The notes under the pieces: model-generated
Database searches by the model: none
What the model saw: only the letters and a program-made list of their open reading frames with translations
What the model was told of the DNA's origin: nothing
Translations under genes and position numbers: made by a program
Shown here: piece by piece, positions 1-64,000 of the stretch
Layout: every line of letters begins with the position of its first letter
How positions within the stretch are numbered: the stretch's first letter is position 1
From: Halanaerobium praevalens DSM 2228
GTDB lineage: Bacteria > Bacillota > Halanaerobiia > Halanaerobiales > Halanaerobiaceae
Length of the DNA: 64,000 bases
Assembly: GCF_000165465.1 (NCBI RefSeq)
Contig: NC_017455.1
Location: forward strand, 372,001-436,000
Direction: 5' to 3'

Positions 1-1502
1 ATTTTAAATTTTTCAGCATAATTTTTATCTTTTATCTGCTGCAGAGCTTTTTCAGCATCCTGATTTGCCTTGAATTCAATAATATAAATATCCGTTTCAG
101 TTGCAATTGTACAATCTATTCTTCCTTCAGAGCTTAGGACTTCTGAGTAAACATTTAAATTGTTATCTGTTAATAGAGTAGTTATCAGATAAAAAAGACT
201 GTTGTAATAAGCTTCTCTATTTTGAAGAGATTTTGGGATATTAATATTTATCAGACTGGCAAATATAGATTTTATCTGTTCAATAAATTCTTCAAGATTT
301 TTATTGATTAATGCTTTTTTTATTCGGTGTACAACCGGAACTGTAATTTTGTTTTGAGAAAATGATTTTGCTAAATTTAGAGTAAATCCATTTTCTACTT
401 CTTGATTTGGATATCCCATTTTGTATAGCTCTTTACTTTTAATTCCTTTAATTGTTAAATAGCCAGTTTGGAAAAGTAGTGGCACTATTTCAAGATTTTC
501 AATATCATAAGCCTTAATTTCATTTTTTCCAATTACTACACTTTCTAAACTGCTGATGTCGAAGTTATGGCTTTTAATTAAGTCAATTAAAAAAGTCGGA
601 GTACCACTTTCAAACCAGTAATTATCAAAATCCAAATTTACTAAAGCATTGCCAACTGAAAAAGGGTTATAAACTTTACTATCTTTTTCTGTAAAACGAA
701 AACCATTATACATTTGCTTGAACTTTTTTCTGCATTCTGGAATACTTAAATTCTTTTTTTCTGCTAGTTTAGCAAAATATGGTTTGAAATATTTATCCAA
801 TTCTTCTTCTGTATAACCCATTATTTCAGCAAATTTCACTTTTTGATCAAGTTCAATTAGATTATTTAGAGTAGAAAATATTGATAGCTTACTAAACTTA
901 GTTACTCCTGTTATAAAAACCTTTTCTAGATAGGGTTCAAGTGGTTTAAGATTGTCATAAAATAGTTTTAAAAATTCTTGATTCTCTAAAGCAATTTCAA
1001 TTTTATTTTTAGAACTTTCAATACCACTTAAATGAGATAATATTGGTTTATCATATTCGTCAATTAATAAGACAACTTTTTTATTAGTTTTTTTAAAGAT
1101 TTTTTTAATTAATTTATTAAATCTAGTTGGTACATAAGTTGAGGTCAGGTCAAGATTATACTCATTAGCATAATCAGCAATTTTTTCGCCTAAGACAATT
1201 TTTAATTGTTCGGTAGTTTGAGAAATTATTTCATTAAAATCCAATCTAATAATAGGATATTTATCCCAATTTAAATCTTGATTTGAAATATAAAGGTCAT
1301 TAAAAAGTTCTTTTTTGCCCTGGTAGAATTTTTCCATAGTATCAACAAAAAGGGTTTTGCCAAAGCGGCGGGGGCGAGAAAGGAAAAAATATGGTTCTTT
1401 ACTATTTACAATTTGATATAAAAATTTGGTTTTATCTACATAAATAAAATCATCTTTGATAATTTCTTCAAAATTTGCTTTTGAAACAGTAATATCCTTC
1501 AT
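1..1502 (-). CDS. AAA-ATPase-like protein with C-terminal PD-(D/E)XK nuclease domain (partial, C-terminus cut by window)
   Basis: The frame opens at ATG 1502-1500 and stays open to base 1, so the C-terminus lies outside the window. The N-terminal part matches the AAA-ATPase-like family (PF09820 type): a P-loop variant RPRRFGKT at residues 43-50 and a Walker B stretch LLIDEYDKP near residue 147. The end shows the D...EFK core of a PD-(D/E)XK nuclease (GRIDCTIATETDIYIIEFKA, about residues 458-476). GGAGGTG lies 5 bases before the start and a promoter lies upstream. This family is common and often multi-copy in anaerobes, and its function is unknown. It is transcribed divergently from the polysaccharide locus, with no sign of a joint role. 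Confidence 0.9.
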   Translation of the reverse strand, partial: MKDITVSKANFEEIIKDDFIYVDKTKFLYQIVNSKEPYFFLSRPRRFGKTLFVDTMEKFYQGKKELFNDLYISNQDLNWDKYPIIRLDFNEIISQTTEQLKIVLGEKIADYANEYNLDLTSTYVPTRFNKLIKKIFKKTNKKVVLLIDEYDKPILSHLSGIESSKNKIEIALENQEFLKLFYDNLKPLEPYLEKVFITGVTKFSKLSIFSTLNNLIELDQKVKFAEIMGYTEEELDKYFKPYFAKLAEKKNLSIPECRKKFKQMYNGFRFTEKDSKVYNPFSVGNALVNLDFDNYWFESGTPTFLIDLIKSHNFDISSLESVVIGKNEIKAYDIENLEIVPLLFQTGYLTIKGIKSKELYKMGYPNQEVENGFTLNLAKSFSQNKITVPVVHRIKKALINKNLEEFIEQIKSIFASLININIPKSLQNREAYYNSLFYLITTLLTDNNLNVYSEVLSSEGRIDCTIATETDIYIIEFKANQDAEKALQQIKDKNYAEKFK

Positions 1503-1525
1503 TTTGACACCTCCAACTTAAACTA

Positions 1526-1554
1526 ATTATACTTTAAATTTTGCTGATTATCAA
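1526..1554 (-). promoter_or_regulatory. SigA-type promoter for the AAA-ATPase gene
   Basis: On the - strand TTGATA (1554-1549) and TATAAT (1531-1526) are separated by 17 bases. They end 24 bases before the start codon, which leaves room for the GGAGGTG ribosome binding site and little else. Confidence 0.7.
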
Positions 1555-1654
1555 TTAAACTTAAATATTAGTTTAACTCAAGTATAATATATCACAAAAC
1601 GAACTTGTGTCAATAAAATTCAAGTTAATTCGACAAAAAACAGAGAAATATTAA

Positions 1655-1683
1655 TTGATTTTAAGGCGAGAGTGTATTATAAT
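1655..1683 (+). promoter_or_regulatory. SigA-type promoter at the head of the polysaccharide locus
   Basis: TTGATT (1655-1660) and a perfect TATAAT (1678-1683) are spaced by 17 bases. The predicted transcript start near 1690 lies about 680 bases upstream of the first gene, implying an unusually long leader. Confidence 0.65.
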
Positions 1684-1825
1684 AAAAGTTGTTAAGGAAT
1701 TGAACACATCAGTTGAAATATAAACAGAAAATTGATCTGAGCAAGGTTCTGCAAATATATTCAGTGGTTTATTGCAGAATTAAATTTATCAGTTAATTAA
1801 AACATATAAAGAAAAAGAGATTAAA

Positions 1826-1840
1826 TGACAGCCGATGTCA
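1826..1840. promoter_or_regulatory. 15-bp palindrome, copy 1 (candidate operator)
   Basis: TGACAGCCGATGTCA is a near-perfect dyad of the form TGACA-N5-TGTCA. A second copy differing at one base lies 142 bases downstream, and both are followed by CA and A/T-rich sequence. Two spaced dyads in one leader suggest a DNA-binding regulator, of a type I do not recognise. Confidence 0.45.
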
Positions 1841-1967
1841 CAATAATTGTTAACTGAAAAGTTTTACTTTAGTATTCGACAAAATTAGCTACTCTAATTA
1901 GTTGATGTATTATGAATAATGTTATAAAATAAAGAATGTGAGCGAAATAGAAGTGTTATCTGTAAAA

Positions 1968-1982
1968 TGACATCCGATGTCA
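1968..1982. promoter_or_regulatory. 15-bp palindrome, copy 2 (candidate operator)
   Basis: TGACATCCGATGTCA has perfect 7-base arms around one central base. It lies just upstream of a TATAAT at 1988-1993 that has no convincing -35, the geometry expected if a bound factor controls or supports a weak internal promoter. That role is inference. Confidence 0.45.
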
Positions 1983-1994
1983 CAAAATATAATC

Positions 1995-2131
1995 CTAACT
2001 CAGGCAAGTTGACAGTTGAATATGTATGAGGATCTGTGAAACCAGGGTTTTCATATGGGTAAGACAAACTGAGTTAGAGGTTTAAAGAGCTTTAAAACCA
2101 TATGCAGGATCAGCCTTCAGGCTATTTTTTT
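1995..2131 (+). ncRNA. candidate structured leader RNA ending in a terminator-like hairpin
   Basis: CTAACTCAG (1995-2003) can pair with CTGAGTTAG (2069-2077), closing a domain of about 80 bases. CATATGG (2052-2058) inside that domain can pair with CCATATG (2098-2104) outside it, forming a pseudoknot. That pairing competes with a hairpin at 2079-2099 (GGTTTAAAG with CTTTAAAACC). It ends with AGCC-TTCA-GGCT followed by ATTTTTTT (2112-2131), a short-stemmed terminator. Mutually exclusive pairings before a terminator suggest attenuation. It matches no riboswitch class I could recall (not GEMM-I, T-box or SAM). It could instead be a small independent RNA. Confidence 0.4.
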
Positions 2132-2146
2132 AGCAGTACACTTTGG

Positions 2147-2176
2147 CTGCAACACAGTGGATACTGTGTTGAGGTG
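2147..2176 (+). repeat. 30-bp dispersed repeat, left copy
   Basis: These 30 bases match 24093-24122 in inverted orientation at 26 of 30 positions. The repeat contains the hairpin AACACAGT-GGAT-ACTGTGTT (2151-2170). The two copies bracket the polysaccharide locus. The right copy adjoins what looks like an IS21-family end, so this may also be insertion-sequence debris. Confidence 0.5.
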
Positions 2177-2216
2177 GGAGAGGATAGTTGTGATAAGGGT
2201 TTGCGGGGGATGAGAT

Positions 2217-2274
2217 ATAGTTTTTTAAGTATGGACTTGTTGGGATGAGTTTGTATTTAAAAAACTATTTTTTT
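2217..2274 (+). terminator. second terminator-like hairpin in the leader
   Basis: ATAGTTTTTTAA (2217-2228) pairs perfectly with TTAAAAAACTAT (2257-2268), and the 3' arm runs into seven T residues. The loop is 28 bases. It lies about 100 bases before the first gene, so readthrough or antitermination would be needed to express the locus from the promoter at 1655-1683. Confidence 0.5.
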
Positions 2275-2371
2275 ATGTGTAGGGAAATTCAGGTTATTCC
2301 TATATGCTTATGTATATTGAATATTATTATTATCTATAACTTTTTAATTATATAGAAATTTAGGTGATTTT

Positions 2372-3796
2372 ATGAAAAATGTTTTAATTGTAGGTGCTGG
2401 TAGTGCCGGCAAGCATGTCTTAAAAGAAATAACAAATAACGGACATAAATATGACTATAATGTAATTGGCTTTTTAGATGCAGATTCTTCAAAGCATGGA
2501 AATGAAATTGATGGCTATGAAATATTAGATCACCACGATAATATAAATAAATATATTGATGAATTTGATATAAATGAAGTTATTGTTGCAACTACTGAAA
2601 TTAATCATCAAGGATTAAATAAAATTTATGATAACTTAAAAACTTTTGATAAAAATATTGAAATAAAAGTTCTTCCTACAGTAGAAGAACTCTTAAAAGG
2701 TGAACCTTTTACTAAGCAGTTAAGAGAAGTGCAGGTGGAGGATTTACTGGGGAGAGAATCAATACAGATTAACAATGAGAATATTAATAAATACATAAAT
2801 AATAAAAAAGTATTAGTAACAGGCGCTGCAGGATCTATTGGCAGTGAATTATGCAGGCAGATTGTTAAATATAATCCAAAAGAATTAATAATATTAGATA
2901 TAAATGAAAATGACTTATATTTTTTAAAATTATTTTTAGAAAGACATTATGAAGTTGAAATTAATTTTGAAATAGCAAATATTAGAGAAAAAGATAAATT
3001 AGAGTTTTTGTTTAAAGAATATAAACCTGATTTAGTTTATCATGCAGCAGCTCATAAACATGTTCCATTAATGGAAAAAAACATAGAAGAAGCTGTAAAT
3101 AATAATGTTTTTGGATCTAAAAATTTGCTAGAGATGGCAGATAAATATCAGGTAGAAAAGTTTGTTTTGATTTCTACAGATAAAGCGGTTAACCCAACTA
3201 ATGTTATGGGAGCAACGAAACGCTTATCAGAAATTATTTTAGAAAATATAAATAAAAATTCTAAAACTATGTATATGGCAGTTAGATTTGGAAATGTTTT
3301 AGGAAGTAATGGTAGTGTTGTACCATTATTTAAATCTTTAATAAAAGAGGGTAAGGATTTAACAGTAACCCATGAAGAAGTAACCCGCTATTTTATGACA
3401 ATTCCAGAAGCTGCTCAACTTGTTTTGGAAGCTGGCTATATAGGCCAGGGTGGAGAAGTATTTGTACTAGATATGGGCAAACCAATTAAAATCATGGATC
3501 TGGCAGAGAAAATGATTGAACTATCCGGTCTGAGAGTAGGCAAAGATATTGACATTAAAATTACGGGCCTTAGACCTGGAGAAAAACTTTATGAAGAACT
3601 TTTATATGATATAGATAGCTGTCAGAAAACTGAGAATGATAAAATTTATATCTCTCAGATCAGAAGAGAAGATTTAGATTTAGAAAAAGGATTAAATGAA
3701 CTGAACATTTATTTAAATAACTTTGACAGAATTAACTTAAAAAAACAACTTAAAAAGTTAGTTACAACATATAAAGAAGCTGAATATAATAACTAG
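2372..3796 (+). CDS. UDP-sugar 4,6-dehydratase, FlaA1/CapD type (LegB-like), without membrane domain
   Basis: The 474-residue protein has an N-terminal Rossmann (CoA-binding-like) domain starting VLIVGAGSAG. A catalytic SDR domain follows, with its nucleotide motif TGAAGSIG near residue 150 and an active site STDKAVNPTNVMGATKR near 268-284, where Met stands in the usual Tyr position, as in PglF/WbpM. It should convert a UDP-HexNAc to the 4-keto-6-deoxy sugar. It lacks the N-terminal transmembrane helices of the full-length paralogue at 46521. As the first gene before an aminotransferase and Neu-type enzymes, it probably serves as the dehydratase of legionaminic-acid-type synthesis. The start ATG has AGGTG 5 bases upstream. 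Confidence 0.88.
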   Translation: MKNVLIVGAGSAGKHVLKEITNNGHKYDYNVIGFLDADSSKHGNEIDGYEILDHHDNINKYIDEFDINEVIVATTEINHQGLNKIYDNLKTFDKNIEIKVLPTVEELLKGEPFTKQLREVQVEDLLGRESIQINNENINKYINNKKVLVTGAAGSIGSELCRQIVKYNPKELIILDINENDLYFLKLFLERHYEVEINFEIANIREKDKLEFLFKEYKPDLVYHAAAHKHVPLMEKNIEEAVNNNVFGSKNLLEMADKYQVEKFVLISTDKAVNPTNVMGATKRLSEIILENINKNSKTMYMAVRFGNVLGSNGSVVPLFKSLIKEGKDLTVTHEEVTRYFMTIPEAAQLVLEAGYIGQGGEVFVLDMGKPIKIMDLAEKMIELSGLRVGKDIDIKITGLRPGEKLYEELLYDIDSCQKTENDKIYISQIRREDLDLEKGLNELNIYLNNFDRINLKKQLKKLVTTYKEAEYNN

Positions 3797-3806
3797 GAGA
3801 ATTAGA

Positions 3807-4982
3807 ATGAATAAGAATTTGAATATTCCTCTTTCGGTTCCTAACTTATCAATTGATATTTTAGATAATGTTAAAGAATGTATTGAAACTGGATGGGTTT
3901 CTACTGGAGGTAAATTTATAACTGAATTTGAAGAAAAAGTAGCAGATTATGTTGGTGTTGATGAAGCTGTTGGAGTTCAAAGTGGCACTGCTGCGTTGCA
4001 TCTTGCTTTTCAAATTTTAGGAGTAGAAGCTGGTGATGAAGTAATAGTTCCTACAGTTACTTTTATTGCTACTGTTAATCCAATTACATATCTTGGTGCA
4101 AAACCAGTTTTTATGGATTGTGATGATAGTTTAAATATTGATTTAGATAAATTAGAAGAGTTTTTAGAGAAAAACTGTGAACAGACTGAAGACGGTTTGT
4201 TAAATAAAAACTCGGGTAATATTATTAAAGCTTTAACTATAGTTAATGTTTTTGGAAATCCTATTGATATGGAAAGAGTAATAGAAATAGCGGATGAATA
4301 TGATTTAAAAGTTGTAGAAGATGCTGCAGAATCTCTTGGATCTTTTTATAATGTAGGTGAGTATCAAGGTAAACATACTGGAACAATTGGTGATATTGGA
4401 GTACTTTCTTTTAATGCTAATAAGATATTAACGACTGGTGGCGGAGGTATGCTTATTTCAAATAATGATGAGATTATAGAAAAGGCCAGATTTCTTGCTG
4501 TGCAGGCAAAAACTGATCCTTTATATTACAAACATGACGAAATAGGCTATAATTATAGATTAACAAATATTGCAGCTGCTTTTGGTACAGAACAAATAGA
4601 TCGGCTTGAAGATTTTATAAAAGTTAAAAAGAAAAATTATGAATTATATAAAAAAGAAATAGATAAAATTGATGGGCTAGAACTATTACCTTTCAATACC
4701 AACACAAGACCAAATTACTGGTTCTATTCTGTAGTTGTTAATGAAGAGGAATATGGTATTGATAGAGACCAATTATTAAATAAGTTAAATGAAGTTGGTA
4801 TTCAGGCAAGACCTCTCTGGGGATTAATAAGCGATCAAAAACCATATCAGAGTTGTGAATCATATAAAATTGATAAAGCAAAATATTATGTTGATAATTT
4901 AATAAATATTCCTTGCAGCACAAACCTTACTGAAGATGAAGTGTATCAAGTTGTAGATATGTTAAAAGAATATAAAGTTTAA
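3807..4982 (+). CDS. PLP-dependent nucleotide-sugar aminotransferase, DegT/DnrJ/EryC1 family (LegC-like)
   Basis: The 391-residue protein has the family hallmarks: GDEVIVPTVTFIATVNP, the PLP-binding VEDAAESLGSFY, and the lysine site SFNANKILTTGGGG with K near 205. It should transfer an amino group to the 4-keto-6-deoxy UDP sugar made by the preceding dehydratase. AGGAGA lies 6 bases before ATG. The order dehydratase, aminotransferase, acyltransferase, synthase is typical of legionaminic or bacillosamine pathways. The downstream NeuB/NeuC/NeuA genes favour the former. Confidence 0.9.
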   Translation: MNKNLNIPLSVPNLSIDILDNVKECIETGWVSTGGKFITEFEEKVADYVGVDEAVGVQSGTAALHLAFQILGVEAGDEVIVPTVTFIATVNPITYLGAKPVFMDCDDSLNIDLDKLEEFLEKNCEQTEDGLLNKNSGNIIKALTIVNVFGNPIDMERVIEIADEYDLKVVEDAAESLGSFYNVGEYQGKHTGTIGDIGVLSFNANKILTTGGGGMLISNNDEIIEKARFLAVQAKTDPLYYKHDEIGYNYRLTNIAAAFGTEQIDRLEDFIKVKKKNYELYKKEIDKIDGLELLPFNTNTRPNYWFYSVVVNEEEYGIDRDQLLNKLNEVGIQARPLWGLISDQKPYQSCESYKIDKAKYYVDNLINIPCSTNLTEDEVYQVVDMLKEYKV

Positions 4983-4993
4983 GGTGTTTGGCG

Positions 4994-5626
4994 ATGAAAA
5001 AGATAATAATTATTGGTGCTGGTGGGCATGCAAAAGTTATTGCAGATATTATTATTAAAAGAAAAAAGATTCTAAAAGAGAATCCAGTGATTGAAGGTTT
5101 TTTGGATGATAAATATACTAAAGAAGAAGCTATTTATCAAGGTATTCCTTTAATCGGAACGATAGAAAAGATTAATACCTTAAAAAAAGAAGATTACTAT
5201 TTTATAATTGCTATTGGGAATAATGAAATACGGGAAAAGATTGCAAACAAATATGAGCTAAAATATTATACTGCTGTTCATCCAGATGCAATATTAGCTG
5301 AAGGGGTTGGGATTGGTGAAGGAACAGCAATTATGGCAAATGCTGTAATTAATAGCTCTGCTAAAATAGAGGCTCATTGTATAATCAACACATCAAGTAT
5401 TATTGAACATGATAATCATATTGAGAGCTTTGTTCATATTTCTCCCAATACTGTTTTAGCAGGTAATGTTAAAGTAGGGAGAAAAAGCTGGATTGGTATG
5501 GGGAGTTCTGTTATTCAGGGTATTAATATTGGTGAAAATGTTAAAATTGGTGCAGGTAGTGTTGTCTTAAATGATATAAAAGATAATGTTACAGCTTATG
5601 GAATTCCATGTAGGGAGAGATATTGA
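4994..5626 (+). CDS. NeuD/PglD-family sugar N-acyltransferase (LegH-like)
   Basis: The 210-residue protein starts with the PglD_N nucleotide-binding-like motif IIIIGAGGHAKVIADII and continues as left-handed beta-helix hexapeptide repeats (VGIGEGTAIMANAVI, VKIGAGSVVLNDI). It should acetylate the 4-amino group of the UDP sugar. I chose ATG 4994 over an upstream TTG at 4988: AGGTG at 4982-4986 sits 7 bases from the ATG but only 1 from the TTG. It is translationally close to its neighbours on both sides. O-acetylation of a finished nonulosonate (NeuD role) is the alternative. Confidence 0.85.
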   Translation: MKKIIIIGAGGHAKVIADIIIKRKKILKENPVIEGFLDDKYTKEEAIYQGIPLIGTIEKINTLKKEDYYFIIAIGNNEIREKIANKYELKYYTAVHPDAILAEGVGIGEGTAIMANAVINSSAKIEAHCIINTSSIIEHDNHIESFVHISPNTVLAGNVKVGRKSWIGMGSSVIQGINIGENVKIGAGSVVLNDIKDNVTAYGIPCRERY

Positions 5627-5628
5627 TT

Positions 5629-6621
5629 ATGAACACTTTTATAATTGCTGAAGCTGGTGTTAATCATAATGGTAGTATTGAATTAGCAAAGAAATTAATA
5701 GATAAAGCTGACTGGGCTGGTGTGGATGCTGTTAAGTTTCAAACTTTTACTGCTGATAAATTGGCATCAAAAACAGCTAAAAAGGCTGATTATCAAAATA
5801 AAACAACACCCGAAAAAAGCCAGTATGAAATGCTGAAAAAATTAGAACTTAAAACTAAAGATTTTCAACTTTTAAAAGACTATTGTGATCAAAAGGGAAT
5901 TCAATTTATGTCATCTCCTTTTGATCTTGACAGCATAGATTTATTAAATGAAATTGGATTAGATATCTGGAAAATTCCGTCTGGTGAAATAACAAATTAT
6001 CCTTATCTTGAGAAAATTGCCCAACTTAAACAAAAAATTATTATGTCAACTGGGATGGCTAATTTATCTGAAATTGAAGCAGCGTTAGATTTATTAAAGC
6101 AAAATGGATCAAAGGATATTACAGTTTTGCATTGCAATACTGAATATCCAACTCCAATGAGGGATGTTAATTTAAGGGCAATGTTAACCATTAAAGAAGC
6201 TTTTAAAGTTGATGTTGGATATTCTGACCATACTAAAGGGATTGAAGTTCCAACGGCTGCAGTAACATTAGGTGCAGGGGTTATTGAAAAGCATTTTACT
6301 CTTGATAATTCTATGGCGGGTCCAGATCATAAAGCAAGTTTAGAGCCAGAAGAATTAAAAAATATGGTTGATGCGATTAGAAATATTGAAAATGCTCTTG
6401 GTAATGGAATTAAAAAGCCTTCTAAATCTGAATCTAAAAACAAGGATATAGCTCGAAAAAGTATAGTGGCATCTAAAGATATTGAAAAAGGGGAATTATT
6501 TACTGAGGCTAATTTAACTATAAAAAGACCTGGTAATGGAATTAACCCCATGCGGTGGCCTAATATTTTAGGTAAAAAAGCAAAACGAGACTTCACTTTT
6601 GATGAGTTGATTGAATTATGA
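5629..6621 (+). CDS. N-acetylneuraminate/legionaminate synthase, NeuB family (LegI-like)
   Basis: The 330-residue protein begins MNTFIIAEAGVNHNG, the canonical NeuB start, followed by KFQTFTADKLASK, FMSSPFD and the metal/PEP region IEKHFTLD. The C-terminal SAF domain is present (RKSIVASKDIEKGELFTEANL, about residues 280-300). It condenses a 6-carbon amino sugar with phosphoenolpyruvate to give the nonulosonic acid. ATG 5629 has AGGGAGAG 9 bases upstream. It overlaps the next gene by ATGA, pointing to coupled translation. Substrate (legionaminic rather than sialic or pseudaminic) is inferred from the gene set. Confidence 0.92.
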   Translation: MNTFIIAEAGVNHNGSIELAKKLIDKADWAGVDAVKFQTFTADKLASKTAKKADYQNKTTPEKSQYEMLKKLELKTKDFQLLKDYCDQKGIQFMSSPFDLDSIDLLNEIGLDIWKIPSGEITNYPYLEKIAQLKQKIIMSTGMANLSEIEAALDLLKQNGSKDITVLHCNTEYPTPMRDVNLRAMLTIKEAFKVDVGYSDHTKGIEVPTAAVTLGAGVIEKHFTLDNSMAGPDHKASLEPEELKNMVDAIRNIENALGNGIKKPSKSESKNKDIARKSIVASKDIEKGELFTEANLTIKRPGNGINPMRWPNILGKKAKRDFTFDELIEL

Positions 6622-7796
6622 CCAAAAAGAAAATATGTGTGGTAACTGGAACCAGAGCCGAATACGGTCTTTTGAGACCAATTATTAAGAAAATTGATGA
6701 GAATCCAGACTTCAAATTACAATTAATTGTTACTGGAATGCATTTATCACCTGAGTTTGGACTTACATATAAAAATATAGAATCTGATGGATTTCAGATT
6801 GATGAAAAAGTTGAAATTTTATTAAGTTCTGATACTTCTGTTGGGGTAAGTAAATCAATGGGATTGGCTTTGATTAGTTTTTCAGAATCTTATCAAAGAT
6901 TAAATCCTGATTTAATTATTATTCTTGGTGACAGGTATGAGACTTTCTCTGCTGCGGCAGCTGCTTCAGTCGGTAATATACCTTTGGCTCATTTACATGG
7001 TGGAGAACTTACTGAAGGTGCTTTTGATGATTCTTTTCGTCACAGTATGACCAAAATGAGTTATTTACATTTTACTTCAACTGAAGAATATAGAAAGAGG
7101 GTTATTCAACTTGGAGAAAATCCAGAAAGAGTTTTTAATGTAGGTGCTCTTGGTGTGGAAAATATTTTAAATTCAGATTTATTATCTAAAAAAGAACTTG
7201 AAAAAGAATTAAATATAAGTTTAAGCAAAAAATATATATTAATTGTTTTTCATCCTGTTACTTTAGAAAATAAGACTGCCAAACATAATTTTAAAGAATT
7301 ATTAAAAGTAGTTGATAAATATGATAAAAATATTTCCAAAGTTTTTATTAAAGGTAATTCTGATACTGATGGTAGAATTATTAACCAGATGATTGATAAT
7401 TATGTTAGTGAAAAAAACAATTCATATGCATTTTCTTCTTTAAGCACCGAAAATTACTTGAGTCTATTAAAAAATACTTTTGCTCTAATAGGTAATTCTT
7501 CAAGTGGGATTATAGAAGCGCCAAGTCTAAATACTCCATCAATAAATATTGGGGATCGTCAAAAAGGGAGAATTAGAGCTGAATCAGTTTTTGATTGTCA
7601 AAATGAGAAGAATGATATTTTATCGGCATTAAAAAAAATAGATGATTATTATTTAAAAAATAATTTTGATAAAATAAACAATCCTTATGAGAAGGAAAAT
7701 ACTTCTGCTGAAATAATGAGAGTTATTGAAGAATTTATATTAAATAATAAGATAGATTTAAAAAAGAAATTTTATGATATTGAGGTTGAAATATAA
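6618..7796 (+). CDS. UDP-N-acetylglucosamine 2-epimerase (hydrolysing), NeuC/LegG type
   Basis: The 392-residue protein starts KKICVVTGTRAEYGLLRPII, diagnostic of hydrolysing NeuC-type epimerases. It also carries the conserved GDRYE (residues 102-106) and HLHGGELTEGAFDDSFRH, plus a C-terminal GNSSSGIIEAPSL sugar-nucleotide site. In legionaminic-acid synthesis it releases UDP and gives the 2,4-diamino-6-deoxymannose that NeuB uses. Its ATG overlaps the synthase stop as ATGA, and its own stop overlaps the next start, so three genes are translationally coupled. Confidence 0.92.
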   Translation: MTKKKICVVTGTRAEYGLLRPIIKKIDENPDFKLQLIVTGMHLSPEFGLTYKNIESDGFQIDEKVEILLSSDTSVGVSKSMGLALISFSESYQRLNPDLIIILGDRYETFSAAAAASVGNIPLAHLHGGELTEGAFDDSFRHSMTKMSYLHFTSTEEYRKRVIQLGENPERVFNVGALGVENILNSDLLSKKELEKELNISLSKKYILIVFHPVTLENKTAKHNFKELLKVVDKYDKNISKVFIKGNSDTDGRIINQMIDNYVSEKNNSYAFSSLSTENYLSLLKNTFALIGNSSSGIIEAPSLNTPSINIGDRQKGRIRAESVFDCQNEKNDILSALKKIDDYYLKNNFDKINNPYEKENTSAEIMRVIEEFILNNKIDLKKKFYDIEVEI

Positions 7797-8491
7797 TGCA
7801 AGATAAAATTCTAGCAATCATTCCTGCAAGGAGTGGATCTAAAGGCTTAAAAGATAAAAATATTAAAAATCTTAATGGAAAGCCAATGATAAATTATACA
7901 ATTGAAACTGCATTGGAAAGTAAAATATTTTCTAATATTATTGTGTCAACTGATTCTGAAAAATATGCTGAAATTTCTGAAAAAGCTGGAGCTGAAGTTC
8001 CTTTTATTAGGCCCCAAAGACTAGCAACTGATGAATCTGCAACTTCCGACGTTGTTTTACATGCTATAGATAAAATGCAACAAAAAAATGGGGAATATAA
8101 CTATTTTATGTTATTACAGCCTACTTCACCACTTAGAACAGTTGAGAATATTAAAGGGGCTTATTCTTTGTTGAAGGAGAAAGATGCTAATTCAATAGTG
8201 GGTGTTTGTAAGACCGATCACAATCCTTTATGGAGTAATACTTTAGATGAATCATTATCAATGGATAATTTTTTAAATCATAAAGAAAACATAAGAAGAC
8301 AGGATTTGCCTACTTATTATAGACTGAATGGAGCTATTTATTTAGCTGAAGTTGACTACTATAAAAAGTATAATGATTTTTATTTTAATAACTCTTATGC
8401 ATACATCATGAGTAAAAGAGAATCTATTGATGTTGATGATATTATAGATTTTAAATTAGCTAGTTTAATTTTAAATAAAATTAGAAAATAA
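7796..8491 (+). CDS. CMP-nonulosonate cytidylyltransferase, NeuA/LegF type
   Basis: The 231-residue protein carries the NeuA signature IPARSGSKGLKDKNIKNLNGKP at its N-terminus and LQPTSPLRT near residue 105. It activates the nonulosonic acid with CTP to give the CMP-sugar donor. The start codon shares its A with the previous TAA. It closes the core nonulosonate block. Confidence 0.92.
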   Translation: MQDKILAIIPARSGSKGLKDKNIKNLNGKPMINYTIETALESKIFSNIIVSTDSEKYAEISEKAGAEVPFIRPQRLATDESATSDVVLHAIDKMQQKNGEYNYFMLLQPTSPLRTVENIKGAYSLLKEKDANSIVGVCKTDHNPLWSNTLDESLSMDNFLNHKENIRRQDLPTYYRLNGAIYLAEVDYYKKYNDFYFNNSYAYIMSKRESIDVDDIIDFKLASLILNKIRK

Positions 8492-8504
8492 AGGGGTATT
8501 AATT

Positions 8505-9623
8505 ATGAGATACTGCAAAAAATGTGTAATGCCTGATACTAGACCAGGTATTCATTTTAATGAAGATGGTGTTTGTCAAGCATGTGTTAATTATGAAAAA
8601 AGAAAGCAAATCGATTGGAATAAGCGCTGGGAAGAATTGAAGGAAGTTACCAATAGATATAAAAATAAAGATGGTAATGATTATGATTGCATAATTGCGG
8701 TGAGTGGCGGTAAAGATAGTCATTTTCAAACATATATCATGAAAGAAAAACTAGGTATGAATCCGTTGTTAATTTCTGTAGAAGATAATTTTCCAATGAC
8801 TGAAGCTGGTGAACATAATATTAAAAACATATCAGAGAGCTTTGGTTGTGATATTATTAGTTTAAAACCAAATATTAAAAATCAAAAAAAAGTAACTCGC
8901 TATATGTTTGAAGAGTATGGGAAACCAACATGGTATATTGATAGATTAATATATACTTATCCTTTACATATGGCTATAAAATTTGATATACCTTTTATTA
9001 TATATGGAGAAAATGTAAGTTATGAATATGGGGGCAACCAAAAAGATGAAACTCCTTCTGCGATAAATCAAATATATAATGGTGTTGCTGAAGAAATCCC
9101 ATGGAAGGAATTAATTAATTTAGGTATAGATGAAAAGTCTTTAAATTTATTGAAAGCACCTGATAAAGAAGACATTAAAAAAGCTGAATTGAATCCTATA
9201 TATTTAAGTTATTATATTAAATGGAATAGCTTAAAAAATTATAACATTGCTAAAAAATATGGATTTAAAGATTTAACACATGAATGGGATAGAACACATC
9301 ATATTGAAAATTTTGATCAGATAGATAGTAGGGCATATTTAGTTCATCCATGGTTAAAATATCCAAAGTTTGGACATCAATTTGCAACTGATTTTGCTTC
9401 TAGATTAGTAAGATATGGCATGATAAATCGTGAGAAAGCAATTGAATTGGTTAAGAAACATGATCATAATTTAGATCCTAAGACTGTTGAAGATTTTATT
9501 GAATTTGCTGGATACTCAAGAAAAGAATTTTGGGAGATAGTTGATAAATTTTATAATAAAGATTTATTTCGAAAAAATGATTTAGGTAGCTGGGAATTAA
9601 AAAACCCAATTTGGAATGAATAG
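8505..9623 (+). CDS. N-acetyl sugar amidotransferase (PseA/WbpG/PtmG type)
   Basis: The 372-residue protein has the family N-terminus with a cysteine pair (CKKCVMPDTRPGI), a second pair (CQAC), and the ATP-pyrophosphatase loop AVSGGKDSHF near residue 66. Relatives convert an N-acetyl group to an acetamidino group, with ammonia usually supplied by HisH/HisF-like partners. Its place after the CMP-transferase suggests an amidino derivative of the nonulosonic acid. No HisH/HisF homologue lies in this window. GGGG lies upstream of ATG 8505. Confidence 0.9.
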   Translation: MRYCKKCVMPDTRPGIHFNEDGVCQACVNYEKRKQIDWNKRWEELKEVTNRYKNKDGNDYDCIIAVSGGKDSHFQTYIMKEKLGMNPLLISVEDNFPMTEAGEHNIKNISESFGCDIISLKPNIKNQKKVTRYMFEEYGKPTWYIDRLIYTYPLHMAIKFDIPFIIYGENVSYEYGGNQKDETPSAINQIYNGVAEEIPWKELINLGIDEKSLNLLKAPDKEDIKKAELNPIYLSYYIKWNSLKNYNIAKKYGFKDLTHEWDRTHHIENFDQIDSRAYLVHPWLKYPKFGHQFATDFASRLVRYGMINREKAIELVKKHDHNLDPKTVEDFIEFAGYSRKEFWEIVDKFYNKDLFRKNDLGSWELKNPIWNE

Positions 9624-9646
9624 TTTTATGAAGAGAGTTTATTAAA

Positions 9647-11083
9647 ATGAAAATATATAAGAAAAATATTTTGGTTTTTTTAAAAAAAATAATTGGCATT
9701 GAAAATATTGAGTTTATTAAGCATGCTAAAAATTATATGACAGCTACTTTTTTTACTAAAGCATTAGGTTTTATTTCAGTGCCGATTTTTACTCGTTTGT
9801 TAACTCCTGATGAATATGGAATATTAGCTATATTTACTTCCGTAATATCTATTTCAACTATATTATTAGGATTGAATTTTCATGGAGCTGTTAATAGATA
9901 TTATCACGAAGAAAATAAGGAATTTGGTGAATTTATAAGTAGTAATATTTTGTTTTTATTATTTTTTAATATAATTTCTTTATACTTAATTAATTTATAT
10001 AAAAACGAAATTTCATCTTTAATAAAAATAGAAGTTAATATTTTTATTATTGCTATTATTATTGCGATTTTTAATATACCTATTAAAATATTTTTGTCAT
10101 ATTTACAGACAAGTAAACAGAGTGATAAATATTCATTAATATCAGTTAGTAAAAGCGTATTAATACTTATCATTTCAATTGTTTGGGTTTATTTACTTTC
10201 TGACCAAAAATATTTTGGTAAGATATATGGATACTTAGTTGTTAGTGGAATTGGATTTATAATCGCTGTTATTTATTTTATTAAATTAGGTAAACCAAAA
10301 TTTAAATTTAAATATGTCAAATATTCTTTGGTGTTTGGTATACCTTTAATACCACATTCATTATCAGGTTTCATACTTTCTTATTTTGATAGGATTGCCA
10401 TTAATCAGTTAACTGGTTCTTTAGATACAGGACTTTATTCTTTTGCTTATAATATAGGTATGATTATGAATGTAGTTGTTATGGCAATGAATAAAGCCTG
10501 GTTACCTATTTTCTATCATAATTTAAAGGAAAATAATTTTAAGGAAATAGATGAATTGGCGGTTACTTATTCGAAATATATTTTTATGGCAGCAATTTCA
10601 TTGATTTTATTTTCAAGAGAAATTGTAATAATACTTGCTGATGAAAGATATTATAGTGCTTTGAAAATAGTTCCAGTAATTATTATAAGTTTTGTATTTG
10701 TGTTTTTATATACTTTATTTGGTAATTATTCTTTTTATAGAAAAAAAACTTTATTAATATCTACTGCAACTTTATTGGCTGGATTAATAAATATTGGATT
10801 GAATTACTGGTTAATCCCTAAATTCGGTTATGTTGCTGCAGCGTATACTACTCTTATATCTTATATGATTCTATTTATTTTTCATTATATTAATTCGAAG
10901 TTTATTATTAAAGAAAATGTTATTAACTTAAAAAATATTTTAATTGATTTTGTTATTCTTTTATTTATTATTGGGTTATATTTATTCTTGTTTAATTTCA
11001 TAAATAATTTTGCTATTTTACTTATAATAAAGCTAATAATCTTTGCTATTGTATTATATTATTTTGTAATTAAAAGTAATTAG
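9647..11083 (+). CDS. Wzx-type polysaccharide flippase
   Basis: The 478-residue protein is an integral membrane protein of about 12-14 hydrophobic segments. It has the start typical of the oligosaccharide flippase family (KNYMTATFFTKALGFISVPIFTRLLTPDEYGILAIF). It would move the undecaprenyl-linked repeat unit across the cytoplasmic membrane. It is the only flippase in the window, so it probably works with the Wzy-like protein at 16349. Like the rest of 9.6-17.5 kb, its coding sequence is very AT-rich. Confidence 0.9.
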   Translation: MKIYKKNILVFLKKIIGIENIEFIKHAKNYMTATFFTKALGFISVPIFTRLLTPDEYGILAIFTSVISISTILLGLNFHGAVNRYYHEENKEFGEFISSNILFLLFFNIISLYLINLYKNEISSLIKIEVNIFIIAIIIAIFNIPIKIFLSYLQTSKQSDKYSLISVSKSVLILIISIVWVYLLSDQKYFGKIYGYLVVSGIGFIIAVIYFIKLGKPKFKFKYVKYSLVFGIPLIPHSLSGFILSYFDRIAINQLTGSLDTGLYSFAYNIGMIMNVVVMAMNKAWLPIFYHNLKENNFKEIDELAVTYSKYIFMAAISLILFSREIVIILADERYYSALKIVPVIIISFVFVFLYTLFGNYSFYRKKTLLISTATLLAGLINIGLNYWLIPKFGYVAAAYTTLISYMILFIFHYINSKFIIKENVINLKNILIDFVILLFIIGLYLFLFNFINNFAILLIIKLIIFAIVLYYFVIKSN

Positions 11084-11190
11084 TGTTATGAAATGGACTC
11101 GGTTGGGGATATTTTTTAGAAAAATTGTTTTAAAAAATTGATAATCAATATTTTTATAAAAGTTAAAAGAATAGTTAGGTGTATATAAAA

Positions 11191-12570
11191 GTGAATAAAT
11201 TAAAAGAAAAACAATTATGTGATAAAATATTTAATTTAGAAGAAAAATTCAATTTATTAAAAAAAAAGATAAATGGAGTTTATTTTTGGAAACTTATTAG
11301 GTTTGATTTAACACAGGAAATATTAAAAGAGAAAAATATATATGGGCAGGCTCATACAAATCCGGGCCCTAAATTTATAGATAAAATATTATACTTACCT
11401 AGAGCTTTAATAAATACTCATTTATATGGAGCTTTAAAAAGGAATAGTCAAAAAGATTATTTAGTATTTGAACACCCGAGAAAAGTCAAAGTAAATGAAG
11501 AATATATAGATAAATATACCCACTATATAATTGCTGACTGGGGAAAAGATAAATATGAAATTATTGATAAACCATATCTTCGTAAACATTATAAAAATCC
11601 TTCTTTAAACCGAAGTTATTTTGAACATTTTTCAATTATTAACTATTTAAAAAGAGAAATATTACCATTAAAGATTAATGATGATGATAAGAAATTTATA
11701 AAAAGAATCGAGGAAGAACTCAAAAAAAGGTTTGATTTAAAAATTGAATTACTGGAAAAAGTTGAATTTAAAATTACTCATTTTAAAAATGAAGTTAAAT
11801 ATTTTAATAAGTTATTAAAAAAAAGAAAGCCTAAAAAAGTCTTTTTAGTAGTATCCTATGGTTCTGAAGCTCTTATAGAAGCCTGCAAAATTAATGATGT
11901 TACTTCAATTGAAATTCAACATGGAATTATAAATAAATATCATTTAGGGTATAGTTTTCCAAAATGTTCTGATATCCCTTATTTTCCTGATCAAATCTAT
12001 TTATTTGGTCAGTATTGGGCAGATTCAACTCCTTTACCATTAGACCCCTCCGAATTGGTAATTTTCGGATTTCCTTATTTAGAAAAAAGACTTGTAGAAT
12101 ATAGAGATTATTCTAAGATTAATAATCAAGTTTTATTTATGTCACAGGGCACTATTGCTAATAAACTAACAGAAATAGCTTATGAATTTGCAAAAGGCAA
12201 TAAAAACTATAAAGTTATTTATAAACTTCATCCTGGTGAGTATGATCGCTGGCAGCAAGATTATGAAATTTTAAATAAAGCTGTTGAATTAGATAATTTT
12301 AGAATAATAGATAATAATGATATTAATTTATATCAATTACTTGCAGGTTCTGAATATCAAATTGGAGTATATTCCACTTCGATCTTTGAAGGGCTAACCC
12401 TTAATTGTAAGACGATATTACTTGATCTTCCTGGTGTGGAATATATGGAATATTTAATAGAAAATGATATAGTTAAATTTGCTGAAAATGCTGAAGAATT
12501 AACTGAGTTTATTAAAGAAGATGATTTTGAGCAGAATTATAATAAAGATTATTTTTTTAGTGGAATATAA
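11191..12570 (+). CDS. putative GT-B glycosyltransferase with QHG and HP motifs (candidate nonulosonic acid transferase)
   Basis: The protein has about 459 residues. I know no firm family match. It has IEIQHGIINKYHLGY in the middle, YKLHPGEYDRW near residue 345 and YSTSIFEGLTL near residue 390. QHG and HP motifs and a late Ser/Thr-rich nucleotide loop recur in capsule Kdo-transferases, polysialyltransferases and other CMP-sugar transferases. With a CMP-nonulosonate pathway directly upstream, it is a reasonable candidate for adding that sugar. GTG 11191 is preferred because AGGTG at 11177-11181 lies 9 bases before it. That same GTG, at 11179, would otherwise be the start. Confidence 0.6.
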   Translation: MNKLKEKQLCDKIFNLEEKFNLLKKKINGVYFWKLIRFDLTQEILKEKNIYGQAHTNPGPKFIDKILYLPRALINTHLYGALKRNSQKDYLVFEHPRKVKVNEEYIDKYTHYIIADWGKDKYEIIDKPYLRKHYKNPSLNRSYFEHFSIINYLKREILPLKINDDDKKFIKRIEEELKKRFDLKIELLEKVEFKITHFKNEVKYFNKLLKKRKPKKVFLVVSYGSEALIEACKINDVTSIEIQHGIINKYHLGYSFPKCSDIPYFPDQIYLFGQYWADSTPLPLDPSELVIFGFPYLEKRLVEYRDYSKINNQVLFMSQGTIANKLTEIAYEFAKGNKNYKVIYKLHPGEYDRWQQDYEILNKAVELDNFRIIDNNDINLYQLLAGSEYQIGVYSTSIFEGLTLNCKTILLDLPGVEYMEYLIENDIVKFAENAEELTEFIKEDDFEQNYNKDYFFSGI

Positions 12571-12615
12571 AATTTATTAAAGTGATTTTTATTTAAAATA
12601 AAAGTTGGTGAATTG

Positions 12616-13146
12616 ATGATAAAAATATTGTTTTTTTTCGCAAGAAAAATTAAAAGTGCTTTAAGAAAGTTGATGAAAAAATATTATAATTTTAGAGTGA
12701 AAATAACTGCTAGAGCAGTTGGTGATCATCTTAAAGTGAATTTTTATTCTAATGTAAGTAAAAATACTATTTTAGGTAATAATGTTAATTTTAATGGCAT
12801 GAGCATTTCCGGAGGAGGGCAAGTTAGAATAGGCAATAATTTTCATTCCGGAAAAGAATGTTTAATGATAACACAGATTCATAATTATGATCATGGAGAT
12901 AAAATTCCATATGATGATACATATATTTGCAAAGATGTTTTGATTAAGGATAATGTTTGGTTGGGGAGTCGGGTTGTTATATTAGGAGGAGTTACTATTG
13001 GTGAAGGTGCAATTATTCAGGCAGGAAGTGTTGTAGTATCTGACATTCCTGATTATGCTATTGCTGGAGGCCATCCTGCTAAAGTCTTTAAATATAGAGA
13101 TAAAGAACATTATGATAAATTAAAACACGCAGAGAAATTTCATTAG
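12616..13146 (+). CDS. hexapeptide-repeat O-acetyltransferase (WbbJ/maltose acetyltransferase-like)
   Basis: The 176-residue protein has a short basic N-terminus, then left-handed beta-helix repeats (ILGNNVNFNGMSISGGGQVRIGNN). The acyltransferase end IKDNVWLGSRVVILGGVTIG...AGSVVVSDIPDYAIAGGHPAK is clear, and the catalytic His is probably in QIHNYDHG. It likely O-acetylates a sugar of the repeat unit. ATG 12616 has GGTG 5 bases upstream. Confidence 0.82.
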   Translation: MIKILFFFARKIKSALRKLMKKYYNFRVKITARAVGDHLKVNFYSNVSKNTILGNNVNFNGMSISGGGQVRIGNNFHSGKECLMITQIHNYDHGDKIPYDDTYICKDVLIKDNVWLGSRVVILGGVTIGEGAIIQAGSVVVSDIPDYAIAGGHPAKVFKYRDKEHYDKLKHAEKFH

Positions 13147-13186
13147 TACTAGATTCATTATAGTTTTATTAAAAACAAAAAATTAA

Positions 13187-13390
13187 GTGAATAGTTATAT
13201 ACCCATTTTTAAAGATATTATATATGATAATGAATTAAATTATAGCGAGCAATTATTATATGACATTGCATTAACAAATAGTTTCACGGATTATTTTGAA
13301 ATTTTAACATTGCAATTTAAGTTAAAAATAAATTATTATGGAAATGTAAAAAAACGAGTAGCTAATGCGGAAAATTTAGGATATGTATAA
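13187..13390 (+). CDS. small protein or gene fragment, winged-helix-like N-terminus
   Basis: The 67-codon frame starts at GTG with no clear ribosome binding site. Its beginning (IPIFKDIIYDNELNYSEQLLYDIAL) resembles the start of helix-turn-helix_36/replication-initiator-like domains, and its end (KKRVANAENLGYV) resembles the last helix. The protein is far shorter than that family. It may be a decayed remnant, consistent with the fragment at 13544 and the solo IS-end-like sequence at 13306-13325 inside it. Confidence 0.3.
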   Translation: MNSYIPIFKDIIYDNELNYSEQLLYDIALTNSFTDYFEILTLQFKLKINYYGNVKKRVANAENLGYV

Positions 13391-13543
13391 AAAGTCTTAA
13401 ATGAGCTAGTGAAAAGTACAATAGAAGATATTTTTATAATAGCATTTTTTTGTTATCTATTATAACGAAATAATTCATTATAAGCAAAAGTAGGTAATGT
13501 TTTTATTTTTCAAGTTTGAAATTATTATTTTTGATTTTTAGGA

Positions 13544-13666
13544 TTTGAATTTAAATGAATATATTTTTGAAGCTCAAAATAAAAATGAATTATCAGATAT
13601 ATTAAAAATAATTAGTGATTTACATCAAATATTTAACGATTTAAATAAATTGGGGGAGTTCAAGTG
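13544..13666 (+). pseudogene. C-terminal remnant of an unidentified gene
   Basis: A frame with good coding character (DLNLNEYIFEAQNKNELSD...) runs to a TGA at 13664-13666. It begins directly after a TAG and has no plausible start codon, so it looks like the tail of a lost gene. Its TGA overlaps the GTG of the downstream dehydrogenase. Family unknown. Confidence 0.4.
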
Positions 13667-14965
13667 AATATTAATAACATTAAAATAGCAATTACAGGAA
13701 TGGGATATGTTGGATTACCATTATCAGTTGCATTTGCAGAAAAGGGACTAGATATTATTGGCTTTGATATCAATGAAAATAAAATATCAAAATATCAAAA
13801 AGGTGAAGATTCAACAAATGAGATTGGTAAAGAAAGACTTTCAAAAATAGATAATATAAAATATACAGCTGATGAAAAAGATTTAAAAGCAGCAAATTTT
13901 CATATAGTTGCTGTACCTACTCCTGTTGGGAAGAATAATGTACCCAATTTAGACCCGGTAACCGGAGCAAGTAGAATTGTAGGAAGAAATTTAACAGAAG
14001 GGGCTATTGTTGTTTATGAGTCAACTGTTTATCCTGGAGTTACAGAAGAAGTTTGTGTTCCAATTTTGGAAGAGGAATCTGGTTTGGAATGTGGTATAAA
14101 TTTCAAAGTTGGTTATTCACCGGAAAGAGTGAATCCTGGTGATAAGGTTAATACTGTAGAAAAAATAGTTAAGGTTGTTTCTGGTATGGATGAAGAAAGC
14201 CTTGCTACAATTGCTAGTGTTTATGAAGAAATAATTGAAGCTGGTGTACATAGAGCACCTTCAATAAAGGTTGCAGAAGCTTCTAAAATAATTGAGAATT
14301 CTCAACGTGATGTTAATATTGCTTTTATGAACGAGTTATCTATGATTTTTGATAAAATGAATATTGATACTCAGGCGGTTTTGGATGCAGCTGGAACCAA
14401 ATGGAATTTTCTTAATTTTTATCCTGGTTTAGTTGGGGGCCATTGTATAGGTGTGGATCCTTATTATTTAACATATCGTTCAGAAGAATTGGGTTACATA
14501 TCTCAGTTGATTTTAAATGGACGTAGAATTAATGATCAAATGTCAAATTTTGTGGCGGAGAAAACTGTTAAGAAAATGATAGAATCAAATGTAAAGGTTA
14601 ATGGTTCTACTGTTTTAGTGATGGGACTGACATTTAAAGAGAATGTGCCTGATTTGAGGAACAGTAAGGTTGCTGATGTGATAGAAAGACTGGAAGAATA
14701 TCATATTAATGTTAAAGTTGCTGATCCTATTGCTGACCCAGAAGAATCTGTAGTTGAGCATGGAATTGAGTTAGAAAATTTATGTACAATTAATAATGTT
14801 GATGCAATTATTGTTGCAGTTAATCATAAAGAATATCAAAAAATAGAACTTAAGGATTTCAAAAGATATTATAAAGAGTGTATCGATAAACCTGTTTTTA
14901 TTGATGTTAAGTCAATTTATAATAGTAATAAAGCTGAAAAAATGTATAATTATTGGAGACTTTAA
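13664..14965 (+). CDS. UDP-N-acetylhexosamine 6-dehydrogenase (TviB/WbpO type)
   Basis: The 433-residue protein has N-terminal Rossmann motif ITGMGYVGLPLSVAFAEKGLDIIGFDIN, central EASKIIENSQRDVNIAFMNEL, and the active-site block LVGGHCIGVDPYYLTY with the catalytic Cys near residue 262. The variant GGHCIGVDPYYLTY is typical of UDP-GlcNAc/GalNAc dehydrogenases rather than UDP-glucose dehydrogenase. The product would be a UDP-HexNAcA. GTG 13664 follows GGGGGAG by 6 bases. Confidence 0.9.
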   Translation: MNINNIKIAITGMGYVGLPLSVAFAEKGLDIIGFDINENKISKYQKGEDSTNEIGKERLSKIDNIKYTADEKDLKAANFHIVAVPTPVGKNNVPNLDPVTGASRIVGRNLTEGAIVVYESTVYPGVTEEVCVPILEEESGLECGINFKVGYSPERVNPGDKVNTVEKIVKVVSGMDEESLATIASVYEEIIEAGVHRAPSIKVAEASKIIENSQRDVNIAFMNELSMIFDKMNIDTQAVLDAAGTKWNFLNFYPGLVGGHCIGVDPYYLTYRSEELGYISQLILNGRRINDQMSNFVAEKTVKKMIESNVKVNGSTVLVMGLTFKENVPDLRNSKVADVIERLEEYHINVKVADPIADPEESVVEHGIELENLCTINNVDAIIVAVNHKEYQKIELKDFKRYYKECIDKPVFIDVKSIYNSNKAEKMYNYWRL

Positions 14966-14966
14966 T

Positions 14967-16148
14967 ATGCAAAGAAAAATAAAATTAGTAATTATTATTG
15001 CGACTTTATCAAATGGAGGAGCAGAAAGGATTGCTGCATTATTGTCAGAGAATTTACCTGATAATTTTGAAGTTAGTTTTTTATTATATAAAGATGAAGT
15101 GTTTTATTCTTATAGTGGGAATAAATATATTTTAAAAGTAAATACTGACAATAAAATTATAAAACAAATATTGAATTTAAGGGCGATTAATAAATACATT
15201 GATGAGATCAAACCTGATTTAACTTTAAGTTTTTTAACAAATCCTAATATTTTAAACTTATTATCTATAAGCCATACAAAAATAATTTCAGTTAGAGGTG
15301 TCAGAAGTAAAAGTCTAAAAGGTTTAGGAGGGTTTATATATAAAAATTTAATTAAGTTATTTTATAATAAAGCTGATTCTATAGTTGCTTTATCCAAAGG
15401 GGTTAAAGAAGATTTAATTGATAATTTTAAGATTCACAGCAATAATATAAATATAATTTATAATTTTTGCGATATTGAGAGAATTACTAATGAGAAAAAC
15501 ATAAAATTGGATATTAAAAATCATAAAATTTTTGAAAAACCTTCAATTATAACTGCAGGTAGATTAGAATTTCCCAAGGGACATTTTAATTTATTAAGAG
15601 CTTTTAAAAATGTTAAAAATAGTATACATGATGCTCAATTAATTATCTTGGGTAAAGGTAAATTAAAAAAAGATTTAGTTAAATTAGCTAAGGAATTAAA
15701 TATTTTCAATTCAGTACATTTCTTGGGATTTGTCGAAAATCCTTTTAAATATTTTTCAAAAGCGGATATATTTGTATTACCCTCAATAATGGAAGGATTC
15801 GGAAATGTTATTATAGAAGCTATGGCTTGTAGTTTACCAATTATTTCAACAGATTGCATTGGACCTAAAGAAATAATTACCAATTCAGCAAATATAAAAG
15901 TAGAAGATGAAATTTTATATGCAGAACATGGTGTATTGACTCCTGTTTTTAAGAATAATAAATATAGAAACAATAATTCATTAACAAAAGAAGAAGTTTT
16001 ATTTTCAAGTGCAATAATTAATTTACTTAATAATTCAAGTTTAAAAAATAGATATAAACTAGAATCACAGAAACGAGTGAAAGATTTTTCTAAAGACAAA
16101 ATTGTTAAAAACTGGATTAAAGTTCTTAATGATTTTAATCTTTCCTAA
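14967..16148 (+). CDS. GT4-family glycosyltransferase
   Basis: The 393-residue protein starts MQRKIKLVIIIATLSNGGAERI, the usual GT4 opening. It has the second-domain signatures ITAGRLEFPKGHFNLLRAF and PSIMEGFGNVIIEAMACSLP with the E-x7-E pair near residue 270. It should add one sugar of the repeat unit. ATG 14967 follows GGAGAC by 6 bases and sits one base after the previous stop. An upstream ATG at 14901 lies inside the dehydrogenase gene and is not favoured. Sugar specificity cannot be read from sequence. Confidence 0.88.
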   Translation: MQRKIKLVIIIATLSNGGAERIAALLSENLPDNFEVSFLLYKDEVFYSYSGNKYILKVNTDNKIIKQILNLRAINKYIDEIKPDLTLSFLTNPNILNLLSISHTKIISVRGVRSKSLKGLGGFIYKNLIKLFYNKADSIVALSKGVKEDLIDNFKIHSNNINIIYNFCDIERITNEKNIKLDIKNHKIFEKPSIITAGRLEFPKGHFNLLRAFKNVKNSIHDAQLIILGKGKLKKDLVKLAKELNIFNSVHFLGFVENPFKYFSKADIFVLPSIMEGFGNVIIEAMACSLPIISTDCIGPKEIITNSANIKVEDEILYAEHGVLTPVFKNNKYRNNNSLTKEEVLFSSAIINLLNNSSLKNRYKLESQKRVKDFSKDKIVKNWIKVLNDFNLS

Positions 16149-16348
16149 AGATATTGGAGAGATAACAATTAACTTTTTATAAATAATTATTGGACTAAAC
16201 AAATGACTAGATCTTATTATTTTATTGAGACTTGTAAAATTATTAATATCTTTAACTTTACCCATAATTCAACAGTCTTTTCTTTAAGCAAATATGTTAT
16301 CAATACATAAAATTAGGTATTATTAAGTTGAGGCGGTAATTTAAATTC

Positions 16349-17488
16349 ATGACTACTAAAAAAAAATCAATTAATCTAAAATATAATAATTTAAAATTAG
16401 GTGAAATTTATCCTTCGGATATTATAATAACTTTAATATTTTGTCTTATATTTATTTCGCAATATATGGGTGTAGGAAAAGTTTATTATCAACTTTCTCT
16501 AATAATCTTAGTTTTTTTTCTTTATTTTTTCAATAATAAAATGATTAATTTTATATTTAAAAAAAATAATTTTTTCTTATTTTTTTTAATTTTTTCTATC
16601 CCGATTGTTGTTTTAATTACTATTATTGATAAACGATTAGGTCCTTTATTTTTTTTAATTAATTTTTTATCTTCAATTATATTGGCAATTTTTTTATATA
16701 TTAAAACAGAAAGATCAATAAAATTGTCTAAAAGAATATTTTTATTTTTGGTTATCTGGTTTATATTTGAAGGATTACAACATGGTTTTTCACCAAAAAA
16801 TATTAATCATTATTTTTTAAACTCTTCTAGAAATTCTGTTAGTATGATTTTTATTTTTTCTTGCATATTCTTATATTTAAGTTATCTAAATGGCAACAAA
16901 AATATTAGTTTGTTACCAAGTATTGTATTATTAATAATAGCATTTATGTCGTATGGAAGATCTGGGATTATTTTGTCAGCTGTTATTTTTATTTCAATAT
17001 GGGTTTATATTAATTTTGATAATTTGAGCTCATTAAAATTGACTTTGTTTTTTATTTGTTCAATTTTGATGTTATTTTTACTTATTAATCTTGGTTCTTA
17101 TATATTTACAAACACAAGATTAAGTGCAGGATTAGAATCTCCAAGATTTTTAATTAATGAAGCTTATTTTAACGAAATAGATATTGTTAATTTAATTGTT
17201 GGATTTGATTATAGAAAAATATCTATAATATCCCAATATAACAATAATCCACATAATTCATTTATACTTTTGCATTATAATATTGGATTGGGTAGCATTT
17301 TTTTATTAGTAGTTATTTTGATATATTTTATAAAAGGCCTAATAAATTATTCATTAAAAAATATATTAATAATTATATTTTGTTTAGTTTTTTTATTAAG
17401 AGTTTTTTTTGATACTATTGCTTTTATAGGTATATATGATTTTTTATTTTTTTACAGTTTATTAAGTATTAATAGACAATTAGTCTAG
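16349..17488 (+). CDS. Wzy-like O-antigen polymerase/ligase membrane protein
   Basis: The 379-residue protein has roughly ten hydrophobic segments. A motif typical of O-antigen polymerase/ligase proteins follows a periplasmic loop (MSYGRSGIILSAVIF, then NNPHNSFILLHYNIGLGS). The HNSF motif near residue 305 is the best family marker. It would polymerise flipped repeat units, with the flippase at 9647. GAGGCGG lies 13 bases before ATG, a long spacing. Sequence divergence is typical of Wzy. Confidence 0.75.
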   Translation: MTTKKKSINLKYNNLKLGEIYPSDIIITLIFCLIFISQYMGVGKVYYQLSLIILVFFLYFFNNKMINFIFKKNNFFLFFLIFSIPIVVLITIIDKRLGPLFFLINFLSSIILAIFLYIKTERSIKLSKRIFLFLVIWFIFEGLQHGFSPKNINHYFLNSSRNSVSMIFIFSCIFLYLSYLNGNKNISLLPSIVLLIIAFMSYGRSGIILSAVIFISIWVYINFDNLSSLKLTLFFICSILMLFLLINLGSYIFTNTRLSAGLESPRFLINEAYFNEIDIVNLIVGFDYRKISIISQYNNNPHNSFILLHYNIGLGSIFLLVVILIYFIKGLINYSLKNILIIIFCLVFLLRVFFDTIAFIGIYDFLFFYSLLSINRQLV

Positions 17489-17499
17489 GTGAGTGATAT

Positions 17500-17802
17500 A
17501 TGTCACTTAAGAGAATCAAAGAAAAATTTGAAGTTTATATACTCTAATTAAAAAATATCAACAAGAACTATTAATGGTAAATGTTTCTGTATTTGAAATA
17601 AAGAAAATTATAATATAAAGACATAAATTGAAAAGATATAATAGATTATCGAGAAATAGTTTATTATTTTAAATTATATATCGCCCAAAGAAGTGTATAT
17701 TTTTTACTTTTCTATTATCTAATAGGAAATCCTAGATCTATATTAGAATTTTTGTCTATATGTAAGCCTATTATAATAACTGATAATCCAGGCAGTAAAT
17801 AA
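17500..17802 (+). pseudogene. decayed GT4 glycosyltransferase, 5' and middle part, upstream of the IS30 element
   Basis: After AGGTG, an ATG at 17500 starts MSLKRIKEKFEVYIL and stops. About 200 bases later another frame (17695-17802) reads GNPRSILEFLSICKPIIITD then NPG, the GT4 nucleotide-sugar motif P-R-S-x-L-E...KPII-T-D-x-PG, before TAA. The expected remainder of such a protein reappears on the other side of the IS30 element (19070-19198). This is one glycosyltransferase gene with deletions and frameshifts. Confidence 0.55.
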
Positions 17803-17855
17803 ACATAGTGATGTATGGTAAAAATTGATTTATGATAATAATTAAAGATTAGCCT

Positions 17856-19066
17856 AATTGTATAATTAACTTGAACTAATTAAAAAAAATCAATAAAAAA
17901 TGCCCATAGTGGCACAAACTGTAATATAATTATTTATACCACTAAATAAAAAACATTACAGGATGGTGCACACTATGGACTACTTAAATGATACACCAAA
18001 ATCTCTAAAAAATAAACACCTAAATGCTTTTGAACGCGGCCAAATTAAATTATTACATTCTGAAGGTCTCTCACCTTATGCCATTGGTAAACGCCTAGGT
18101 AGAGCTTATAACACAATTAGAAATGAATTAAAAAGGGGCACAGTTTCTCAAATCAAAGCTAATAAAACCGTTGATATTTACTTCCCTGATGTTGGGCAAA
18201 GAGTTTATGAAGAAAATCGTAAAAACTGTGGACCAAAGTTTAAACTTCTAAAATGTGAAGAATTCATTGAATATGTCATAGATGAATTCTATGAAGAAGA
18301 TCATTCACTTGACTCTATTCGCGGCGCAGCTAAACGGCATAATAAATTCCCAGATTCAGAGATGGTCTGTACCAAAACTCTCTATAATTATATAGATGCT
18401 GGACTGCTTGAGATTAAAAATATTGATTTACCCTTGAAACTAAAACGATCTTCAAAATCCAATCGTGTTAAACAGAATAAAAAGAAACTGGGTACCAGCA
18501 TTGATGAAAGACCTGAAAGCGTTAATGACCGCAATGAATTTGGCCACTGCGAAATTGATACTGTAATTGGTAAAAAGACTAAAGATGAAGCAGCTCTACT
18601 TACTATGATAGAACGAACAACTCGCTCACAAATCATTCGTAAGATTGCTGACAAAACATCTTATTCAGACCAGGAAACAATGACAAAGCTAATTAAAGAA
18701 ACTGGAGAGCTTTTTTCCAAAGTCTTTAAAAGTATTACTAGTGACAATGGTTCTGAATTCTCAGAGCTAGCAAATATAGAAGAAATGGCTGACACAAAAG
18801 TTTATTACACTCACCCATATTCATCCTGGGAGAGAGGCACAAATGAACGTCATAATGGCTTGATAAGAAGATTTATACCTAAAGGTAGAAGCATAAATGA
18901 CTTCTCAATTGAAGCTATTGCTAGAATTCAAAATTGGTGTAATAATTTGCCAAGAAAAATCTTAGGATATTTAACACCTAATGAAGCTTTTGAAGATCAG
19001 CTAAGACAAATTATATACAATTAAAATTATTACAGTTTGAAATTAGTTCAATTTAACATTGCAATT
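17856..19066 (+). mobile_element. IS30-family insertion sequence
   Basis: The element encloses the transposase at 17963. AATTG...TTGAACTAATT at 17856-17881 is inverted at 19041-19066 with 21 of 26 matches, including 11 perfect bases. An inner inverted pair is CAAACTGTAATA (17915-17926) with TATTACAGTTTG (19028-19039). I take the outer pair as the ends, giving about 1.2 kb, normal for IS30. The exact ends and target duplication are uncertain. It lies within a decayed GT4 gene. Confidence 0.65.
17963..19024 (+). CDS. IS30-family transposase
   Basis: The 353-residue protein has the N-terminal IS30 helix-turn-helix (LNAFERGQIKLLHSEGLSPYAIGKRLGRAYNTI...EL). It also has a DDE core: EIDTVIG near residue 198, TSDNGSEF near residue 257 and WERGTNERHNGLIRRF near 290. 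Length is normal and no frameshift is seen, so it may be active. A second ATG at 17975 (MDYLNDTPKS) is equally good by spacing. A 12-bp inverted repeat surrounds the start: CCATAGTGGCAC at 17904-17915 against GTGCACACTATGG. Confidence 0.93.
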   Translation: MVHTMDYLNDTPKSLKNKHLNAFERGQIKLLHSEGLSPYAIGKRLGRAYNTIRNELKRGTVSQIKANKTVDIYFPDVGQRVYEENRKNCGPKFKLLKCEEFIEYVIDEFYEEDHSLDSIRGAAKRHNKFPDSEMVCTKTLYNYIDAGLLEIKNIDLPLKLKRSSKSNRVKQNKKKLGTSIDERPESVNDRNEFGHCEIDTVIGKKTKDEAALLTMIERTTRSQIIRKIADKTSYSDQETMTKLIKETGELFSKVFKSITSDNGSEFSELANIEEMADTKVYYTHPYSSWERGTNERHNGLIRRFIPKGRSINDFSIEAIARIQNWCNNLPRKILGYLTPNEAFEDQLRQIIYN

Positions 19067-19069
19067 TAA

Positions 19070-19198
19070 GTAATTAAAGATTATTCAGTTTTAGCAAATA
19101 AAATGAAATACTTTAATTAGAATAAAAAAGTAATAATTGAGATGAATAAGGAAATAAAGATTTTGGCAGAAGAAAGGTATGTAAACAAGGTTAAATAG
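19070..19198 (+). pseudogene. decayed GT4 glycosyltransferase, 3' part, downstream of the IS30 element
   Basis: The frame reads VIKDYSVLANKMKYFN, a TAG, then NKKVIIEMNKEIKILAEERY and VNKVK before the final TAG. This is the typical GT4 C-terminus (D-x-x-x-LA-x-K-M ... M-x-x-x-x-x-x-LAEER-Y). It starts about 4 bases after the IS30 end and completes the fragment at 17500-17802. Confidence 0.55.
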
Positions 19199-19243
19199 AA
19201 AATTATAGAAAATATGAATTTGTAATTTCATGGGGGAATGTTA

Positions 19244-20197
19244 ATGAAGTCATTAATAACAGGTGCAGCAGGTTTCATTGGGTCAACTTTAACAGAAAAA
19301 CTACTTAAAGAAGGACATCAGGTTATTGGTGTTGATTGTTTTATTGATTATTATGATCGTTCTTTAAAAGAAAATAATATGAGTTCATTTATTGATCATG
19401 AGAATTTTACTTTAATTGAATATAATATAAATGAACTTGATTTAAAATCTTTATTAAAAGATGTAGATTATATATTTCATCAGGCTGCGCAGGCGGGTGT
19501 AAGATCAAGTTGGGGCGAAGACTTTGAGATTTATACTCATAACAATATAATGGGAACTCAAAGACTACTGGAAGCAGCAAGAGGGAGTAATATTAAAAAG
19601 TTTGTTTATGCTTCTTCTTCTTCAGTATATGGTGATACAGATAAACTGCCTATGAAAGAAACAAATAGATTACAGCCAGTTTCTCCTTATGGAGTTTCTA
19701 AATTAGCAGGAGAGAATTTATGTTATTTATATTATAAGAATTTTAATGTACCAACAGTGTCATTGAGATATTTCACTGTTTTTGGAGAAAGACAGAGACC
19801 GGATATGGCCTTTCATATTTTCATTAAAGCTATTTTGCAGGATAAGAAACTAACTATTTTTGGTGATGGTAAACAATCAAGAAATTTTACTCATGTAGAT
19901 GATATAGTAAAAGCCAATATCTTAGCTGCAGAAAGCGATGTTGAAGGAGAAAATTTTAATATTGGAGGAGATGGTAAGAGAGTAGTTTTAAATGATGCTA
20001 TAAGTTTAATGGAAAAAATTATAGGGAAAAAAGCAAACAGAGAGTATCAGAAAGTTGTCAAAGGTGATGTAAAGCATACTTCTGCTGATACATCAAAAGC
20101 TAAAAAACTATTAAATTACGAAGCTGAAATTAAGTTTGAGAATGGATTAGAAAGAGAAATTAATTCTTTAAAGAATTTATATAGCAAATTATATTAA
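19244..20197 (+). CDS. NAD-dependent nucleotide-sugar epimerase (extended SDR, UDP-hexose/hexuronate 4-epimerase-like)
   Basis: The 317-residue protein has TGAAGFIGSTL at the N-terminus, the active-site SSS near residue 120 and YGVSK near residue 145. GDGKQSRNFTHVDDIVKANILA is typical of 4-epimerases and dehydratases of this class. Given the UDP-HexNAc dehydrogenase at 13664, a UDP-HexNAc(A) 4-epimerase of TviC/WbpP type is plausible. Start ATG 19244 lies 6 bases after GGGGGA. The in-frame ATG at 19238 touches that site and is unlikely. Confidence 0.87.
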   Translation: MKSLITGAAGFIGSTLTEKLLKEGHQVIGVDCFIDYYDRSLKENNMSSFIDHENFTLIEYNINELDLKSLLKDVDYIFHQAAQAGVRSSWGEDFEIYTHNNIMGTQRLLEAARGSNIKKFVYASSSSVYGDTDKLPMKETNRLQPVSPYGVSKLAGENLCYLYYKNFNVPTVSLRYFTVFGERQRPDMAFHIFIKAILQDKKLTIFGDGKQSRNFTHVDDIVKANILAAESDVEGENFNIGGDGKRVVLNDAISLMEKIIGKKANREYQKVVKGDVKHTSADTSKAKKLLNYEAEIKFENGLEREINSLKNLYSKLY

Positions 20198-20214
20198 AAA
20201 CTATAGATAATTAA

Positions 20215-20645
20215 TATTACAGAGATGATATAGAGTTATTAAACTTAGTATATTATCTATTAGAAATAGTTTTCATTAATTTATATGCCAAAAAATGATG
20301 CTATTTTATTTTTGAGTACAGTAATAAATTTGATGAAAACAAAATTAGATTTTATAATTATAATATTTCTGAATCTCTTAAGAAGATAAAGTTTATTTAT
20401 TGAAATTTCAAGATTAAAAAAATACTTATATAAATATGAATTTGGGAAGAACCAAAAACCGTATTATTAAACTCAAATTACAAACAGTAGTGGCGTGGCA
20501 TATACTTAAAATTGAGTCATTTAAATATGATTTAATTAAGAAAAAGAACTTATGTTATAAAAAAGAGAATTTTCTGCGATCTTTAATAATAAAGATCTTA
20601 AATTTAATTATAATAATGCTGATAAAAAAATTCAAAATTTATTAA
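20215..20645 (+). pseudogene. decayed coding region of unknown family
   Basis: Between two intact genes, 20215-20403 reads as one frame with a single internal TGA (DDIELLNLVYYLLEIVF ... FIFEYSNKFDENKIRFYNYN). Further coding-like pieces in other frames follow to about 20645 (for example NNKDLKFNYNNADKKIQNLL). No family is recognisable. The open 69-codon frame at 20436 is probably part of this debris rather than a gene. Confidence 0.35.
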
Positions 20646-20669
20646 TTAAGATAGAGGTGTTTTCAATTA

Positions 20670-21764
20670 ATGAAAAGTATAATGTTTTTAGTTCCCTATT
20701 TATTCCTAGGAGGGGCTGAAACTCAATTTAGAAATTTAATAAAAGGTTTAGCTAAAAAAAATTATCAAATAACTGTTTTTGTTTTATTGAAAGAAGAAAA
20801 AAATTTTTTAGAAAATTTTGATAATGTACAGATTAAATTCATTGGATTTAAATTTAATAAAAAGTATAAAAATAATTTCTTAAAACTGGTATCTTATTTA
20901 TTTAATTATTTATATGTTTCATTATTTTTTCTTTTTCATTTTTTATTTAATAAATATGACTTAGTTATATCTTATAGTATGATATTAACCCCATTTATTC
21001 CTATATTAAAATTATTCAATAAAAAATTAATTTACTCTGTGAGAACTGCAAGTGATAAATTGTATAATCGAAAATATCTTTCATTTCTATATAATATAGC
21101 AGATATAATAACTTGTAATAGTCCTACAACTGAAGAAATATTAAAAGATTTGGGAGTGAATAATGTAAAAACTATTCTAAATGGTGTTAATTTTAATGAT
21201 AAGAGTAATGTTTCTATAAAAAAAAACAAAAATATTGAAGACATCTATATAATTGCTCGAATACATCCAATAAAAAATCAGCTAGTAGCTTTAAAAGCAT
21301 TAAAAGCAATGAAGAACAGAAAAATATTCTTGGTAGGTAGTGTAACAGATACAAAATATTATAATCAATTATTAGAATATATAAATAAAAACAATCTCAA
21401 AGATAGAGTTTTTTTTGAAGGCTTTGTAAAAAATATTTCTGAAGTTTATAGAAAAGCTGATCTAATAATATTACCATCTTATGAAGAAGGGTTACCAAAT
21501 GTTATTTTAGAATCTTTTTTATATAAGAGATATTGTATAGCTTCTAATATTTCAGCTAATAAGTTCATTTTGTCTGGAAGAGGCGGGTTATTTAATCCTG
21601 ACAATTATAAAGAGTTAGTTGAAGAAATAATTAATTTTGAAAATAAAACTAAAAATGAAAAAAAGAATATTTTATTAGAAAACCATTATTTTTTAAAGAA
21701 TAAATTTTCGATTAAGAGATTAGTAAATGAATATGAAAGTTTATTTAAAGAGGATGAGTTATAG
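20670..21764 (+). CDS. GT4-family glycosyltransferase
   Basis: The 364-residue protein opens MKSIMFLVPYLFLGGAETQF. It carries ARIHPIKNQLVALKAL and PSYEEGLPNVILESFLYKRY, the C-terminal donor-binding signature with its E-x7-E pair near residue 275. It should transfer a sugar to the growing lipid-linked repeat unit. AGAGGTG lies 9 bases before ATG, and the next gene starts immediately after its stop. Confidence 0.87.
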   Translation: MKSIMFLVPYLFLGGAETQFRNLIKGLAKKNYQITVFVLLKEEKNFLENFDNVQIKFIGFKFNKKYKNNFLKLVSYLFNYLYVSLFFLFHFLFNKYDLVISYSMILTPFIPILKLFNKKLIYSVRTASDKLYNRKYLSFLYNIADIITCNSPTTEEILKDLGVNNVKTILNGVNFNDKSNVSIKKNKNIEDIYIIARIHPIKNQLVALKALKAMKNRKIFLVGSVTDTKYYNQLLEYINKNNLKDRVFFEGFVKNISEVYRKADLIILPSYEEGLPNVILESFLYKRYCIASNISANKFILSGRGGLFNPDNYKELVEEIINFENKTKNEKKNILLENHYFLKNKFSIKRLVNEYESLFKEDEL

Positions 21765-22874
21765 ATGAAAGTATTACAAATCAATAAATTATATTATCCT
21801 TTTACAGGAGGAGTAGAACAAGTTGCTTATGATATTAGCAATGAATTAGGTAAAAGAGTAGATATGAATGTATTAGTTGCTAACGACAAATTTAAGAAAA
21901 GTAGGGAATTAATAAACGGAGCTAATGTTACCCGTTCAGCTAGTATAGGTAGATATTTTTCGATGCCTGTTGCTCCCAAATTTCCATTAGAGTTAAAAAA
22001 AATTAATGCTGATATTTTTCATTATCATTTACCATTTCCGTTAGGGGTAGTTTCAGATTTAATGGTTAATCCTAATGGTAAAAAAATTGTGACCTGGCAC
22101 AGTGATATTGTTAAACAAAAAAATATCTTAAAATTTTATAAGCCATTTTTAAATAAATTTTTAAATAAAGTAGATAAAATTGTTACAACTTCTCCCAATA
22201 TGATTGAGAATTCTCCTTTTTTGCAAGAATATAAAAATAAATGTAAAGTCATTCCTTTAGGCATAAATCCTCAAGATTTTGAGTTAACTAATTATATTAA
22301 AGGAAAAAAAGAAGAAATAAAAAAAACATATAAGGAACCAATAATATTCTTTGTTGGTCGTTTAGTTTATTATAAGGGAATTGAAGTTTTAATAAGGGCT
22401 ATGGAAAATATCGATGCACAATTATTAATTGGTGGTACAGGGCCTCTGGAAGATGAATTAAAAAATTTAGTTAATTCTTTGGATTTGAATGATAATATAG
22501 AGTTTTTAGGTTTTGTTAAAGATAAAGACTTAGCTGCATATTATCATGCAAGTGATTTCTTTGTTTTACCTTCAGTTGCTTCAAGTGAAGCTTTTGGAAT
22601 TGTACAGTTAGAAGCCCAGGCCTGTGGGAAACCTGTTATATCAACTAATCTACTTACTGGAGTTCCATATGCAAATAAAGACCAGGAAACAGGAATAGTT
22701 GTGGAACCAAATTCAATAGAGGAGTTACATAAAGCAATACAAAGATTGCTAAATGATGATTCTCTAAGAAGTAATTTAGGAGAAAATGCCAAAAAGCGTG
22801 TCAATGAAAAGTTTACTATAAAAAAAATGGGAGAAGCATATTTTGATTTGTATAATGAATTATTGAATCAGTAA
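21765..22874 (+). CDS. GT4-family glycosyltransferase (mannosyltransferase-like)
   Basis: The 369-residue protein starts MKVLQINKLYYPFTGGVEQVAYDISNEL. It carries VGRLVYYKGIEVLIRAM near residue 200 and PSVASSEAFGIVQLEAQACGKPVIST, the full donor-site motif. The subgroup and the adjacent mannose-1-phosphate guanylyltransferase suggest GDP-mannose as donor, which is inference. It is directly adjacent to the previous glycosyltransferase with no gap, so the two are co-translated. Confidence 0.88.
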   Translation: MKVLQINKLYYPFTGGVEQVAYDISNELGKRVDMNVLVANDKFKKSRELINGANVTRSASIGRYFSMPVAPKFPLELKKINADIFHYHLPFPLGVVSDLMVNPNGKKIVTWHSDIVKQKNILKFYKPFLNKFLNKVDKIVTTSPNMIENSPFLQEYKNKCKVIPLGINPQDFELTNYIKGKKEEIKKTYKEPIIFFVGRLVYYKGIEVLIRAMENIDAQLLIGGTGPLEDELKNLVNSLDLNDNIEFLGFVKDKDLAAYYHASDFFVLPSVASSEAFGIVQLEAQACGKPVISTNLLTGVPYANKDQETGIVVEPNSIEELHKAIQRLLNDDSLRSNLGENAKKRVNEKFTIKKMGEAYFDLYNELLNQ

Positions 22875-22902
22875 TTTTTTATTTAATCGGAGTTGATTTC
22901 AA

Positions 22903-23979
22903 ATGCTAACAGCACTAATTATGGCTGGAGGAGAAGGAACAAGGTTCTGGCCTTTAAGTAGAAAAGATAACCCTAAACAATTTTTAAAATTAAATGATGA
23001 CCAAAAAACAATGCTGCAGGAGACTGTAGAAAGAATAAAAGAACTTGTGCCTATTGAACAGGTCTTTATAGCTACCAATGCAGCTTATCAGGAAGCTATT
23101 AAAAAGCAGCTGGATGGAATACCTTTAGAAAATATAATAGTAGAACCAATGAAAAGAAACACAGCTGCCTGTATAGGACTTTCTTCAGTAGTCATAGAAA
23201 ATAAATATCCTGGTTCAACAATGATTGTTTTACCTGCAGATCATTTAATCAAAGATGAAAAGAAATTTATTGATATTTTATCTAAAGCAGTAATGACAGC
23301 TGCAACCGGCAAAAATCTTGTTACCTTAGGTATTAAACCAACTCATCCAGAAACAGGTTATGGATATATTCATTATGGTAATCACTTACATACGATAGAT
23401 GGAGATCAGGTATTTGAAGTTCAAAACTTTACTGAAAAACCTGATTTAGATACTGCTAAAGAATTTCTAGAAGCTGGTAATTATCTCTGGAACAGCGGTA
23501 TGTTTATCTGGCAGCTGGACAGTATCCTATATAATATAGAAAAACATCTACCTGAGATGTATGAGTCTTTATTAAAGATACAAAAGGCTTTAGGAACAGA
23601 TGCAGAAAAGAAAGTTATTAAAAATGAATTTGAACAGATAGAAAGTGTATCTATAGACTATGGAATCATGGAAAGGGCAGATGATATCTTTGTTATTCCT
23701 TCTTCTTTTGGCTGGGATGATTTAGGCAGCTGGCCGGCTCTGGAGAGAGTCAAAAAGGTAGATGATGATGGTAATGTTGTAATTGGTAAACATTACGGTA
23801 TAGACACTACTAATTCTATTATTCATAGTCCAAACAAGGTAGTAACTACCATTGGACTTGATGAGGTAGTTATTGTGGATACAGAGGATGCTATTTTAAT
23901 CTGTGATAAAAAGCGGGCGCAGGAAGTTAAAGAGATCAGAAATATTCTGGCTGAAGATGGTCTGGAAGATTGTTTATAA
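22903..23979 (+). CDS. manC: mannose-1-phosphate guanylyltransferase
   Basis: The 358-residue protein begins MLTALIMAGGEGTRFWPLSRKDNPKQFLKL, the nucleotidyltransferase signature of GDP-mannose pyrophosphorylases. It also has MIVLPADHLI near residue 108, ETGYGYIHYG and the FTEKPD motif. It makes GDP-mannose from mannose-1-phosphate and GTP. The length fits the monofunctional form, without the C-terminal isomerase cupin. It is the last gene of the polysaccharide locus before terminators and insertion-sequence debris. Confidence 0.93.
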   Translation: MLTALIMAGGEGTRFWPLSRKDNPKQFLKLNDDQKTMLQETVERIKELVPIEQVFIATNAAYQEAIKKQLDGIPLENIIVEPMKRNTAACIGLSSVVIENKYPGSTMIVLPADHLIKDEKKFIDILSKAVMTAATGKNLVTLGIKPTHPETGYGYIHYGNHLHTIDGDQVFEVQNFTEKPDLDTAKEFLEAGNYLWNSGMFIWQLDSILYNIEKHLPEMYESLLKIQKALGTDAEKKVIKNEFEQIESVSIDYGIMERADDIFVIPSSFGWDDLGSWPALERVKKVDDDGNVVIGKHYGIDTTNSIIHSPNKVVTTIGLDEVVIVDTEDAILICDKKRAQEVKEIRNILAEDGLEDCL

Positions 23980-24028
23980 GACAATAGTTGCCGGGTACCA
24001 TCCGATATATTCAAAGCTCTGCAGAATA

Positions 24029-24088
24029 AAATATTAGTTTGGACTACTACTCTCATTGGGGTTATAAAATTCTGATGAGAGTTTTTTT
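24029..24088 (+). repeat. direct repeat A flanking the accessory operon (contains a terminator)
   Basis: AAATATTAGTTT followed by CTACTACTCTCA and a hairpin recurs in the same orientation at 27467-27527. Identity is roughly three quarters over about 60 bases. The two copies lie 3.4 kb apart, one on each side of the five-gene accessory operon. Confidence 0.5.
24049..24088 (+). terminator. terminator after manC
   Basis: ACTCTCAT (24049-24056) pairs with ATGAGAGT (24075-24082), followed by seven T residues. Confidence 0.75.
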
Positions 24089-24092
24089 ATTT

Positions 24093-24122
24093 CACTTCAA
24101 CACAATATCCACTAAGTTGCAG
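24093..24122 (-). repeat. 30-bp dispersed repeat, right copy (inverted)
   Basis: The reverse complement of this segment matches 2147-2176 at 26 of 30 positions. It adjoins the 23-bp tandem repeats described next. Confidence 0.5.
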
Positions 24123-24212
24123 TTCATGTTTTTATCCTGCAATAATCGGGAATTTTAGTTTGCAACTTCCGGGAATACTAATTTGCAATTCCCGGTAATT
24201 TTAGTATACAAC
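24118..24212. repeat. 23-bp degenerate tandem repeats, probable IS21-family end remnant
   Basis: TGCAA recurs at 24138, 24161 and 24184, then TACAA at 24207, exactly 23 bases apart, with a looser unit at 24118. Each unit holds a CGGGAA-like or CCCGG-like core and a TTTAGT-like end. Multiple repeats of this style mark the ends of IS21-family elements. No transposase gene is left beside it. Confidence 0.45.
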
Positions 24213-24321
24213 AAATAATAATAATCTAAATTAAGTTTAAAAAAAACCAAATAAATATAAAGGATTTATTACCTGCTCATAGAATTATTAAATATAGGTA
24301 AAAAGAAGGGGTTGATTAATT

Positions 24322-24756
24322 ATGTTAATGGATTACAGTCAAAAACAGGAGAATTCTTTATTTGATTTATCTCTATCACTGACCTTTAATAAAATTATTA
24401 AAAGTTTAACTAAAGAAAAAGATAGCAAAGACAAAAATTATGATCTTACTATTAGTTTTTTTGAAGTTATTCTTGACTTCTGTAATAAACAGTTTAGTGA
24501 ATTAAATAATGAGTTCTCAGGTGCTGATGCATTTTCTATATTTACTTCTGCACTAAATAATATGGACATAAAAGTTGAAACTATTGATGATGTTTTAAAA
24601 GAAGCTGAAAAGTACCATAATTATTTAATCTCATTTAAACGGGAAAGATCACTTGAACCTGGAGAAATGAATGAACTAATCAAATTATTAGAAGAAATAA
24701 ATAATCAGTTAAACCGTAAGCTGGAAAGCAATCAAATGAACAGTTGGGGTTATTAA
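24322..24756 (+). CDS. unknown protein, first gene of the accessory operon
   Basis: I do not recognise this 144-residue protein. It is charged and soluble, predicted mostly helical, without signal peptide, membrane segment or cysteine pairs. Its C-terminal half (EKYHNYLISFKRERSLEPGEMNELIKLLEEINNQL) could form a coiled coil. GGGG lies 9 bases before ATG. The next gene starts one base after its stop, so the two are almost certainly made together. It may be a partner or adaptor of the metallopeptidase-like protein. Confidence 0.75.
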   Translation: MLMDYSQKQENSLFDLSLSLTFNKIIKSLTKEKDSKDKNYDLTISFFEVILDFCNKQFSELNNEFSGADAFSIFTSALNNMDIKVETIDDVLKEAEKYHNYLISFKRERSLEPGEMNELIKLLEEINNQLNRKLESNQMNSWGY

Positions 24757-24757
24757 T

Positions 24758-26170
24758 ATGATCATCTCTAAAGAAGAATATTTAAATAATTTGTTAGATT
24801 CTTTTTGCAAGTATGAAGAAAAGTTGAATATTTTGAGCAATAAGGCCTATCCTTCAGATATAGTAAAAAAGTTTATTGAAAATGATCTTAAGATGATAAT
24901 TACTGAATTTAAGAAAATAGCTCATAATGATCTTAAAAACAATGAAGATTTTTTTAGTGACAAAACTATCCTGGCTAATAACATCTGGGATCAAGGTCAT
25001 TTACAAAGGATAGCAAAGGTGGTAGCTAATACAGATTTTAAATCACACCCCTTAGAAATAATGAATGTTTTTAGAGATTTGATTAAAGATATCGAAAAGA
25101 ATGATTTTGAAATCTTAACAATTCCTAGAGAAGAAATGAACTTTTCTTTTAGTGAAATCTGGTTTAAATTAAAAATGTTTTTAGAAAAAGAGTTAAATAT
25201 GACTGGTTTTACAGTAAATAAAAAATTTATCAAGTTAACTTTTCCCCAAAACCATAAAAACAATTTACTGCTTTCTGGAATATTTTTTCATGAAATAGGC
25301 CATTATTTGGTTGAAGAGAATAATTTTGCTGACAAGATATTTCAAAAAATAAATTTTAATAGTGATGACTTTTTAAGCCTAAGGAGATGTGTTTATGCTA
25401 ATAACGGTAATCAGCTTGGGCAGGTGGAATTAGTTAATATTTTCAGACGATATTATTTAATAAACTGGATAAAAGAATTATTATCTGATATATTAGCTGT
25501 TTATACAGTCGGACCGGGTTTTGTTTTTTCTATGTTTGATTTTGTGATAAATAACACTAGTATAAATAATTTTTATAATGAAAATTTAAGCAATGCTTGC
25601 TCTGTATCACATCCTCGTTTTAGCTTTAGGTTTAATCTAATGGTAAAAGCGCTAAAAGAACTTAAAATATACAATGAGCTGCCCGAATTATTAAAAACTA
25701 AAATTAAATCCTATACAGATGCTTATGCTAATAGTAATAATCAGCAGCAAAACAGATCAGGGAATATTAGAATTAATAATATTAATTATACGGTTCAGGA
25801 AAGCAAATTTATGTTTCAAAAATTAGAAAATATAATAAATGATTTAATTCCTCATATGTTAGCTGAATCAAAACAGTTATTGGGAGTAAGAAACATTATA
25901 AGTAAAAACAAATTAAACCAGGCTGAAAAACTTGCTGAACAAAGAATCAAAGAAGTTATCCCACCAAATGAATTTAATAATACTGCTGCTGCACCAATTG
26001 CAATAATAAATTCTGGTTGGTATGCTAAATTCCTATATAAAAATTCATTAAAGAAAAGAGTTGGAAAAATAGATGGTAAAAATGGGGATTATGATTTAAA
26101 TCTTTTAATAAATGATTTGATGAAGTATTCACTAAGAACCAGTAGAATCCAGCGGAGGTGGCAGGATTAA
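24758..26170 (+). CDS. HEIGH zinc metallopeptidase-like protein of the accessory operon
   Basis: The 470-residue protein has FFHEIGHYLVEE with the HExxH site at 178-182. A likely third ligand follows in KELLSDILAVYTVGPG near residue 240, then SHPRFSFRFNLM near 284. This order (HExxH, E-x3-D, HP-x-x-x-x-R) is that of gluzincin-type peptidases. There is no signal peptide and no transmembrane anchor, so it is probably cytoplasmic. A long N-terminal helical region precedes the catalytic part. Its TAA overlaps the ATG of the dCTP-deaminase-like gene. Substrate unknown. I know no named family for it. Confidence 0.7.
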   Translation: MIISKEEYLNNLLDSFCKYEEKLNILSNKAYPSDIVKKFIENDLKMIITEFKKIAHNDLKNNEDFFSDKTILANNIWDQGHLQRIAKVVANTDFKSHPLEIMNVFRDLIKDIEKNDFEILTIPREEMNFSFSEIWFKLKMFLEKELNMTGFTVNKKFIKLTFPQNHKNNLLLSGIFFHEIGHYLVEENNFADKIFQKINFNSDDFLSLRRCVYANNGNQLGQVELVNIFRRYYLINWIKELLSDILAVYTVGPGFVFSMFDFVINNTSINNFYNENLSNACSVSHPRFSFRFNLMVKALKELKIYNELPELLKTKIKSYTDAYANSNNQQQNRSGNIRINNINYTVQESKFMFQKLENIINDLIPHMLAESKQLLGVRNIISKNKLNQAEKLAEQRIKEVIPPNEFNNTAAAPIAIINSGWYAKFLYKNSLKKRVGKIDGKNGDYDLNLLINDLMKYSLRTSRIQRRWQD

Positions 26171-26784
26171 TGTCAATTATCTCAAAGGAAAAAATTAATA
26201 ATTCATTGACTTCAAAAGCTGAAAACAGCTTAACTATTACTCCAATTCTTGATAGTGAAAAACAAATTGGTGAAAGTACAATTGATTTAAGGCTGGGAAC
26301 CAAGTTTGAAGTCGATATGCGGACACGAAAGCCATTTTTCGATCCTTTAAGTGATAAAAGGCCAATTGAAACTTTTTTTCAGGATACTTACCGCAATTTT
26401 GGTGAAAAATTCATATTATATCCCCAGCAGCTGGTACTTGCTTCAACATTCGAATATGTCAAACTACCCGATGATTTATTTGGAATAGTTTTTACTCGTT
26501 CTTCCTGGAACAGATTGGGTTTAAATATTTCTTCTGTTTTACAGTCTGGATATGCTGGAGTAATTAATTTAGAGTTAGTTAATAATTCTTCTAATCCGAT
26601 CGCATTATATCCAGGCTTGAGAATTGTGCAATTGATTTTATTTTCTGTAGATGGTGAAAAAAGAGAAGCTTATTATAGGGATTCTATTTCTAAATATGTT
26701 GCTAATTCTGATCCGGATTTATCGAGTATTTCTGAGGATGAAGATCTTCAAGTATTGAAAAATAAGTTTCCGATTAATTCTTGA
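26170..26784 (+). CDS. dCTP deaminase/dUTPase-superfamily protein with altered active site
   Basis: The 204-residue protein has ESTIDLRLGTKFEV near residue 35, LYPQQLVLASTFEYVKLPDD, TRSSWNRLGL near 110 and INLELVNNSS with the conserved Glu near 134, all marks of the Dcd/Dut fold. Between RSSWNR and LELVN it is about three residues shorter than E. coli Dcd and lacks the H-x-x-A-x-R stretch. The dUTPase-like G-x-I-D position reads VLQSGYAG, with Gln near 124 where Asp is usual. It may therefore act on another nucleotide or only bind one. ATG 26170 overlaps the preceding TAA, with GGAGGTG 9 bases upstream. Confidence 0.82.
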   Translation: MSIISKEKINNSLTSKAENSLTITPILDSEKQIGESTIDLRLGTKFEVDMRTRKPFFDPLSDKRPIETFFQDTYRNFGEKFILYPQQLVLASTFEYVKLPDDLFGIVFTRSSWNRLGLNISSVLQSGYAGVINLELVNNSSNPIALYPGLRIVQLILFSVDGEKREAYYRDSISKYVANSDPDLSSISEDEDLQVLKNKFPINS

Positions 26785-26831
26785 TTTTTGATTAAATAAT
26801 ACTGTTCTTTAAAAAATTAAATAATCGAATA

Positions 26832-27053
26832 TTGATAAAATTTCTTTCAGGTGATTATTTTGTTTTATCAGCTCTATTAGCACAGGATAAAAATTTAGAT
26901 ATAATTATCAACTCTGTATTAAAAACTGAGATTGATTTAGAAAATACTTCTATTCTAGTTCTCACTTCTGATGAGGATTTGAAATTATATAATAATTATC
27001 TTGATAAAGAATCTATAGTCGAAGTAAGAAAAGGGAGGGTTGATGATGGATAG
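26832..27053 (+). CDS. small unknown protein, fourth gene of the accessory operon
   Basis: The frame codes 73 residues from a TTG at 26832. No good ribosome binding site is seen, so the start is uncertain. The sequence (FLSGDYFVLSALLAQDKNLD ... SILVLTSDEDLKLYNNYL) is not recognised. The 3' end overlaps the start of the next gene and supplies its GGGAGGG ribosome binding site, which supports real translation of both. Confidence 0.5.
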   Translation: MIKFLSGDYFVLSALLAQDKNLDIIINSVLKTEIDLENTSILVLTSDEDLKLYNNYLDKESIVEVRKGRVDDG

Positions 27054-27273
27054 TTTAACAGAATTAAAACAAAATGAAGATCTGGTTATTAATTCAAAGA
27101 AGATAGAAGAGGAAATTGGTGCATATTTTGATAATATTTCTAAAGAGGATTTAATAAGAGATTTAAATGAAGCTGGGATTGAGGTTCAGGATACGGGGAA
27201 GAATTATGTGCCTGTTGTTGATGCCTATATTTGCAAAAAAATTATACATTTTTTTAAGTTAAAAATCGATTGA
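27046..27273 (+). CDS. small unknown protein, last gene of the accessory operon
   Basis: The 75-residue acidic protein (MDSLTELKQNEDLVINSKKI ... NLNEAGIEVQDTG region) is not recognised and is predicted largely helical. ATG 27046 is chosen because GGGAGGG at 27033-27039 lies 6 bases upstream; ATG 27043 and TTG 27040 are too close. It overlaps the preceding gene by 8 bases. Confidence 0.6.
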   Translation: MDSLTELKQNEDLVINSKKIEEEIGAYFDNISKEDLIRDLNEAGIEVQDTGKNYVPVVDAYICKKIIHFFKLKID

Positions 27274-27466
27274 CTCTTTTCTTTAGCTGATTATAATGAG
27301 AATAACAGAAATCATAGGGTAATAATTAAGAAAAATACTTGAGCTATATTATTTCCTCATATTAGAAGAATTATAAGTCATATGACTTTAGAAATGCAGG
27401 TTTGACCTGTACAAATGCCGCCAATGAATATAAATCATTTTTTTGATGGGGAAAAAGAGGACAATT

Positions 27467-27527
27467 AAATATTAGTTTAGGCTACTACTCTCACTAGGAT
27501 TACTAAAATTTTTTGTGGGAATTTTTT
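27467..27527 (+). repeat. direct repeat B flanking the accessory operon
   Basis: This matches direct repeat A at 24029-24088 in the same orientation. The shared blocks AAATATTAGTTT and CTACTACTCTCA are exact, and the hairpin region is diverged but still pairs. Confidence 0.5.
27489..27527 (+). terminator. terminator after the accessory operon
   Basis: TCTCAC (27489-27494) pairs with GTGGGA (27515-27520) with one G-T pair, followed by ATTTTTT. Confidence 0.6.
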
Positions 27528-27547
27528 GTGTATTATTGTCGAAAATC

Positions 27548-27576
27548 TTGCAGGTTAACACTAAATCAAATATAAT
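27548..27576 (+). promoter_or_regulatory. SigA-type promoter for the membrane protein/helicase genes
   Basis: TTGCAG (27548-27553) and TATAAT (27571-27576) are spaced by 17 bases, 70 bases before the next start codon. Confidence 0.6.
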
Positions 27577-27645
27577 TAAGTTTAACTAATAAAGGAAAAT
27601 TTTACTTAAATTAATAAAATTAATCTTTTAAGAAAGGATGAATTT

Positions 27646-27963
27646 ATGGAACTTTTCGCTTGGTCCAGCCCAATATTATTTTTCTTAAGTTTGATTGCAT
27701 TATTGAGAGGAAAATTATTATTTATTAAAAGTCGAAAGTTTGCTTTATTTATATTGATTATTGCTGCTTATGTGATTCCACTTATTGTCGTTACATATAT
27801 GCCAGAATCAAGACAGGAGATAAAAATTTTTGAAATAAACTATAAATTTTTTGAAGCTTCAATGAGAGTGCAATTTAAGGTAGCACTTCTTTTATTATTA
27901 TATGGATTTTTAAAATTAAATTTTAAGGATGTATTGTTATTTAACTTTTTCAAAAGACTATAA
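27646..27963 (+). CDS. small membrane protein of unknown function
   Basis: The 105-residue protein has about three hydrophobic segments (SSPILFFLSLIALLRG, FALFILIIAAYVIPLIVV, VALLLLLYGFLKL) and no recognised domain. GGATG lies 6 bases before ATG. It is 31 bases upstream of the helicase gene and shares its promoter. Confidence 0.7.
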   Translation: MELFAWSSPILFFLSLIALLRGKLLFIKSRKFALFILIIAAYVIPLIVVTYMPESRQEIKIFEINYKFFEASMRVQFKVALLLLLYGFLKLNFKDVLLFNFFKRL

Positions 27964-27994
27964 CTATTAATATATTGAGGGATGAGAAAAATAC

Positions 27995-30412
27995 ATGATA
28001 ATAAGAATAATAAAAGCAATCATCAACCTATTTAAGCGAAAATCAAAAAGAAAAATTGAATTAGAAAAAGAAAAAGAATACATAGAAAATCAGATTAAAA
28101 AATATCATGATCTTTTTCATAACTATGGAGAATATCCTTTAAATAGGAAACAGCAGGAAGCTGTTGTTAAAAATCAAAGGTATAATCAGGTGATTGCAGC
28201 TGCAGGAACAGGGAAGACTACAGTTTTAGCTTACAGAATTAAATATTTAATCGAAGAAGGTATTGAGCCCGCAAGAATATTAGCAATTACTTATTCAAAT
28301 AAAGCAGCAGAAGAGATGCAGATTAGACTTAAGGAAAAATTTAATATTACTGAGGTCAATGTAAATACTATTCACTCTTTTGCCAACAGTATAGTTAAGG
28401 AAGAAAGTAATTATAAGCTTTCTACAGTTGATCCGAATGATATTACCAACATAGTTGAAGAAGGATATAATCAGTTTTTAAATTCTAGTCAGGAGTTCAG
28501 AGGATATTTTTACAAATTTTTAAGCCATCAGGATGATGAATATCTTGATGAAGCTGATTTTGAAGAAAAAACAGAATATCTTGCTGCAATGAGAACAAAA
28601 AAATATGAAACTCTTAAAGGAGAAAAAGTAAGATCAAGGGCTGAAAAAGCTATAGCAGATTTTTTCTTTTTATATAACATTAAATATCGGTACGAAAAAA
28701 TTGCTGACTGGGCTGATAAAAGCGATGACAAAGTTGTCTATCAGCCTGATTTTTGTTTGCCGGAATATGATATTTATCTTGAGCACTTAGGAGTAAATAG
28801 AAAGAATGAGGTTCCAGAATGGTTTGAGTGGAGCTCTGAAGAATATTTAGCCAAAAGGAAATGGGCACAAGCTCAATTTAAAAAACATAACAAGACTTTG
28901 TTAGAAACTTTTGATTATGATTACCAGGAAGGTAATTTAGAAGCTATTTTAAAAGAAAAATTAAAAAGAAATAGAGTTAAGCTTAAAAAGAGAAATTTCG
29001 AAGAATTTCTGGATGCTGTAAATGATGTTAATAGCTACACTTTACTTGATGATTATAAAAAGTTTATTAATACTGCTAAAACAAATAATGTAAAAGTTGA
29101 TCAAATTGAAGCTTTATTAACACGAGGTTTTGAAAAACAGTATTACTTTGCTAAAAGTGCAGCTATGTTATATCAGTATTATGAAGATTATCTAGAAGAA
29201 AACAGGAAAATTGACTTTAATGATATGATATATAAGGCAGCTGCTATTCTAAAGGAAAATCTTCGAAAATATCAAAAGCGATATGATCACCTGTTAGTTG
29301 ATGAATTTCAGGATGTGTCTCTGGGTCATATTGAAATCATTAAACAATTTTTTGAGGAGGACTCTAAAGTTAAATTATTTTGTGTTGGAGATGACTGGCA
29401 AAGTATTTATTCTTTTCAGGGCTCTGACCCAAAGTACTTTATAGATTTTGAAAAATATTTTGGTAAAGCTGCTAAAACTTATCTTGTTGATAATTATCGC
29501 TGTCCTAAATCAGTACTTGAAGCTGGTAATTCTTTAATAGATAATAACAAACATAAAATTGAGAAAAAAGTTAAGGCGAATAATCCAGCAGAAACTATTC
29601 CTAAATTACATATTTTATCAGATAGTAATCGTTATAAACATCGAGTAACAAATTATACAGTTAATCTAGTTAAGAAATATCTATCTGATGAAAATGAACC
29701 AAAAGATATAATGATAATCTGTCGCTATGATGGAGCAGCACCTTTTCTGGAATCAATAAAAGAAAAACTTAAAGAAGATGAAATTTCTTATATTGGCAAA
29801 GGTGATGACTATTATAATGCGGAAAGTAATAGTCAGAGGCCGGAAAATGCTGTTTCAATCTTTTCAGTACATCAATCCAAAGGTCGAGAAGCAGATAATG
29901 TTATTTTATTACATATGGTAAAAGATGATAACTTTAGTTTCCCAACAGTAGACAAGGAAAGCAAATTAATTGAGCCGGTTAAACTTAATAAAATTAATCA
30001 TTTAGAAGAAGAAAGGCGGCTTTTTTATGTAGCAATAACCAGAGCAAGCAAAAATCTTGATATTTTAACTCAATCAAATAATATGTCACCATTTGTTAAG
30101 GAAATTGAAAGTCATCTTGAAAAAGCTGAAAGCCTAAATCTTTCCAACATTCAAAAGAATAAAGGTTTTGATTTAACAGCTAAAATCTACAGGCTCTGGG
30201 ATTCAAATAGTGATAAAATCAGGCAGCGCGGGATGCTGGAGACCAGAACAGAGGAAATAATTCATTTTCTTGCCTGGGAAAGCTGTGACTTAAAAGAGTT
30301 AGAAGAAAATATATGGTATAAACTAAGAAATTTAAAACTAAAAGAATATCAAGGTAAGAAACAAATTCAATTTACTGCAAAGACAGAAATAGTTGAACTT
30401 TACCAGGAATGA
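27995..30412 (+). CDS. UvrD-type superfamily 1 helicase with inserted PD-(D/E)XK-like domain
   Basis: The 805-residue protein has Q-motif LNRKQQEAVV, Walker A AAGTGKT near residue 72, LLVDEFQDVS (motif II) near 436, DNYRCP, SIFSVHQSKGREADNV and RRLFYVAITRASKNL (motif VI). Between the first helicase segments lies an inserted block: SRAEKAIADFF near 214, YQPDFCLPEYDIYLEHLG near 248-265. Its E...D...E arrangement fits a PD-(D/E)XK or Vsr-like nuclease, as in helicase IV-like proteins. The N-terminus is basic and coiled. It probably acts in DNA repair, but a role against foreign DNA is possible given the neighbours. Confidence 0.9.
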   Translation: MIIRIIKAIINLFKRKSKRKIELEKEKEYIENQIKKYHDLFHNYGEYPLNRKQQEAVVKNQRYNQVIAAAGTGKTTVLAYRIKYLIEEGIEPARILAITYSNKAAEEMQIRLKEKFNITEVNVNTIHSFANSIVKEESNYKLSTVDPNDITNIVEEGYNQFLNSSQEFRGYFYKFLSHQDDEYLDEADFEEKTEYLAAMRTKKYETLKGEKVRSRAEKAIADFFFLYNIKYRYEKIADWADKSDDKVVYQPDFCLPEYDIYLEHLGVNRKNEVPEWFEWSSEEYLAKRKWAQAQFKKHNKTLLETFDYDYQEGNLEAILKEKLKRNRVKLKKRNFEEFLDAVNDVNSYTLLDDYKKFINTAKTNNVKVDQIEALLTRGFEKQYYFAKSAAMLYQYYEDYLEENRKIDFNDMIYKAAAILKENLRKYQKRYDHLLVDEFQDVSLGHIEIIKQFFEEDSKVKLFCVGDDWQSIYSFQGSDPKYFIDFEKYFGKAAKTYLVDNYRCPKSVLEAGNSLIDNNKHKIEKKVKANNPAETIPKLHILSDSNRYKHRVTNYTVNLVKKYLSDENEPKDIMIICRYDGAAPFLESIKEKLKEDEISYIGKGDDYYNAESNSQRPENAVSIFSVHQSKGREADNVILLHMVKDDNFSFPTVDKESKLIEPVKLNKINHLEEERRLFYVAITRASKNLDILTQSNNMSPFVKEIESHLEKAESLNLSNIQKNKGFDLTAKIYRLWDSNSDKIRQRGMLETRTEEIIHFLAWESCDLKELEENIWYKLRNLKLKEYQGKKQIQFTAKTEIVELYQE

Positions 30413-30474
30413 TTTAAAAATTTAATGTTAAAATAGATCATTTATATTTTTACATAAGAGAGGGAGTGATTACA

Positions 30475-30594
30475 TTGGAAATAAGTGAGGTTTTAGAATT
30501 TATTGAAGGTTTGACAATTGGTTATAATAAAGATACTGGTGAACGTGTTATTAATAAGGAGAAAAATTTTCAGCTCATAGAATCATTAAAATAA
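30475..30594 (+). CDS. 39-residue protein downstream of the helicase
   Basis: TTG 30475 follows GAGAGGGAGTG by 8 bases. The product MEISEVLEFIEGLTIGYNKD continues TGERVINKEKNFQLIESLK. The pattern L-x-x-x-x-x-G-x-N-x-x-TGE resembles a short N-terminal module found on various bacterial DNA-associated proteins. The tail of such a protein is missing here, so it may be complete as a small protein or a remnant. Confidence 0.5.
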   Translation: MEISEVLEFIEGLTIGYNKDTGERVINKEKNFQLIESLK

Positions 30595-30709
30595 GCTGAA
30601 AAAATAATACAAAAATAAAAAAGCGTTTAGAAAAAAGAAAAATCTTCCCAGAAGTAGGCTGGGACCCCTGGTTTAAATATTTTTTCAAACCGCTATTTTG
30701 ACGAATCTA

Positions 30710-30738
30710 TTGAATTCCGCCCTGAGATAAAGTATAAT
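30710..30738 (+). promoter_or_regulatory. SigA-type promoter for the phosphoglycosyltransferase gene
   Basis: TTGAAT (30710-30715) and TATAAT (30733-30738) are spaced by 17 bases, 64 bases before ATG 30803. A hairpin TCCCAG-AAGTAGG-CTGGGA just upstream (about 30646-30664) has no T-run. Confidence 0.65.
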
Positions 30739-30802
30739 AATAAATGAATATGTGCTAAAATTTTGCAGTTGCAGTAGATTGTTTTACAAACAGGGGGATA
30801 CT

Positions 30803-32170
30803 ATGAAGACTAGAGAGTTAATTATTAATTCAATTAGAATTATAGGAGATATTATTTTTGTTAATTTAGCCTTTTTACTTACTTTTAAAATCCGTTTTGG
30901 AGCTTCTATACCTGCTCAAAACTATAAAGCTTACATAGAATTAGTACCTTACATTTCTATTTTTGCAGTGCTTTTATTTCAGATGTATAATCTTTACAGC
31001 AATCAATTAAAAAGAAGAATAGATGAGATATTTTATACCTTTATTCCAGCAAGCTTTATTATGGTCTTATTTGTAGGAACAGTAAGCTATCTTACCCATT
31101 CTTTAGCGTTTCCGCGTTCAGTCTTTTTTATTTCTTTTCCGGTGCTTTTTGTAACTATGGTTGCCTGGCGTTATCTTACCTTAGCTTGTGAGCGTCTAGT
31201 TTCTAAAAAAGAAGAAATAATTATTGTGGGGAGAGGTGAAAATACTGCCAAATTAATTAAAAACATAGCACATTCGATGCACAAAAGCTATAATATCAAG
31301 AATGTTATAATTGATAAGTCCGATTATCTTAATGATTTAAATTACATAGAATTTAATCTTTTTAGTAAATTTGATAATTTGGAAGTCAGTTTAATGGAAA
31401 TGGATGCCGATATAATTTTTATTGCTTCTGATCTAAGTGAAGAAGAGAAAAAATCAGCCTTTTATGCAGCTTTGGAAAAAGACTGGGAAGTTTCTTTAGT
31501 GCCAGAATTTTATGAGATTATGCTCTCTGGGTCCAGACTTGAGCAGATTGGAGAAATGCCAGTCTTCGAAATTATACCTCCTCATAAATCCATTGGTTTT
31601 TTCTTTAAGAGAATGATAGATATAACCCTCTCTACTATTGGATTGCTTTTGAGTTTGCCTTTAACTCTACCTGCTGCAGCAACAGTTAAATTAGGTAGTA
31701 AGGGCCCTCTATTTTTTACCCAAGAACGGGTTAGTCGCCGCGGGGAAAAATTTGAAGTTTACAAATTTAGGACTATGGTTAATAATGCTGAAAAGAATAC
31801 AGGTCCTGTTTTAGCTAGGAAAAATGATAGTCGAGTCACAAAAGTAGGAAAGTTTTTGAGAAAGACCAGGATAGATGAGATACCACAGCTGCTTAATGTT
31901 TTAAAAGGTGATATGAGTCTAGTTGGTCCAAGACCAGAAAGACCGCATTTTGTCGGCCAGTTTGAAAAAGAAATACCACATTATAAATACCGCCATTATA
32001 TTAAAACAGGGATTACAGGTTTAGCTCAGGTTTATGGTTATTATGATACTGATGCCGAAGATAAACTCAGGATGGACCTCTTATATGCAAATAAGCGCTC
32101 TTTTATCTTCGATTTGAAGATTTTATTAGAAACTTTAAAAGTTATTTTTATGGGACATAAGGCAAATTAA
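30803..32170 (+). CDS. undecaprenyl-phosphate sugar phosphotransferase (polyprenyl glycosylphosphotransferase, WcaJ/WbaP type)
   Basis: The 455-residue protein has four N-terminal membrane helices, a Rossmann-like middle domain ([16 protein letters not shown]) and the C-terminal bacterial sugar transferase domain. That domain shows [59 protein letters not shown] and LVGPRPERP. It loads the first sugar-1-phosphate on undecaprenyl phosphate. It is the only such enzyme in the window and probably starts repeat units for the 2.4-24 kb locus, though transcribed apart from it. ATG 30803 follows AGGGGGA by 5 bases. An upstream TTG frame extension is unlikely. Confidence 0.9.
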
Positions 32171-32258
32171 GAAAAATTATAATATAAATTTATCACCCGG
32201 TGCTAATATTCTGCAGCAGCGGGTATTTTATTAGACAGATTAAGGGAGTTGAATTTTA

Positions 32259-33170
32259 ATGAAGGTATTAGTTACAGGTGGAGCAGGTTTTATCGGCTCC
32301 AATATAGTAGATGCTTTAGTTGAAAAAGGACATAAGGTAATAGTAGTAGATAATTTAAGTTCAGGTAAAAAAGAAAATTTGAATGATCAGGTTGAGTTTT
32401 ATCAGCTGGATATTAGAGAGCAAAAACTGGCTGAAGTTTTTGAAAAAAATGAGATCACTCATGTAATTCATCATGCAGCTCAGATAGATGTTCAGCATTC
32501 GATTAAAGATCCGCTCTATGATGCTCAAAATAACATTTTAGGAACAATTAATCTTTTAGAGTGCTGTAGGAATAACAATGTGCAGAAAATTATTTATGCC
32601 TCTTCTGCTGCCGTCTACGGCGAACCAAATTATTTACCTATTGATGAAGAACATCCAATTAAAGCAATGTCACCTTATGGAATCAGTAAACATACTCCAG
32701 AGCATTACATAAAAATGTACAGTGAACTTTATGACCTTAAATATACAATTTTCCGTTATGCCAATATCTACGGACCACGCCAGGATCCAAAAGGAGAAGG
32801 CGGCGTAGTCTCTATTTTTGTCGATCAGATGCTGGCAGAAGAAAGACCGATAATCTTTGGTGATGGAAAACAGACGAGAGACTTTATTCATGTTTTTGAT
32901 ATAGTTAAGGCAAACTTAATGGCACTTAAGCAGGGAGATAATGTTTTGGTTAATATTAGTACTGAAAGCAGAGATAGTGTCAAGGATCTGGTAGCTTACT
33001 TAAATCAAATTCTTCCCTATAAATTGGATGCTATTTATGAGGAAGTACGTCAGGGAGATATCCGCCATTCTTCTTTAGCAAATAGAAAAGCAGAAGAGCT
33101 TTTAGGCTGGACTCCAGATTATGATTTTAGAGCCGGGCTGGAACAGACAGTTGAGTATTATTCAAAATAA
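32259..33170 (+). CDS. NAD-dependent epimerase, GalE-like (UDP-glucose 4-epimerase family)
   Basis: The 303-residue protein begins MKVLVTGGAGFIGSNIVDALVEKGH. It has ASSAAVYGEP, the YGISK catalytic pair near residue 147, YANIYGPRQDP and FGDGKQTRDFIHVFDIVKANL. It interconverts UDP-glucose and UDP-galactose or the N-acetyl forms. The group with a short chain and GPRQDP is often the 4-epimerase of exopolysaccharide loci. It lies 88 bases after the phosphoglycosyltransferase, probably in one transcript. Confidence 0.88.
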   Translation: MKVLVTGGAGFIGSNIVDALVEKGHKVIVVDNLSSGKKENLNDQVEFYQLDIREQKLAEVFEKNEITHVIHHAAQIDVQHSIKDPLYDAQNNILGTINLLECCRNNNVQKIIYASSAAVYGEPNYLPIDEEHPIKAMSPYGISKHTPEHYIKMYSELYDLKYTIFRYANIYGPRQDPKGEGGVVSIFVDQMLAEERPIIFGDGKQTRDFIHVFDIVKANLMALKQGDNVLVNISTESRDSVKDLVAYLNQILPYKLDAIYEEVRQGDIRHSSLANRKAEELLGWTPDYDFRAGLEQTVEYYSK

Positions 33171-33182
33171 GGATGAATATAA

Positions 33183-33482
33183 GTGAGTTTATTAAAAGGC
33201 AAATTTCAGCAGCAGGGATATTTAACCCGGGAACAGTTAAAAGAATATGCTAAAATTCAGAATATATCTTATCAGTTAGTAAAAAAAGTTCTCTCAGATC
33301 TGGGAATAAAGATTTATGATATTAAACCTGGTGAGAGAACAAACAAGACTGACAAGGGATATGAAAAATGTGTTTTATGCGGCAAAAAAACTGAGATAAA
33401 AAGCAGTCATCCAATTTCAGATAGAGATTATTATGAAAAAGGAGTAGGACAGCTTTGCAGAGAATGTTATCAGGATTTATAA
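33183..33482 (+). CDS. small zinc-ribbon protein of unknown function
   Basis: The 99-residue protein has a helical N-terminal half (GYLTREQLKEYAKIQNISYQ) and two CxxC pairs (CVLCGKK ... QLCRECYQDL) that likely bind zinc. The start is GTG 33183 with AAGGATG upstream. It follows the epimerase by 12 bases, so it is in the same transcript. No named family is recognised. Confidence 0.65.
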   Translation: MSLLKGKFQQQGYLTREQLKEYAKIQNISYQLVKKVLSDLGIKIYDIKPGERTNKTDKGYEKCVLCGKKTEIKSSHPISDRDYYEKGVGQLCRECYQDL

Positions 33483-33528
33483 ATACTATTTTAAAAACCT
33501 TTCAAAATTAAATATAACAAAACACACT

Positions 33529-33579
33529 TCCTCTTTTTGAACTAGATTAATTTTATTTTAGTTTAAAAGAGGATTTTTT
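33529..33579 (+). terminator. strong terminator
   Basis: TCCTCTTTTTGAACTA (33529-33544) pairs with TAGTTTAAAAGAGGA (33559-33573), with one bulge, followed by six T residues. It closes the 30.8-33.5 kb transcript. Confidence 0.85.
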
Positions 33580-33756
33580 ATTCTCTAATAATTAACAAGA
33601 GCCATTTTTATTACAAGAATGAAATAACTAACTATTTTGATGTCTTTTTATTGGGTAGCTTTTTATTTATCACTAACATAATTATTTAATTTTTTTCCAA
33701 ATTTAAGCTTGTAAATCAGCTTAAAATCAGATAATCTAGTTGGAGGAGGAGATATT

Positions 33757-34323
33757 ATGAATTTTATAGTAATCAGTGATTCTCATGGGAGTTTAAGCAG
33801 TTGGAAAAAAGCTGAAACTTACTTTACTGAGGCAGATATGATTTTACATGCAGGAGATATCCTGTATCATGGAGCCCGTAATCCTCTACCAGTTGGTTAT
33901 GACACTAAGGGTTTAGTTGAACACTTAAATAAAATTGATTATAATTTATTAGCTGTTAAAGGCAATGTTGATGCACTTGTAGATGACTGGGTTTTACCTT
34001 ATCCACTGCCAGAGTTTTCTCTCATAGAAGATAATGGTCTGCGGATTGTAATTTATCATGGTTATCAACATCAGACTGATGCAGAAAGAGCAGAGTTTGC
34101 CAAAAAATTTGGAGCTCAAATGCTAATTTATGGTCATACACATTTGCCGCAGCTAAAAAAAGAAGCTGGGGTAATACTTTTAAATCCAGGCAGTATTGCC
34201 TTACCCAAACAAAAATCTAAAGTACCAACTTTAGCCAAGATTAAAAATGGTCAACTATCAATTTTGAATTTAAATAATGGCCAGGTTATAAAATCCGAAA
34301 AATATTTAAAAAAAGAAAAATAA
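33757..34323 (+). CDS. yfcE: YfcE-family metallophosphodiesterase
   Basis: The 188-residue protein has the calcineurin-like metal-binding motifs in order: ISDSHGS (D-x-H), ILHAGDIL (GD), VKGNVD (GN), YHGYQ and YGHTHLPQ, then NPGSIALPK. E. coli YfcE hydrolyses phosphodiesters such as bis-pNPP with Mn. The physiological substrate is unknown. GGAGGAGG lies 9 bases before ATG. Confidence 0.92.
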   Translation: MNFIVISDSHGSLSSWKKAETYFTEADMILHAGDILYHGARNPLPVGYDTKGLVEHLNKIDYNLLAVKGNVDALVDDWVLPYPLPEFSLIEDNGLRIVIYHGYQHQTDAERAEFAKKFGAQMLIYGHTHLPQLKKEAGVILLNPGSIALPKQKSKVPTLAKIKNGQLSILNLNNGQVIKSEKYLKKEK

Positions 34324-34332
34324 ATTATAAAA

Positions 34333-34393
34333 GGAGGCGCCGTTAGTCTAAAATAATTTTGAGTTAATTTATTTTAAGCAGCGGCATTAGAAT
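34333..34393 (+). promoter_or_regulatory. Shine-Dalgarno bridged to start codon by a hairpin
   Basis: The only ribosome binding site for the ankyrin gene, GGAGG at 34333-34337, is 56 bases from ATG 34394. Between them GCCG (34339-34342) pairs with CGGC (34382-34385), and TAAAATAA (34349-34356) with TTATTTTA (34369-34376). Folded, the spacing becomes about 9 bases. Confidence 0.5.
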
Positions 34394-37213
34394 ATGAATT
34401 TTTTTGAAGAATTAAATAAAAAACTAAAAAAACCACCAGGATATGACAAAACAAAAGCAAAAAAAGAAAAGAAAAATAAGCAAAAAACTTTAGCTGATTA
34501 TTTAGCTGAAGCAGACCTTGAAAATATAAAAAAAATAATAAATAAAGAAAATATTAATCAAAAGTTAGTTGATTCAATTTATGGGGAAATGAGACCTTTA
34601 ACTTATTATTTAAAGCATTGTCCTGAAAATATTAAAGTATTAAAGTACTTATTTTCTTTGAAAGCAGATCCTAATTTAGTTAAAATTAAATTTACTGAAA
34701 ATGTTTTAGAAGCGATAAGAGATAAAAGTATAAATACTATTAAATTATTTATTAAAAATGGAATTGAAATTCAGCAAAATGTTGGCGGTGATTTTTTTAA
34801 CAAAAGTCTTTTGACTCATTTTGTAGAACAAAATAGAGATCAAAAAGAAATACAAATTCTGCTTAATCTTGGAGCTGATTGCCTGGCAGAAGAGGATAAA
34901 AACATCTTTGCTTTAGCATTAGAAAAAGATTTAAGTACTCTTTATTTATTATTAGAAAATGAAATTAACTTTAAGCAGAGCTTAGAATTTGCTTATACTT
35001 TAGTTAAAAATCAGACTTTAGATATTACAGATAAAGTAATTATTTTAGCTGATCTAATAGATAAATATCAGCCAGACTTAAATCAACGTTTGCAGGGTAA
35101 AATGGGTGGAGAGCAATTACCATTAATTAGTATAGCTTATAATCAAAAAGAGAAAGCAATAGTACAACTATTAATTGAAAAAGGCTTTGATTTTAAGTCT
35201 ATTGCTCATAATCTAAGTAAAATGTTTAAAGCCGAGGAATTAAAACATTGCCAAGATTTATTACTAGAGTCTGGTTTAATTAGCGAAAACTTTTTCAAAT
35301 GGGATTATTCTTACCAAGAGTTTAAAGCATATATTGAAACTCAACACAACTTAAATGACAAACTAATCTTAATTCCTATTTTTGCTAGCAATAAATTAAC
35401 TAATCAGCAAAAAAGAGAATTAACTAAAAAAGCTTTTGCCAAAAATGCTAATCCAGATGAAGTTAATTCCGAATTCGAAGTAGATGAGAGAGTTAATATG
35501 CTTTATATTTTGGCAAATAGTCCCTATTTTACTGATCAAAAATGGTTTATAGATTTATTTATTGACCAGGGTGCTAGTATTGATTTTAATAATAACTCAG
35601 CTATTTTGCCTGCTATTTGGAATAATAATGCTGCTGTTTTAGAACAATTATTAGAGGCAGGAGCAGATCTAAACAAGGATCTTTTAGATCGATCAAATTT
35701 GATTTATGCTTTTTATATTGAAGATTCTAACTTAAATACCAGCCAAAAAAGAATAAAAATCTTTGATTTGATTGCAAAATATAATTTAGATTTAAAAACT
35801 GCTGATTATAAATTAAATGACTTGGGTCACCAAATTTTAAATAAAAGTATTGAAAAAGAAGATTATGCTTTTGCAGAACACTTTTTAGATCAAACTGAAC
35901 CATATAAGTTAGACTTTCAAAAGATAATCTTTAGAATCATGCAAGTCTTAAGTAATTATCAAGCTTGTGAGCTATTAATTAAGATTTTAGCTAGACTTGA
36001 AGATTTAAATTTCTATTCAACTTATAACAATGGAGACCGAGGCACATTTATTTATCAACTTGCATTTAATCATTTCGATGCTAAAAACACTTATCAAAAA
36101 CAGTATGGATTTAAATTATTAGAAGCAGCTTTAAAGCTTGGTGCTGATCCAAATCTTGTTTATTATAATAAAGATAAAGAAAATGATAAAATGTTTAGAG
36201 ATACCTCTACTTTATTAGGGATAGTAATGAATAGATATGATGATAATCGAAAGCTAGTTAGGCTGCTCTTAAAATATGGAGCTGATTATAAAACAAAAAC
36301 TAGCCGCATGCAGGAAAGTGTAACTTTTAATTTAGTTCACCGAAATGTAGAAATGACTGAAGAAATGAGGGTTAAATATTTAGATTTATTTTGGGAATAT
36401 GATGGAATCGAGCTTGAGGAAAGAAATAATCTAAATTCAACTCCTTTAATAGCTTGTGCTCAGGGTTGTCATCCAGAGGCTTTGAGTTGGTTAATTGCAA
36501 AAGGAGCTGAAATAAATGTGCGAGGTGGTTTTGATGATTCACCTCCAATCCATAAAGCTATTTCTAATCACAGTGATTATTCTCCTGCAAATAGAGCTAA
36601 AACTGTAGAAATTTTACTAAATGCAGGTGCAGATATTGAAGCTTTTGATTCAGATGATTTTAATCCATTAATGAATGCTGCTTATTATGGCTGTAATAGT
36701 GTAGTTCAGCTTCTATTAGAAAAAGGAGCAGATGTCAATGCCGTTAATAAGGCTGGCTTAACTGCTGCTCATTGTGCTGTCTTAGGTGACAGTGCTTATG
36801 ACTATGATTATGGTAAGAGTAAAACTAATATCTTAAGAAAATTAAAAGAGTATGGAGCAGACTTAAACTTAGCTGATTTGAATGGAAAATCACCTTTAGT
36901 ATATTCTTTACTGCATAATAAAAGAGAAATCTTTTTAGCTCTGTTAGAACTGGGGGCAGATCCTAATCAAAAAGATGCAGCTGGAAAAACACCTTTAATG
37001 ATTGCTGTCGAAGCTTGCCAGTTATATTATATTAAAAATTTATGGAATTTAACTGCTGATTTTAATCACTTAGATAATAATGGTGAGGATTTATTTATTA
37101 AAGCAGCTAATCGGTATGATGAAAAAGAGGGGAAAATGATTATTCAAAAACTGAAGGAAAAAGGTTTAAGACCAGTTAATTTAAAAATTAATAAGGATTT
37201 ACCAATTCAATAA
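34394..37213 (+). CDS. large ankyrin-repeat protein
   Basis: The 939-residue protein has a lysine-rich N-terminus followed by diverged and then clear ankyrin repeats. Examples in the last third are NSTPLIACAQGCHPEALSWL, NPLMNAAYYGCNSVVQLLLE and KSPLVYSLLHNKREIFLALL, each ending in GAD-x-N. No signal peptide, membrane segment or catalytic domain is seen, so it is probably a cytoplasmic binding scaffold. Its start codon lacks a close ribosome binding site; GGAGG may be brought near by the hairpin at 34339-34385. Partner unknown. Confidence 0.85.
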   Translation: MNFFEELNKKLKKPPGYDKTKAKKEKKNKQKTLADYLAEADLENIKKIINKENINQKLVDSIYGEMRPLTYYLKHCPENIKVLKYLFSLKADPNLVKIKFTENVLEAIRDKSINTIKLFIKNGIEIQQNVGGDFFNKSLLTHFVEQNRDQKEIQILLNLGADCLAEEDKNIFALALEKDLSTLYLLLENEINFKQSLEFAYTLVKNQTLDITDKVIILADLIDKYQPDLNQRLQGKMGGEQLPLISIAYNQKEKAIVQLLIEKGFDFKSIAHNLSKMFKAEELKHCQDLLLESGLISENFFKWDYSYQEFKAYIETQHNLNDKLILIPIFASNKLTNQQKRELTKKAFAKNANPDEVNSEFEVDERVNMLYILANSPYFTDQKWFIDLFIDQGASIDFNNNSAILPAIWNNNAAVLEQLLEAGADLNKDLLDRSNLIYAFYIEDSNLNTSQKRIKIFDLIAKYNLDLKTADYKLNDLGHQILNKSIEKEDYAFAEHFLDQTEPYKLDFQKIIFRIMQVLSNYQACELLIKILARLEDLNFYSTYNNGDRGTFIYQLAFNHFDAKNTYQKQYGFKLLEAALKLGADPNLVYYNKDKENDKMFRDTSTLLGIVMNRYDDNRKLVRLLLKYGADYKTKTSRMQESVTFNLVHRNVEMTEEMRVKYLDLFWEYDGIELEERNNLNSTPLIACAQGCHPEALSWLIAKGAEINVRGGFDDSPPIHKAISNHSDYSPANRAKTVEILLNAGADIEAFDSDDFNPLMNAAYYGCNSVVQLLLEKGADVNAVNKAGLTAAHCAVLGDSAYDYDYGKSKTNILRKLKEYGADLNLADLNGKSPLVYSLLHNKREIFLALLELGADPNQKDAAGKTPLMIAVEACQLYYIKNLWNLTADFNHLDNNGEDLFIKAANRYDEKEGKMIIQKLKEKGLRPVNLKINKDLPIQ

Positions 37214-37292
37214 ATTTAATTAAGTCAAGATTGTAAATTTTATTTTATTGTAATTAAACAGTTTGAATATTAATTAAAGAAAGGGTGGAAAA

Positions 37293-37925
37293 ATGAAAGT
37301 AGTTGCTTTTAATGGTAGTCCAAACTCAGAAGGGAATACTTATCATGCCTTAAAAATTATGGAGACTGAGCTGGAAAAAGAAAATATTGATTTTAAAATA
37401 ATTCAAGTTGGAAATAAGAAAATTAGAGGATGTCTTGCTTGTCGAAACTGTTTTAAAACTCAATCAGAGCGCTGTATTATTGATGATGAAGTGAATGTTT
37501 GGATTCAAAAAATAAAAAAAGCTGAGGGAGTTATTTTTGGCTCTCCAGTTCATTATGGCTCAATTGCTGGAACTATGAAGTCTTTTTTAGATAGAGCATC
37601 TTTTGTAGCAAGTGTAAATGGTATGTTATTTAGACATAAGGTTGGGGTACCAGTTGTAGCTGTTAGAAGAACTGGAGGCTTAACAACTTTTAATCAGTTA
37701 AGTAATTATCTTAATTATACTGAAATGATGGTTCCAACTTCAAATTATTGGAATGTTATTCACGGCTCTCAGCCTGGTGAAGCTTTAAAAGATAGAGAAG
37801 GAAAACAAATTATGAGGGTTTTAGCTAAGAATATGGCTTATTTAATGAAATTAATTAAATTTGGTGAAAACAAGATAGAAGTACCAGAACAAGAATCTAA
37901 AGAATTTATGAATTTTATACGTTGA
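37293..37925 (+). CDS. NADPH-dependent FMN reductase/iron-sulfur flavoprotein family
   Basis: The 210-residue protein has the flavodoxin-like start KVVAFNGSPNSEGNTYHAL, the cysteine motif GCLACRNCFKTQSERC near residues 47-62 and FGSPVHYGSIAGTMKSFLDR. It would carry FMN; the CxxC...C pattern is that of family members with or without a cluster. Substrate unknown. GGGTGG lies 6 bases before ATG, and a strong terminator follows. Confidence 0.88.
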   Translation: MKVVAFNGSPNSEGNTYHALKIMETELEKENIDFKIIQVGNKKIRGCLACRNCFKTQSERCIIDDEVNVWIQKIKKAEGVIFGSPVHYGSIAGTMKSFLDRASFVASVNGMLFRHKVGVPVVAVRRTGGLTTFNQLSNYLNYTEMMVPTSNYWNVIHGSQPGEALKDREGKQIMRVLAKNMAYLMKLIKFGENKIEVPEQESKEFMNFIR

Positions 37926-37930
37926 ATTTA

Positions 37931-37962
37931 AAAAGAGCTACCAGCTGGTAGCTCTTTTTATT
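37931..37962 (+). terminator. strong terminator
   Basis: AAAAGAGCTACC and GGTAGCTCTTTT form a perfect 12-bp stem around AGCT, with a following T-run (37931-37958). The symmetric A/T flanks make it usable in both directions. Confidence 0.9.
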
Positions 37963-38120
37963 TATAATAATTATTTTTCATTTTCAATGAACTCAATTAA
38001 TCGTTTGTAAAAATTTATATCACTTGTTTTCATTCCTTTTAGTTTTTAAAGATAAAAAAGAGAAAAATACCTCTAACTTTGTCGAATTATTGTAAATAGT
38101 ACAAAAAATTTGAAAATGTC

Positions 38121-38149
38121 TTGACAAAGCCGAAAAACATAACTATAAT
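38121..38149 (+). promoter_or_regulatory. perfect-consensus SigA promoter
   Basis: TTGACA (38121-38126) and TATAAT (38144-38149) are spaced by 17 bases. The predicted start is near 38156, about 17 bases before a terminator-like hairpin. Confidence 0.75.
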
Positions 38150-38172
38150 GAAATAGAAATGTGATATCTAAA

Positions 38173-38196
38173 TTAGTTTTAAAACTAAATTTTTTT
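38173..38196 (+). terminator. terminator-like hairpin just after the promoter
   Basis: TTAGTTTTAAAACTAA (38173-38188) is a perfect palindrome followed by ATTTTTTT. The stem is A/T-rich and so weak. It lies within about 20 bases of the predicted transcript start. Confidence 0.45.
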
Positions 38197-38376
38197 GGCT
38201 TTTCTGCAATAATCTTATTTTTATTTAATGAAGCTAAAATAATTAATTTCATTATTAACAAAATATATCACAAAAATATTAAAAAGCTGCTTAATAGTCT
38301 AATTATTTCGGTTGCAAATGAGAGAATTTTCAAATAATATTCAAAAATCTTATTTATAACTTTGGAGGAATCTCTT

Positions 38377-38517
38377 GTGTCAGAAAATTTAAGCAAAAAA
38401 CAGGAAGAGATAGCAGAGTTTAAACCTGGAGATAAAATTTATAAGTTGTTTAGTCATAAAGAAGTAATTATTAGAGGTAAAAAAGATAATTTTATTATCA
38501 AAGTCGAAAAAAAGTAA
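38377..38517 (+). CDS. 46-residue basic protein of unknown function
   Basis: GTG 38377 follows GGAGG by 7 bases. The product is MSENLSKKQEEIAEFKPGDK then IYKLFSHKEVIIRGKKDNFI and IKVEKK. It is highly charged and without cysteines. FKPGDKIY resembles the beginning of small beta-barrel proteins. It has its own strong promoter (38121) and a terminator (38542), so it is a monocistronic unit. Confidence 0.6.
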   Translation: MSENLSKKQEEIAEFKPGDKIYKLFSHKEVIIRGKKDNFIIKVEKK

Positions 38518-38541
38518 AAAATTAGTTATTCTGGGGCCATG

Positions 38542-38581
38542 GGCCGGGAAGAGTACGAGCACTTTCTCGGCCTGTTTTTTT
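38542..38581 (+). terminator. terminator after the 46-residue gene
   Basis: GGCCGGGAA (38542-38550) pairs with TTCTCGGCC (38564-38572), with one G-T pair, followed by TG and seven T residues. Confidence 0.8.
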
Positions 38582-38687
38582 ATGCTGATTTAAGTTGATC
38601 AATCTGCTCTATAATCAATTGTTTTGGTTAATGTGATTTGTGACTAAAATTACTATTAAGGAGTAAATTTTTCTTACCATGTTAATT

Positions 38688-38711
38688 AAGTTAAAATTTA
38701 AATTTTAACTT
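38688..38711. promoter_or_regulatory. 24-bp perfect palindrome upstream of pepD
   Basis: AAGTTAAAATTT (38688-38699) is followed at once by its reverse complement AAATTTTAACTT. It lies 30 bases before ATG 38741 and could be an operator; it has no T-run suited to termination. Confidence 0.4.
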
Positions 38712-38740
38712 ATTATAAAAATCTAAGGAGGGAAATTAAA

Positions 38741-40177
38741 ATGAAAAATGTAAAAGAAATTGAGCCAAAAGAGGTTTTTAATTGGTTTTATGAGTTAAAT
38801 CAAATTCCAAGGTGTTCTGGTCAAGAAAAAGAAGTTAGTGATTTTTTAGTTGACTTTGCCCAAACAAGAGATTTAGAAGTACATCAAGATGAAATTTATA
38901 ATGTAATTATTAAAAAACCAGGAACTAAAGGTTATGAAAATGCTGATCCAGTTATTATTCAGGGCCATATGGATATGGTTTGTGTTAAAGGTGAAGCTAG
39001 TGATCACGACTTTAGTTCAGATCCAATTGAAATGATTGTTGAAGATGACTTTTTAAAAGCTAATAATACCACTTTAGGAGCAGATGATGGGATTGCAGTA
39101 GCCTATGCTTTAGCAATTCTGGCTAGCGATGATTTGAAACATCCTCCTTTAGAAGTTTTAATTACTACAAATGAAGAAACAGGAATGGATGGAGTTCATG
39201 GTTTAGAAAATACTCATTTAAGTGGAAAAACACTTTTGAATATTGACTCAGAAGAAGAAGGAACCTTTTTAGTTAGTTGTGCTGGTGGAGCCACTAAATT
39301 AACAAAGTTTGCTTTAGAAAAAGAAGATGCAGCAAGTGAAGGCCTTAAAATAAGTATTTCTGGACTTAAAGGTGGTCACTCAGGTATGGAAATTATCAAA
39401 CAGCGGGCAAATGCTATTAAATTAATGGGAAGAATTTTAGATAAATGCCGCCGTGAATCTGAAATAAAAATTGGTCAAATTACTGGTGGAATTAAACATA
39501 ATGCTATTCCAAGTAATGCGCGAGTAGAGTTGGTAGCTGAAAATATCGAGGACATAAAAACTTTAATTGAGGAATTTGCAGTTAAATTAAAAGCAGAATA
39601 TAGTGTGGAAGATCCTAATTTAAAAATTGAAGTTAATCAAGCTCAAATTGATAAAGTATATACTTCAAAATTAACAGAAAATTTAATTGATTTTCTAATG
39701 TTAACTCCTGATGGAGTCCAATATATGTCCAAGAATATAGAGGGTCTTGTTAAAACTAGTTTAACTAATGCAATTATTGAAGAAAAAGAAGATATTATTC
39801 AGATAACTAGCTCAGTTAGATCTGCTTCTAATAGTTCTTTAAGAGAAATTTTGAATGTATTAGAAGTTGTAGCTAAAAGATCAGGAGCTGAAATAGAAGA
39901 AGAAGGAAATTACCCAGCTTGGCAGTTTAATGATCAATCTGAAATTAAAGATAAAGCTTTAGCAGTTTATCAAGATCTTTTCGAAAAAGATGCTGAAGTA
40001 ACAGCCATTCATGCTGGACTTGAATGTGGTTTGTTAAAAGAAATTTTACCTGAAACTGAAATGATTAGTTTTGGACCTAACCTATATGATGTCCACACTG
40101 AAAATGAGCACTTAAGCATTCCTTCAGCTCAAAGAATCTGGAAATTTCTCACAGCTTTACTCGCAGAATTAAAATAA
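38741..40177 (+). CDS. pepD: aminoacyl-histidine dipeptidase (peptidase D, M20C)
   Basis: The 478-residue protein has metal-binding VIIQGHMDMVCVKG near residue 75, TTLGADDGIAVAYALAIL near 110 and ITTNEETGMDGVHGL near 142, followed by the M20 lid domain with ISGLKGGHSGMEI. It cleaves Xaa-His and other dipeptides in the cytoplasm. AAGGAGGG lies 8 bases before ATG. It is 22 bases upstream of an OPT peptide transporter, giving an uptake-and-digestion pair. Confidence 0.93.
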   Translation: MKNVKEIEPKEVFNWFYELNQIPRCSGQEKEVSDFLVDFAQTRDLEVHQDEIYNVIIKKPGTKGYENADPVIIQGHMDMVCVKGEASDHDFSSDPIEMIVEDDFLKANNTTLGADDGIAVAYALAILASDDLKHPPLEVLITTNEETGMDGVHGLENTHLSGKTLLNIDSEEEGTFLVSCAGGATKLTKFALEKEDAASEGLKISISGLKGGHSGMEIIKQRANAIKLMGRILDKCRRESEIKIGQITGGIKHNAIPSNARVELVAENIEDIKTLIEEFAVKLKAEYSVEDPNLKIEVNQAQIDKVYTSKLTENLIDFLMLTPDGVQYMSKNIEGLVKTSLTNAIIEEKEDIIQITSSVRSASNSSLREILNVLEVVAKRSGAEIEEEGNYPAWQFNDQSEIKDKALAVYQDLFEKDAEVTAIHAGLECGLLKEILPETEMISFGPNLYDVHTENEHLSIPSAQRIWKFLTALLAELK

Positions 40178-40199
40178 TAAATAACAGGGAGGAAATATT

Positions 40200-42137
40200 A
40201 TGTCAGATAACAATTCGAAGCGTTTATCTCGGAGTGCTTATGGAGGGGTCAAAGGGGAAGATTATGTCCCCTATGTCCCTACAACAGAAGTAGTACCTGA
40301 GGCTACAGGATATTCTATCATAATGGGAGTTTTATTTGCTGTTATCTTTGCAGCAGCAAATACATATTTAGGACTTAAAGTAGGACTTACAATTTCAGCT
40401 GGTATACCGGGAGCAATTTTGGCAACTGGAATCTTAAAATCTATTTTTAAAAGAGATACTATCTTAGAGGCTAACTATGTAGCTTCTCTGGCAGCAGTTG
40501 GAGAATCTATAGCAGGTGGAATTATTTTTGTTTTACCCGCAATTATTCTAATAGGATTTAATTTATCGATAACTACTGTAGCAATTGTAACTATCATTGG
40601 AGGTTTTATGGGGGTTTATTTTATAACTCCTGTCCGTAAATATATGATAGTTGAAGAACATGGAAATTTGATTTATCCTGAATCAATGGCTCAGGCTGAA
40701 GTTTTAGTAAATTCCAGTCAGGGTGGAGAAGGATTTAAATCAGTGCTTAAAGGTCTAGTTGTAGGTTTAGGTTATAAAGTTTTTTCTGGTGGACTTGGAC
40801 TTTGGAATGAATCTGCTTCTTATACGATTACAGCTTATCAAGGAGCAGTAGTCGGAATGGATACTTTAGCTTCACTAATGGGAGTTGGCTTTATTGTTGG
40901 AACTCAAACTTCTATTTTAATGTTTGGTGGGTCTGTTGTAGCTTGGCTTGGTTTAATTCCTTTAATCAAGTTTTTTGGTTCTTTTTCAGGGACAGCTATT
41001 TTCCCATCAACAATGCTTATTTCGGAAATGACTGCACCTCAAATCTGGTCAAATTATATTAGATATATTGGAGCTGGAGCAGTTGCAGCTGGAGGTTTTT
41101 TCTCTTTAGCTAAATCTCTACCAACTATCATTACTTCTTTTAAAGAAGCGATGGGTGGTTTTGGTAAAAGTACAGAATCAAATGAGAGAATAAATCAAGA
41201 TGCACCAATCATTTGGGTTTTAGCAGCTGCTATTTTAGGTTTTCTCTTTATTTGGGTAATTCCTTCTTTAGGAGCTGGCCCTGTAGGAGCTTTAATGGCA
41301 GTAGTATTTTCATTTTTCTTTGCAGTTGTTTCAGCACGAATGGTTGGAGTAATTGGAGCTAGTAATAATCCAGTTTCTGGAATGACTATTGCTACTTTGC
41401 TTGTTATTGCTTCAGTTTATAAGGCCTTAGGTGCTACTGGAACTGGTGGGATGAGAATGGCTTTACTTGCTTCCGGAATTGTTTGTGTGGCAGTTGCTGT
41501 TGCAGGTGGAGTAGCCCAGTCTCTAAAAGCCACTTATGTAATTGGAGGAACTCCAAAAAAGATTCAGCATGGTATGTTTTTAGCTTTAGCAGTAGCTTCT
41601 TTAATGGCTGGAGCCACAGTTTTATTATTAGATAGTGCTTATGGTATTGGTTCAGCAGAGGTTACAGCACCTCAGTCAACTTTAATGAAACTAATTGTAG
41701 AAGGAATAATGATCGGAAAACTTCCTTGGACTTTAGTAATTATTGGAGTTATGATTGCTGCTTTTTGTGCCTTAGCTAGTCTGCCTATTTTACCAGTAGC
41801 TTTGGGTCTTTATCTACCAATTTCTTTAAATAGTGCTATTTTCTTTGGTGGAATTGTCAGAAACTTTGTTGATAAGAAATTTAAAGGCAAAGATAAGGCC
41901 AAAGATGCTGCAGTTGAAAGAGGAACTTTAATTGCCTCAGGTTTAGTTGCTGGAGATGCCTTAACTGGAATAGCAATTGGTTTATTTGCAGCTCTAAATA
42001 TCAAAACAGATTTATTAGCTTCAGTAATTCCAAATGCAGCCTTTAAGAATCTTTTAAGTCTCGGTTTATTTGTCTTATTAGCAATTTGGATGTATAATTA
42101 TTCAATTAAAATTAAGGATAGTGTTAAAAATGACTAA
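40200..42137 (+). CDS. OPT-family oligopeptide transporter
   Basis: The 645-residue integral membrane protein has about 15 hydrophobic segments. It carries OPT-family features such as GYSIIMGVLFAVIFAAANTY, LKVGLTISAGIPGAIL and LIYPESMAQAEVL. It imports peptides or metal-peptide chelates using the proton gradient. It follows pepD and overlaps the next gene by 8 bases. AGGGAGG lies 8 bases before ATG. Confidence 0.93.
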   Translation: MSDNNSKRLSRSAYGGVKGEDYVPYVPTTEVVPEATGYSIIMGVLFAVIFAAANTYLGLKVGLTISAGIPGAILATGILKSIFKRDTILEANYVASLAAVGESIAGGIIFVLPAIILIGFNLSITTVAIVTIIGGFMGVYFITPVRKYMIVEEHGNLIYPESMAQAEVLVNSSQGGEGFKSVLKGLVVGLGYKVFSGGLGLWNESASYTITAYQGAVVGMDTLASLMGVGFIVGTQTSILMFGGSVVAWLGLIPLIKFFGSFSGTAIFPSTMLISEMTAPQIWSNYIRYIGAGAVAAGGFFSLAKSLPTIITSFKEAMGGFGKSTESNERINQDAPIIWVLAAAILGFLFIWVIPSLGAGPVGALMAVVFSFFFAVVSARMVGVIGASNNPVSGMTIATLLVIASVYKALGATGTGGMRMALLASGIVCVAVAVAGGVAQSLKATYVIGGTPKKIQHGMFLALAVASLMAGATVLLLDSAYGIGSAEVTAPQSTLMKLIVEGIMIGKLPWTLVIIGVMIAAFCALASLPILPVALGLYLPISLNSAIFFGGIVRNFVDKKFKGKDKAKDAAVERGTLIASGLVAGDALTGIAIGLFAALNIKTDLLASVIPNAAFKNLLSLGLFVLLAIWMYNYSIKIKDSVKND

Positions 42138-42504
42138 AGCTAAAAAAAAAGATAAATACAATTTTGTGCTTTATGTTCCAGAGATAACTCATCAAGATTG
42201 GGAACTACAAGAAGGTCAGGTTCTTTTAAACTTTGAAGTTAAACATCCTTTAACAAAGTTTGCAGGTTTTTTAATGAAAAAAGAACCACAAAGAGATATG
42301 TTATTAGATCAAATGTCTTCAGCAGCCTGGCTTCTAATTGATGGCCAAAGATCAGTTTTTGAAATAGCAAGAATCCAGAGTCAAAAGACTGATGATGAAT
42401 TTAAAGAAGATTTACGCCGTTTAGTTAATTTTATTAAATTTATTTCTAAAAAAGGCTGGATTAAATATAAAACTGTAAAACCAGAAGCAGAAATTGCTAT
42501 TTAA
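42130..42504 (+). CDS. PqqD-family small protein coupled to the OPT transporter
   Basis: The 124-residue protein resembles PqqD-like peptide-chaperone domains: an initial strand segment, then DQMSSAAWLLIDGQRSVFEI, ARIQSQ and a helical end FIKFISKKGWIKYK. PqqD domains present leader peptides to radical-SAM or other modifying enzymes. No such enzyme or precursor is near. ATG 42130 lies inside the transporter gene, so the two are translationally coupled. Function here is open. Confidence 0.65.
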   Translation: MTKAKKKDKYNFVLYVPEITHQDWELQEGQVLLNFEVKHPLTKFAGFLMKKEPQRDMLLDQMSSAAWLLIDGQRSVFEIARIQSQKTDDEFKEDLRRLVNFIKFISKKGWIKYKTVKPEAEIAI

Positions 42505-42510
42505 AATAGA

Positions 42511-42549
42511 AAATGATTACCCTGAAGCAAAAGGGGTAATCATTTTTAT
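42511..42549 (+). terminator. terminator after the pepD-OPT-PqqD genes
   Basis: AAATGATTACCC (42511-42522) pairs with GGGTAATCATTT (42534-42545), then TTATT. Confidence 0.85.
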
Positions 42550-42602
42550 TTCAAACAAATGCTTAAATAAATTTAATAATTCTAAAAATTAAAAATAAAG
42601 AC

Positions 42603-42631
42603 TTGAATTAAATTAAAATTTGCTTTATGAT
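42603..42631 (+). promoter_or_regulatory. probable promoter of the transhydrogenase operon
   Basis: TTGAAT (42603-42608) and TATGAT (42626-42631) are spaced by 17 bases. The remaining 170 bases to the start codon are very AT-rich with no other feature seen. Confidence 0.5.
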
Positions 42632-42804
42632 AGTTGTAGAAGCTTAAAAATTTTGTTGAAGTTTAATTATTCTTTTTTAATTAATTTATTTATTTTATTC
42701 AAAAAATCTGAAAATTAAAAAGAGTTTACTTAAACTGATTTTATTATTTTTAAAATTTTTGCTTACTAAAAATTAAACAAATAAAATACTTAGGAGGAAT
42801 TAAA

Positions 42805-43977
42805 ATGAATTTTAAAGATTTAAAAATTGCTATTCCAACAGAAATTATGGAGGGTGAGGATAGGGTTTCCGCTACTCCTGAAACAGTTAGTTCAATGATT
42901 GAAGAAGGGGCAGAAGTTTTAGTCCAAGCAGGCGCAGGAGAGGGCTCTTTTTTCTCTGACCAAAAATATCAAGCAGCAGGAGCAGAAATTTTAACAGATG
43001 TCGAAAAACTCTTTGCAGCTGCTGACCTTATTTTAAAAGTTAAAGAACCACAGTTTAACCAAGAGTTAGATAAACATGAAGTAGATTTAATGCATGCAGG
43101 GCAATATTTAATAACTTTTATTCATCCTGCTTCACCTGGAAATCATCAGATGGTAAAAAAATTAGCTGAAAAAGGAATAATTAGTTTAACTTTAGATAGT
43201 ATTCCTCGGATATCTAAAGCACAAGCAATGGATACTCTAAGTTCAATGAGTACTGTTGCAGGTTATAAAGGAGTTTTAATGGCTGCTGATATCTTACCTA
43301 AATTTATGCCCATGATAACAACTGGAGTTGGTATGATTAAGCCAGCAAATGCTTTGGTTTTAGGAACAGGAGTTGCAGGTTTGCAGGCAGCTGCTACAGC
43401 TAAAAGATTAGGAGCAGTAGTCCATGCAGCAGATATTAGACCTGAAGCAAGTGAACAGGCTCAAAGTGTTGGTTCTAAACCCTTAGATTTAGAAATTCCT
43501 GAAGCTGAAGCTGTTGGTGAAGGTGGTTATGCTAAGGAATTATCTGAAAAACTTTTAGAAAAAGAAAGAGGAATTATTGCTGAGCAAATAGAAAAATTTG
43601 ATTTTCTAATTTTAAGTGCCTTAATCCCAGGCAAAGTTGCTCCTATTTTAATTACAGAAGCAATGGTTAAGAAAATGGAACCAGGTTCTGTAATTGTTGA
43701 TATTGCTATTGATCAAGGTGGTAATTGTGAAATAACTGAACCAGGAAAAATAGTTAAAAAACATGGAGTAACAATTATAGGAACTAAAAATATACCTGGA
43801 ATGCTCCCTAAAAGTTCAACTTGGATGTTCTCTAAAAACATTTATAAGTTTATTTCTCATGTAATTGAAGCTGGTAAAATTGAAATTGAAAGTGATGATG
43901 AAATTTTAAGTTCAACTTTAGTTACTGATGGAGAAAAAATAGTTCATCAGGGTGCACTTGAGGCAATGAATAAGTAA
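42805..43977 (+). CDS. pntAA: NAD(P) transhydrogenase subunit alpha, domain I (PntAA)
   Basis: The 390-residue protein has AIPTEIMEGEDRVSATPETV at its start, the RPEA/Q loop region and the Rossmann motif ANALVLGTGVAGLQAAATAKRLGA near residue 180. Domain I binds NAD(H) on the cytoplasmic face and exchanges hydride with domain III. The three-subunit form (AA, AB, B) is usual in many bacteria. AGGAGG lies 7 bases before ATG. Confidence 0.94.
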   Translation: MNFKDLKIAIPTEIMEGEDRVSATPETVSSMIEEGAEVLVQAGAGEGSFFSDQKYQAAGAEILTDVEKLFAAADLILKVKEPQFNQELDKHEVDLMHAGQYLITFIHPASPGNHQMVKKLAEKGIISLTLDSIPRISKAQAMDTLSSMSTVAGYKGVLMAADILPKFMPMITTGVGMIKPANALVLGTGVAGLQAAATAKRLGAVVHAADIRPEASEQAQSVGSKPLDLEIPEAEAVGEGGYAKELSEKLLEKERGIIAEQIEKFDFLILSALIPGKVAPILITEAMVKKMEPGSVIVDIAIDQGGNCEITEPGKIVKKHGVTIIGTKNIPGMLPKSSTWMFSKNIYKFISHVIEAGKIEIESDDEILSSTLVTDGEKIVHQGALEAMNK

Positions 43978-43989
43978 GGAGGCAGTTGA

Positions 43990-44268
43990 ATGAATTTTTT
44001 CTTAATGCTTGTTTTATTTGTAATTGCAATGTTAGTTGGTTATAAATTGATTAGTAATGTTCCCAGTTTATTACATACACCATTAATGTCAGGGATGAAT
44101 GCTTTATCGGGAGTAACTATTTTAGCCTCTTTAGTAACTACAGCAGCTGCTGTAGTTACAGGCTATAAGCTGCTTGGCTTTTTGGCAATTGTTTTAGCTA
44201 CAATTAATATAGTTAGTGGTTTTTTAGTAACAAATAGAATGTTGAAAATGTTTAATAATGATCAATAA
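43990..44268 (+). CDS. pntAB: NAD(P) transhydrogenase subunit PntAB, membrane part
   Basis: The 92-residue protein has three hydrophobic segments and the family motif KLISNVPSLLHTPLMSGMNA. It forms part of the proton-conducting domain II with PntB. It lies 12 bases after pntAA with AGGAGG upstream. Confidence 0.93.
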   Translation: MNFFLMLVLFVIAMLVGYKLISNVPSLLHTPLMSGMNALSGVTILASLVTTAAAVVTGYKLLGFLAIVLATINIVSGFLVTNRMLKMFNNDQ

Positions 44269-44311
44269 TTATAAACAGTAATTTTATTATTTGGAGTTGG
44301 TGGTAATTAAT

Positions 44312-46297
44312 ATGATAACAGGATATAGTATTTTTGGACTTTTATTAACTCTGGGCATTATTTGGGGTATTAAACTTATGAGTTCACCCCAAACTGCAGT
44401 CAAGGGTAATTTGATTGGTGCTGGCTCGATGTTAGGTGCAGTTATTTTAACTTTGGTCTATAATGAGATTATAGGTAGTGGACTGCTCTGGTTAGCAATT
44501 TTAGTTGGAGGAGCAATTGGTTCATATTTAGCCCATAAAGTTGAAATGATCCAAATGCCACAGATGGTTGCTTTATTAAATGGTTTTGGGGGAGGGGCCT
44601 CGGCTCTTGTGGCTTCAATTATGCTTTTTAGTAATTTTAATCAATTGAATCCCACGAGCCGTTTTAGTTCTGGACTTGCTTTAATGGTAGGAGCTATAAC
44701 ATTAAGTGGAAGTTTAATTGCAGCTGCAAAACTAGATCGAAGAATGGAACAAAAATCTATAGTTTTAAAAGGCCACAGTTTTTTTAATTTCTTTACTTTA
44801 GTTATTCCTGCTATTTCTGTAATCTTAATAACTTTTAAATATCAAACTCAAATAGAAGCAAATTTATTTATATTTTTAATCCTGCTTTCAGCCTTAGCTT
44901 TTGGAGTTATTTTTGCAATTAGGGTTGGTGGAGCAGATATGCCAATAACTATTTCTCTTTTAAATTCAATGTCAGGTTTAGCTGCTTCTATAGCTGGTTT
45001 TGCTATTTATAATCCGCTTTTGGTGGTGGTAGGAGCAGTAGTTGGAGCTTCTGGACTTATTTTAACTCAGATTATGTGTCGAGCTATGAACAGAAGCTTA
45101 TTTGAAGTTTTAGCAGGTAATACTAAAACTAAAAAAGAAAAGAAAAATCAAGCTTTTACTGAACTTGTTAAAGCAAAAAAGTCTACTTCTAAAGCAGAAT
45201 TAAATTTAGAAGTAGAAGTTTCTAAAGATTTAAAAGAAACAGCAGAGTTTAATTTGGCAAGTAAAATTGAGCAGGCAGAAAGTATAATGATCGTACCAGG
45301 TTATGGAATGGCACTTGCCCAAGCTCAGACTGAAGTAAAAAAGTTATATGACAAGTTAGAAACTGCTGGTAAAGAAGTTAATTTTGCTATTCACCCAGTG
45401 GCAGGTAGAATGCCAGGCCATATGAATGTGCTTTTAGCAGAAGTGAATATTCCATATGACAAGCTTTTAGAATTAGAAGTTGCTAATCCAAAATTAAAAG
45501 AAACAGATTTGGCAATAGTAATTGGAGCAAATGATGTAATTAATCCGGCAGCTAAAACAGCAGAAGGAACTCCAATTTATGGGATGCCTATTTTGGATAT
45601 AGAAGAAGCAGCAGAAGTTATGATTTTAAATCTTGATCAAAAGCCAGGTTATGCAGGTGTAGATAATCCTCTTTATACAAATGAAAAAGTAGAGATGCTT
45701 TTAGGTGATGCTAAAGAATCTTTAAAAGAGATTTTAGCTGATTTAGAAAAAACTAAAACTGAAGTTGAATCAGCAGCAGAAAATGTGATTGAAGTTGAAA
45801 CAGCTTCTTTAATTAAAAAAGCAGAAAAGATAATGATCGTACCAGGTTATGGTATGGCTTTAGCCCAAGCTCAGACTGAAGTAAAAGAGCTTTATGATAA
45901 GTTAGAAACTGCTGGTAAAGAAGTTAATTTTGCTATTCACCCAGTGGCAGGTAGAATGCCAGGCCATATGAATGTGCTTTTAGCAGAAGTGAATATTCCA
46001 TATGACAAGCTTTTAGAATTAGAAGTTGCTAATCCAAAATTAAAAGAAACAGATTTGGCAATAGTAATTGGAGCAAATGATGTAATTAATCCGGCAGCTA
46101 AAACAGCAGAAGGAACTCCAATTTATGGGATGCCTATTTTGGATATAGAAGAAGCAGCAGAAGTTATGATTTTAAATCTTGATCAAAAGCCAGGTTATGC
46201 AGGTGTAGATAACCCTCTTTATACAAATGAAAAAGTAGAGATGCTTTTAGGTGATGCTAAAAAATCTTTAAAAGAGATTTTAGCTGAAATAGAATAA
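44312..46297 (+). CDS. pntB: NAD(P) transhydrogenase subunit beta with tandem duplicate of domain III
   Basis: The protein has 661 residues, against about 460 for normal PntB. The N-terminal half is membrane domain II. Domain III (NADP binding: PGYGMALAQAQ, AIHPVAGRMPGHMNVLLAE, VIGANDVINPAA) appears twice, about residues 320-480 and 502-661, in frame. The DNA period is 546 bases, with 314 bases identical between copies. A glutamate-rich linker joins them. Both copies keep all motifs. ATG 44312 (MITGYSIFGL) is chosen with GGTGG 8 bases upstream; an upstream TTG at 44291 is less likely. Confidence 0.92.
   Translation: MITGYSIFGLLLTLGIIWGIKLMSSPQTAVKGNLIGAGSMLGAVILTLVYNEIIGSGLLWLAILVGGAIGSYLAHKVEMIQMPQMVALLNGFGGGASALVASIMLFSNFNQLNPTSRFSSGLALMVGAITLSGSLIAAAKLDRRMEQKSIVLKGHSFFNFFTLVIPAISVILITFKYQTQIEANLFIFLILLSALAFGVIFAIRVGGADMPITISLLNSMSGLAASIAGFAIYNPLLVVVGAVVGASGLILTQIMCRAMNRSLFEVLAGNTKTKKEKKNQAFTELVKAKKSTSKAELNLEVEVSKDLKETAEFNLASKIEQAESIMIVPGYGMALAQAQTEVKKLYDKLETAGKEVNFAIHPVAGRMPGHMNVLLAEVNIPYDKLLELEVANPKLKETDLAIVIGANDVINPAAKTAEGTPIYGMPILDIEEAAEVMILNLDQKPGYAGVDNPLYTNEKVEMLLGDAKESLKEILADLEKTKTEVESAAENVIEVETASLIKKAEKIMIVPGYGMALAQAQTEVKELYDKLETAGKEVNFAIHPVAGRMPGHMNVLLAEVNIPYDKLLELEVANPKLKETDLAIVIGANDVINPAAKTAEGTPIYGMPILDIEEAAEVMILNLDQKPGYAGVDNPLYTNEKVEMLLGDAKKSLKEILAEIE
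45273..46297 (+). repeat. tandem in-frame duplication inside pntB, period 546 bp
   Basis: Copy 1 runs from about 45273 to 45753 and copy 2 from about 45819 to 46297. Bases 45353-45666 and 45899-46212 are identical; differences cluster at the outer edges of each copy. Confidence 0.92.
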
Positions 46298-46360
46298 CTA
46301 GCAACTTAGATTTGAATATAAAAGCTAATGATTTTAACTTTTATCTAAATATCATTTAAG

Positions 46361-46386
46361 AAAACCTCCTCCTGGGAGGTTTTTTT
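46361..46386 (+). terminator. terminator of the pnt operon
   Basis: AAAACCTCC pairs with GGAGGTTTT around a 5-base loop, running into a T-tract. Confidence 0.85.
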
Positions 46387-46442
46387 ATCTTAAAGATTAT
46401 TTTTTAAAAGTAATTAAAAATAATTTAAGTTCGGTTAATTAA

Positions 46443-46471
46443 TTGAATTAAAGCAAAAAGTACAATATAAT
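46443..46471 (+). promoter_or_regulatory. SigA-type promoter for the membrane dehydratase gene
   Basis: TTGAAT (46443-46448) and TATAAT (46466-46471) are spaced by 17 bases, 50 bases before ATG 46521. Confidence 0.65.
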
Positions 46472-46520
46472 ATAATTAGTTGGTCTCAGGGGAAATTAAT
46501 ATTATCAGGAGTTGAATTAA

Positions 46521-48395
46521 ATGCTAGAATATTTATTAAAGTTATACAAAAAGCCTAGGTTAATAATTATTGATTTATTTTTAGTAAACTTAGCAGTTTT
46601 TTCTTCTTTTATTTTGCGTTTTGATGAAAGTTGGCTGCTTCATTTTGAATTTAACTATTTAGTTGCAATTACTATTATTTCATTATTTGTTTTATATTTT
46701 TCTTCACTCTATAATAAGATGTGGCAGTATGCGAGTATGTCGGAATTATATTCAATTTTTAAAGCAACCCTTGCTATTAATACTTTATTTGTAATTTATC
46801 TTTATTTTTTTAGAGTTAGTTTTCCGCGCAGTATTATTGCTATTAATTTAATGACTGATATTTTTTTCTTGGGTGGAATGCGTTTTGCTTTAAGGTTATT
46901 AAAAGATTTTTTAAATCGGAATCAAAATAATAAATCTAAAAATAGAGTTTTAATTATTGGGGCTGGAGATGCAGCTGAAATGATTATCCGAGAAATGCAA
47001 AAGCATCCTGAAATTGGTAAAAGAATAATTGGATTAGTAGATGATGATCCAGCAAAACAAGCTTTAGAAATTCATGGTTATAAAGTTCTTGGTAAAACAA
47101 AAAAGATACCGCAGTTAATAGAGGAATATGATGTAGATGAAGTAATTATTGCTATTCCTTCAGCAGAAGGAAAGACTATTAAAAGGTTTTATGAGCTTAG
47201 TAACAAGAAAAATGTTAAAGTAGAAATTGTACCTGGAGTTTATGAAATATTAAAAGGTGATGTTTCTTTAAATCAGATTAGAGAAGTAAAAGTAGAAGAT
47301 TTACTAAGGCGAGATCAGGTTGATTTAATTTCATCTGAAATCTCAGCTTATTTAGAAGCTAAAACTATTTTAGTTAGTGGTGGTGGAGGTTCAATTGGCT
47401 CTGAAATCTGTAGGCAAATTGCAAAATTTAATCCTGAGCAGATTATTATTTTAGATATTAATGAAAATACAACCTATTTTTTAGAGAGAGATTTAAAAGA
47501 AAATTATCCTAATTTAGAGCTTATTTCTATTATTGGTAGTATTCGTGATAAAAATAAGTTAGAAAAAGTATTTAATGAATATTCTCCAGATGTTGTTTTT
47601 CATGCAGCTGCTCATAAGCATGTACCTTTAATGGAAACTAGTCCAGAAGAAGCTGTTAAAAATAATATTTTAGGGACTAGAAATTTATCCCAGACTGCAG
47701 CTGATTTTGAAATAGATCGCTTTGTTTTAATTTCAACAGATAAAGCAGTTAATCCAACTAATGTCATGGGAGCTTCTAAAAGAGCAGCTGAAATGATTAT
47801 TCAGACTATAAATAAGCAGGTAAAAACTAAATTTATGGCGGTCCGTTTTGGTAATGTTTTAGGTAGTCAGGGGAGTGTTATTCCTTTATTTAAAAAACAA
47901 ATTGCTAAGGGGGGACCTTTAACTGTTACTCATAAAGATATTACTCGTTATTTTATGACTATCCCCGAGGCTTCTCAATTAGTAATTCAGGCTGGAGCCC
48001 TTGGAAAAGGTGGAGAAGTTTTTGTTCTTGATATGGGTGAACCTGTAAAAATTATGGAATTAGCAGAAGATTTAATTGCTCTTTCTGGTTTAACTCCTTA
48101 TGAAGATATAGATATTGATGTAATTGGTTTAAGACCAGGAGAAAAACTTTATGAAGAACTTTTATGTGATACTGAAGATAATATTGCTACAGAACACGAG
48201 CGGATTTTTATTAATAATTTGGGAGCTGTAAACCAACAATTCTTAGCTAAACATCTTCAGCGACTGGAAAGCTTGGCTAAAAAGGGAACTGTAAATGAAA
48301 TTATATTAGCTTTAGTTGACCTTGTAGATACTTATCAACCTAGAAGAGATAATGTAAAGAAAGTAGATTTTAAAAATAACAAAAAATCTTCTTAA
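46521..48395 (+). CDS. membrane-anchored UDP-N-acetylglucosamine 4,6-dehydratase (PglF/EpsC/CapD type)
   Basis: The 624-residue protein has four or five N-terminal membrane helices, a Rossmann-like domain (NRVLIIGAGDAAEMIIREM near 145) and a C-terminal dehydratase domain. The latter shows VSGGGGSIGSEICRQI near 287 and STDKAVNPTNVMGASKR near 405, with Met at the Tyr position. It makes the 4-keto-6-deoxy UDP sugar used for bacillosamine- or legionaminic-type sugars. It is a full-length paralogue of the soluble enzyme at 2372 and stands alone in its transcript. Confidence 0.92.
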   Translation: MLEYLLKLYKKPRLIIIDLFLVNLAVFSSFILRFDESWLLHFEFNYLVAITIISLFVLYFSSLYNKMWQYASMSELYSIFKATLAINTLFVIYLYFFRVSFPRSIIAINLMTDIFFLGGMRFALRLLKDFLNRNQNNKSKNRVLIIGAGDAAEMIIREMQKHPEIGKRIIGLVDDDPAKQALEIHGYKVLGKTKKIPQLIEEYDVDEVIIAIPSAEGKTIKRFYELSNKKNVKVEIVPGVYEILKGDVSLNQIREVKVEDLLRRDQVDLISSEISAYLEAKTILVSGGGGSIGSEICRQIAKFNPEQIIILDINENTTYFLERDLKENYPNLELISIIGSIRDKNKLEKVFNEYSPDVVFHAAAHKHVPLMETSPEEAVKNNILGTRNLSQTAADFEIDRFVLISTDKAVNPTNVMGASKRAAEMIIQTINKQVKTKFMAVRFGNVLGSQGSVIPLFKKQIAKGGPLTVTHKDITRYFMTIPEASQLVIQAGALGKGGEVFVLDMGEPVKIMELAEDLIALSGLTPYEDIDIDVIGLRPGEKLYEELLCDTEDNIATEHERIFINNLGAVNQQFLAKHLQRLESLAKKGTVNEIILALVDLVDTYQPRRDNVKKVDFKNNKKSS

Positions 48396-48481
48396 ACTTT
48401 AATTATAAAAAAATAATATTTAAAATCAAGAAAAATAGCAATTCTAGAATTATTATTTGCTAAAAAAAATTAATATCTTTA

Positions 48482-48510
48482 TTTACTATTCAATTAAAAT
48501 TAGATATAAT
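48482..48510 (+). promoter_or_regulatory. promoter upstream of the unknown exported protein
   Basis: TTTACT (48482-48487) and TATAAT (48505-48510) are spaced by 17 bases. A terminator lies between this promoter and the next gene. Confidence 0.5.
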
Positions 48511-48532
48511 GCTATTATCTTAGTTAAGATCT

Positions 48533-48568
48533 ATCTCACTAGTTATTTAATTTCTAGTGAGATTTTTT
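48533..48568 (+). terminator. terminator between promoter and the 48592 gene
   Basis: ATCTCACTAG (48533-48542) pairs perfectly with CTAGTGAGAT (48554-48563), followed by T residues. A competing hairpin ATCTTA-GT-TAAGAT ends just upstream. It may end the previous transcript or attenuate the next gene. Confidence 0.75.
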
Positions 48569-48591
48569 AATTTTATAATGGAGGTTAAAAA

Positions 48592-49584
48592 ATGAAAAAA
48601 AGACAGATTTTAAGATATATAGGTCTATTTGTTCTAGCAATTATTTTCGCTTTAATAATAACTGGAAGTATTCCAAAAGTAGCAGGTGATTCGGCAAAAA
48701 TTAATTTGAGAATCGAGTTAAAGAAGGCAGATCCTGAACGTGCACTTCTGGCTGATTTAAGAGTGATGTTGATTGAACCACAAGCTCCTATTGGAGAGCG
48801 AATAATTAAAAGTAAAAAGAAAAAAACTCGTAGTATTTGGAATGTTGTAGAACTTGAATTTTCAGAATTAGAATTAGCCAAAATTGATGATTATCAATTG
48901 ATAGTTTTCCAAGAGCGAGATGATTTATTTTGGTATATTTCAGGTCCTCTTAGCTATGATTTAATTAAAAATTATGATTCTTTGGATATGACTTTAGATC
49001 ATCACCCTTCCCGAACTCTTAGTTTTAAAGGTGAGCAAGAAATTAAATTTAGAGATTTAGATCAAATAGTACATTTAGCTTTTGCTGGAAATGAATATAT
49101 TTTATTTAAAGAGGAAACTGAGTCTGGAATTGTATATCGAAATCCCCAAATTAAGGCTCAAATTAAAGGTAGAGAAATTGTAGTAGAAAAAGGGGATCAG
49201 ATTTTTAAATCTCAATTAATGGGCTTAGATGAAGTTGATTTTTCTAAACATGAAGTTATTGGTGGCTATCAAATGTTTGAATGGGGTGGTTGGAGAGTGT
49301 CTATTACAGATAAGTTTTTATCACTAAAAAAGGGCAAAGTTATTCCTTATAGAATATATGCTCCGACTCAGCGTTCGCCTATTTCACAATTTAAGGAAGT
49401 TATAAATGATGATTATATATTATATGAATACAATGATAGCGGTTATGAAGGTGATTTGAAGATTAAAATAGTAGAAAAGGTTTATCAAGAACCAGATAGT
49501 TTTAAGATTTATCCTTTTACAATGTATATGGATTATTTTGATTATAAATATGAAGGTGGAGCATATTTAAAATTGAAGAATTAA
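48592..49584 (+). CDS. exported or membrane-anchored protein of unknown function
   Basis: The 330-residue protein has a basic start and one hydrophobic segment (IGLFVLAIIFALIITGSIP, residues 10-28), then a soluble beta-rich region with many aromatic residues. I recognise no domain. The segment could be an uncleaved anchor or a signal peptide; no lipobox Cys is present. It is monocistronic, with GGAGG 8 bases before ATG. Confidence 0.65.
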   Translation: MKKRQILRYIGLFVLAIIFALIITGSIPKVAGDSAKINLRIELKKADPERALLADLRVMLIEPQAPIGERIIKSKKKKTRSIWNVVELEFSELELAKIDDYQLIVFQERDDLFWYISGPLSYDLIKNYDSLDMTLDHHPSRTLSFKGEQEIKFRDLDQIVHLAFAGNEYILFKEETESGIVYRNPQIKAQIKGREIVVEKGDQIFKSQLMGLDEVDFSKHEVIGGYQMFEWGGWRVSITDKFLSLKKGKVIPYRIYAPTQRSPISQFKEVINDDYILYEYNDSGYEGDLKIKIVEKVYQEPDSFKIYPFTMYMDYFDYKYEGGAYLKLKN

Positions 49585-49613
49585 TTATAATTAAATAAAT
49601 TTATAAATAAAAT

Positions 49614-49664
49614 TTGACAATTCAAAAAACAACTTGTATAATTGTTTTATACTTATCATGATAA
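49614..49664 (+). promoter_or_regulatory. consensus promoter with downstream palindrome (likely GntR operator)
   Basis: TTGACA (49614-49619) and TATAAT (49637-49642) are spaced by 17 bases. TTATCATGATAA (49653-49664), a perfect 12-bp dyad, lies at about the transcript start. That position suits repression by the adjacent GntR protein. Confidence 0.65.
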
Positions 49665-49684
49665 CATTATAAGAGGTGATGAAT

Positions 49685-50410
49685 TTGAGTAAAATAATTA
49701 ATAATAGTAGATTACCATTATATCATCAACTTTACGATATAATTGTAGATAAAATCGAAAATGGAACTTACCATGAAAATGATAAGTTACCTTCTGAAAG
49801 AGAATTGTGCGAGCAATATGATATTAGTAGAGCGACCGTTAGAAGAGCAATGGTTGAACTTGAAAAAAATGATTATATATATAAAAAGCAGGGGAAAGGA
49901 GTTTTTATTTCTGAAAAAGCTTTTGAACAAGATTTATTAAGTTTTTATAGTTTTACAGAAGAAATGAAGAAAGTTGGAAAAGCTCCATCTTCCAATGTGA
50001 TTGAATTTGAAACTATTAAAGCTAATGCTAAAATTTCAGAGAATTTAAAAATCCCTCTTAATCAAAAAGTTTATAAATTTACTCGATTAAGACTTGCAGA
50101 TGAAGTTCCAATGATGCTAGAAACTACTTATTTGCCTAAATCAAGATTTTCAGGATTAACTAAAGAGCTATTAAGTAAAAAAGCAATGTATGATATTTTT
50201 TCAGATAAATATAATGTTGATTTTGAAAAAGCAGAAGAGACTTTTAAAGCTACTGCTATAAATTCCAGAGAAGAAAAATATTTAGAGGTCAAAAAAGATT
50301 CACCAGCTATTTTATTGAAACGTTTTACTTATGAAAATAATGATGTTATAGAATATACCGTTAGTGTAGCAAGAGGAGATAAATTTAGATTCCATGTTGT
50401 TTTGGAATAA
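49685..50410 (+). CDS. GntR-family regulator of the HutC subfamily (NagR/YvoA-like)
   Basis: The protein has about 241 residues. The N-terminal winged helix (LPLYHQLYDIIVDKIENGTY, KLPSERELCEQYDISRATVRRAM) is followed by a UTRA effector domain ending RFTYENNDVIEYTVSVARGD. Relatives respond to amino-sugar phosphates. As the first gene before the amino-sugar operon, it most likely represses it. TTG 49685 is preferred because AGGTG at 49674-49678 sits 6 bases away; ATG 49679 and GTG 49676 touch that site. Confidence 0.88.
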   Translation: MSKIINNSRLPLYHQLYDIIVDKIENGTYHENDKLPSERELCEQYDISRATVRRAMVELEKNDYIYKKQGKGVFISEKAFEQDLLSFYSFTEEMKKVGKAPSSNVIEFETIKANAKISENLKIPLNQKVYKFTRLRLADEVPMMLETTYLPKSRFSGLTKELLSKKAMYDIFSDKYNVDFEKAEETFKATAINSREEKYLEVKKDSPAILLKRFTYENNDVIEYTVSVARGDKFRFHVVLE

Positions 50411-50481
50411 ATTCTATCTTTTTTAACTAACTGGTAATGACAACATAATAAATAAGGCTTTAAATATAAAAGGGGTGGAAA

Positions 50482-51468
50482 ATGTATTATTTAGGAGTTG
50501 ATGGAGGAGGAACAAAAACTGCCTTTTTATTGATTAATGAAAAAGGGAAAATTTTAGCTTATTTAACTACAGAAACCTGTCATTACATTCAGATAGGTCT
50601 TAATGCTTTTCAAAATCTTTTAAAAAAAGGTATTAAAGACTGCTGTAGAAAGGCTGGAATAGATATTTCTGATATAGAATATGCTTTTTTGGGTATTCCA
50701 GGTTATGGTGAAAATGAAAAAGATACAATGATTATTAGAAAAATAATTAGCGAAATAATACCAGAAACTAAATTTGAATCTGGAAACGATGTAGAAGCCG
50801 CCTGGGCTGGTTCTTTAGCTTGCAGAGCAGGGATAAATATTGTTGCTGGGACCGGATCAATAGGATTTGCAAAAGATCAGAAGTTTAATACTGCTCGAGC
50901 AGGTGGGTGGGGCCCCTTTTGTGGAGATGAAGGTTCAGCCTATTGGTTAGGTAGAGAATTACTCTTTTTATTTAGCAAAGAATCGGATGGACGCCTGGAG
51001 AAAACTGAGCTCTATCAAATTGTCAGAGAGAAGTTTAATCTAAAAAGAGATTTTGATCTAATAGAAATTTTATATAATAGTTTAGAATTAAAAAGAGATA
51101 AAATAGCATCCCTTGCTATTATATTATATAAAGCAGCTTTGGCGGGAGACAAACAAGCAGCTTTAATTTATAAAAGTGCAGCTTATGAACAAAGTCTGAT
51201 TATTAAGGCTTTGATCAAAAAACTTAGTTTTAAGAAAAATGAAAAAATAACTGTATCGTTTTCAGGTGGAGTTTTTAAGGCGGGAAGTTTTATTCTAGAT
51301 CCGCTCAAAGAATTTTTAAAAAAAGAAAATATAAAATTTATCGAACCTATTTTAAGACCAGTTACTGGAGCTGCACTTTATGCAGGAATATTGAAAAATA
51401 ATTTGCAGAAAAGTAACCAAAAAATTATAGAAAATTTAAAGAAAGAAGAAGAAAGAGTAAAGCTTTAA
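50482..51468 (+). CDS. BadF/BadG/BcrA-type ATPase, N-acetylhexosamine kinase-like
   Basis: The 328-residue protein has the sugar-kinase phosphate loop YLGVDGGGTKTAFLLIN, the adenosine region IVAGTGSIGFAKD and GGWGPFCGDEGSAYWLGRE, all as in N-acetylglucosamine kinases of the BadF fold. It should phosphorylate an imported N-acetylhexosamine, probably GalNAc given the AgaS and tagatose enzymes downstream. GGGGTGG lies 5 bases before ATG. Confidence 0.88.
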   Translation: MYYLGVDGGGTKTAFLLINEKGKILAYLTTETCHYIQIGLNAFQNLLKKGIKDCCRKAGIDISDIEYAFLGIPGYGENEKDTMIIRKIISEIIPETKFESGNDVEAAWAGSLACRAGINIVAGTGSIGFAKDQKFNTARAGGWGPFCGDEGSAYWLGRELLFLFSKESDGRLEKTELYQIVREKFNLKRDFDLIEILYNSLELKRDKIASLAIILYKAALAGDKQAALIYKSAAYEQSLIIKALIKKLSFKKNEKITVSFSGGVFKAGSFILDPLKEFLKKENIKFIEPILRPVTGAALYAGILKNNLQKSNQKIIENLKKEEERVKL

Positions 51469-51498
51469 TTAAATAATGATTGGAAGGGGTTTTAAAAA

Positions 51499-52671
51499 AT
51501 GAAAAGCTTATTTTCAAAAACTAAAGCTGAATTAAAAAATAGCAGCGGCTTAATAACAGCAGAAGAAATTTTTCAACAGCCAGATGTTTGGGAAAAAACA
51601 TTTGCTTTAATAAATCAACAAAAAGAAGAAATATCAGATTTTTTAAATAGTATTTTAGATATAGAAAAACTGAGAATTATTTTTGCAGGAGCCGGAACAT
51701 CAGGTTATATTGGGGATATACTTGTTCCGTATCTAAAAAAAATAATGCCCGAAACTGATATTGAATCAGTACATACAACTGAAATTGTGAGCCATCCAAA
51801 AGTATATTTAGCAGAGAATATTCCAACATTATTATTTTCTTATGCCAGATCTGGTAATAGCCCAGAAAGCTTAGCAACAGTTGAACTGGCTGAAAAAATT
51901 ATCGATGACCTTTATCAGATAATAATAACCTGCAATAAAGATGGCAGTTTAGCTAAAAATGCAGGTGGAGAAAAAACAAAAGTGATTCTATTACCCGAGG
52001 AAACTCATGACAGGGGTTTTGCTATGACTAGCAGTTTTACTTCAATGCTTTTAGCTGCTCTATTAGTATTTGATATAGAGTGCCTAAACAGTATAAAAAA
52101 AGATATAGATCTTATTATTGATAATGCACGCTCAATGCTTCAGGACACCAGAGTTATTGAGAGTTTAGCCGCATTAGATTTCAAAAAAATTGTTTATCTC
52201 GGCAGTTATAGTTATTTTGGTATAGCAAAAGAAGCTACTTTAAAATTACTTGAATTAACAGCTGGGAAAATTGTTAGCAGATATGACACTCCACTTGGAT
52301 TCAGGCATGGTCCTAAATCTATAATAGATGATCAGACTTTAGTTGTTTTATTTTTATCAAGAGATCAATATAGCCAGAAATATGACTATGATCTTTTAAA
52401 AGAGCTTGCTCTACAAAAGGGAAATTTCAAAACATTAGTTCTGGCAGAAGAGTATGATCAAAAAATTGATGATATAGCCGATAATCTTATAATACTAGCA
52501 GCTAAAACAGAAGCTATAGATGAAATTTATAATTCATTAAACTATATAACTGCTCCTCAAATACTTGCGATGCTTAACTCTTTAAAGATTGGAATTACGC
52601 CTGATGACCCGAGTCCAAGTGGTGAGGTTAATAGAGTTGTTCAAGGAGTAAAAATATATCCATATCAATAA
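51499..52671 (+). CDS. agaS: AgaS-type galactosamine-6-phosphate deaminase/isomerase (double SIS domain)
   Basis: The 390-residue protein has two SIS domains: IIFAGAGTSGYIGDILVPYL and SYARSGNSPESLATVELA in the first, GSYSYFGIAKEATLKLLELT and GFRHGPKSIIDD in the second. AgaS converts galactosamine-6-phosphate to tagatose-6-phosphate plus ammonia. Length and the GFRHGPKS motif fit AgaS better than GlmS. It is placed between the kinase and the deacetylase. Confidence 0.9.
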   Translation: MKSLFSKTKAELKNSSGLITAEEIFQQPDVWEKTFALINQQKEEISDFLNSILDIEKLRIIFAGAGTSGYIGDILVPYLKKIMPETDIESVHTTEIVSHPKVYLAENIPTLLFSYARSGNSPESLATVELAEKIIDDLYQIIITCNKDGSLAKNAGGEKTKVILLPEETHDRGFAMTSSFTSMLLAALLVFDIECLNSIKKDIDLIIDNARSMLQDTRVIESLAALDFKKIVYLGSYSYFGIAKEATLKLLELTAGKIVSRYDTPLGFRHGPKSIIDDQTLVVLFLSRDQYSQKYDYDLLKELALQKGNFKTLVLAEEYDQKIDDIADNLIILAAKTEAIDEIYNSLNYITAPQILAMLNSLKIGITPDDPSPSGEVNRVVQGVKIYPYQ

Positions 52672-52690
52672 AAAAAGCTAGGTGGAAAAA

Positions 52691-53863
52691 ATGAGCTATT
52701 ATATTAAGAGCAAAAAAATATATAAAGAAGATGAAATTATATTAGATCACGCTTTAAAAATTGAGGGTGAAAAAATATCTGGATTTGTTAAAAGTTCTGA
52801 ACTGAGTTCAAATGATATAGTAGTAGATTGTGGAAATAAAATAATTATTCCTGCTCTGATTGATCTTCATATTCATGGTGCAGTAGGAAAAGATGTGATG
52901 GATGGAGATTATGAATCGTTAAATGATATTTCAAAGTATTTAGCAAGTATTGGAGTTAGTAGATTTTTAGCTACGACTTTGACTGCACCCATATCTAAAA
53001 TTGAAAATGCTTTAAAAAATATAAGGGAATCTCAGAAAAGAGGTTTAGCAGGAGCTAAAATTATTGGGACATATTTAGAAGGTCCTTATTTAAGCAAAGA
53101 AAAAAAAGGAGCTCATCCAGAAGAATATTTAAAAGAACCAAATATCAAAGAAATTAAAAAAATGATTGATATTTCTGGAAATAATATCAAAATATTAGCT
53201 TTAGCACCTGAAAAAAATGAATCGCAAAAAGTTATTAAATTTCTGTGTGATAAAGGAATAATAGCCGCGTTAGCTCATACTAATGCCGATTACTCGGTAA
53301 TCGAAGAATCAGTAAAAAATGGAGCTTTTTTAGCAACTCACACCTTTAATGGAATGAAAGGCTTGCATCACCGTAATCCAGGAGCTATCGGTGGAATTAT
53401 GGCTTTTGATGAAATTTATAGTGAACTAATTGCAGATAAGATTCATGTTCATCCTGCAGTAATGAAAATACTTTATAAAGTAAAGGGTTTAGAAAAAATT
53501 GCTTTAATAAGTGACTGTATGAGAGCAGGTGGGATTGAAGATGGAGAATATAAATTAGGTGAGATTGATGTTAATGTGAAAAATGCGACTGCAAGAACTA
53601 GAAGTGGTTCTTTAGCTGGCAGTACTTTAAAAATTAAAGATGCACTATTAAATATTAAAGAAGCTGTAGATATTGAACTTTTTGAAGCGGTTAAGATGGC
53701 TTCTTTAGTCCCGGCAAAGATTTTAGGTTTAGATAGTGAGTTAGGAAGTATTAAAAAATTTAAAAAAGCAGATATTACAGTAATAGACTCAGAGATGAAT
53801 ATTTATCTGACAGCTGTTGATGGTAAAATTGTTTATAAAAATAAATTAGAAGTTTTAAATTAA
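52691..53863 (+). CDS. N-acetylgalactosamine/glucosamine-6-phosphate deacetylase (AgaA/NagA family)
   Basis: The 390-residue protein has amidohydrolase motifs: LIDLHIHGAVGKD (H-x-H), TYLEGPYLSKEKKGAH, ALAHTNADYS, ATHTFNGMKGLHHRNPG and the catalytic-Asp region ALISDCMRAGG near residue 275. It removes acetate from GalNAc-6-P or GlcNAc-6-P. AgaS next door favours GalNAc-6-P. ATG 52691 follows AGGTGG by 5 bases; the GTG at 52682 lies within that site. Confidence 0.9.
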   Translation: MSYYIKSKKIYKEDEIILDHALKIEGEKISGFVKSSELSSNDIVVDCGNKIIIPALIDLHIHGAVGKDVMDGDYESLNDISKYLASIGVSRFLATTLTAPISKIENALKNIRESQKRGLAGAKIIGTYLEGPYLSKEKKGAHPEEYLKEPNIKEIKKMIDISGNNIKILALAPEKNESQKVIKFLCDKGIIAALAHTNADYSVIEESVKNGAFLATHTFNGMKGLHHRNPGAIGGIMAFDEIYSELIADKIHVHPAVMKILYKVKGLEKIALISDCMRAGGIEDGEYKLGEIDVNVKNATARTRSGSLAGSTLKIKDALLNIKEAVDIELFEAVKMASLVPAKILGLDSELGSIKKFKKADITVIDSEMNIYLTAVDGKIVYKNKLEVLN

Positions 53864-53953
53864 ATTTTAACTTAGATAGATTTAATTAAATAATTAAGAT
53901 GAAAGGGGGAAAGTCTAATAGTTATTAATTAATAAAAAACAGGAGGGGTTATA

Positions 53954-55201
53954 GTGAAAAAGAAAATTGTTATTTCGCTAGTTTTCATTATTTTAATGGT
54001 AACTTTTAGCTCTATTGTTGGTGCTGAGACTGTAATAAAATATGGTTTATGGGATAAAAATCAGGTTCCTGCTATGCAGAAGATTATTGATAATTTTGAA
54101 ACAGAATATCCAGATATTTCTGTAAAAATTGAATTGACTCCTTATAGTCAATACTGGACAAAACTTCAGATTTCAGCTACAGGGGGTTCTTTACCAGATG
54201 TTTTCTGGTTGAATGGTCCTAATTTTGCCTTATATGCATCTAATGGAATGATTATGCCAATTGATGAAAAAATAAAGAATAGTGATAAAATTTCTGAATC
54301 TTCATATATAGAATCACTTGTAAATTTATATACATATGAAGATAAATTATATGGCTTACCAAAAGATTTTGATACTATTGGACTGTATTATAATAAAGAA
54401 ATTTTTGATAAATATAATGTAGAATATCCTAAAAAAGATTGGAATTGGAATGATTTGATAAATGCTGCTAAAAAAATAACTAATCAATCAGAGGGAGTTT
54501 GGGGTATTGCAGCCCCGCAGGATGGTCAAGAAAATTATTATAATACAATTTTCCAGAGTGGTGGTTATATTGTTAAAAATGAAAATGGCAAAAAAATTTC
54601 AGGCTATGATAAACAGGATACTATAGACGGTCTAAAGTTTTGGGTAGACTTAATTCATAAGTATAAGATATCCCCAACATTAGCTCAGATGACAGATACC
54701 AGTGCGCTTGATTTATTTAGTTCTGGTAAAGTAGCTATGCTTTATCATGGATCCTGGCAGCAGATTGCTTTTTCTAATAATGAATATACAAAAGATAAAG
54801 TTGATGTAGCAGTTTTACCTAAGGGAGATAGAAAAGGAGTTGTAATCCATGGGCTGGCTAATGTAATCAGCAGTCAAAGTGAAAATCCAGAGGCAGCATG
54901 GAGGTTTTTGGAATATCTAGGCTCAGAAGAATCAGCTAAAATAATGGCTAATACAGGAACAGTTATACCGGCTTATAAAAATACACAGCAGGCCTGGTTA
55001 GACTCTAATCCTAATATGAATCTTGAAGCCTTTATTGAAATGCTTCCTCACTCATATCCATATCCACAATCTGTAAATACAGCTAAGTGGAATGAATTAG
55101 AAAATAAGTACTTCAATAAAGCTTGGTCTGGTGAGATTAGTGTGAAAGAAGCTGCTGATAAAGTTGCTGAAGAAATGAATAAAATTCTTAGAGAAGAGTA
55201 A
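53954..55201 (+). CDS. ABC sugar transporter, extracellular solute-binding protein
   Basis: The 415-residue protein has a signal peptide (KKKIVISLVFIILMVTFSSI, predicted cleavage after VGA) and no lipobox Cys. The mature part begins ETVIKYGLWDKNQVPAMQKI, as in family 1 sugar-binding proteins, with YNKEIFDKYNVEYPKKDWNW in the middle. It should bind an amino sugar or oligosaccharide and deliver it to the two permeases that follow. GTG start, with AGGAGGGG 6 bases upstream. Confidence 0.92.
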   Translation: MKKKIVISLVFIILMVTFSSIVGAETVIKYGLWDKNQVPAMQKIIDNFETEYPDISVKIELTPYSQYWTKLQISATGGSLPDVFWLNGPNFALYASNGMIMPIDEKIKNSDKISESSYIESLVNLYTYEDKLYGLPKDFDTIGLYYNKEIFDKYNVEYPKKDWNWNDLINAAKKITNQSEGVWGIAAPQDGQENYYNTIFQSGGYIVKNENGKKISGYDKQDTIDGLKFWVDLIHKYKISPTLAQMTDTSALDLFSSGKVAMLYHGSWQQIAFSNNEYTKDKVDVAVLPKGDRKGVVIHGLANVISSQSENPEAAWRFLEYLGSEESAKIMANTGTVIPAYKNTQQAWLDSNPNMNLEAFIEMLPHSYPYPQSVNTAKWNELENKYFNKAWSGEISVKEAADKVAEEMNKILREE

Positions 55202-55264
55202 TAGTAAAACTAAATTTTGGGGGAGTGATAAACGCTCCCCTGGTTATAAAAAGGAGGGATAATT

Positions 55265-56173
55265 TTGGACTTTATCAAAGAAAATATTTTCAGTTCTAGC
55301 AAGAAAACAGATAATTTTTGGGCTTATCTTATGATTTCACCATATTTTATCGGCGCGATTATATTTTATATTTGGCCTATAATGCAGTCTCTCTATTTTA
55401 GTTTTACAGAATGGGGAGCCTTTGGTGGCACCACTTTAGTAGGTTTAAAAAATTATTTAAGCATTTTTCAAGATCCAGAATTTTATATAAGCTTAAAAAA
55501 TACATTTATTTATACTGGATTATCAGTACCCATCAGTATAATTATTGGTATTATAGTAGCCGTTTTATTAAATCAAAAAATAAAAGGACTTGTAGTTTAT
55601 AGGACTTTGTATTTTTTGCCTGTTATAACGATGCCGGCAGCAATTGCTATGATTTGGCGCTGGTTATATAATGCTGATTATGGTTTGATTAATTATTTAT
55701 TGAGTACGATTAATATTCAGGGTCCACGTTGGATCACCAGTCCTGACTTAGTTTTATATTCTGTCATAATAGTTGGAATTTGGAGTACTATCGGATATAA
55801 TATGGTTATTTTTCTTTCAGGACTTCAGGGTATACCGTCATCTTTATATGAAGTTGCAGATATAGATGGTGCTGGACCTTTTACTAAGTTTTTCAAAATC
55901 ACTTTACCACTGTTAACTCCAACAATATTTTTTGTTTCAATAATATCGATAATAAACTCTTTAAAAGTGTTTGATTTAATTTTTATGATGGTTGATGAAA
56001 CATCTTTTATTATTGAAGATACTCAATCGATTGTCTACTTTTTCTATAAGACTGCTTTTAGGTTAAACCAAAAAGGTTATGCTTCAGCTATTTTGATAAT
56101 ATTATTTTTAATAATTTTTGTTTTGACAATTTTCCAGACAAAATTACAGGATAAATGGGTTCATTATAATTAA
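55265..56173 (+). CDS. ABC sugar transporter permease, MalF/UgpA type
   Basis: The 302-residue protein has six hydrophobic segments and the EAA loop EVADIDGAGPFTKFFKITLP near residue 200, which contacts the ATPase. The start is TTG 55265 with AAGGAGGG 6 bases upstream. It is the first of two permeases, 63 bases after the binding protein. Confidence 0.92.
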   Translation: MDFIKENIFSSSKKTDNFWAYLMISPYFIGAIIFYIWPIMQSLYFSFTEWGAFGGTTLVGLKNYLSIFQDPEFYISLKNTFIYTGLSVPISIIIGIIVAVLLNQKIKGLVVYRTLYFLPVITMPAAIAMIWRWLYNADYGLINYLLSTINIQGPRWITSPDLVLYSVIIVGIWSTIGYNMVIFLSGLQGIPSSLYEVADIDGAGPFTKFFKITLPLLTPTIFFVSIISIINSLKVFDLIFMMVDETSFIIEDTQSIVYFFYKTAFRLNQKGYASAILIILFLIIFVLTIFQTKLQDKWVHYN

Positions 56174-56190
56174 TAGGAGGTGGATGAAAG

Positions 56191-57027
56191 TTGCTAGGAA
56201 TATCAAATAAAAATAAGTATAAAAAGATAACAATACATACTATAGTAATAATTGGTTCTTTATTTATGATTGGACCTTTTATCTGGATGCTTTTAACATC
56301 ACTAAAAACCTTAGGAGAAACAACTCAGGTACCTCCGGTTATTTTCCCCAAGGAAATTATTTGGTCAAACTATAGTGACGTCTTAAAATTATTGCCATTT
56401 GCTAAATTTTTCTTTAATACTTTTATTACTGCTTTAGGAAGAACAGTAGGCCAGCTGCTTATCTCATCAATGGCAGCTTATGCCTTTGCAAGGATTGAAT
56501 TTCCAGGCAGAAAAATGTTGTTTCTAATGATTTTATCAATATTAATGGTTCCACCTCAGTCATTTTATATCCCTCAATATATAATTATGGGGAAATTAGG
56601 ATGGTTAAATTCTTTAAAAGCATTGATATTCCCAGGGTTATTTAGTGCTTTTGGAACGTTTTTATTGCGACAATTTTTTATGACTTTGCCAAAAGAATTA
56701 GAAGAGTCAGCAAGATTGGACGGTTGTAATCACTTCCAAATATACTGGCACATTATGCTGCCGCTTGCAAAACCGGGTTTAATTGCTCTAGCGATATTTG
56801 TTGTAAGATGGTCCTGGAATGATTTTATGTGGCCTTTAATTGTTAATACGTCAACATCAAAAATGACGCTTTCTGTTGGTCTGGCGTCACTTCAAGGGCA
56901 GTATTTAACAAATTATCCAGTTTTAATGGCAGGTGCATTAATTGCTATTTTTCCAATGTTAATTATTTTCATTTTATTACAGAAACAATTTGTAGAGGGT
57001 ATTGCTCTCACAGGAACCAAAGGATAA
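56191..57027 (+). CDS. ABC sugar transporter permease, MalG/UgpE type
   Basis: The 278-residue protein has six hydrophobic segments and the EAA loop ESARLDGCNHFQIYWHIMLP near residue 175. The start is TTG 56191 with AGGAGGTGG 8 bases upstream. No ATP-binding subunit follows, so the complex probably shares a MsmK/MalK-type ATPase encoded elsewhere. Confidence 0.92.
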   Translation: MLGISNKNKYKKITIHTIVIIGSLFMIGPFIWMLLTSLKTLGETTQVPPVIFPKEIIWSNYSDVLKLLPFAKFFFNTFITALGRTVGQLLISSMAAYAFARIEFPGRKMLFLMILSILMVPPQSFYIPQYIIMGKLGWLNSLKALIFPGLFSAFGTFLLRQFFMTLPKELEESARLDGCNHFQIYWHIMLPLAKPGLIALAIFVVRWSWNDFMWPLIVNTSTSKMTLSVGLASLQGQYLTNYPVLMAGALIAIFPMLIIFILLQKQFVEGIALTGTKG

Positions 57028-57043
57028 GGGGAGGAAAAATATA

Positions 57044-58288
57044 ATGACAATAAAAATTGCAGTTTTAGGTGCTGGTAATCGGGGTAGAGAAGCATATGGT
57101 GAGTATCTTAGAAACAACCCTGGTGAAGCACAAATAGTTGCAGCGGCAGAACCTAACTCACATAAGAGAAATTCTTTTGCTAAAGAACATGATATTAAAG
57201 CTGAAAATCTTTTTGAAAGCTGGGAGGAACTTCTGGCTAAAGAAAAGTTAGCTGATGGTATTATAATTTCTACAATGGATAAAATGCATCTAGAACCAGC
57301 AAAAAAGGCGATGGAAAAGGGATATAAAATTTTATTAGAGAAACCAATAGCACCAAATTTAGAAGATACTTTAGAAATATTAAATCATAACAAAAAATAT
57401 AATGTAGATGTGCTCGTCTGCCATGTTTTAAGATATACAAGTTTTTATAAGAAATTAAAAGAGTTACTTGATCGGCAGTTAATTGGAAAAGTTCAGTTTA
57501 TCGATCATATTGAAAACATAGGCTATTATCATTTTGCTCATAGTTTTGTCAGAGGAAACTGGAGAACTACCAAGGAAGCAGCACCGATTATCTTACAAAA
57601 AACATGTCATGATCTTGATTTAATTTATTGGTTATTTGAGAAAAAGGCAGTTGAATTAACATCAAAAGGAAAACTATCCTATTTTAATCAAGAAAATGCA
57701 CCGGAAAATTCTGCTAAAAGATGTATCGAATGTGGAGTCGAATCAGATTGTCCATATTCAGCAAAAAAAATATATTTAACTGGTGAAACAAAATGGCCTG
57801 TATCAGTGATAACTGATGATTTATCTGCAGAAGGTGTTTACAAGGCAGTGAAAGAAGGCTCCTATGGAAGGTGTGTTTATCAATCTGATAATAATGTGGC
57901 AGATACTCAGACAGTACAGATGACTTTAGAAGATAACATTGAAGTTAACTTTGCTTTGACTGCCTTTTCTGAAGAGATAAACAGAACCACAAAAATATTT
58001 GGCAGTCATGGATAGATAAGAGCAGATTTTGTTAATCAAAAAATAGATATCTATAAGTTTGACAAAGAAAAAGAAACCATTAAGGTTTATAATAATGCAT
58101 CCGGTCATGGTGGAGGAGATGCTGGAATAATGAAAGATTTTATATCATTGTTAAAAGGAGAACGCTCTGGAAATAGTTTAAGCACCCTGGCTGATTCGGT
58201 AGAAAGTCATTTAATGGCTTTTGCAGCAGAACATTCAAGAAAAGAAAATGCAAAAATAGATCTAGATAAATTTAGAAGAGAAGTATAA
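57044..58288 (+). pseudogene. Gfo/Idh/MocA-family oxidoreductase interrupted by an in-frame TAG
   Basis: The frame from ATG 57044 reads VLGAGNRGREAYGEYLRNNP (NAD loop), LLEKPIAPN (EKP) and TCHDLDLIYWLF, with a cysteine group CIECGVESDCPYSAKKIY. It hits TAG at 58013-58015 directly after GSHG. The same frame continues with IRADFVNQKIDIYKF to a TAA at 58286-58288, with perfect family character. GEIR is common at this place, so GAG to TAG would explain it. The first 323 codons lack part of the C-terminal domain. It could be a recent nonsense mutation, read through, or a sequencing error. Confidence 0.8.
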
Positions 58289-58319
58289 ACTTGTTCACTA
58301 CGGGGAGGGGATTGGAGTA

Positions 58320-59183
58320 ATGGATATCATATCAAATAGAAATCTTTTGCTTGATGCTCAAAAAAGAAATTATGCAGTACCAGCATTTAACATTCATAAT
58401 TTAGAGACCACAAAAGTAGTAGTTGAAGCTGCAGAAGAATTAAATTCTCCAATAATTATTGCAGCAACACCAGGAACAATTAAATTTGCCGGAGCTAGAT
58501 ATTTAATCAATATTATGAAAAGTGCAGCAGCAGATTCAACAATTCCTATTGCTTTTCATTTAGATCATCATGAAAACATTGAGGATATAAAAGAATCAAT
58601 AAAGTTAGGCTGTAAATCAGTTATGATTGATGCTTCAGCTTTAGAGTATGAGGAAAATATTGCTAAGGTTAGAGAAGTAGTTGAGTTTGCCAGATTATAT
58701 GATGTTAGTGTAGAGGCTGAATTAGGCAAGTTAGTAGGTCAGGAAGATGATATTGAAGTTAGTGCTGCAGATTCTGAATTAACAGATCCCAATTTAGCAG
58801 CTGATTTTGTTAAGAGAACAGGGATTGATTCTTTAGCTGTTGCAATTGGCACTGCACATGGATTATATAAAAAAGATCCTAAAATTGATTATGAACGTTT
58901 AAAAGCTATAGAAAATAATGTAGATGTTCCTTTAGTGCTGCATGGTGCTTCTGGAGTACCTGGTAAAGATGTAAAAAAATCTATAGAAATGGGTATCACA
59001 AAAGTTAATATTGCTACAGAATTAAAAATTGCTTTTTCTGATGCAGTAAAAAATTATTTCAAAAAATATCCTGAAGCAAATGATCCTAGAAAATATTTGA
59101 AGCCTGGTAAAGAAAGTATGAAAAAATTAGTTAAGAAGAAAATAAAGTTATGTGGTAGTGTTAATAAAGGATCATTAAAATGA
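58320..59183 (+). CDS. class II aldolase, tagatose-1,6-bisphosphate/fructose-1,6-bisphosphate type (GatY/KbaY)
   Basis: The 287-residue protein has zinc-site motifs IAFHLDHHENIEDI near residue 82, SVEAELGKLVGQEDD, AVAIGTAHGLYKKDP and PLVLHGASGVPGKDV, then the phosphate loop GITKVNIATELK. It splits the ketose bisphosphate to dihydroxyacetone phosphate and glyceraldehyde-3-phosphate. Tagatose specificity is inferred from AgaS in the operon. It overlaps the kinase start by 4 bases. Confidence 0.9.
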   Translation: MDIISNRNLLLDAQKRNYAVPAFNIHNLETTKVVVEAAEELNSPIIIAATPGTIKFAGARYLINIMKSAAADSTIPIAFHLDHHENIEDIKESIKLGCKSVMIDASALEYEENIAKVREVVEFARLYDVSVEAELGKLVGQEDDIEVSAADSELTDPNLAADFVKRTGIDSLAVAIGTAHGLYKKDPKIDYERLKAIENNVDVPLVLHGASGVPGKDVKKSIEMGITKVNIATELKIAFSDAVKNYFKKYPEANDPRKYLKPGKESMKKLVKKKIKLCGSVNKGSLK

Positions 59184-60106
59184 TAGCTACAATTACTTTA
59201 AATCCATCAGTTGATAGAAGATATAATATCAATGAATTAAAAGTAAATACAATTCAAAGAACTGATGATTATCAGGCAACTGCAGGAGGTAAAGGAATCA
59301 ATGTAAGTCGTGTTATTAAGTTATTAGATGGAAATTTGACTGCGATGGGGTTTATTGGTGGCTATGCAGGAAAATTTATTAAAGCAGAATTAAAAAAATT
59401 AAAAATAAATAATAGCTTTACTAAAATTGCTGCTGAAACTAGGTCTTGTATTAATATTATAGATCATTTTAAAAGTTCAATTGAAATTTTAGAAAAAGGA
59501 CCTGAAATAAAGGTATCTGAAAAAGATAGATTTTTATTTGATTTTAAAAATCAAATAAAAAAAGTTAAAGTCATAATTATTTCTGGTAGTTTACCAGAAG
59601 GGATAGAAAATGACTTTTACCAAGAAATAATTAAGATAGCTAAAATTAATGATAAAAAAGTTATATTAGATACAAGTGGAGAAGCTTTAATTAATGGTAT
59701 TAAAGCTGGACCTGATTTTATAAAACCTAATCAGAGTGAACTTGAATCTATTTTTAATTTTAAAATTGAAAAAGAAATAGATTATTTAAAAGCAGCAAAT
59801 AAATTACAAAAAATGGGTGCTAAAAACATTGCTATTAGTTTGGGAGCTAAAGGTATGTATTTTTTTAGTCAAGATTCAAAATATAAAATAGAAGTACCAG
59901 AAATTGAAGCTATTAATTTAACTGGTTCTGGTGATAGTTTAGTAGCTGGCTTAGGAGTAGCAGTTCAACGAAATATGGATATTGAGTCTAGCCTAAAGTT
60001 AGCAAATGCTTGTGGTGTTGCTAATGCAGTTGAAAAACAAACTGCATATGTGGATCTAAAAAAAGTAAATAATTATATTGATAAAATAAAGATAAAAGAA
60101 ATATAA
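59180..60106 (+). CDS. PfkB-family tagatose-6-phosphate kinase/1-phosphofructokinase
   Basis: The 308-residue protein begins IATITLNPSVDRRYNI. It has TAGGKGINVSRVIKLLDGN near residue 35, ISGSLPEGI and the catalytic GSGDSLVAGLGVAVQ near 250, all marks of the LacC/FruK/PfkB group. It phosphorylates tagatose-6-phosphate to the bisphosphate for the aldolase. Its ATG overlaps the aldolase TGA as ATGA. It is the last gene of the operon. Confidence 0.9.
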   Translation: MIATITLNPSVDRRYNINELKVNTIQRTDDYQATAGGKGINVSRVIKLLDGNLTAMGFIGGYAGKFIKAELKKLKINNSFTKIAAETRSCINIIDHFKSSIEILEKGPEIKVSEKDRFLFDFKNQIKKVKVIIISGSLPEGIENDFYQEIIKIAKINDKKVILDTSGEALINGIKAGPDFIKPNQSELESIFNFKIEKEIDYLKAANKLQKMGAKNIAISLGAKGMYFFSQDSKYKIEVPEIEAINLTGSGDSLVAGLGVAVQRNMDIESSLKLANACGVANAVEKQTAYVDLKKVNNYIDKIKIKEI

Positions 60107-60133
60107 ATTCTAGTATTTTTAGAATTGATTATT

Positions 60134-60159
60134 ATCGTCCCTAAAGAGGGACGATTTTT
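60134..60159 (+). terminator. terminator of the amino-sugar operon
   Basis: ATCGTCCCT and AGGGACGAT form a perfect 9-bp stem around AAAG, followed by TTTT. Confidence 0.9.
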
Positions 60160-60231
60160 CTTTTAATAGCTGTAAATTATAAAAATTTATTATTTAAATA
60201 TCAATTTCAAAATTTAAATTATTATAAAAAC

Positions 60232-60260
60232 TTGACACTTACTAAAAATAACCTTAAAAT
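60232..60260 (+). promoter_or_regulatory. SigA-type promoter for the DUF3100 operon
   Basis: TTGACA (60232-60237) and TAAAAT (60255-60260) are spaced by 17 bases, about 125 bases before ATG 60387. The leader holds a GGGGGC run at 60294-60299 and nothing else recognised. Confidence 0.65.
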
Positions 60261-60386
60261 ACAACTAATAATCATAAAAAAATTCATAAAAAAGGGGGCT
60301 ATATTTTATAATTGTTAGAAAAATTTGTTAATAATTTATAGATTCTTTAAAAATGAGAAGTATAAGTATTGAGGAGTTGTATAAAA

Positions 60387-61238
60387 ATGAAAAAAAATAA
60401 AAGTCAGCAAAATGATTTTCAATCTTTTTTAAAATTGTTTTTATCAGTCTTGGTTATTGTTCTAGCTACAGAAGTTTTTGGAACTAAAACTTTTAACATT
60501 GGCCCAGGTCAGGTGGTTTTATTACCGATGCTCTTTGCAGTTATTATTGGGATTGCAGTTACACCTAAACTTCTAGGTAGTAAAATTAAAGCCTTAAAAA
60601 GAGTAATTTCTATGCAAGAAGTTGAGAAGGCAGGAACCTATGTAATGATAGCGCTTTTACCTTTAGGAGTTAAATATGGAACTTTAGTTGGGCCAAATAT
60701 TGTAGAAGTTGTTAAGGCCGGTCCAGCTTTTTTATTACAAGAACTTGGTAATTTAGCTACTATTTTTATGGCTTTACCTTTGGCTTTAGCTCTCGGTATG
60801 AAAAGAGAAGCGGTTGGAGCAACTGCTAGTATTTCGCGTGAACCAACTTTAGGAGTTATTGGTGAAAAATATGGAATTTCTTCTCCAGAAGGTACTGGAG
60901 TTTTAGGTACATATTTAATGGGAACTGTTTTTGGTACAATTTTTTTCGGACTATTAGGAGGTTATTCTGTAGCGACTGGTATTCATCCTTTAGCTTTAGC
61001 AATGGCCAGTGGAATGGGAAGTGGATCAATGATGGCTTCAGCCTCTGGAGCTTTAGCAGAAGCAGTACCAGGAATGAAAGATCAGATTTTGGCTTATGCA
61101 GCTACAAGTAATATGTTAACTGGAGTGACTGGTCTTTATTCTGTTATCTTTTTAGGTTTACCATTAGTTAATTTTATGTATGATAAGTTAATTCCTTTCT
61201 TTAGTAAAGATGACAGAGGTGATCAGAATGAGTCTTAA
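60387..61238 (+). CDS. DUF3100-family membrane protein
   Basis: The 283-residue protein has about seven hydrophobic segments. The conserved blocks are NIGPGQVVLLPMLFAVIIGI, SREPTLGVIGEKYGISSPEG and HPLALAMASGMGSGSMMASA. The family is presumed to be a transporter and is often found beside M20 hydrolases, as here. ATG 60387 has GAGGAG 10 bases upstream; an upstream TTG at 60369 is unlikely. It overlaps the next gene by 11 bases. Confidence 0.82.
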   Translation: MKKNKSQQNDFQSFLKLFLSVLVIVLATEVFGTKTFNIGPGQVVLLPMLFAVIIGIAVTPKLLGSKIKALKRVISMQEVEKAGTYVMIALLPLGVKYGTLVGPNIVEVVKAGPAFLLQELGNLATIFMALPLALALGMKREAVGATASISREPTLGVIGEKYGISSPEGTGVLGTYLMGTVFGTIFFGLLGGYSVATGIHPLALAMASGMGSGSMMASASGALAEAVPGMKDQILAYAATSNMLTGVTGLYSVIFLGLPLVNFMYDKLIPFFSKDDRGDQNES

Positions 61239-61692
61239 TTTTGAAAGAAGCTTAGACTATTTAAAGATGTTATTAATTGTTGGTTTTTTAATTTTAGTTG
61301 GGCAAAAATTTGGTTATGGAATAGCAATCATTCCTGCTTTACCAGGAATGTTAATCGTGATCTTAATTTCTTTTTTAGCTTTAACAGTCAAGGATAGTTT
61401 TCCCAAACTACAATTTCCAGCTTTTGCTTGGGCTTCTTTGACAGCTTTAATTTTGAGTATGCCTTTTATGCCAACTGCAGAATTATTTTTGAAATATACA
61501 AATGAAGTTAATTTTTTAGGGACTACAACCCCTATTTTAGCTTTTGCTGGTATATCAGTTGGAAATAAGATCGATAAATTGAAAAAATTAAGTTGGAAGG
61601 TTTTTATAGTAGCGATTGCTGTTTTTATAGGAACCTATTTTGGTTCTGCAATTGTAGCTCAGATAGTACTTAAATTACAAGGAATAATTTAA
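61228..61692 (+). CDS. small membrane protein, partner of the DUF3100 protein
   Basis: The 154-residue protein has about five hydrophobic segments (MLLIVGFLILVGQKFGYGI, ALPGMLIVILISFLALTV, PAFAWASLTALILSM, VFIVAIAVFIGTYFGSAI). ATG 61228 lies inside the DUF3100 gene, with AGAGGTG 7 bases upstream, so the two proteins are translationally coupled and probably form one transporter. No named family is recognised. Confidence 0.72.
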   Translation: MSLNFERSLDYLKMLLIVGFLILVGQKFGYGIAIIPALPGMLIVILISFLALTVKDSFPKLQFPAFAWASLTALILSMPFMPTAELFLKYTNEVNFLGTTTPILAFAGISVGNKIDKLKKLSWKVFIVAIAVFIGTYFGSAIVAQIVLKLQGII

Positions 61693-61707
61693 AGGAGAGG
61701 GTTAATT

Positions 61708-63030
61708 TTGCAAAAAGCAGAAATTAAAGCAAAAATACTTGAGGTTATTGATGCTAATCAGGAAAAAATAATTGAAATTGTAAATGAGATTTATCAAAAT
61801 CCAGAACTAGGTTATAAAGAGAAGAAGACAACTGAAATATTAGCTTCTGCTTTTAAGGAATTGGAAATTGATTTTGAAAAAAATAAGCCTTTAACTGGAA
61901 TTAATTCTATTTTTAAAATGGACAATCCTGGCCCAACTATTGCAGTTTTAGGAGAATTAGATGCTGTAACTTGTGCTGAACATCCTGATGCAGATCCAAA
62001 AACAAATGCTATCCATGCTTGTGGCCATAATATTCAGTTAGGAGTAATGTATGGAATAGCAGCTGCTTTTAAAAAAGCTGGGATAGAATCCGAACTGGCT
62101 GGAGCCCTTAAATTTATTAGTACACCAGCTGAGGAATTTATTGAATTAGAATATAGAGATCAATTAAAAAAATCTGATCAAATCAGCTTTTTTGGAGGTA
62201 AACAGGAACTAATAAAAAGAGGCTACTTTAAAGATGTAGATATTTCAATTATGATGCATTCTTTAGATTTAGCTTCAAAAAAAGCCTTGATTGCTCCTAA
62301 AGGGAATGGCTTTATTGGTAAAAAAGTTAAATTTACTGGTCAGGAATCTCATGCTGGCTCAGCTCCTGAAAAGGGAATAAATGCCTTAAATGCAGCTGTA
62401 TTGGCAATGAATAATATTAATGCACAGCGAGAAACATTTGCTGAATCAGATAAAATTAGAGTACATCCAATTATTACTAAGGGTGGGGATATAGTAAATA
62501 TTGTTCCAGCAGATGTAAGATTAGAAAGTTATGTTCGAGCTAGAAATATTGGAGCTATCAAAAAAGCTAATCTTAAAGTTGATCGTTCTTTAAAAGCCGC
62601 TGCAATGGCAGTAGGAGCTGAAGTTGAAATAAAAGATATACCAGGTTATTTACCTTTACTAAATAATCAAGATTTAGATAATATTTTAAAAGAAAATCTT
62701 TTAGAATTGATAGAGGCAGAAGATATAACAGTTGGGGGAGACTTTACTGGTTCTTTTGATTTTGGAGATATCTCTCATTTGATGCCTGCACTCCATCCCT
62801 TTTTTGGTGGAGTTGAAGGAGATTTGCATACCAGAAATTTTAAAACTAAAGCTCAAAAAACAGCAGTTATTCTGCCGATTAAAGCTTTATCTTTAACAAT
62901 TATTGAGCTTTTATATAATGAAGCTCATTTAGCAAAAAAAATAGTAAATAACTTTAGAGCACCACTTATACAATCAGAATATTTAAAATTACTAGGATCT
63001 TTTGCTAAAGAAACACTTTATCAAGCTTAA
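61708..63030 (+). CDS. M20-family metallohydrolase (AbgB/amidohydrolase-like)
   Basis: The 440-residue protein has LGELDAVTCAEHPDA, AIHACGHNIQLGVMYGIAAA (metal-binding His), FISTPAEEFIELE and the lid-domain motif FTGQESHAGSAPEKGINALN. The C-terminal region GVEGDLHTRNF adds a last ligand. It should hydrolyse an amide, probably an N-acyl amino acid or acyl-peptide brought in by the DUF3100 pair. The start is TTG 61708 with AGGAGAGGG 6 bases upstream. One in-frame unit with the preceding two genes. Confidence 0.9.
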   Translation: MQKAEIKAKILEVIDANQEKIIEIVNEIYQNPELGYKEKKTTEILASAFKELEIDFEKNKPLTGINSIFKMDNPGPTIAVLGELDAVTCAEHPDADPKTNAIHACGHNIQLGVMYGIAAAFKKAGIESELAGALKFISTPAEEFIELEYRDQLKKSDQISFFGGKQELIKRGYFKDVDISIMMHSLDLASKKALIAPKGNGFIGKKVKFTGQESHAGSAPEKGINALNAAVLAMNNINAQRETFAESDKIRVHPIITKGGDIVNIVPADVRLESYVRARNIGAIKKANLKVDRSLKAAAMAVGAEVEIKDIPGYLPLLNNQDLDNILKENLLELIEAEDITVGGDFTGSFDFGDISHLMPALHPFFGGVEGDLHTRNFKTKAQKTAVILPIKALSLTIIELLYNEAHLAKKIVNNFRAPLIQSEYLKLLGSFAKETLYQA

Positions 63031-63040
63031 AATTCAATTT

Positions 63041-63082
63041 AAAAGCAGTTAGCTGTTAATTTTTACAGTTAACTGCTTTTTT
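63041..63082 (+). terminator. terminator after the M20 gene
   Basis: AAAAGCAGTTAGCTGT (63041-63056) pairs with ACAGTTAACTGCTTTT (63065-63080), with one mismatch, followed by TT. Confidence 0.85.
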
Positions 63083-63109
63083 AAAATTTGTGTTCTTCAG
63101 CACTGATTT

Positions 63110-63137
63110 TTGACTGTTAAAATATTAAAATTAAAAT
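63110..63137 (+). promoter_or_regulatory. probable promoter for the DUF969/DUF979 genes
   Basis: TTGACT (63110-63115) and TAAAAT (63132-63137) are spaced by 16 bases, 36 bases before ATG 63174. Confidence 0.5.
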
Positions 63138-63173
63138 AACTATATTAAAAAAACAAGTAGAGAGGAGAAAAAA

Positions 63174-63860
63174 ATGATTAGATTAATTGGAGTTTTAATT
63201 ATTATTATCGGTTTCATCTTCAAATTTGATATTATTGCTGTTGTTTTAACAGCTGGAGTTGTAACTGGTTTAGTTGGTGGTCTTAGTTTAAATGAGATTT
63301 TAGTAACTTTGGGAGAGGCTTTTATTCAAAATAGGTATATGTCATTATTTTTAGTTACTTTACCTGTTATTGGAATTTTAGAACGTTATGGTTTAAAAGA
63401 GAGGGCAGCAGAATTAATAAAAAATATTAAAGCTGCAACCCCTGGAAAAGTTTTAAGTACTTATACTTTAATTAGAGAGCTAGCAGCGGCTTTTTCTTTA
63501 AGATTGGGTGGACATGTACAGTTTATTCGTCCTTTGATTTATCCAATGACAGAAGGAGCAGCTAAGGTTAGTTATCAAGATTTAGATGAAAAGAGTATTG
63601 AGGAGTTAAAAGGTTATGCAGCTTCTTCTGAGAACTTTGCTAACTTTTTTGGTCAGAATGTCTTTATAGCTGCTGGAGGAGTACTTTTAATTGTTGGTAC
63701 TTTAAGTGAATTAGGAATAGAAGTTACTCCACTAGAAGTTTCTAAGGCATCAGTACCAGTAGCAGTAATTGCTTTTGTTTTAGCAGTTATTTATTATAAT
63801 TTATTAGATAAGAGATTAGCGAGAAGATTGAAAAAGAAAAGTTCAGGAGGGGAGCAGTAA
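63174..63860 (+). CDS. DUF969-family transporter subunit (5-oxoproline transporter type)
   Basis: The 228-residue membrane protein has about five hydrophobic segments. The family pattern is GVLIIIIGFIFKFDIIAVVL, LPVIGILERYGLKERA, LRLGGHVQFIRPLIYPM and SENFANFFGQNVFIA. Members pair with a DUF979 subunit and are annotated in other genomes as 5-oxoproline or related carriers. The next gene begins two bases later. AGGAG lies 9 bases before ATG. Confidence 0.88.
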   Translation: MIRLIGVLIIIIGFIFKFDIIAVVLTAGVVTGLVGGLSLNEILVTLGEAFIQNRYMSLFLVTLPVIGILERYGLKERAAELIKNIKAATPGKVLSTYTLIRELAAAFSLRLGGHVQFIRPLIYPMTEGAAKVSYQDLDEKSIEELKGYAASSENFANFFGQNVFIAAGGVLLIVGTLSELGIEVTPLEVSKASVPVAVIAFVLAVIYYNLLDKRLARRLKKKSSGGEQ

Positions 63861-63862
63861 TT

Positions 63863-64000
63863 ATGCAAACATTACTTTTAGAAGCACTTTATATTATGGC
63901 TGGTTTGGTTTCTTTATTAACAGCCAAAATGGCTTATGCTGATCAAAAACATCCCTCACGTATTGGTTCTACAATTTTTTGGGGCCTTTTGGGATTTGTT
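63863..64000 (+). CDS. DUF979-family transporter subunit (partial, cut by window end)
   Basis: ATG 63863 follows AGGAGGGGAG and opens a frame to the window end: MQTLLLEALYIMAGLVSLLT, then AKMAYADQKHPSRIGSTIFW. The position directly after a DUF969 gene and the hydrophobic start fit the DUF979 partner. Only 46 residues are visible, so the call rests largely on context. Confidence 0.65.
   Translation, partial: MQTLLLEALYIMAGLVSLLTAKMAYADQKHPSRIGSTIFWGLLGFV

Follow-up and report, generated by a model that had tools for sequence, protein, structure and literature searches.

Does a predicted peptidase encoded next to a Dcd-like protein in Halanaerobium praevalens DSM 2228 belong with it to one system, and what would such a system do? 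To address this question, we analysed a 64,000-nucleotide stretch (the window, whose numbering is used throughout) of the single 2.31-Mb contig that constitutes this genome. A sequence-only reading of the window had proposed a five-gene accessory operon in which a nucleotide-sensing part is coupled to a protein-cutting part. Here we describe a three-gene cassette, termed S-P-D after its small protein (S), its predicted peptidase (P) and its Dcd-like protein (D), and weigh what it may do.

The cassette in Halanaerobium

The first three genes are packed as tightly as the sequence-only reading had described, with a single intergenic base between S and P and a 1-bp overlap in which the final A of the P stop codon TAA is the first base of the D start codon ATG, at 26170 (Table 1). 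In the P open reading frame the HEIGH sequence occupies residues 178–182. P is rare in the order (2 of 38 genomes), and the second copy of the cassette was found in the relative Halanaerobium saccharolyticum MSL 17.2 at approximately 93% DNA identity, with homology to the window extending from 24253 to 26821.

Table 1. Features of the S-P-D cassette in the window.
Feature	Coordinates	Strand	Description
Upstream promoter/leader stretch	24253..24321	+	Conserved with the cassette; H. saccharolyticum DNA homology begins at 24253
S	24322..24756	+	ORF, 144 aa; small protein, partner of P; fold not recognised
P	24758..26170	+	Predicted zinc metallopeptidase, 470 aa; H178-E179-x-x-H182, E240, D244, H285, R291
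D	26170..26784	+	Dcd/dUTPase-fold protein, 204 aa; catalytic loop shortened, Q125 at the usual Asp position

Of the five genes first proposed, S, P and D stand and the last two drop out, as the homology to H. saccharolyticum ends upstream of them. These two tiny ORFs (26832–27053 and 27040–27273), which overlap each other and begin about 50 bp downstream of D, were rejected as cassette members, pieces of them being present without S-P-D in other Halanaerobium genomes (twice in G017, once in G010). They look like decaying pieces of one longer gene. Fragments of the 26832–27273 stretch are scattered through Halanaerobium genomes, often close to polysaccharide genes.

The flanking repeats noted earlier are present (24025–24071 versus 27463–27510, 85% identity over 48 bp), but they do not by themselves delimit a mobile island, because they belong to an intergenic element that has further copies in a related genome. 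Copies of this element (TACTACTCTCA...) flank the cassette at 24024–24159 and 27463–27531 and recur at several sites in genome G015. In the window, genes for a ManC homologue and a UvrD-like helicase neighbour the cassette. Gene content after ManC differs in every Halanaerobium genome read, and this is therefore a variable position; none of the other Halanaerobium genomes showed an empty counterpart of the island in the window, each carrying different genes after ManC. The helicase gene lies outside the S-P-D unit. It encodes a UvrD/helicase-IV-like protein of 805 aa with an insertion (27995–30412), the best PADLOC matches of which are RTasHel and GajB, and neither a reverse transcriptase nor a GajA partner was seen beside it.

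Both Halanaerobium copies sit on large chromosomal contigs. The H. saccharolyticum cassette follows a truncated second copy of ManC and lies near the C-terminal part of an Avs4 protein (558 bits) and IetA/IetS genes, so some copies do have a defence-island context. The IetA/IetS-like pair of this island consists of an AAA ATPase and a subtilase (locus L036, 5118–8566). An SMC-like ATPase gene resembling LmuB and DndD, broken by a transposase, starts about 50 bp after D in H. saccharolyticum.

Recurrence of the cassette on mobile elements

A tblastn search with D revealed plasmid relatives at about 41–46% identity. In Rhizobium, Shinella, Agrobacterium, Bradyrhizobium, Emticicia and E. coli, reading the surrounding genes gave the order small ORF, HELGH peptidase and D; S-P-D was also present on Salmonella P1-like phage-plasmids, and R. 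phaseoli has a more diverged form of it. No peptidase gene neighbours the canonical Dcd of a haloarchaeal plasmid. Window P used alone as a query gave no match in plasmids, phages or viral contigs, and scans of viral contigs with early alignments were likewise unsuccessful; it was an intermediate Bacillota relative of P, used as the query, that opened up the family. Relatives of Rhizobium P were found in 17 plasmid records, with a D match directly adjoining in 16 of the 17 (one with a P remnant only), and the seventeenth record has a fragmented annotation and the replicon type of the E. coli carrier. The prevalence of plasmids among the copies is biased by the use of a plasmid collection, and the genome-wide scan, which found six loci, used a narrow pattern that gives no all-genome frequencies.

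Among 5,426 complete E. coli genomes the cassette occurs in 8, always on plasmids of about 90–109 kb, which we take to be P1-like on the strength of their gene annotations (Ref, Icd-like, maturation control and tail) and of general knowledge of P1. The adjoining backbone stretch, in which a maturation control gene lies, has plasmid matches in 100 E. coli genomes, only about 8 of which have the cassette. Comparison of a carrier with a non-carrier revealed that S-P-D plus approximately 340 bp upstream, a 2.4-kb insertion, stands in place of approximately 31 bp. This clean insertion holds S-P-D alone, and the three genes therefore constitute the whole unit. Elsewhere, the rhizobial copies sit after multiubiquitin/ThiF genes and type I restriction genes flank the Emticicia copy on both sides.

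Its recurrence in several other lineages puts the S-P-D order far beyond chance, and we judge it nearly certain that S-P-D is a real module. The coupling of a peptidase with an altered Dcd-fold protein proposed by the sequence-only reading was thus borne out: a search for the pair elsewhere found the two together in multiple lineages, in conserved order in several phyla and on mobile elements.

Properties of P, S and D and the link to Argonaute

In an alignment of P relatives, the HExxH motif, the downstream ExxxD motif (E240 and D244) and a distal Arg were invariant in 23 of 23 proteins and a His was near-invariant. No Pfam, NCBIfam or PADLOC model matched P, and the E. coli protein scored 16.1 bits against Pfam M48, under the cut-off of 20.3; PHROGs contains the E. 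coli P and S proteins without an assigned function. We found no convincing sequence relative of P among solved structures. An AlphaFold2 model of P had a mean pLDDT of 54, with higher values around the motifs, and fold searches with this model returned helical matches only, mostly to its low-confidence N-terminus, with no peptidase among them. S is recognised by position: a small ORF of about 95–151 aa directly precedes P in all S-P-D and S-P loci read, and its sequence is hardly conserved between loci.

Pairs of S and P also occur without D. A Bacillota P relative (27% identity), again directly preceded by a small ORF, follows genes for a Cas4-like nuclease and a class II prokaryotic Argonaute (pAgo), and cyanobacteria, Bacteroidota, Chloroflexota and haloarchaea yielded further S-P pairs lacking D. 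A pAgo gene adjoins all 12 distinct loci of this kind (L037, L041–L048, L054, L057 and L059, with L055 closely duplicating L041); it lies upstream of the pair in the bacterial loci and is convergent with it in the haloarchaeal ones. The count is open to selection bias, since a single pAgo-linked query led to most of the loci. Neither 'peptidase' nor 'protease' appears in the main text of two pAgo surveys, from 2009 and 2018 (PMC2743648, PMC6299218), and the effectors named in a 2023 study of long-B pAgos are nuclease, Sir2 and membrane proteins (PMC10620215). Multiubiquitin, ThiF and DUF6527 genes stand beside both a pAgo-linked Runella S-P pair (L043, 8021–10200) and rhizobial S-P-D cassettes (L060, 1950–4581).

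The P tree groups by partner far better than shuffled labels do, and the D-linked P proteins do not form one clade. Three more distant P relatives lie in other contexts. On a Sinorhizobium terangae plasmid (L051, 1–7699) such a relative follows genes for a CHAT-domain protein and a 1,595-aa ATP-binding protein, possibly a third partner type for the P family. A relative in a Bacillota genome (L040, 1474–9144) lies about 1 kb after three genes that, judged by eye, resemble an SMC set of JetABC type.

D is recognised by the Pfam DCD model (8.7e-28) and by NCBIfam dCTP_deam (128.3 bits, cut-off 92.8), and it is an extra copy, the genome having a separate housekeeping dcd (G000:C1:1815469). We aligned 8 cassette D proteins with 28 housekeeping Dcd proteins and 3 others and built a tree from them, in which the cassette proteins form one clade (support 99/95) adjoining R. 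phaseoli D. The positions compared are catalytic in Dcd enzymes, the loop contacting the base. Loop residues are missing in all eight cassette proteins, which carry Gln where Dcd and DCD-DUT proteins carry Asp, and the Ser, Arg and Glu positions are retained. Window D reads SV--LQSG and KYV where the 28 housekeeping proteins read NAGWVDPG and KYQ (or KYL/KYM); it has neither an intact catalytic loop of the A-x-x-D-P-G type nor the C-terminal KYQ. The predicted structure of D was too poor a model for use. Judged from these residues, normal Dcd chemistry in cassette D is doubtful and nucleotide binding may persist, which questions the dCTP-deaminase label of D on E. coli, Salmonella and rhizobial plasmids, with its key catalytic positions changed.

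Proposed function and relation to known systems

We propose that S-P-D is a self-contained, horizontally mobile cassette that would use regulated proteolysis to defend its carrier against phages or plasmids, with D as the trigger, and assign this reading a probability of roughly 0.45. P, predicted to be a cytoplasmic zinc peptidase, would be the effector, since the D and pAgo contexts share this enzyme; S may restrain or deliver P, as an adaptor or inhibitor. D, derived from Dcd, has probably lost normal deaminase/dUTPase chemistry and may still bind pyrimidine deoxynucleotides. D could then read a change of the dNTP pool driven by infection, for which Clover offers a precedent (PMC12265719), and release P to cleave a protein of the host or of the invader; in the related operons that pair S-P with Argonaute, the latter would take the trigger role. 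D is the probable trigger because it stands where pAgo stands. The division into a nucleotide-sensing part (D) and a protein-cutting part (P) put forward by the sequence-only reading, itself conjectural, gains support because the catalytic positions of D are altered and the S-P half also partners pAgo.

The components of this proposal differ in strength. From its genes and their contexts, S-P-D probably serves anti-phage or anti-plasmid defence, and, granted defence, D appears somewhat better suited to the part of trigger than to that of effector. The broader idea that S-P is an unrecognised proteolytic immune effector module with varied triggers, either Argonautes, in bacteria and archaea, or an altered Dcd acting as a nucleotide sensor, in the cassettes of Halanaerobium, rhizobia, Bacteroidetes and P1-like phage-plasmids, is put forward tentatively. 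The gene order, the mobility of the unit, the motifs, the altered D, the pAgo link and the defence-island context of some copies count for a defence role. The unconserved sequence of S and the scattering of D-linked P over the tree count against it, and phage-plasmid cargo can serve purposes other than defence.

Alternatively, the effector may be D itself, as a specialised Dcd that would deplete dCTP or produce dUTP in infected cells and be regulated by S and P, for example by P removing an inhibitor or processing D. Going by its kept Ser, Arg and Glu positions and by a score above the dCTP_deam cut-off, D could still be an enzyme, and defence enzymes that deplete dNTPs have been described (Tal et al. 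2022, cited in PMC12265719). We nevertheless consider this unlikely: every cassette D protein has the shortened loop and the Asp-to-Gln change, the C-terminal KYQ is altered, and the 12 S-P loci beside pAgo have no D, leaving P as the common enzyme. The cassette D proteins are also unlike both phage and housekeeping Dcd at the catalytic positions, which argues against an ordinary phage-type enzyme that supplies nucleotides for replication of the element itself and plays no part in immunity. Phages commonly carry Dcd genes, yet here the peptidase and small protein are always linked and the cassette is also found on Halanaerobium chromosomes, making that explanation highly improbable.

Plasmid maintenance offers a different account, in which S or D keeps P, a toxin, in check, loss of the cassette is lethal and any effect on phages is secondary. 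A small partner directly upstream of the enzyme gene recalls a toxin–antitoxin layout, and all E. coli copies and most of the others found are on plasmids, a count biased by the plasmid collection; the P1-like elements are nonetheless stable without the cassette, given its rarity on the shared backbone, the Halanaerobium copies are chromosomal and S-P is linked to pAgo. We therefore hold addiction to be quite improbable. The ATPase after D in H. saccharolyticum raises the further thought that the window copy is a remnant of a four-gene Lamassu-like system that lost its SMC-like ATPase, as the window homology stops just before that gene. This is very unlikely, for the ATPase does not accompany S-P-D on the E. 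coli, Shinella, Bradyrhizobium or Emticicia plasmids, the P1-like insertion holds three genes and the H. saccharolyticum ATPase is itself transposase-interrupted; the same plasmid loci and insertion rule it out as a fixed fourth component.

If the reading of S-P-D as a D-triggered proteolytic defence is true, protein cutting would join the outputs of Argonaute immunity, and a housekeeping nucleotide enzyme would have been turned into a trigger for a peptidase. The E. coli version spans only about 2 kb and is thus directly testable in laboratory strains.

We regard S-P-D as new as a gene system: we know of no named family or system with this composition, we found no description of the cassette in the open-access literature, and none of the PADLOC models (2023 defence library) matches S, P or D. 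A sensor joined to a proteolytic effector is, as a general concept, already known. Lamassu includes peptidase-type effectors (PMC10586767), and a LmuB-like gene adjoins the H. saccharolyticum copy as in Lamassu/ABC-3C systems; the cassette itself has no SMC ATPase, P matches no LmuA model, and the LmuB-type ATPase is absent from the window and most other S-P-D loci, being found only after the H. saccharolyticum copy. The pAgo operons, comprising the class II type with a Cas4-like nuclease and the haloarchaeal type, have the same S-P pair directly adjoining the pAgo gene, whereas the window and the other S-P-D cassettes have D and lack both pAgo and the Cas4-like nuclease; the ORF lists around the window cassette contain no Argonaute-sized gene in the unit. 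Lacking the ATPase and Argonaute genes that define these systems, S-P-D is neither a Lamassu nor a pAgo system. P shares HExxH and a downstream ExxxD with M48-like zinc peptidases but falls under the M48 cut-off and has the additional invariant Arg and near-invariant His. With dCTP deaminases and DCD-DUT enzymes (TIGR02274, PF22769) D shares the fold family and several active-site positions, and it differs in its shortened loop, Gln for Asp, changed C-terminal motif and fixed peptidase partner, so S-P-D is not safely classed as a Dcd enzyme set. Closest in theme are the dNTP-targeting defences, namely dCTP deaminase, dGTPase and Clover, the last of which reads dTTP levels (PMC12265719): S-P-D, a candidate defence operon, likewise contains a nucleotide-pool protein, but one of doubtful enzyme activity that is partnered with a peptidase.
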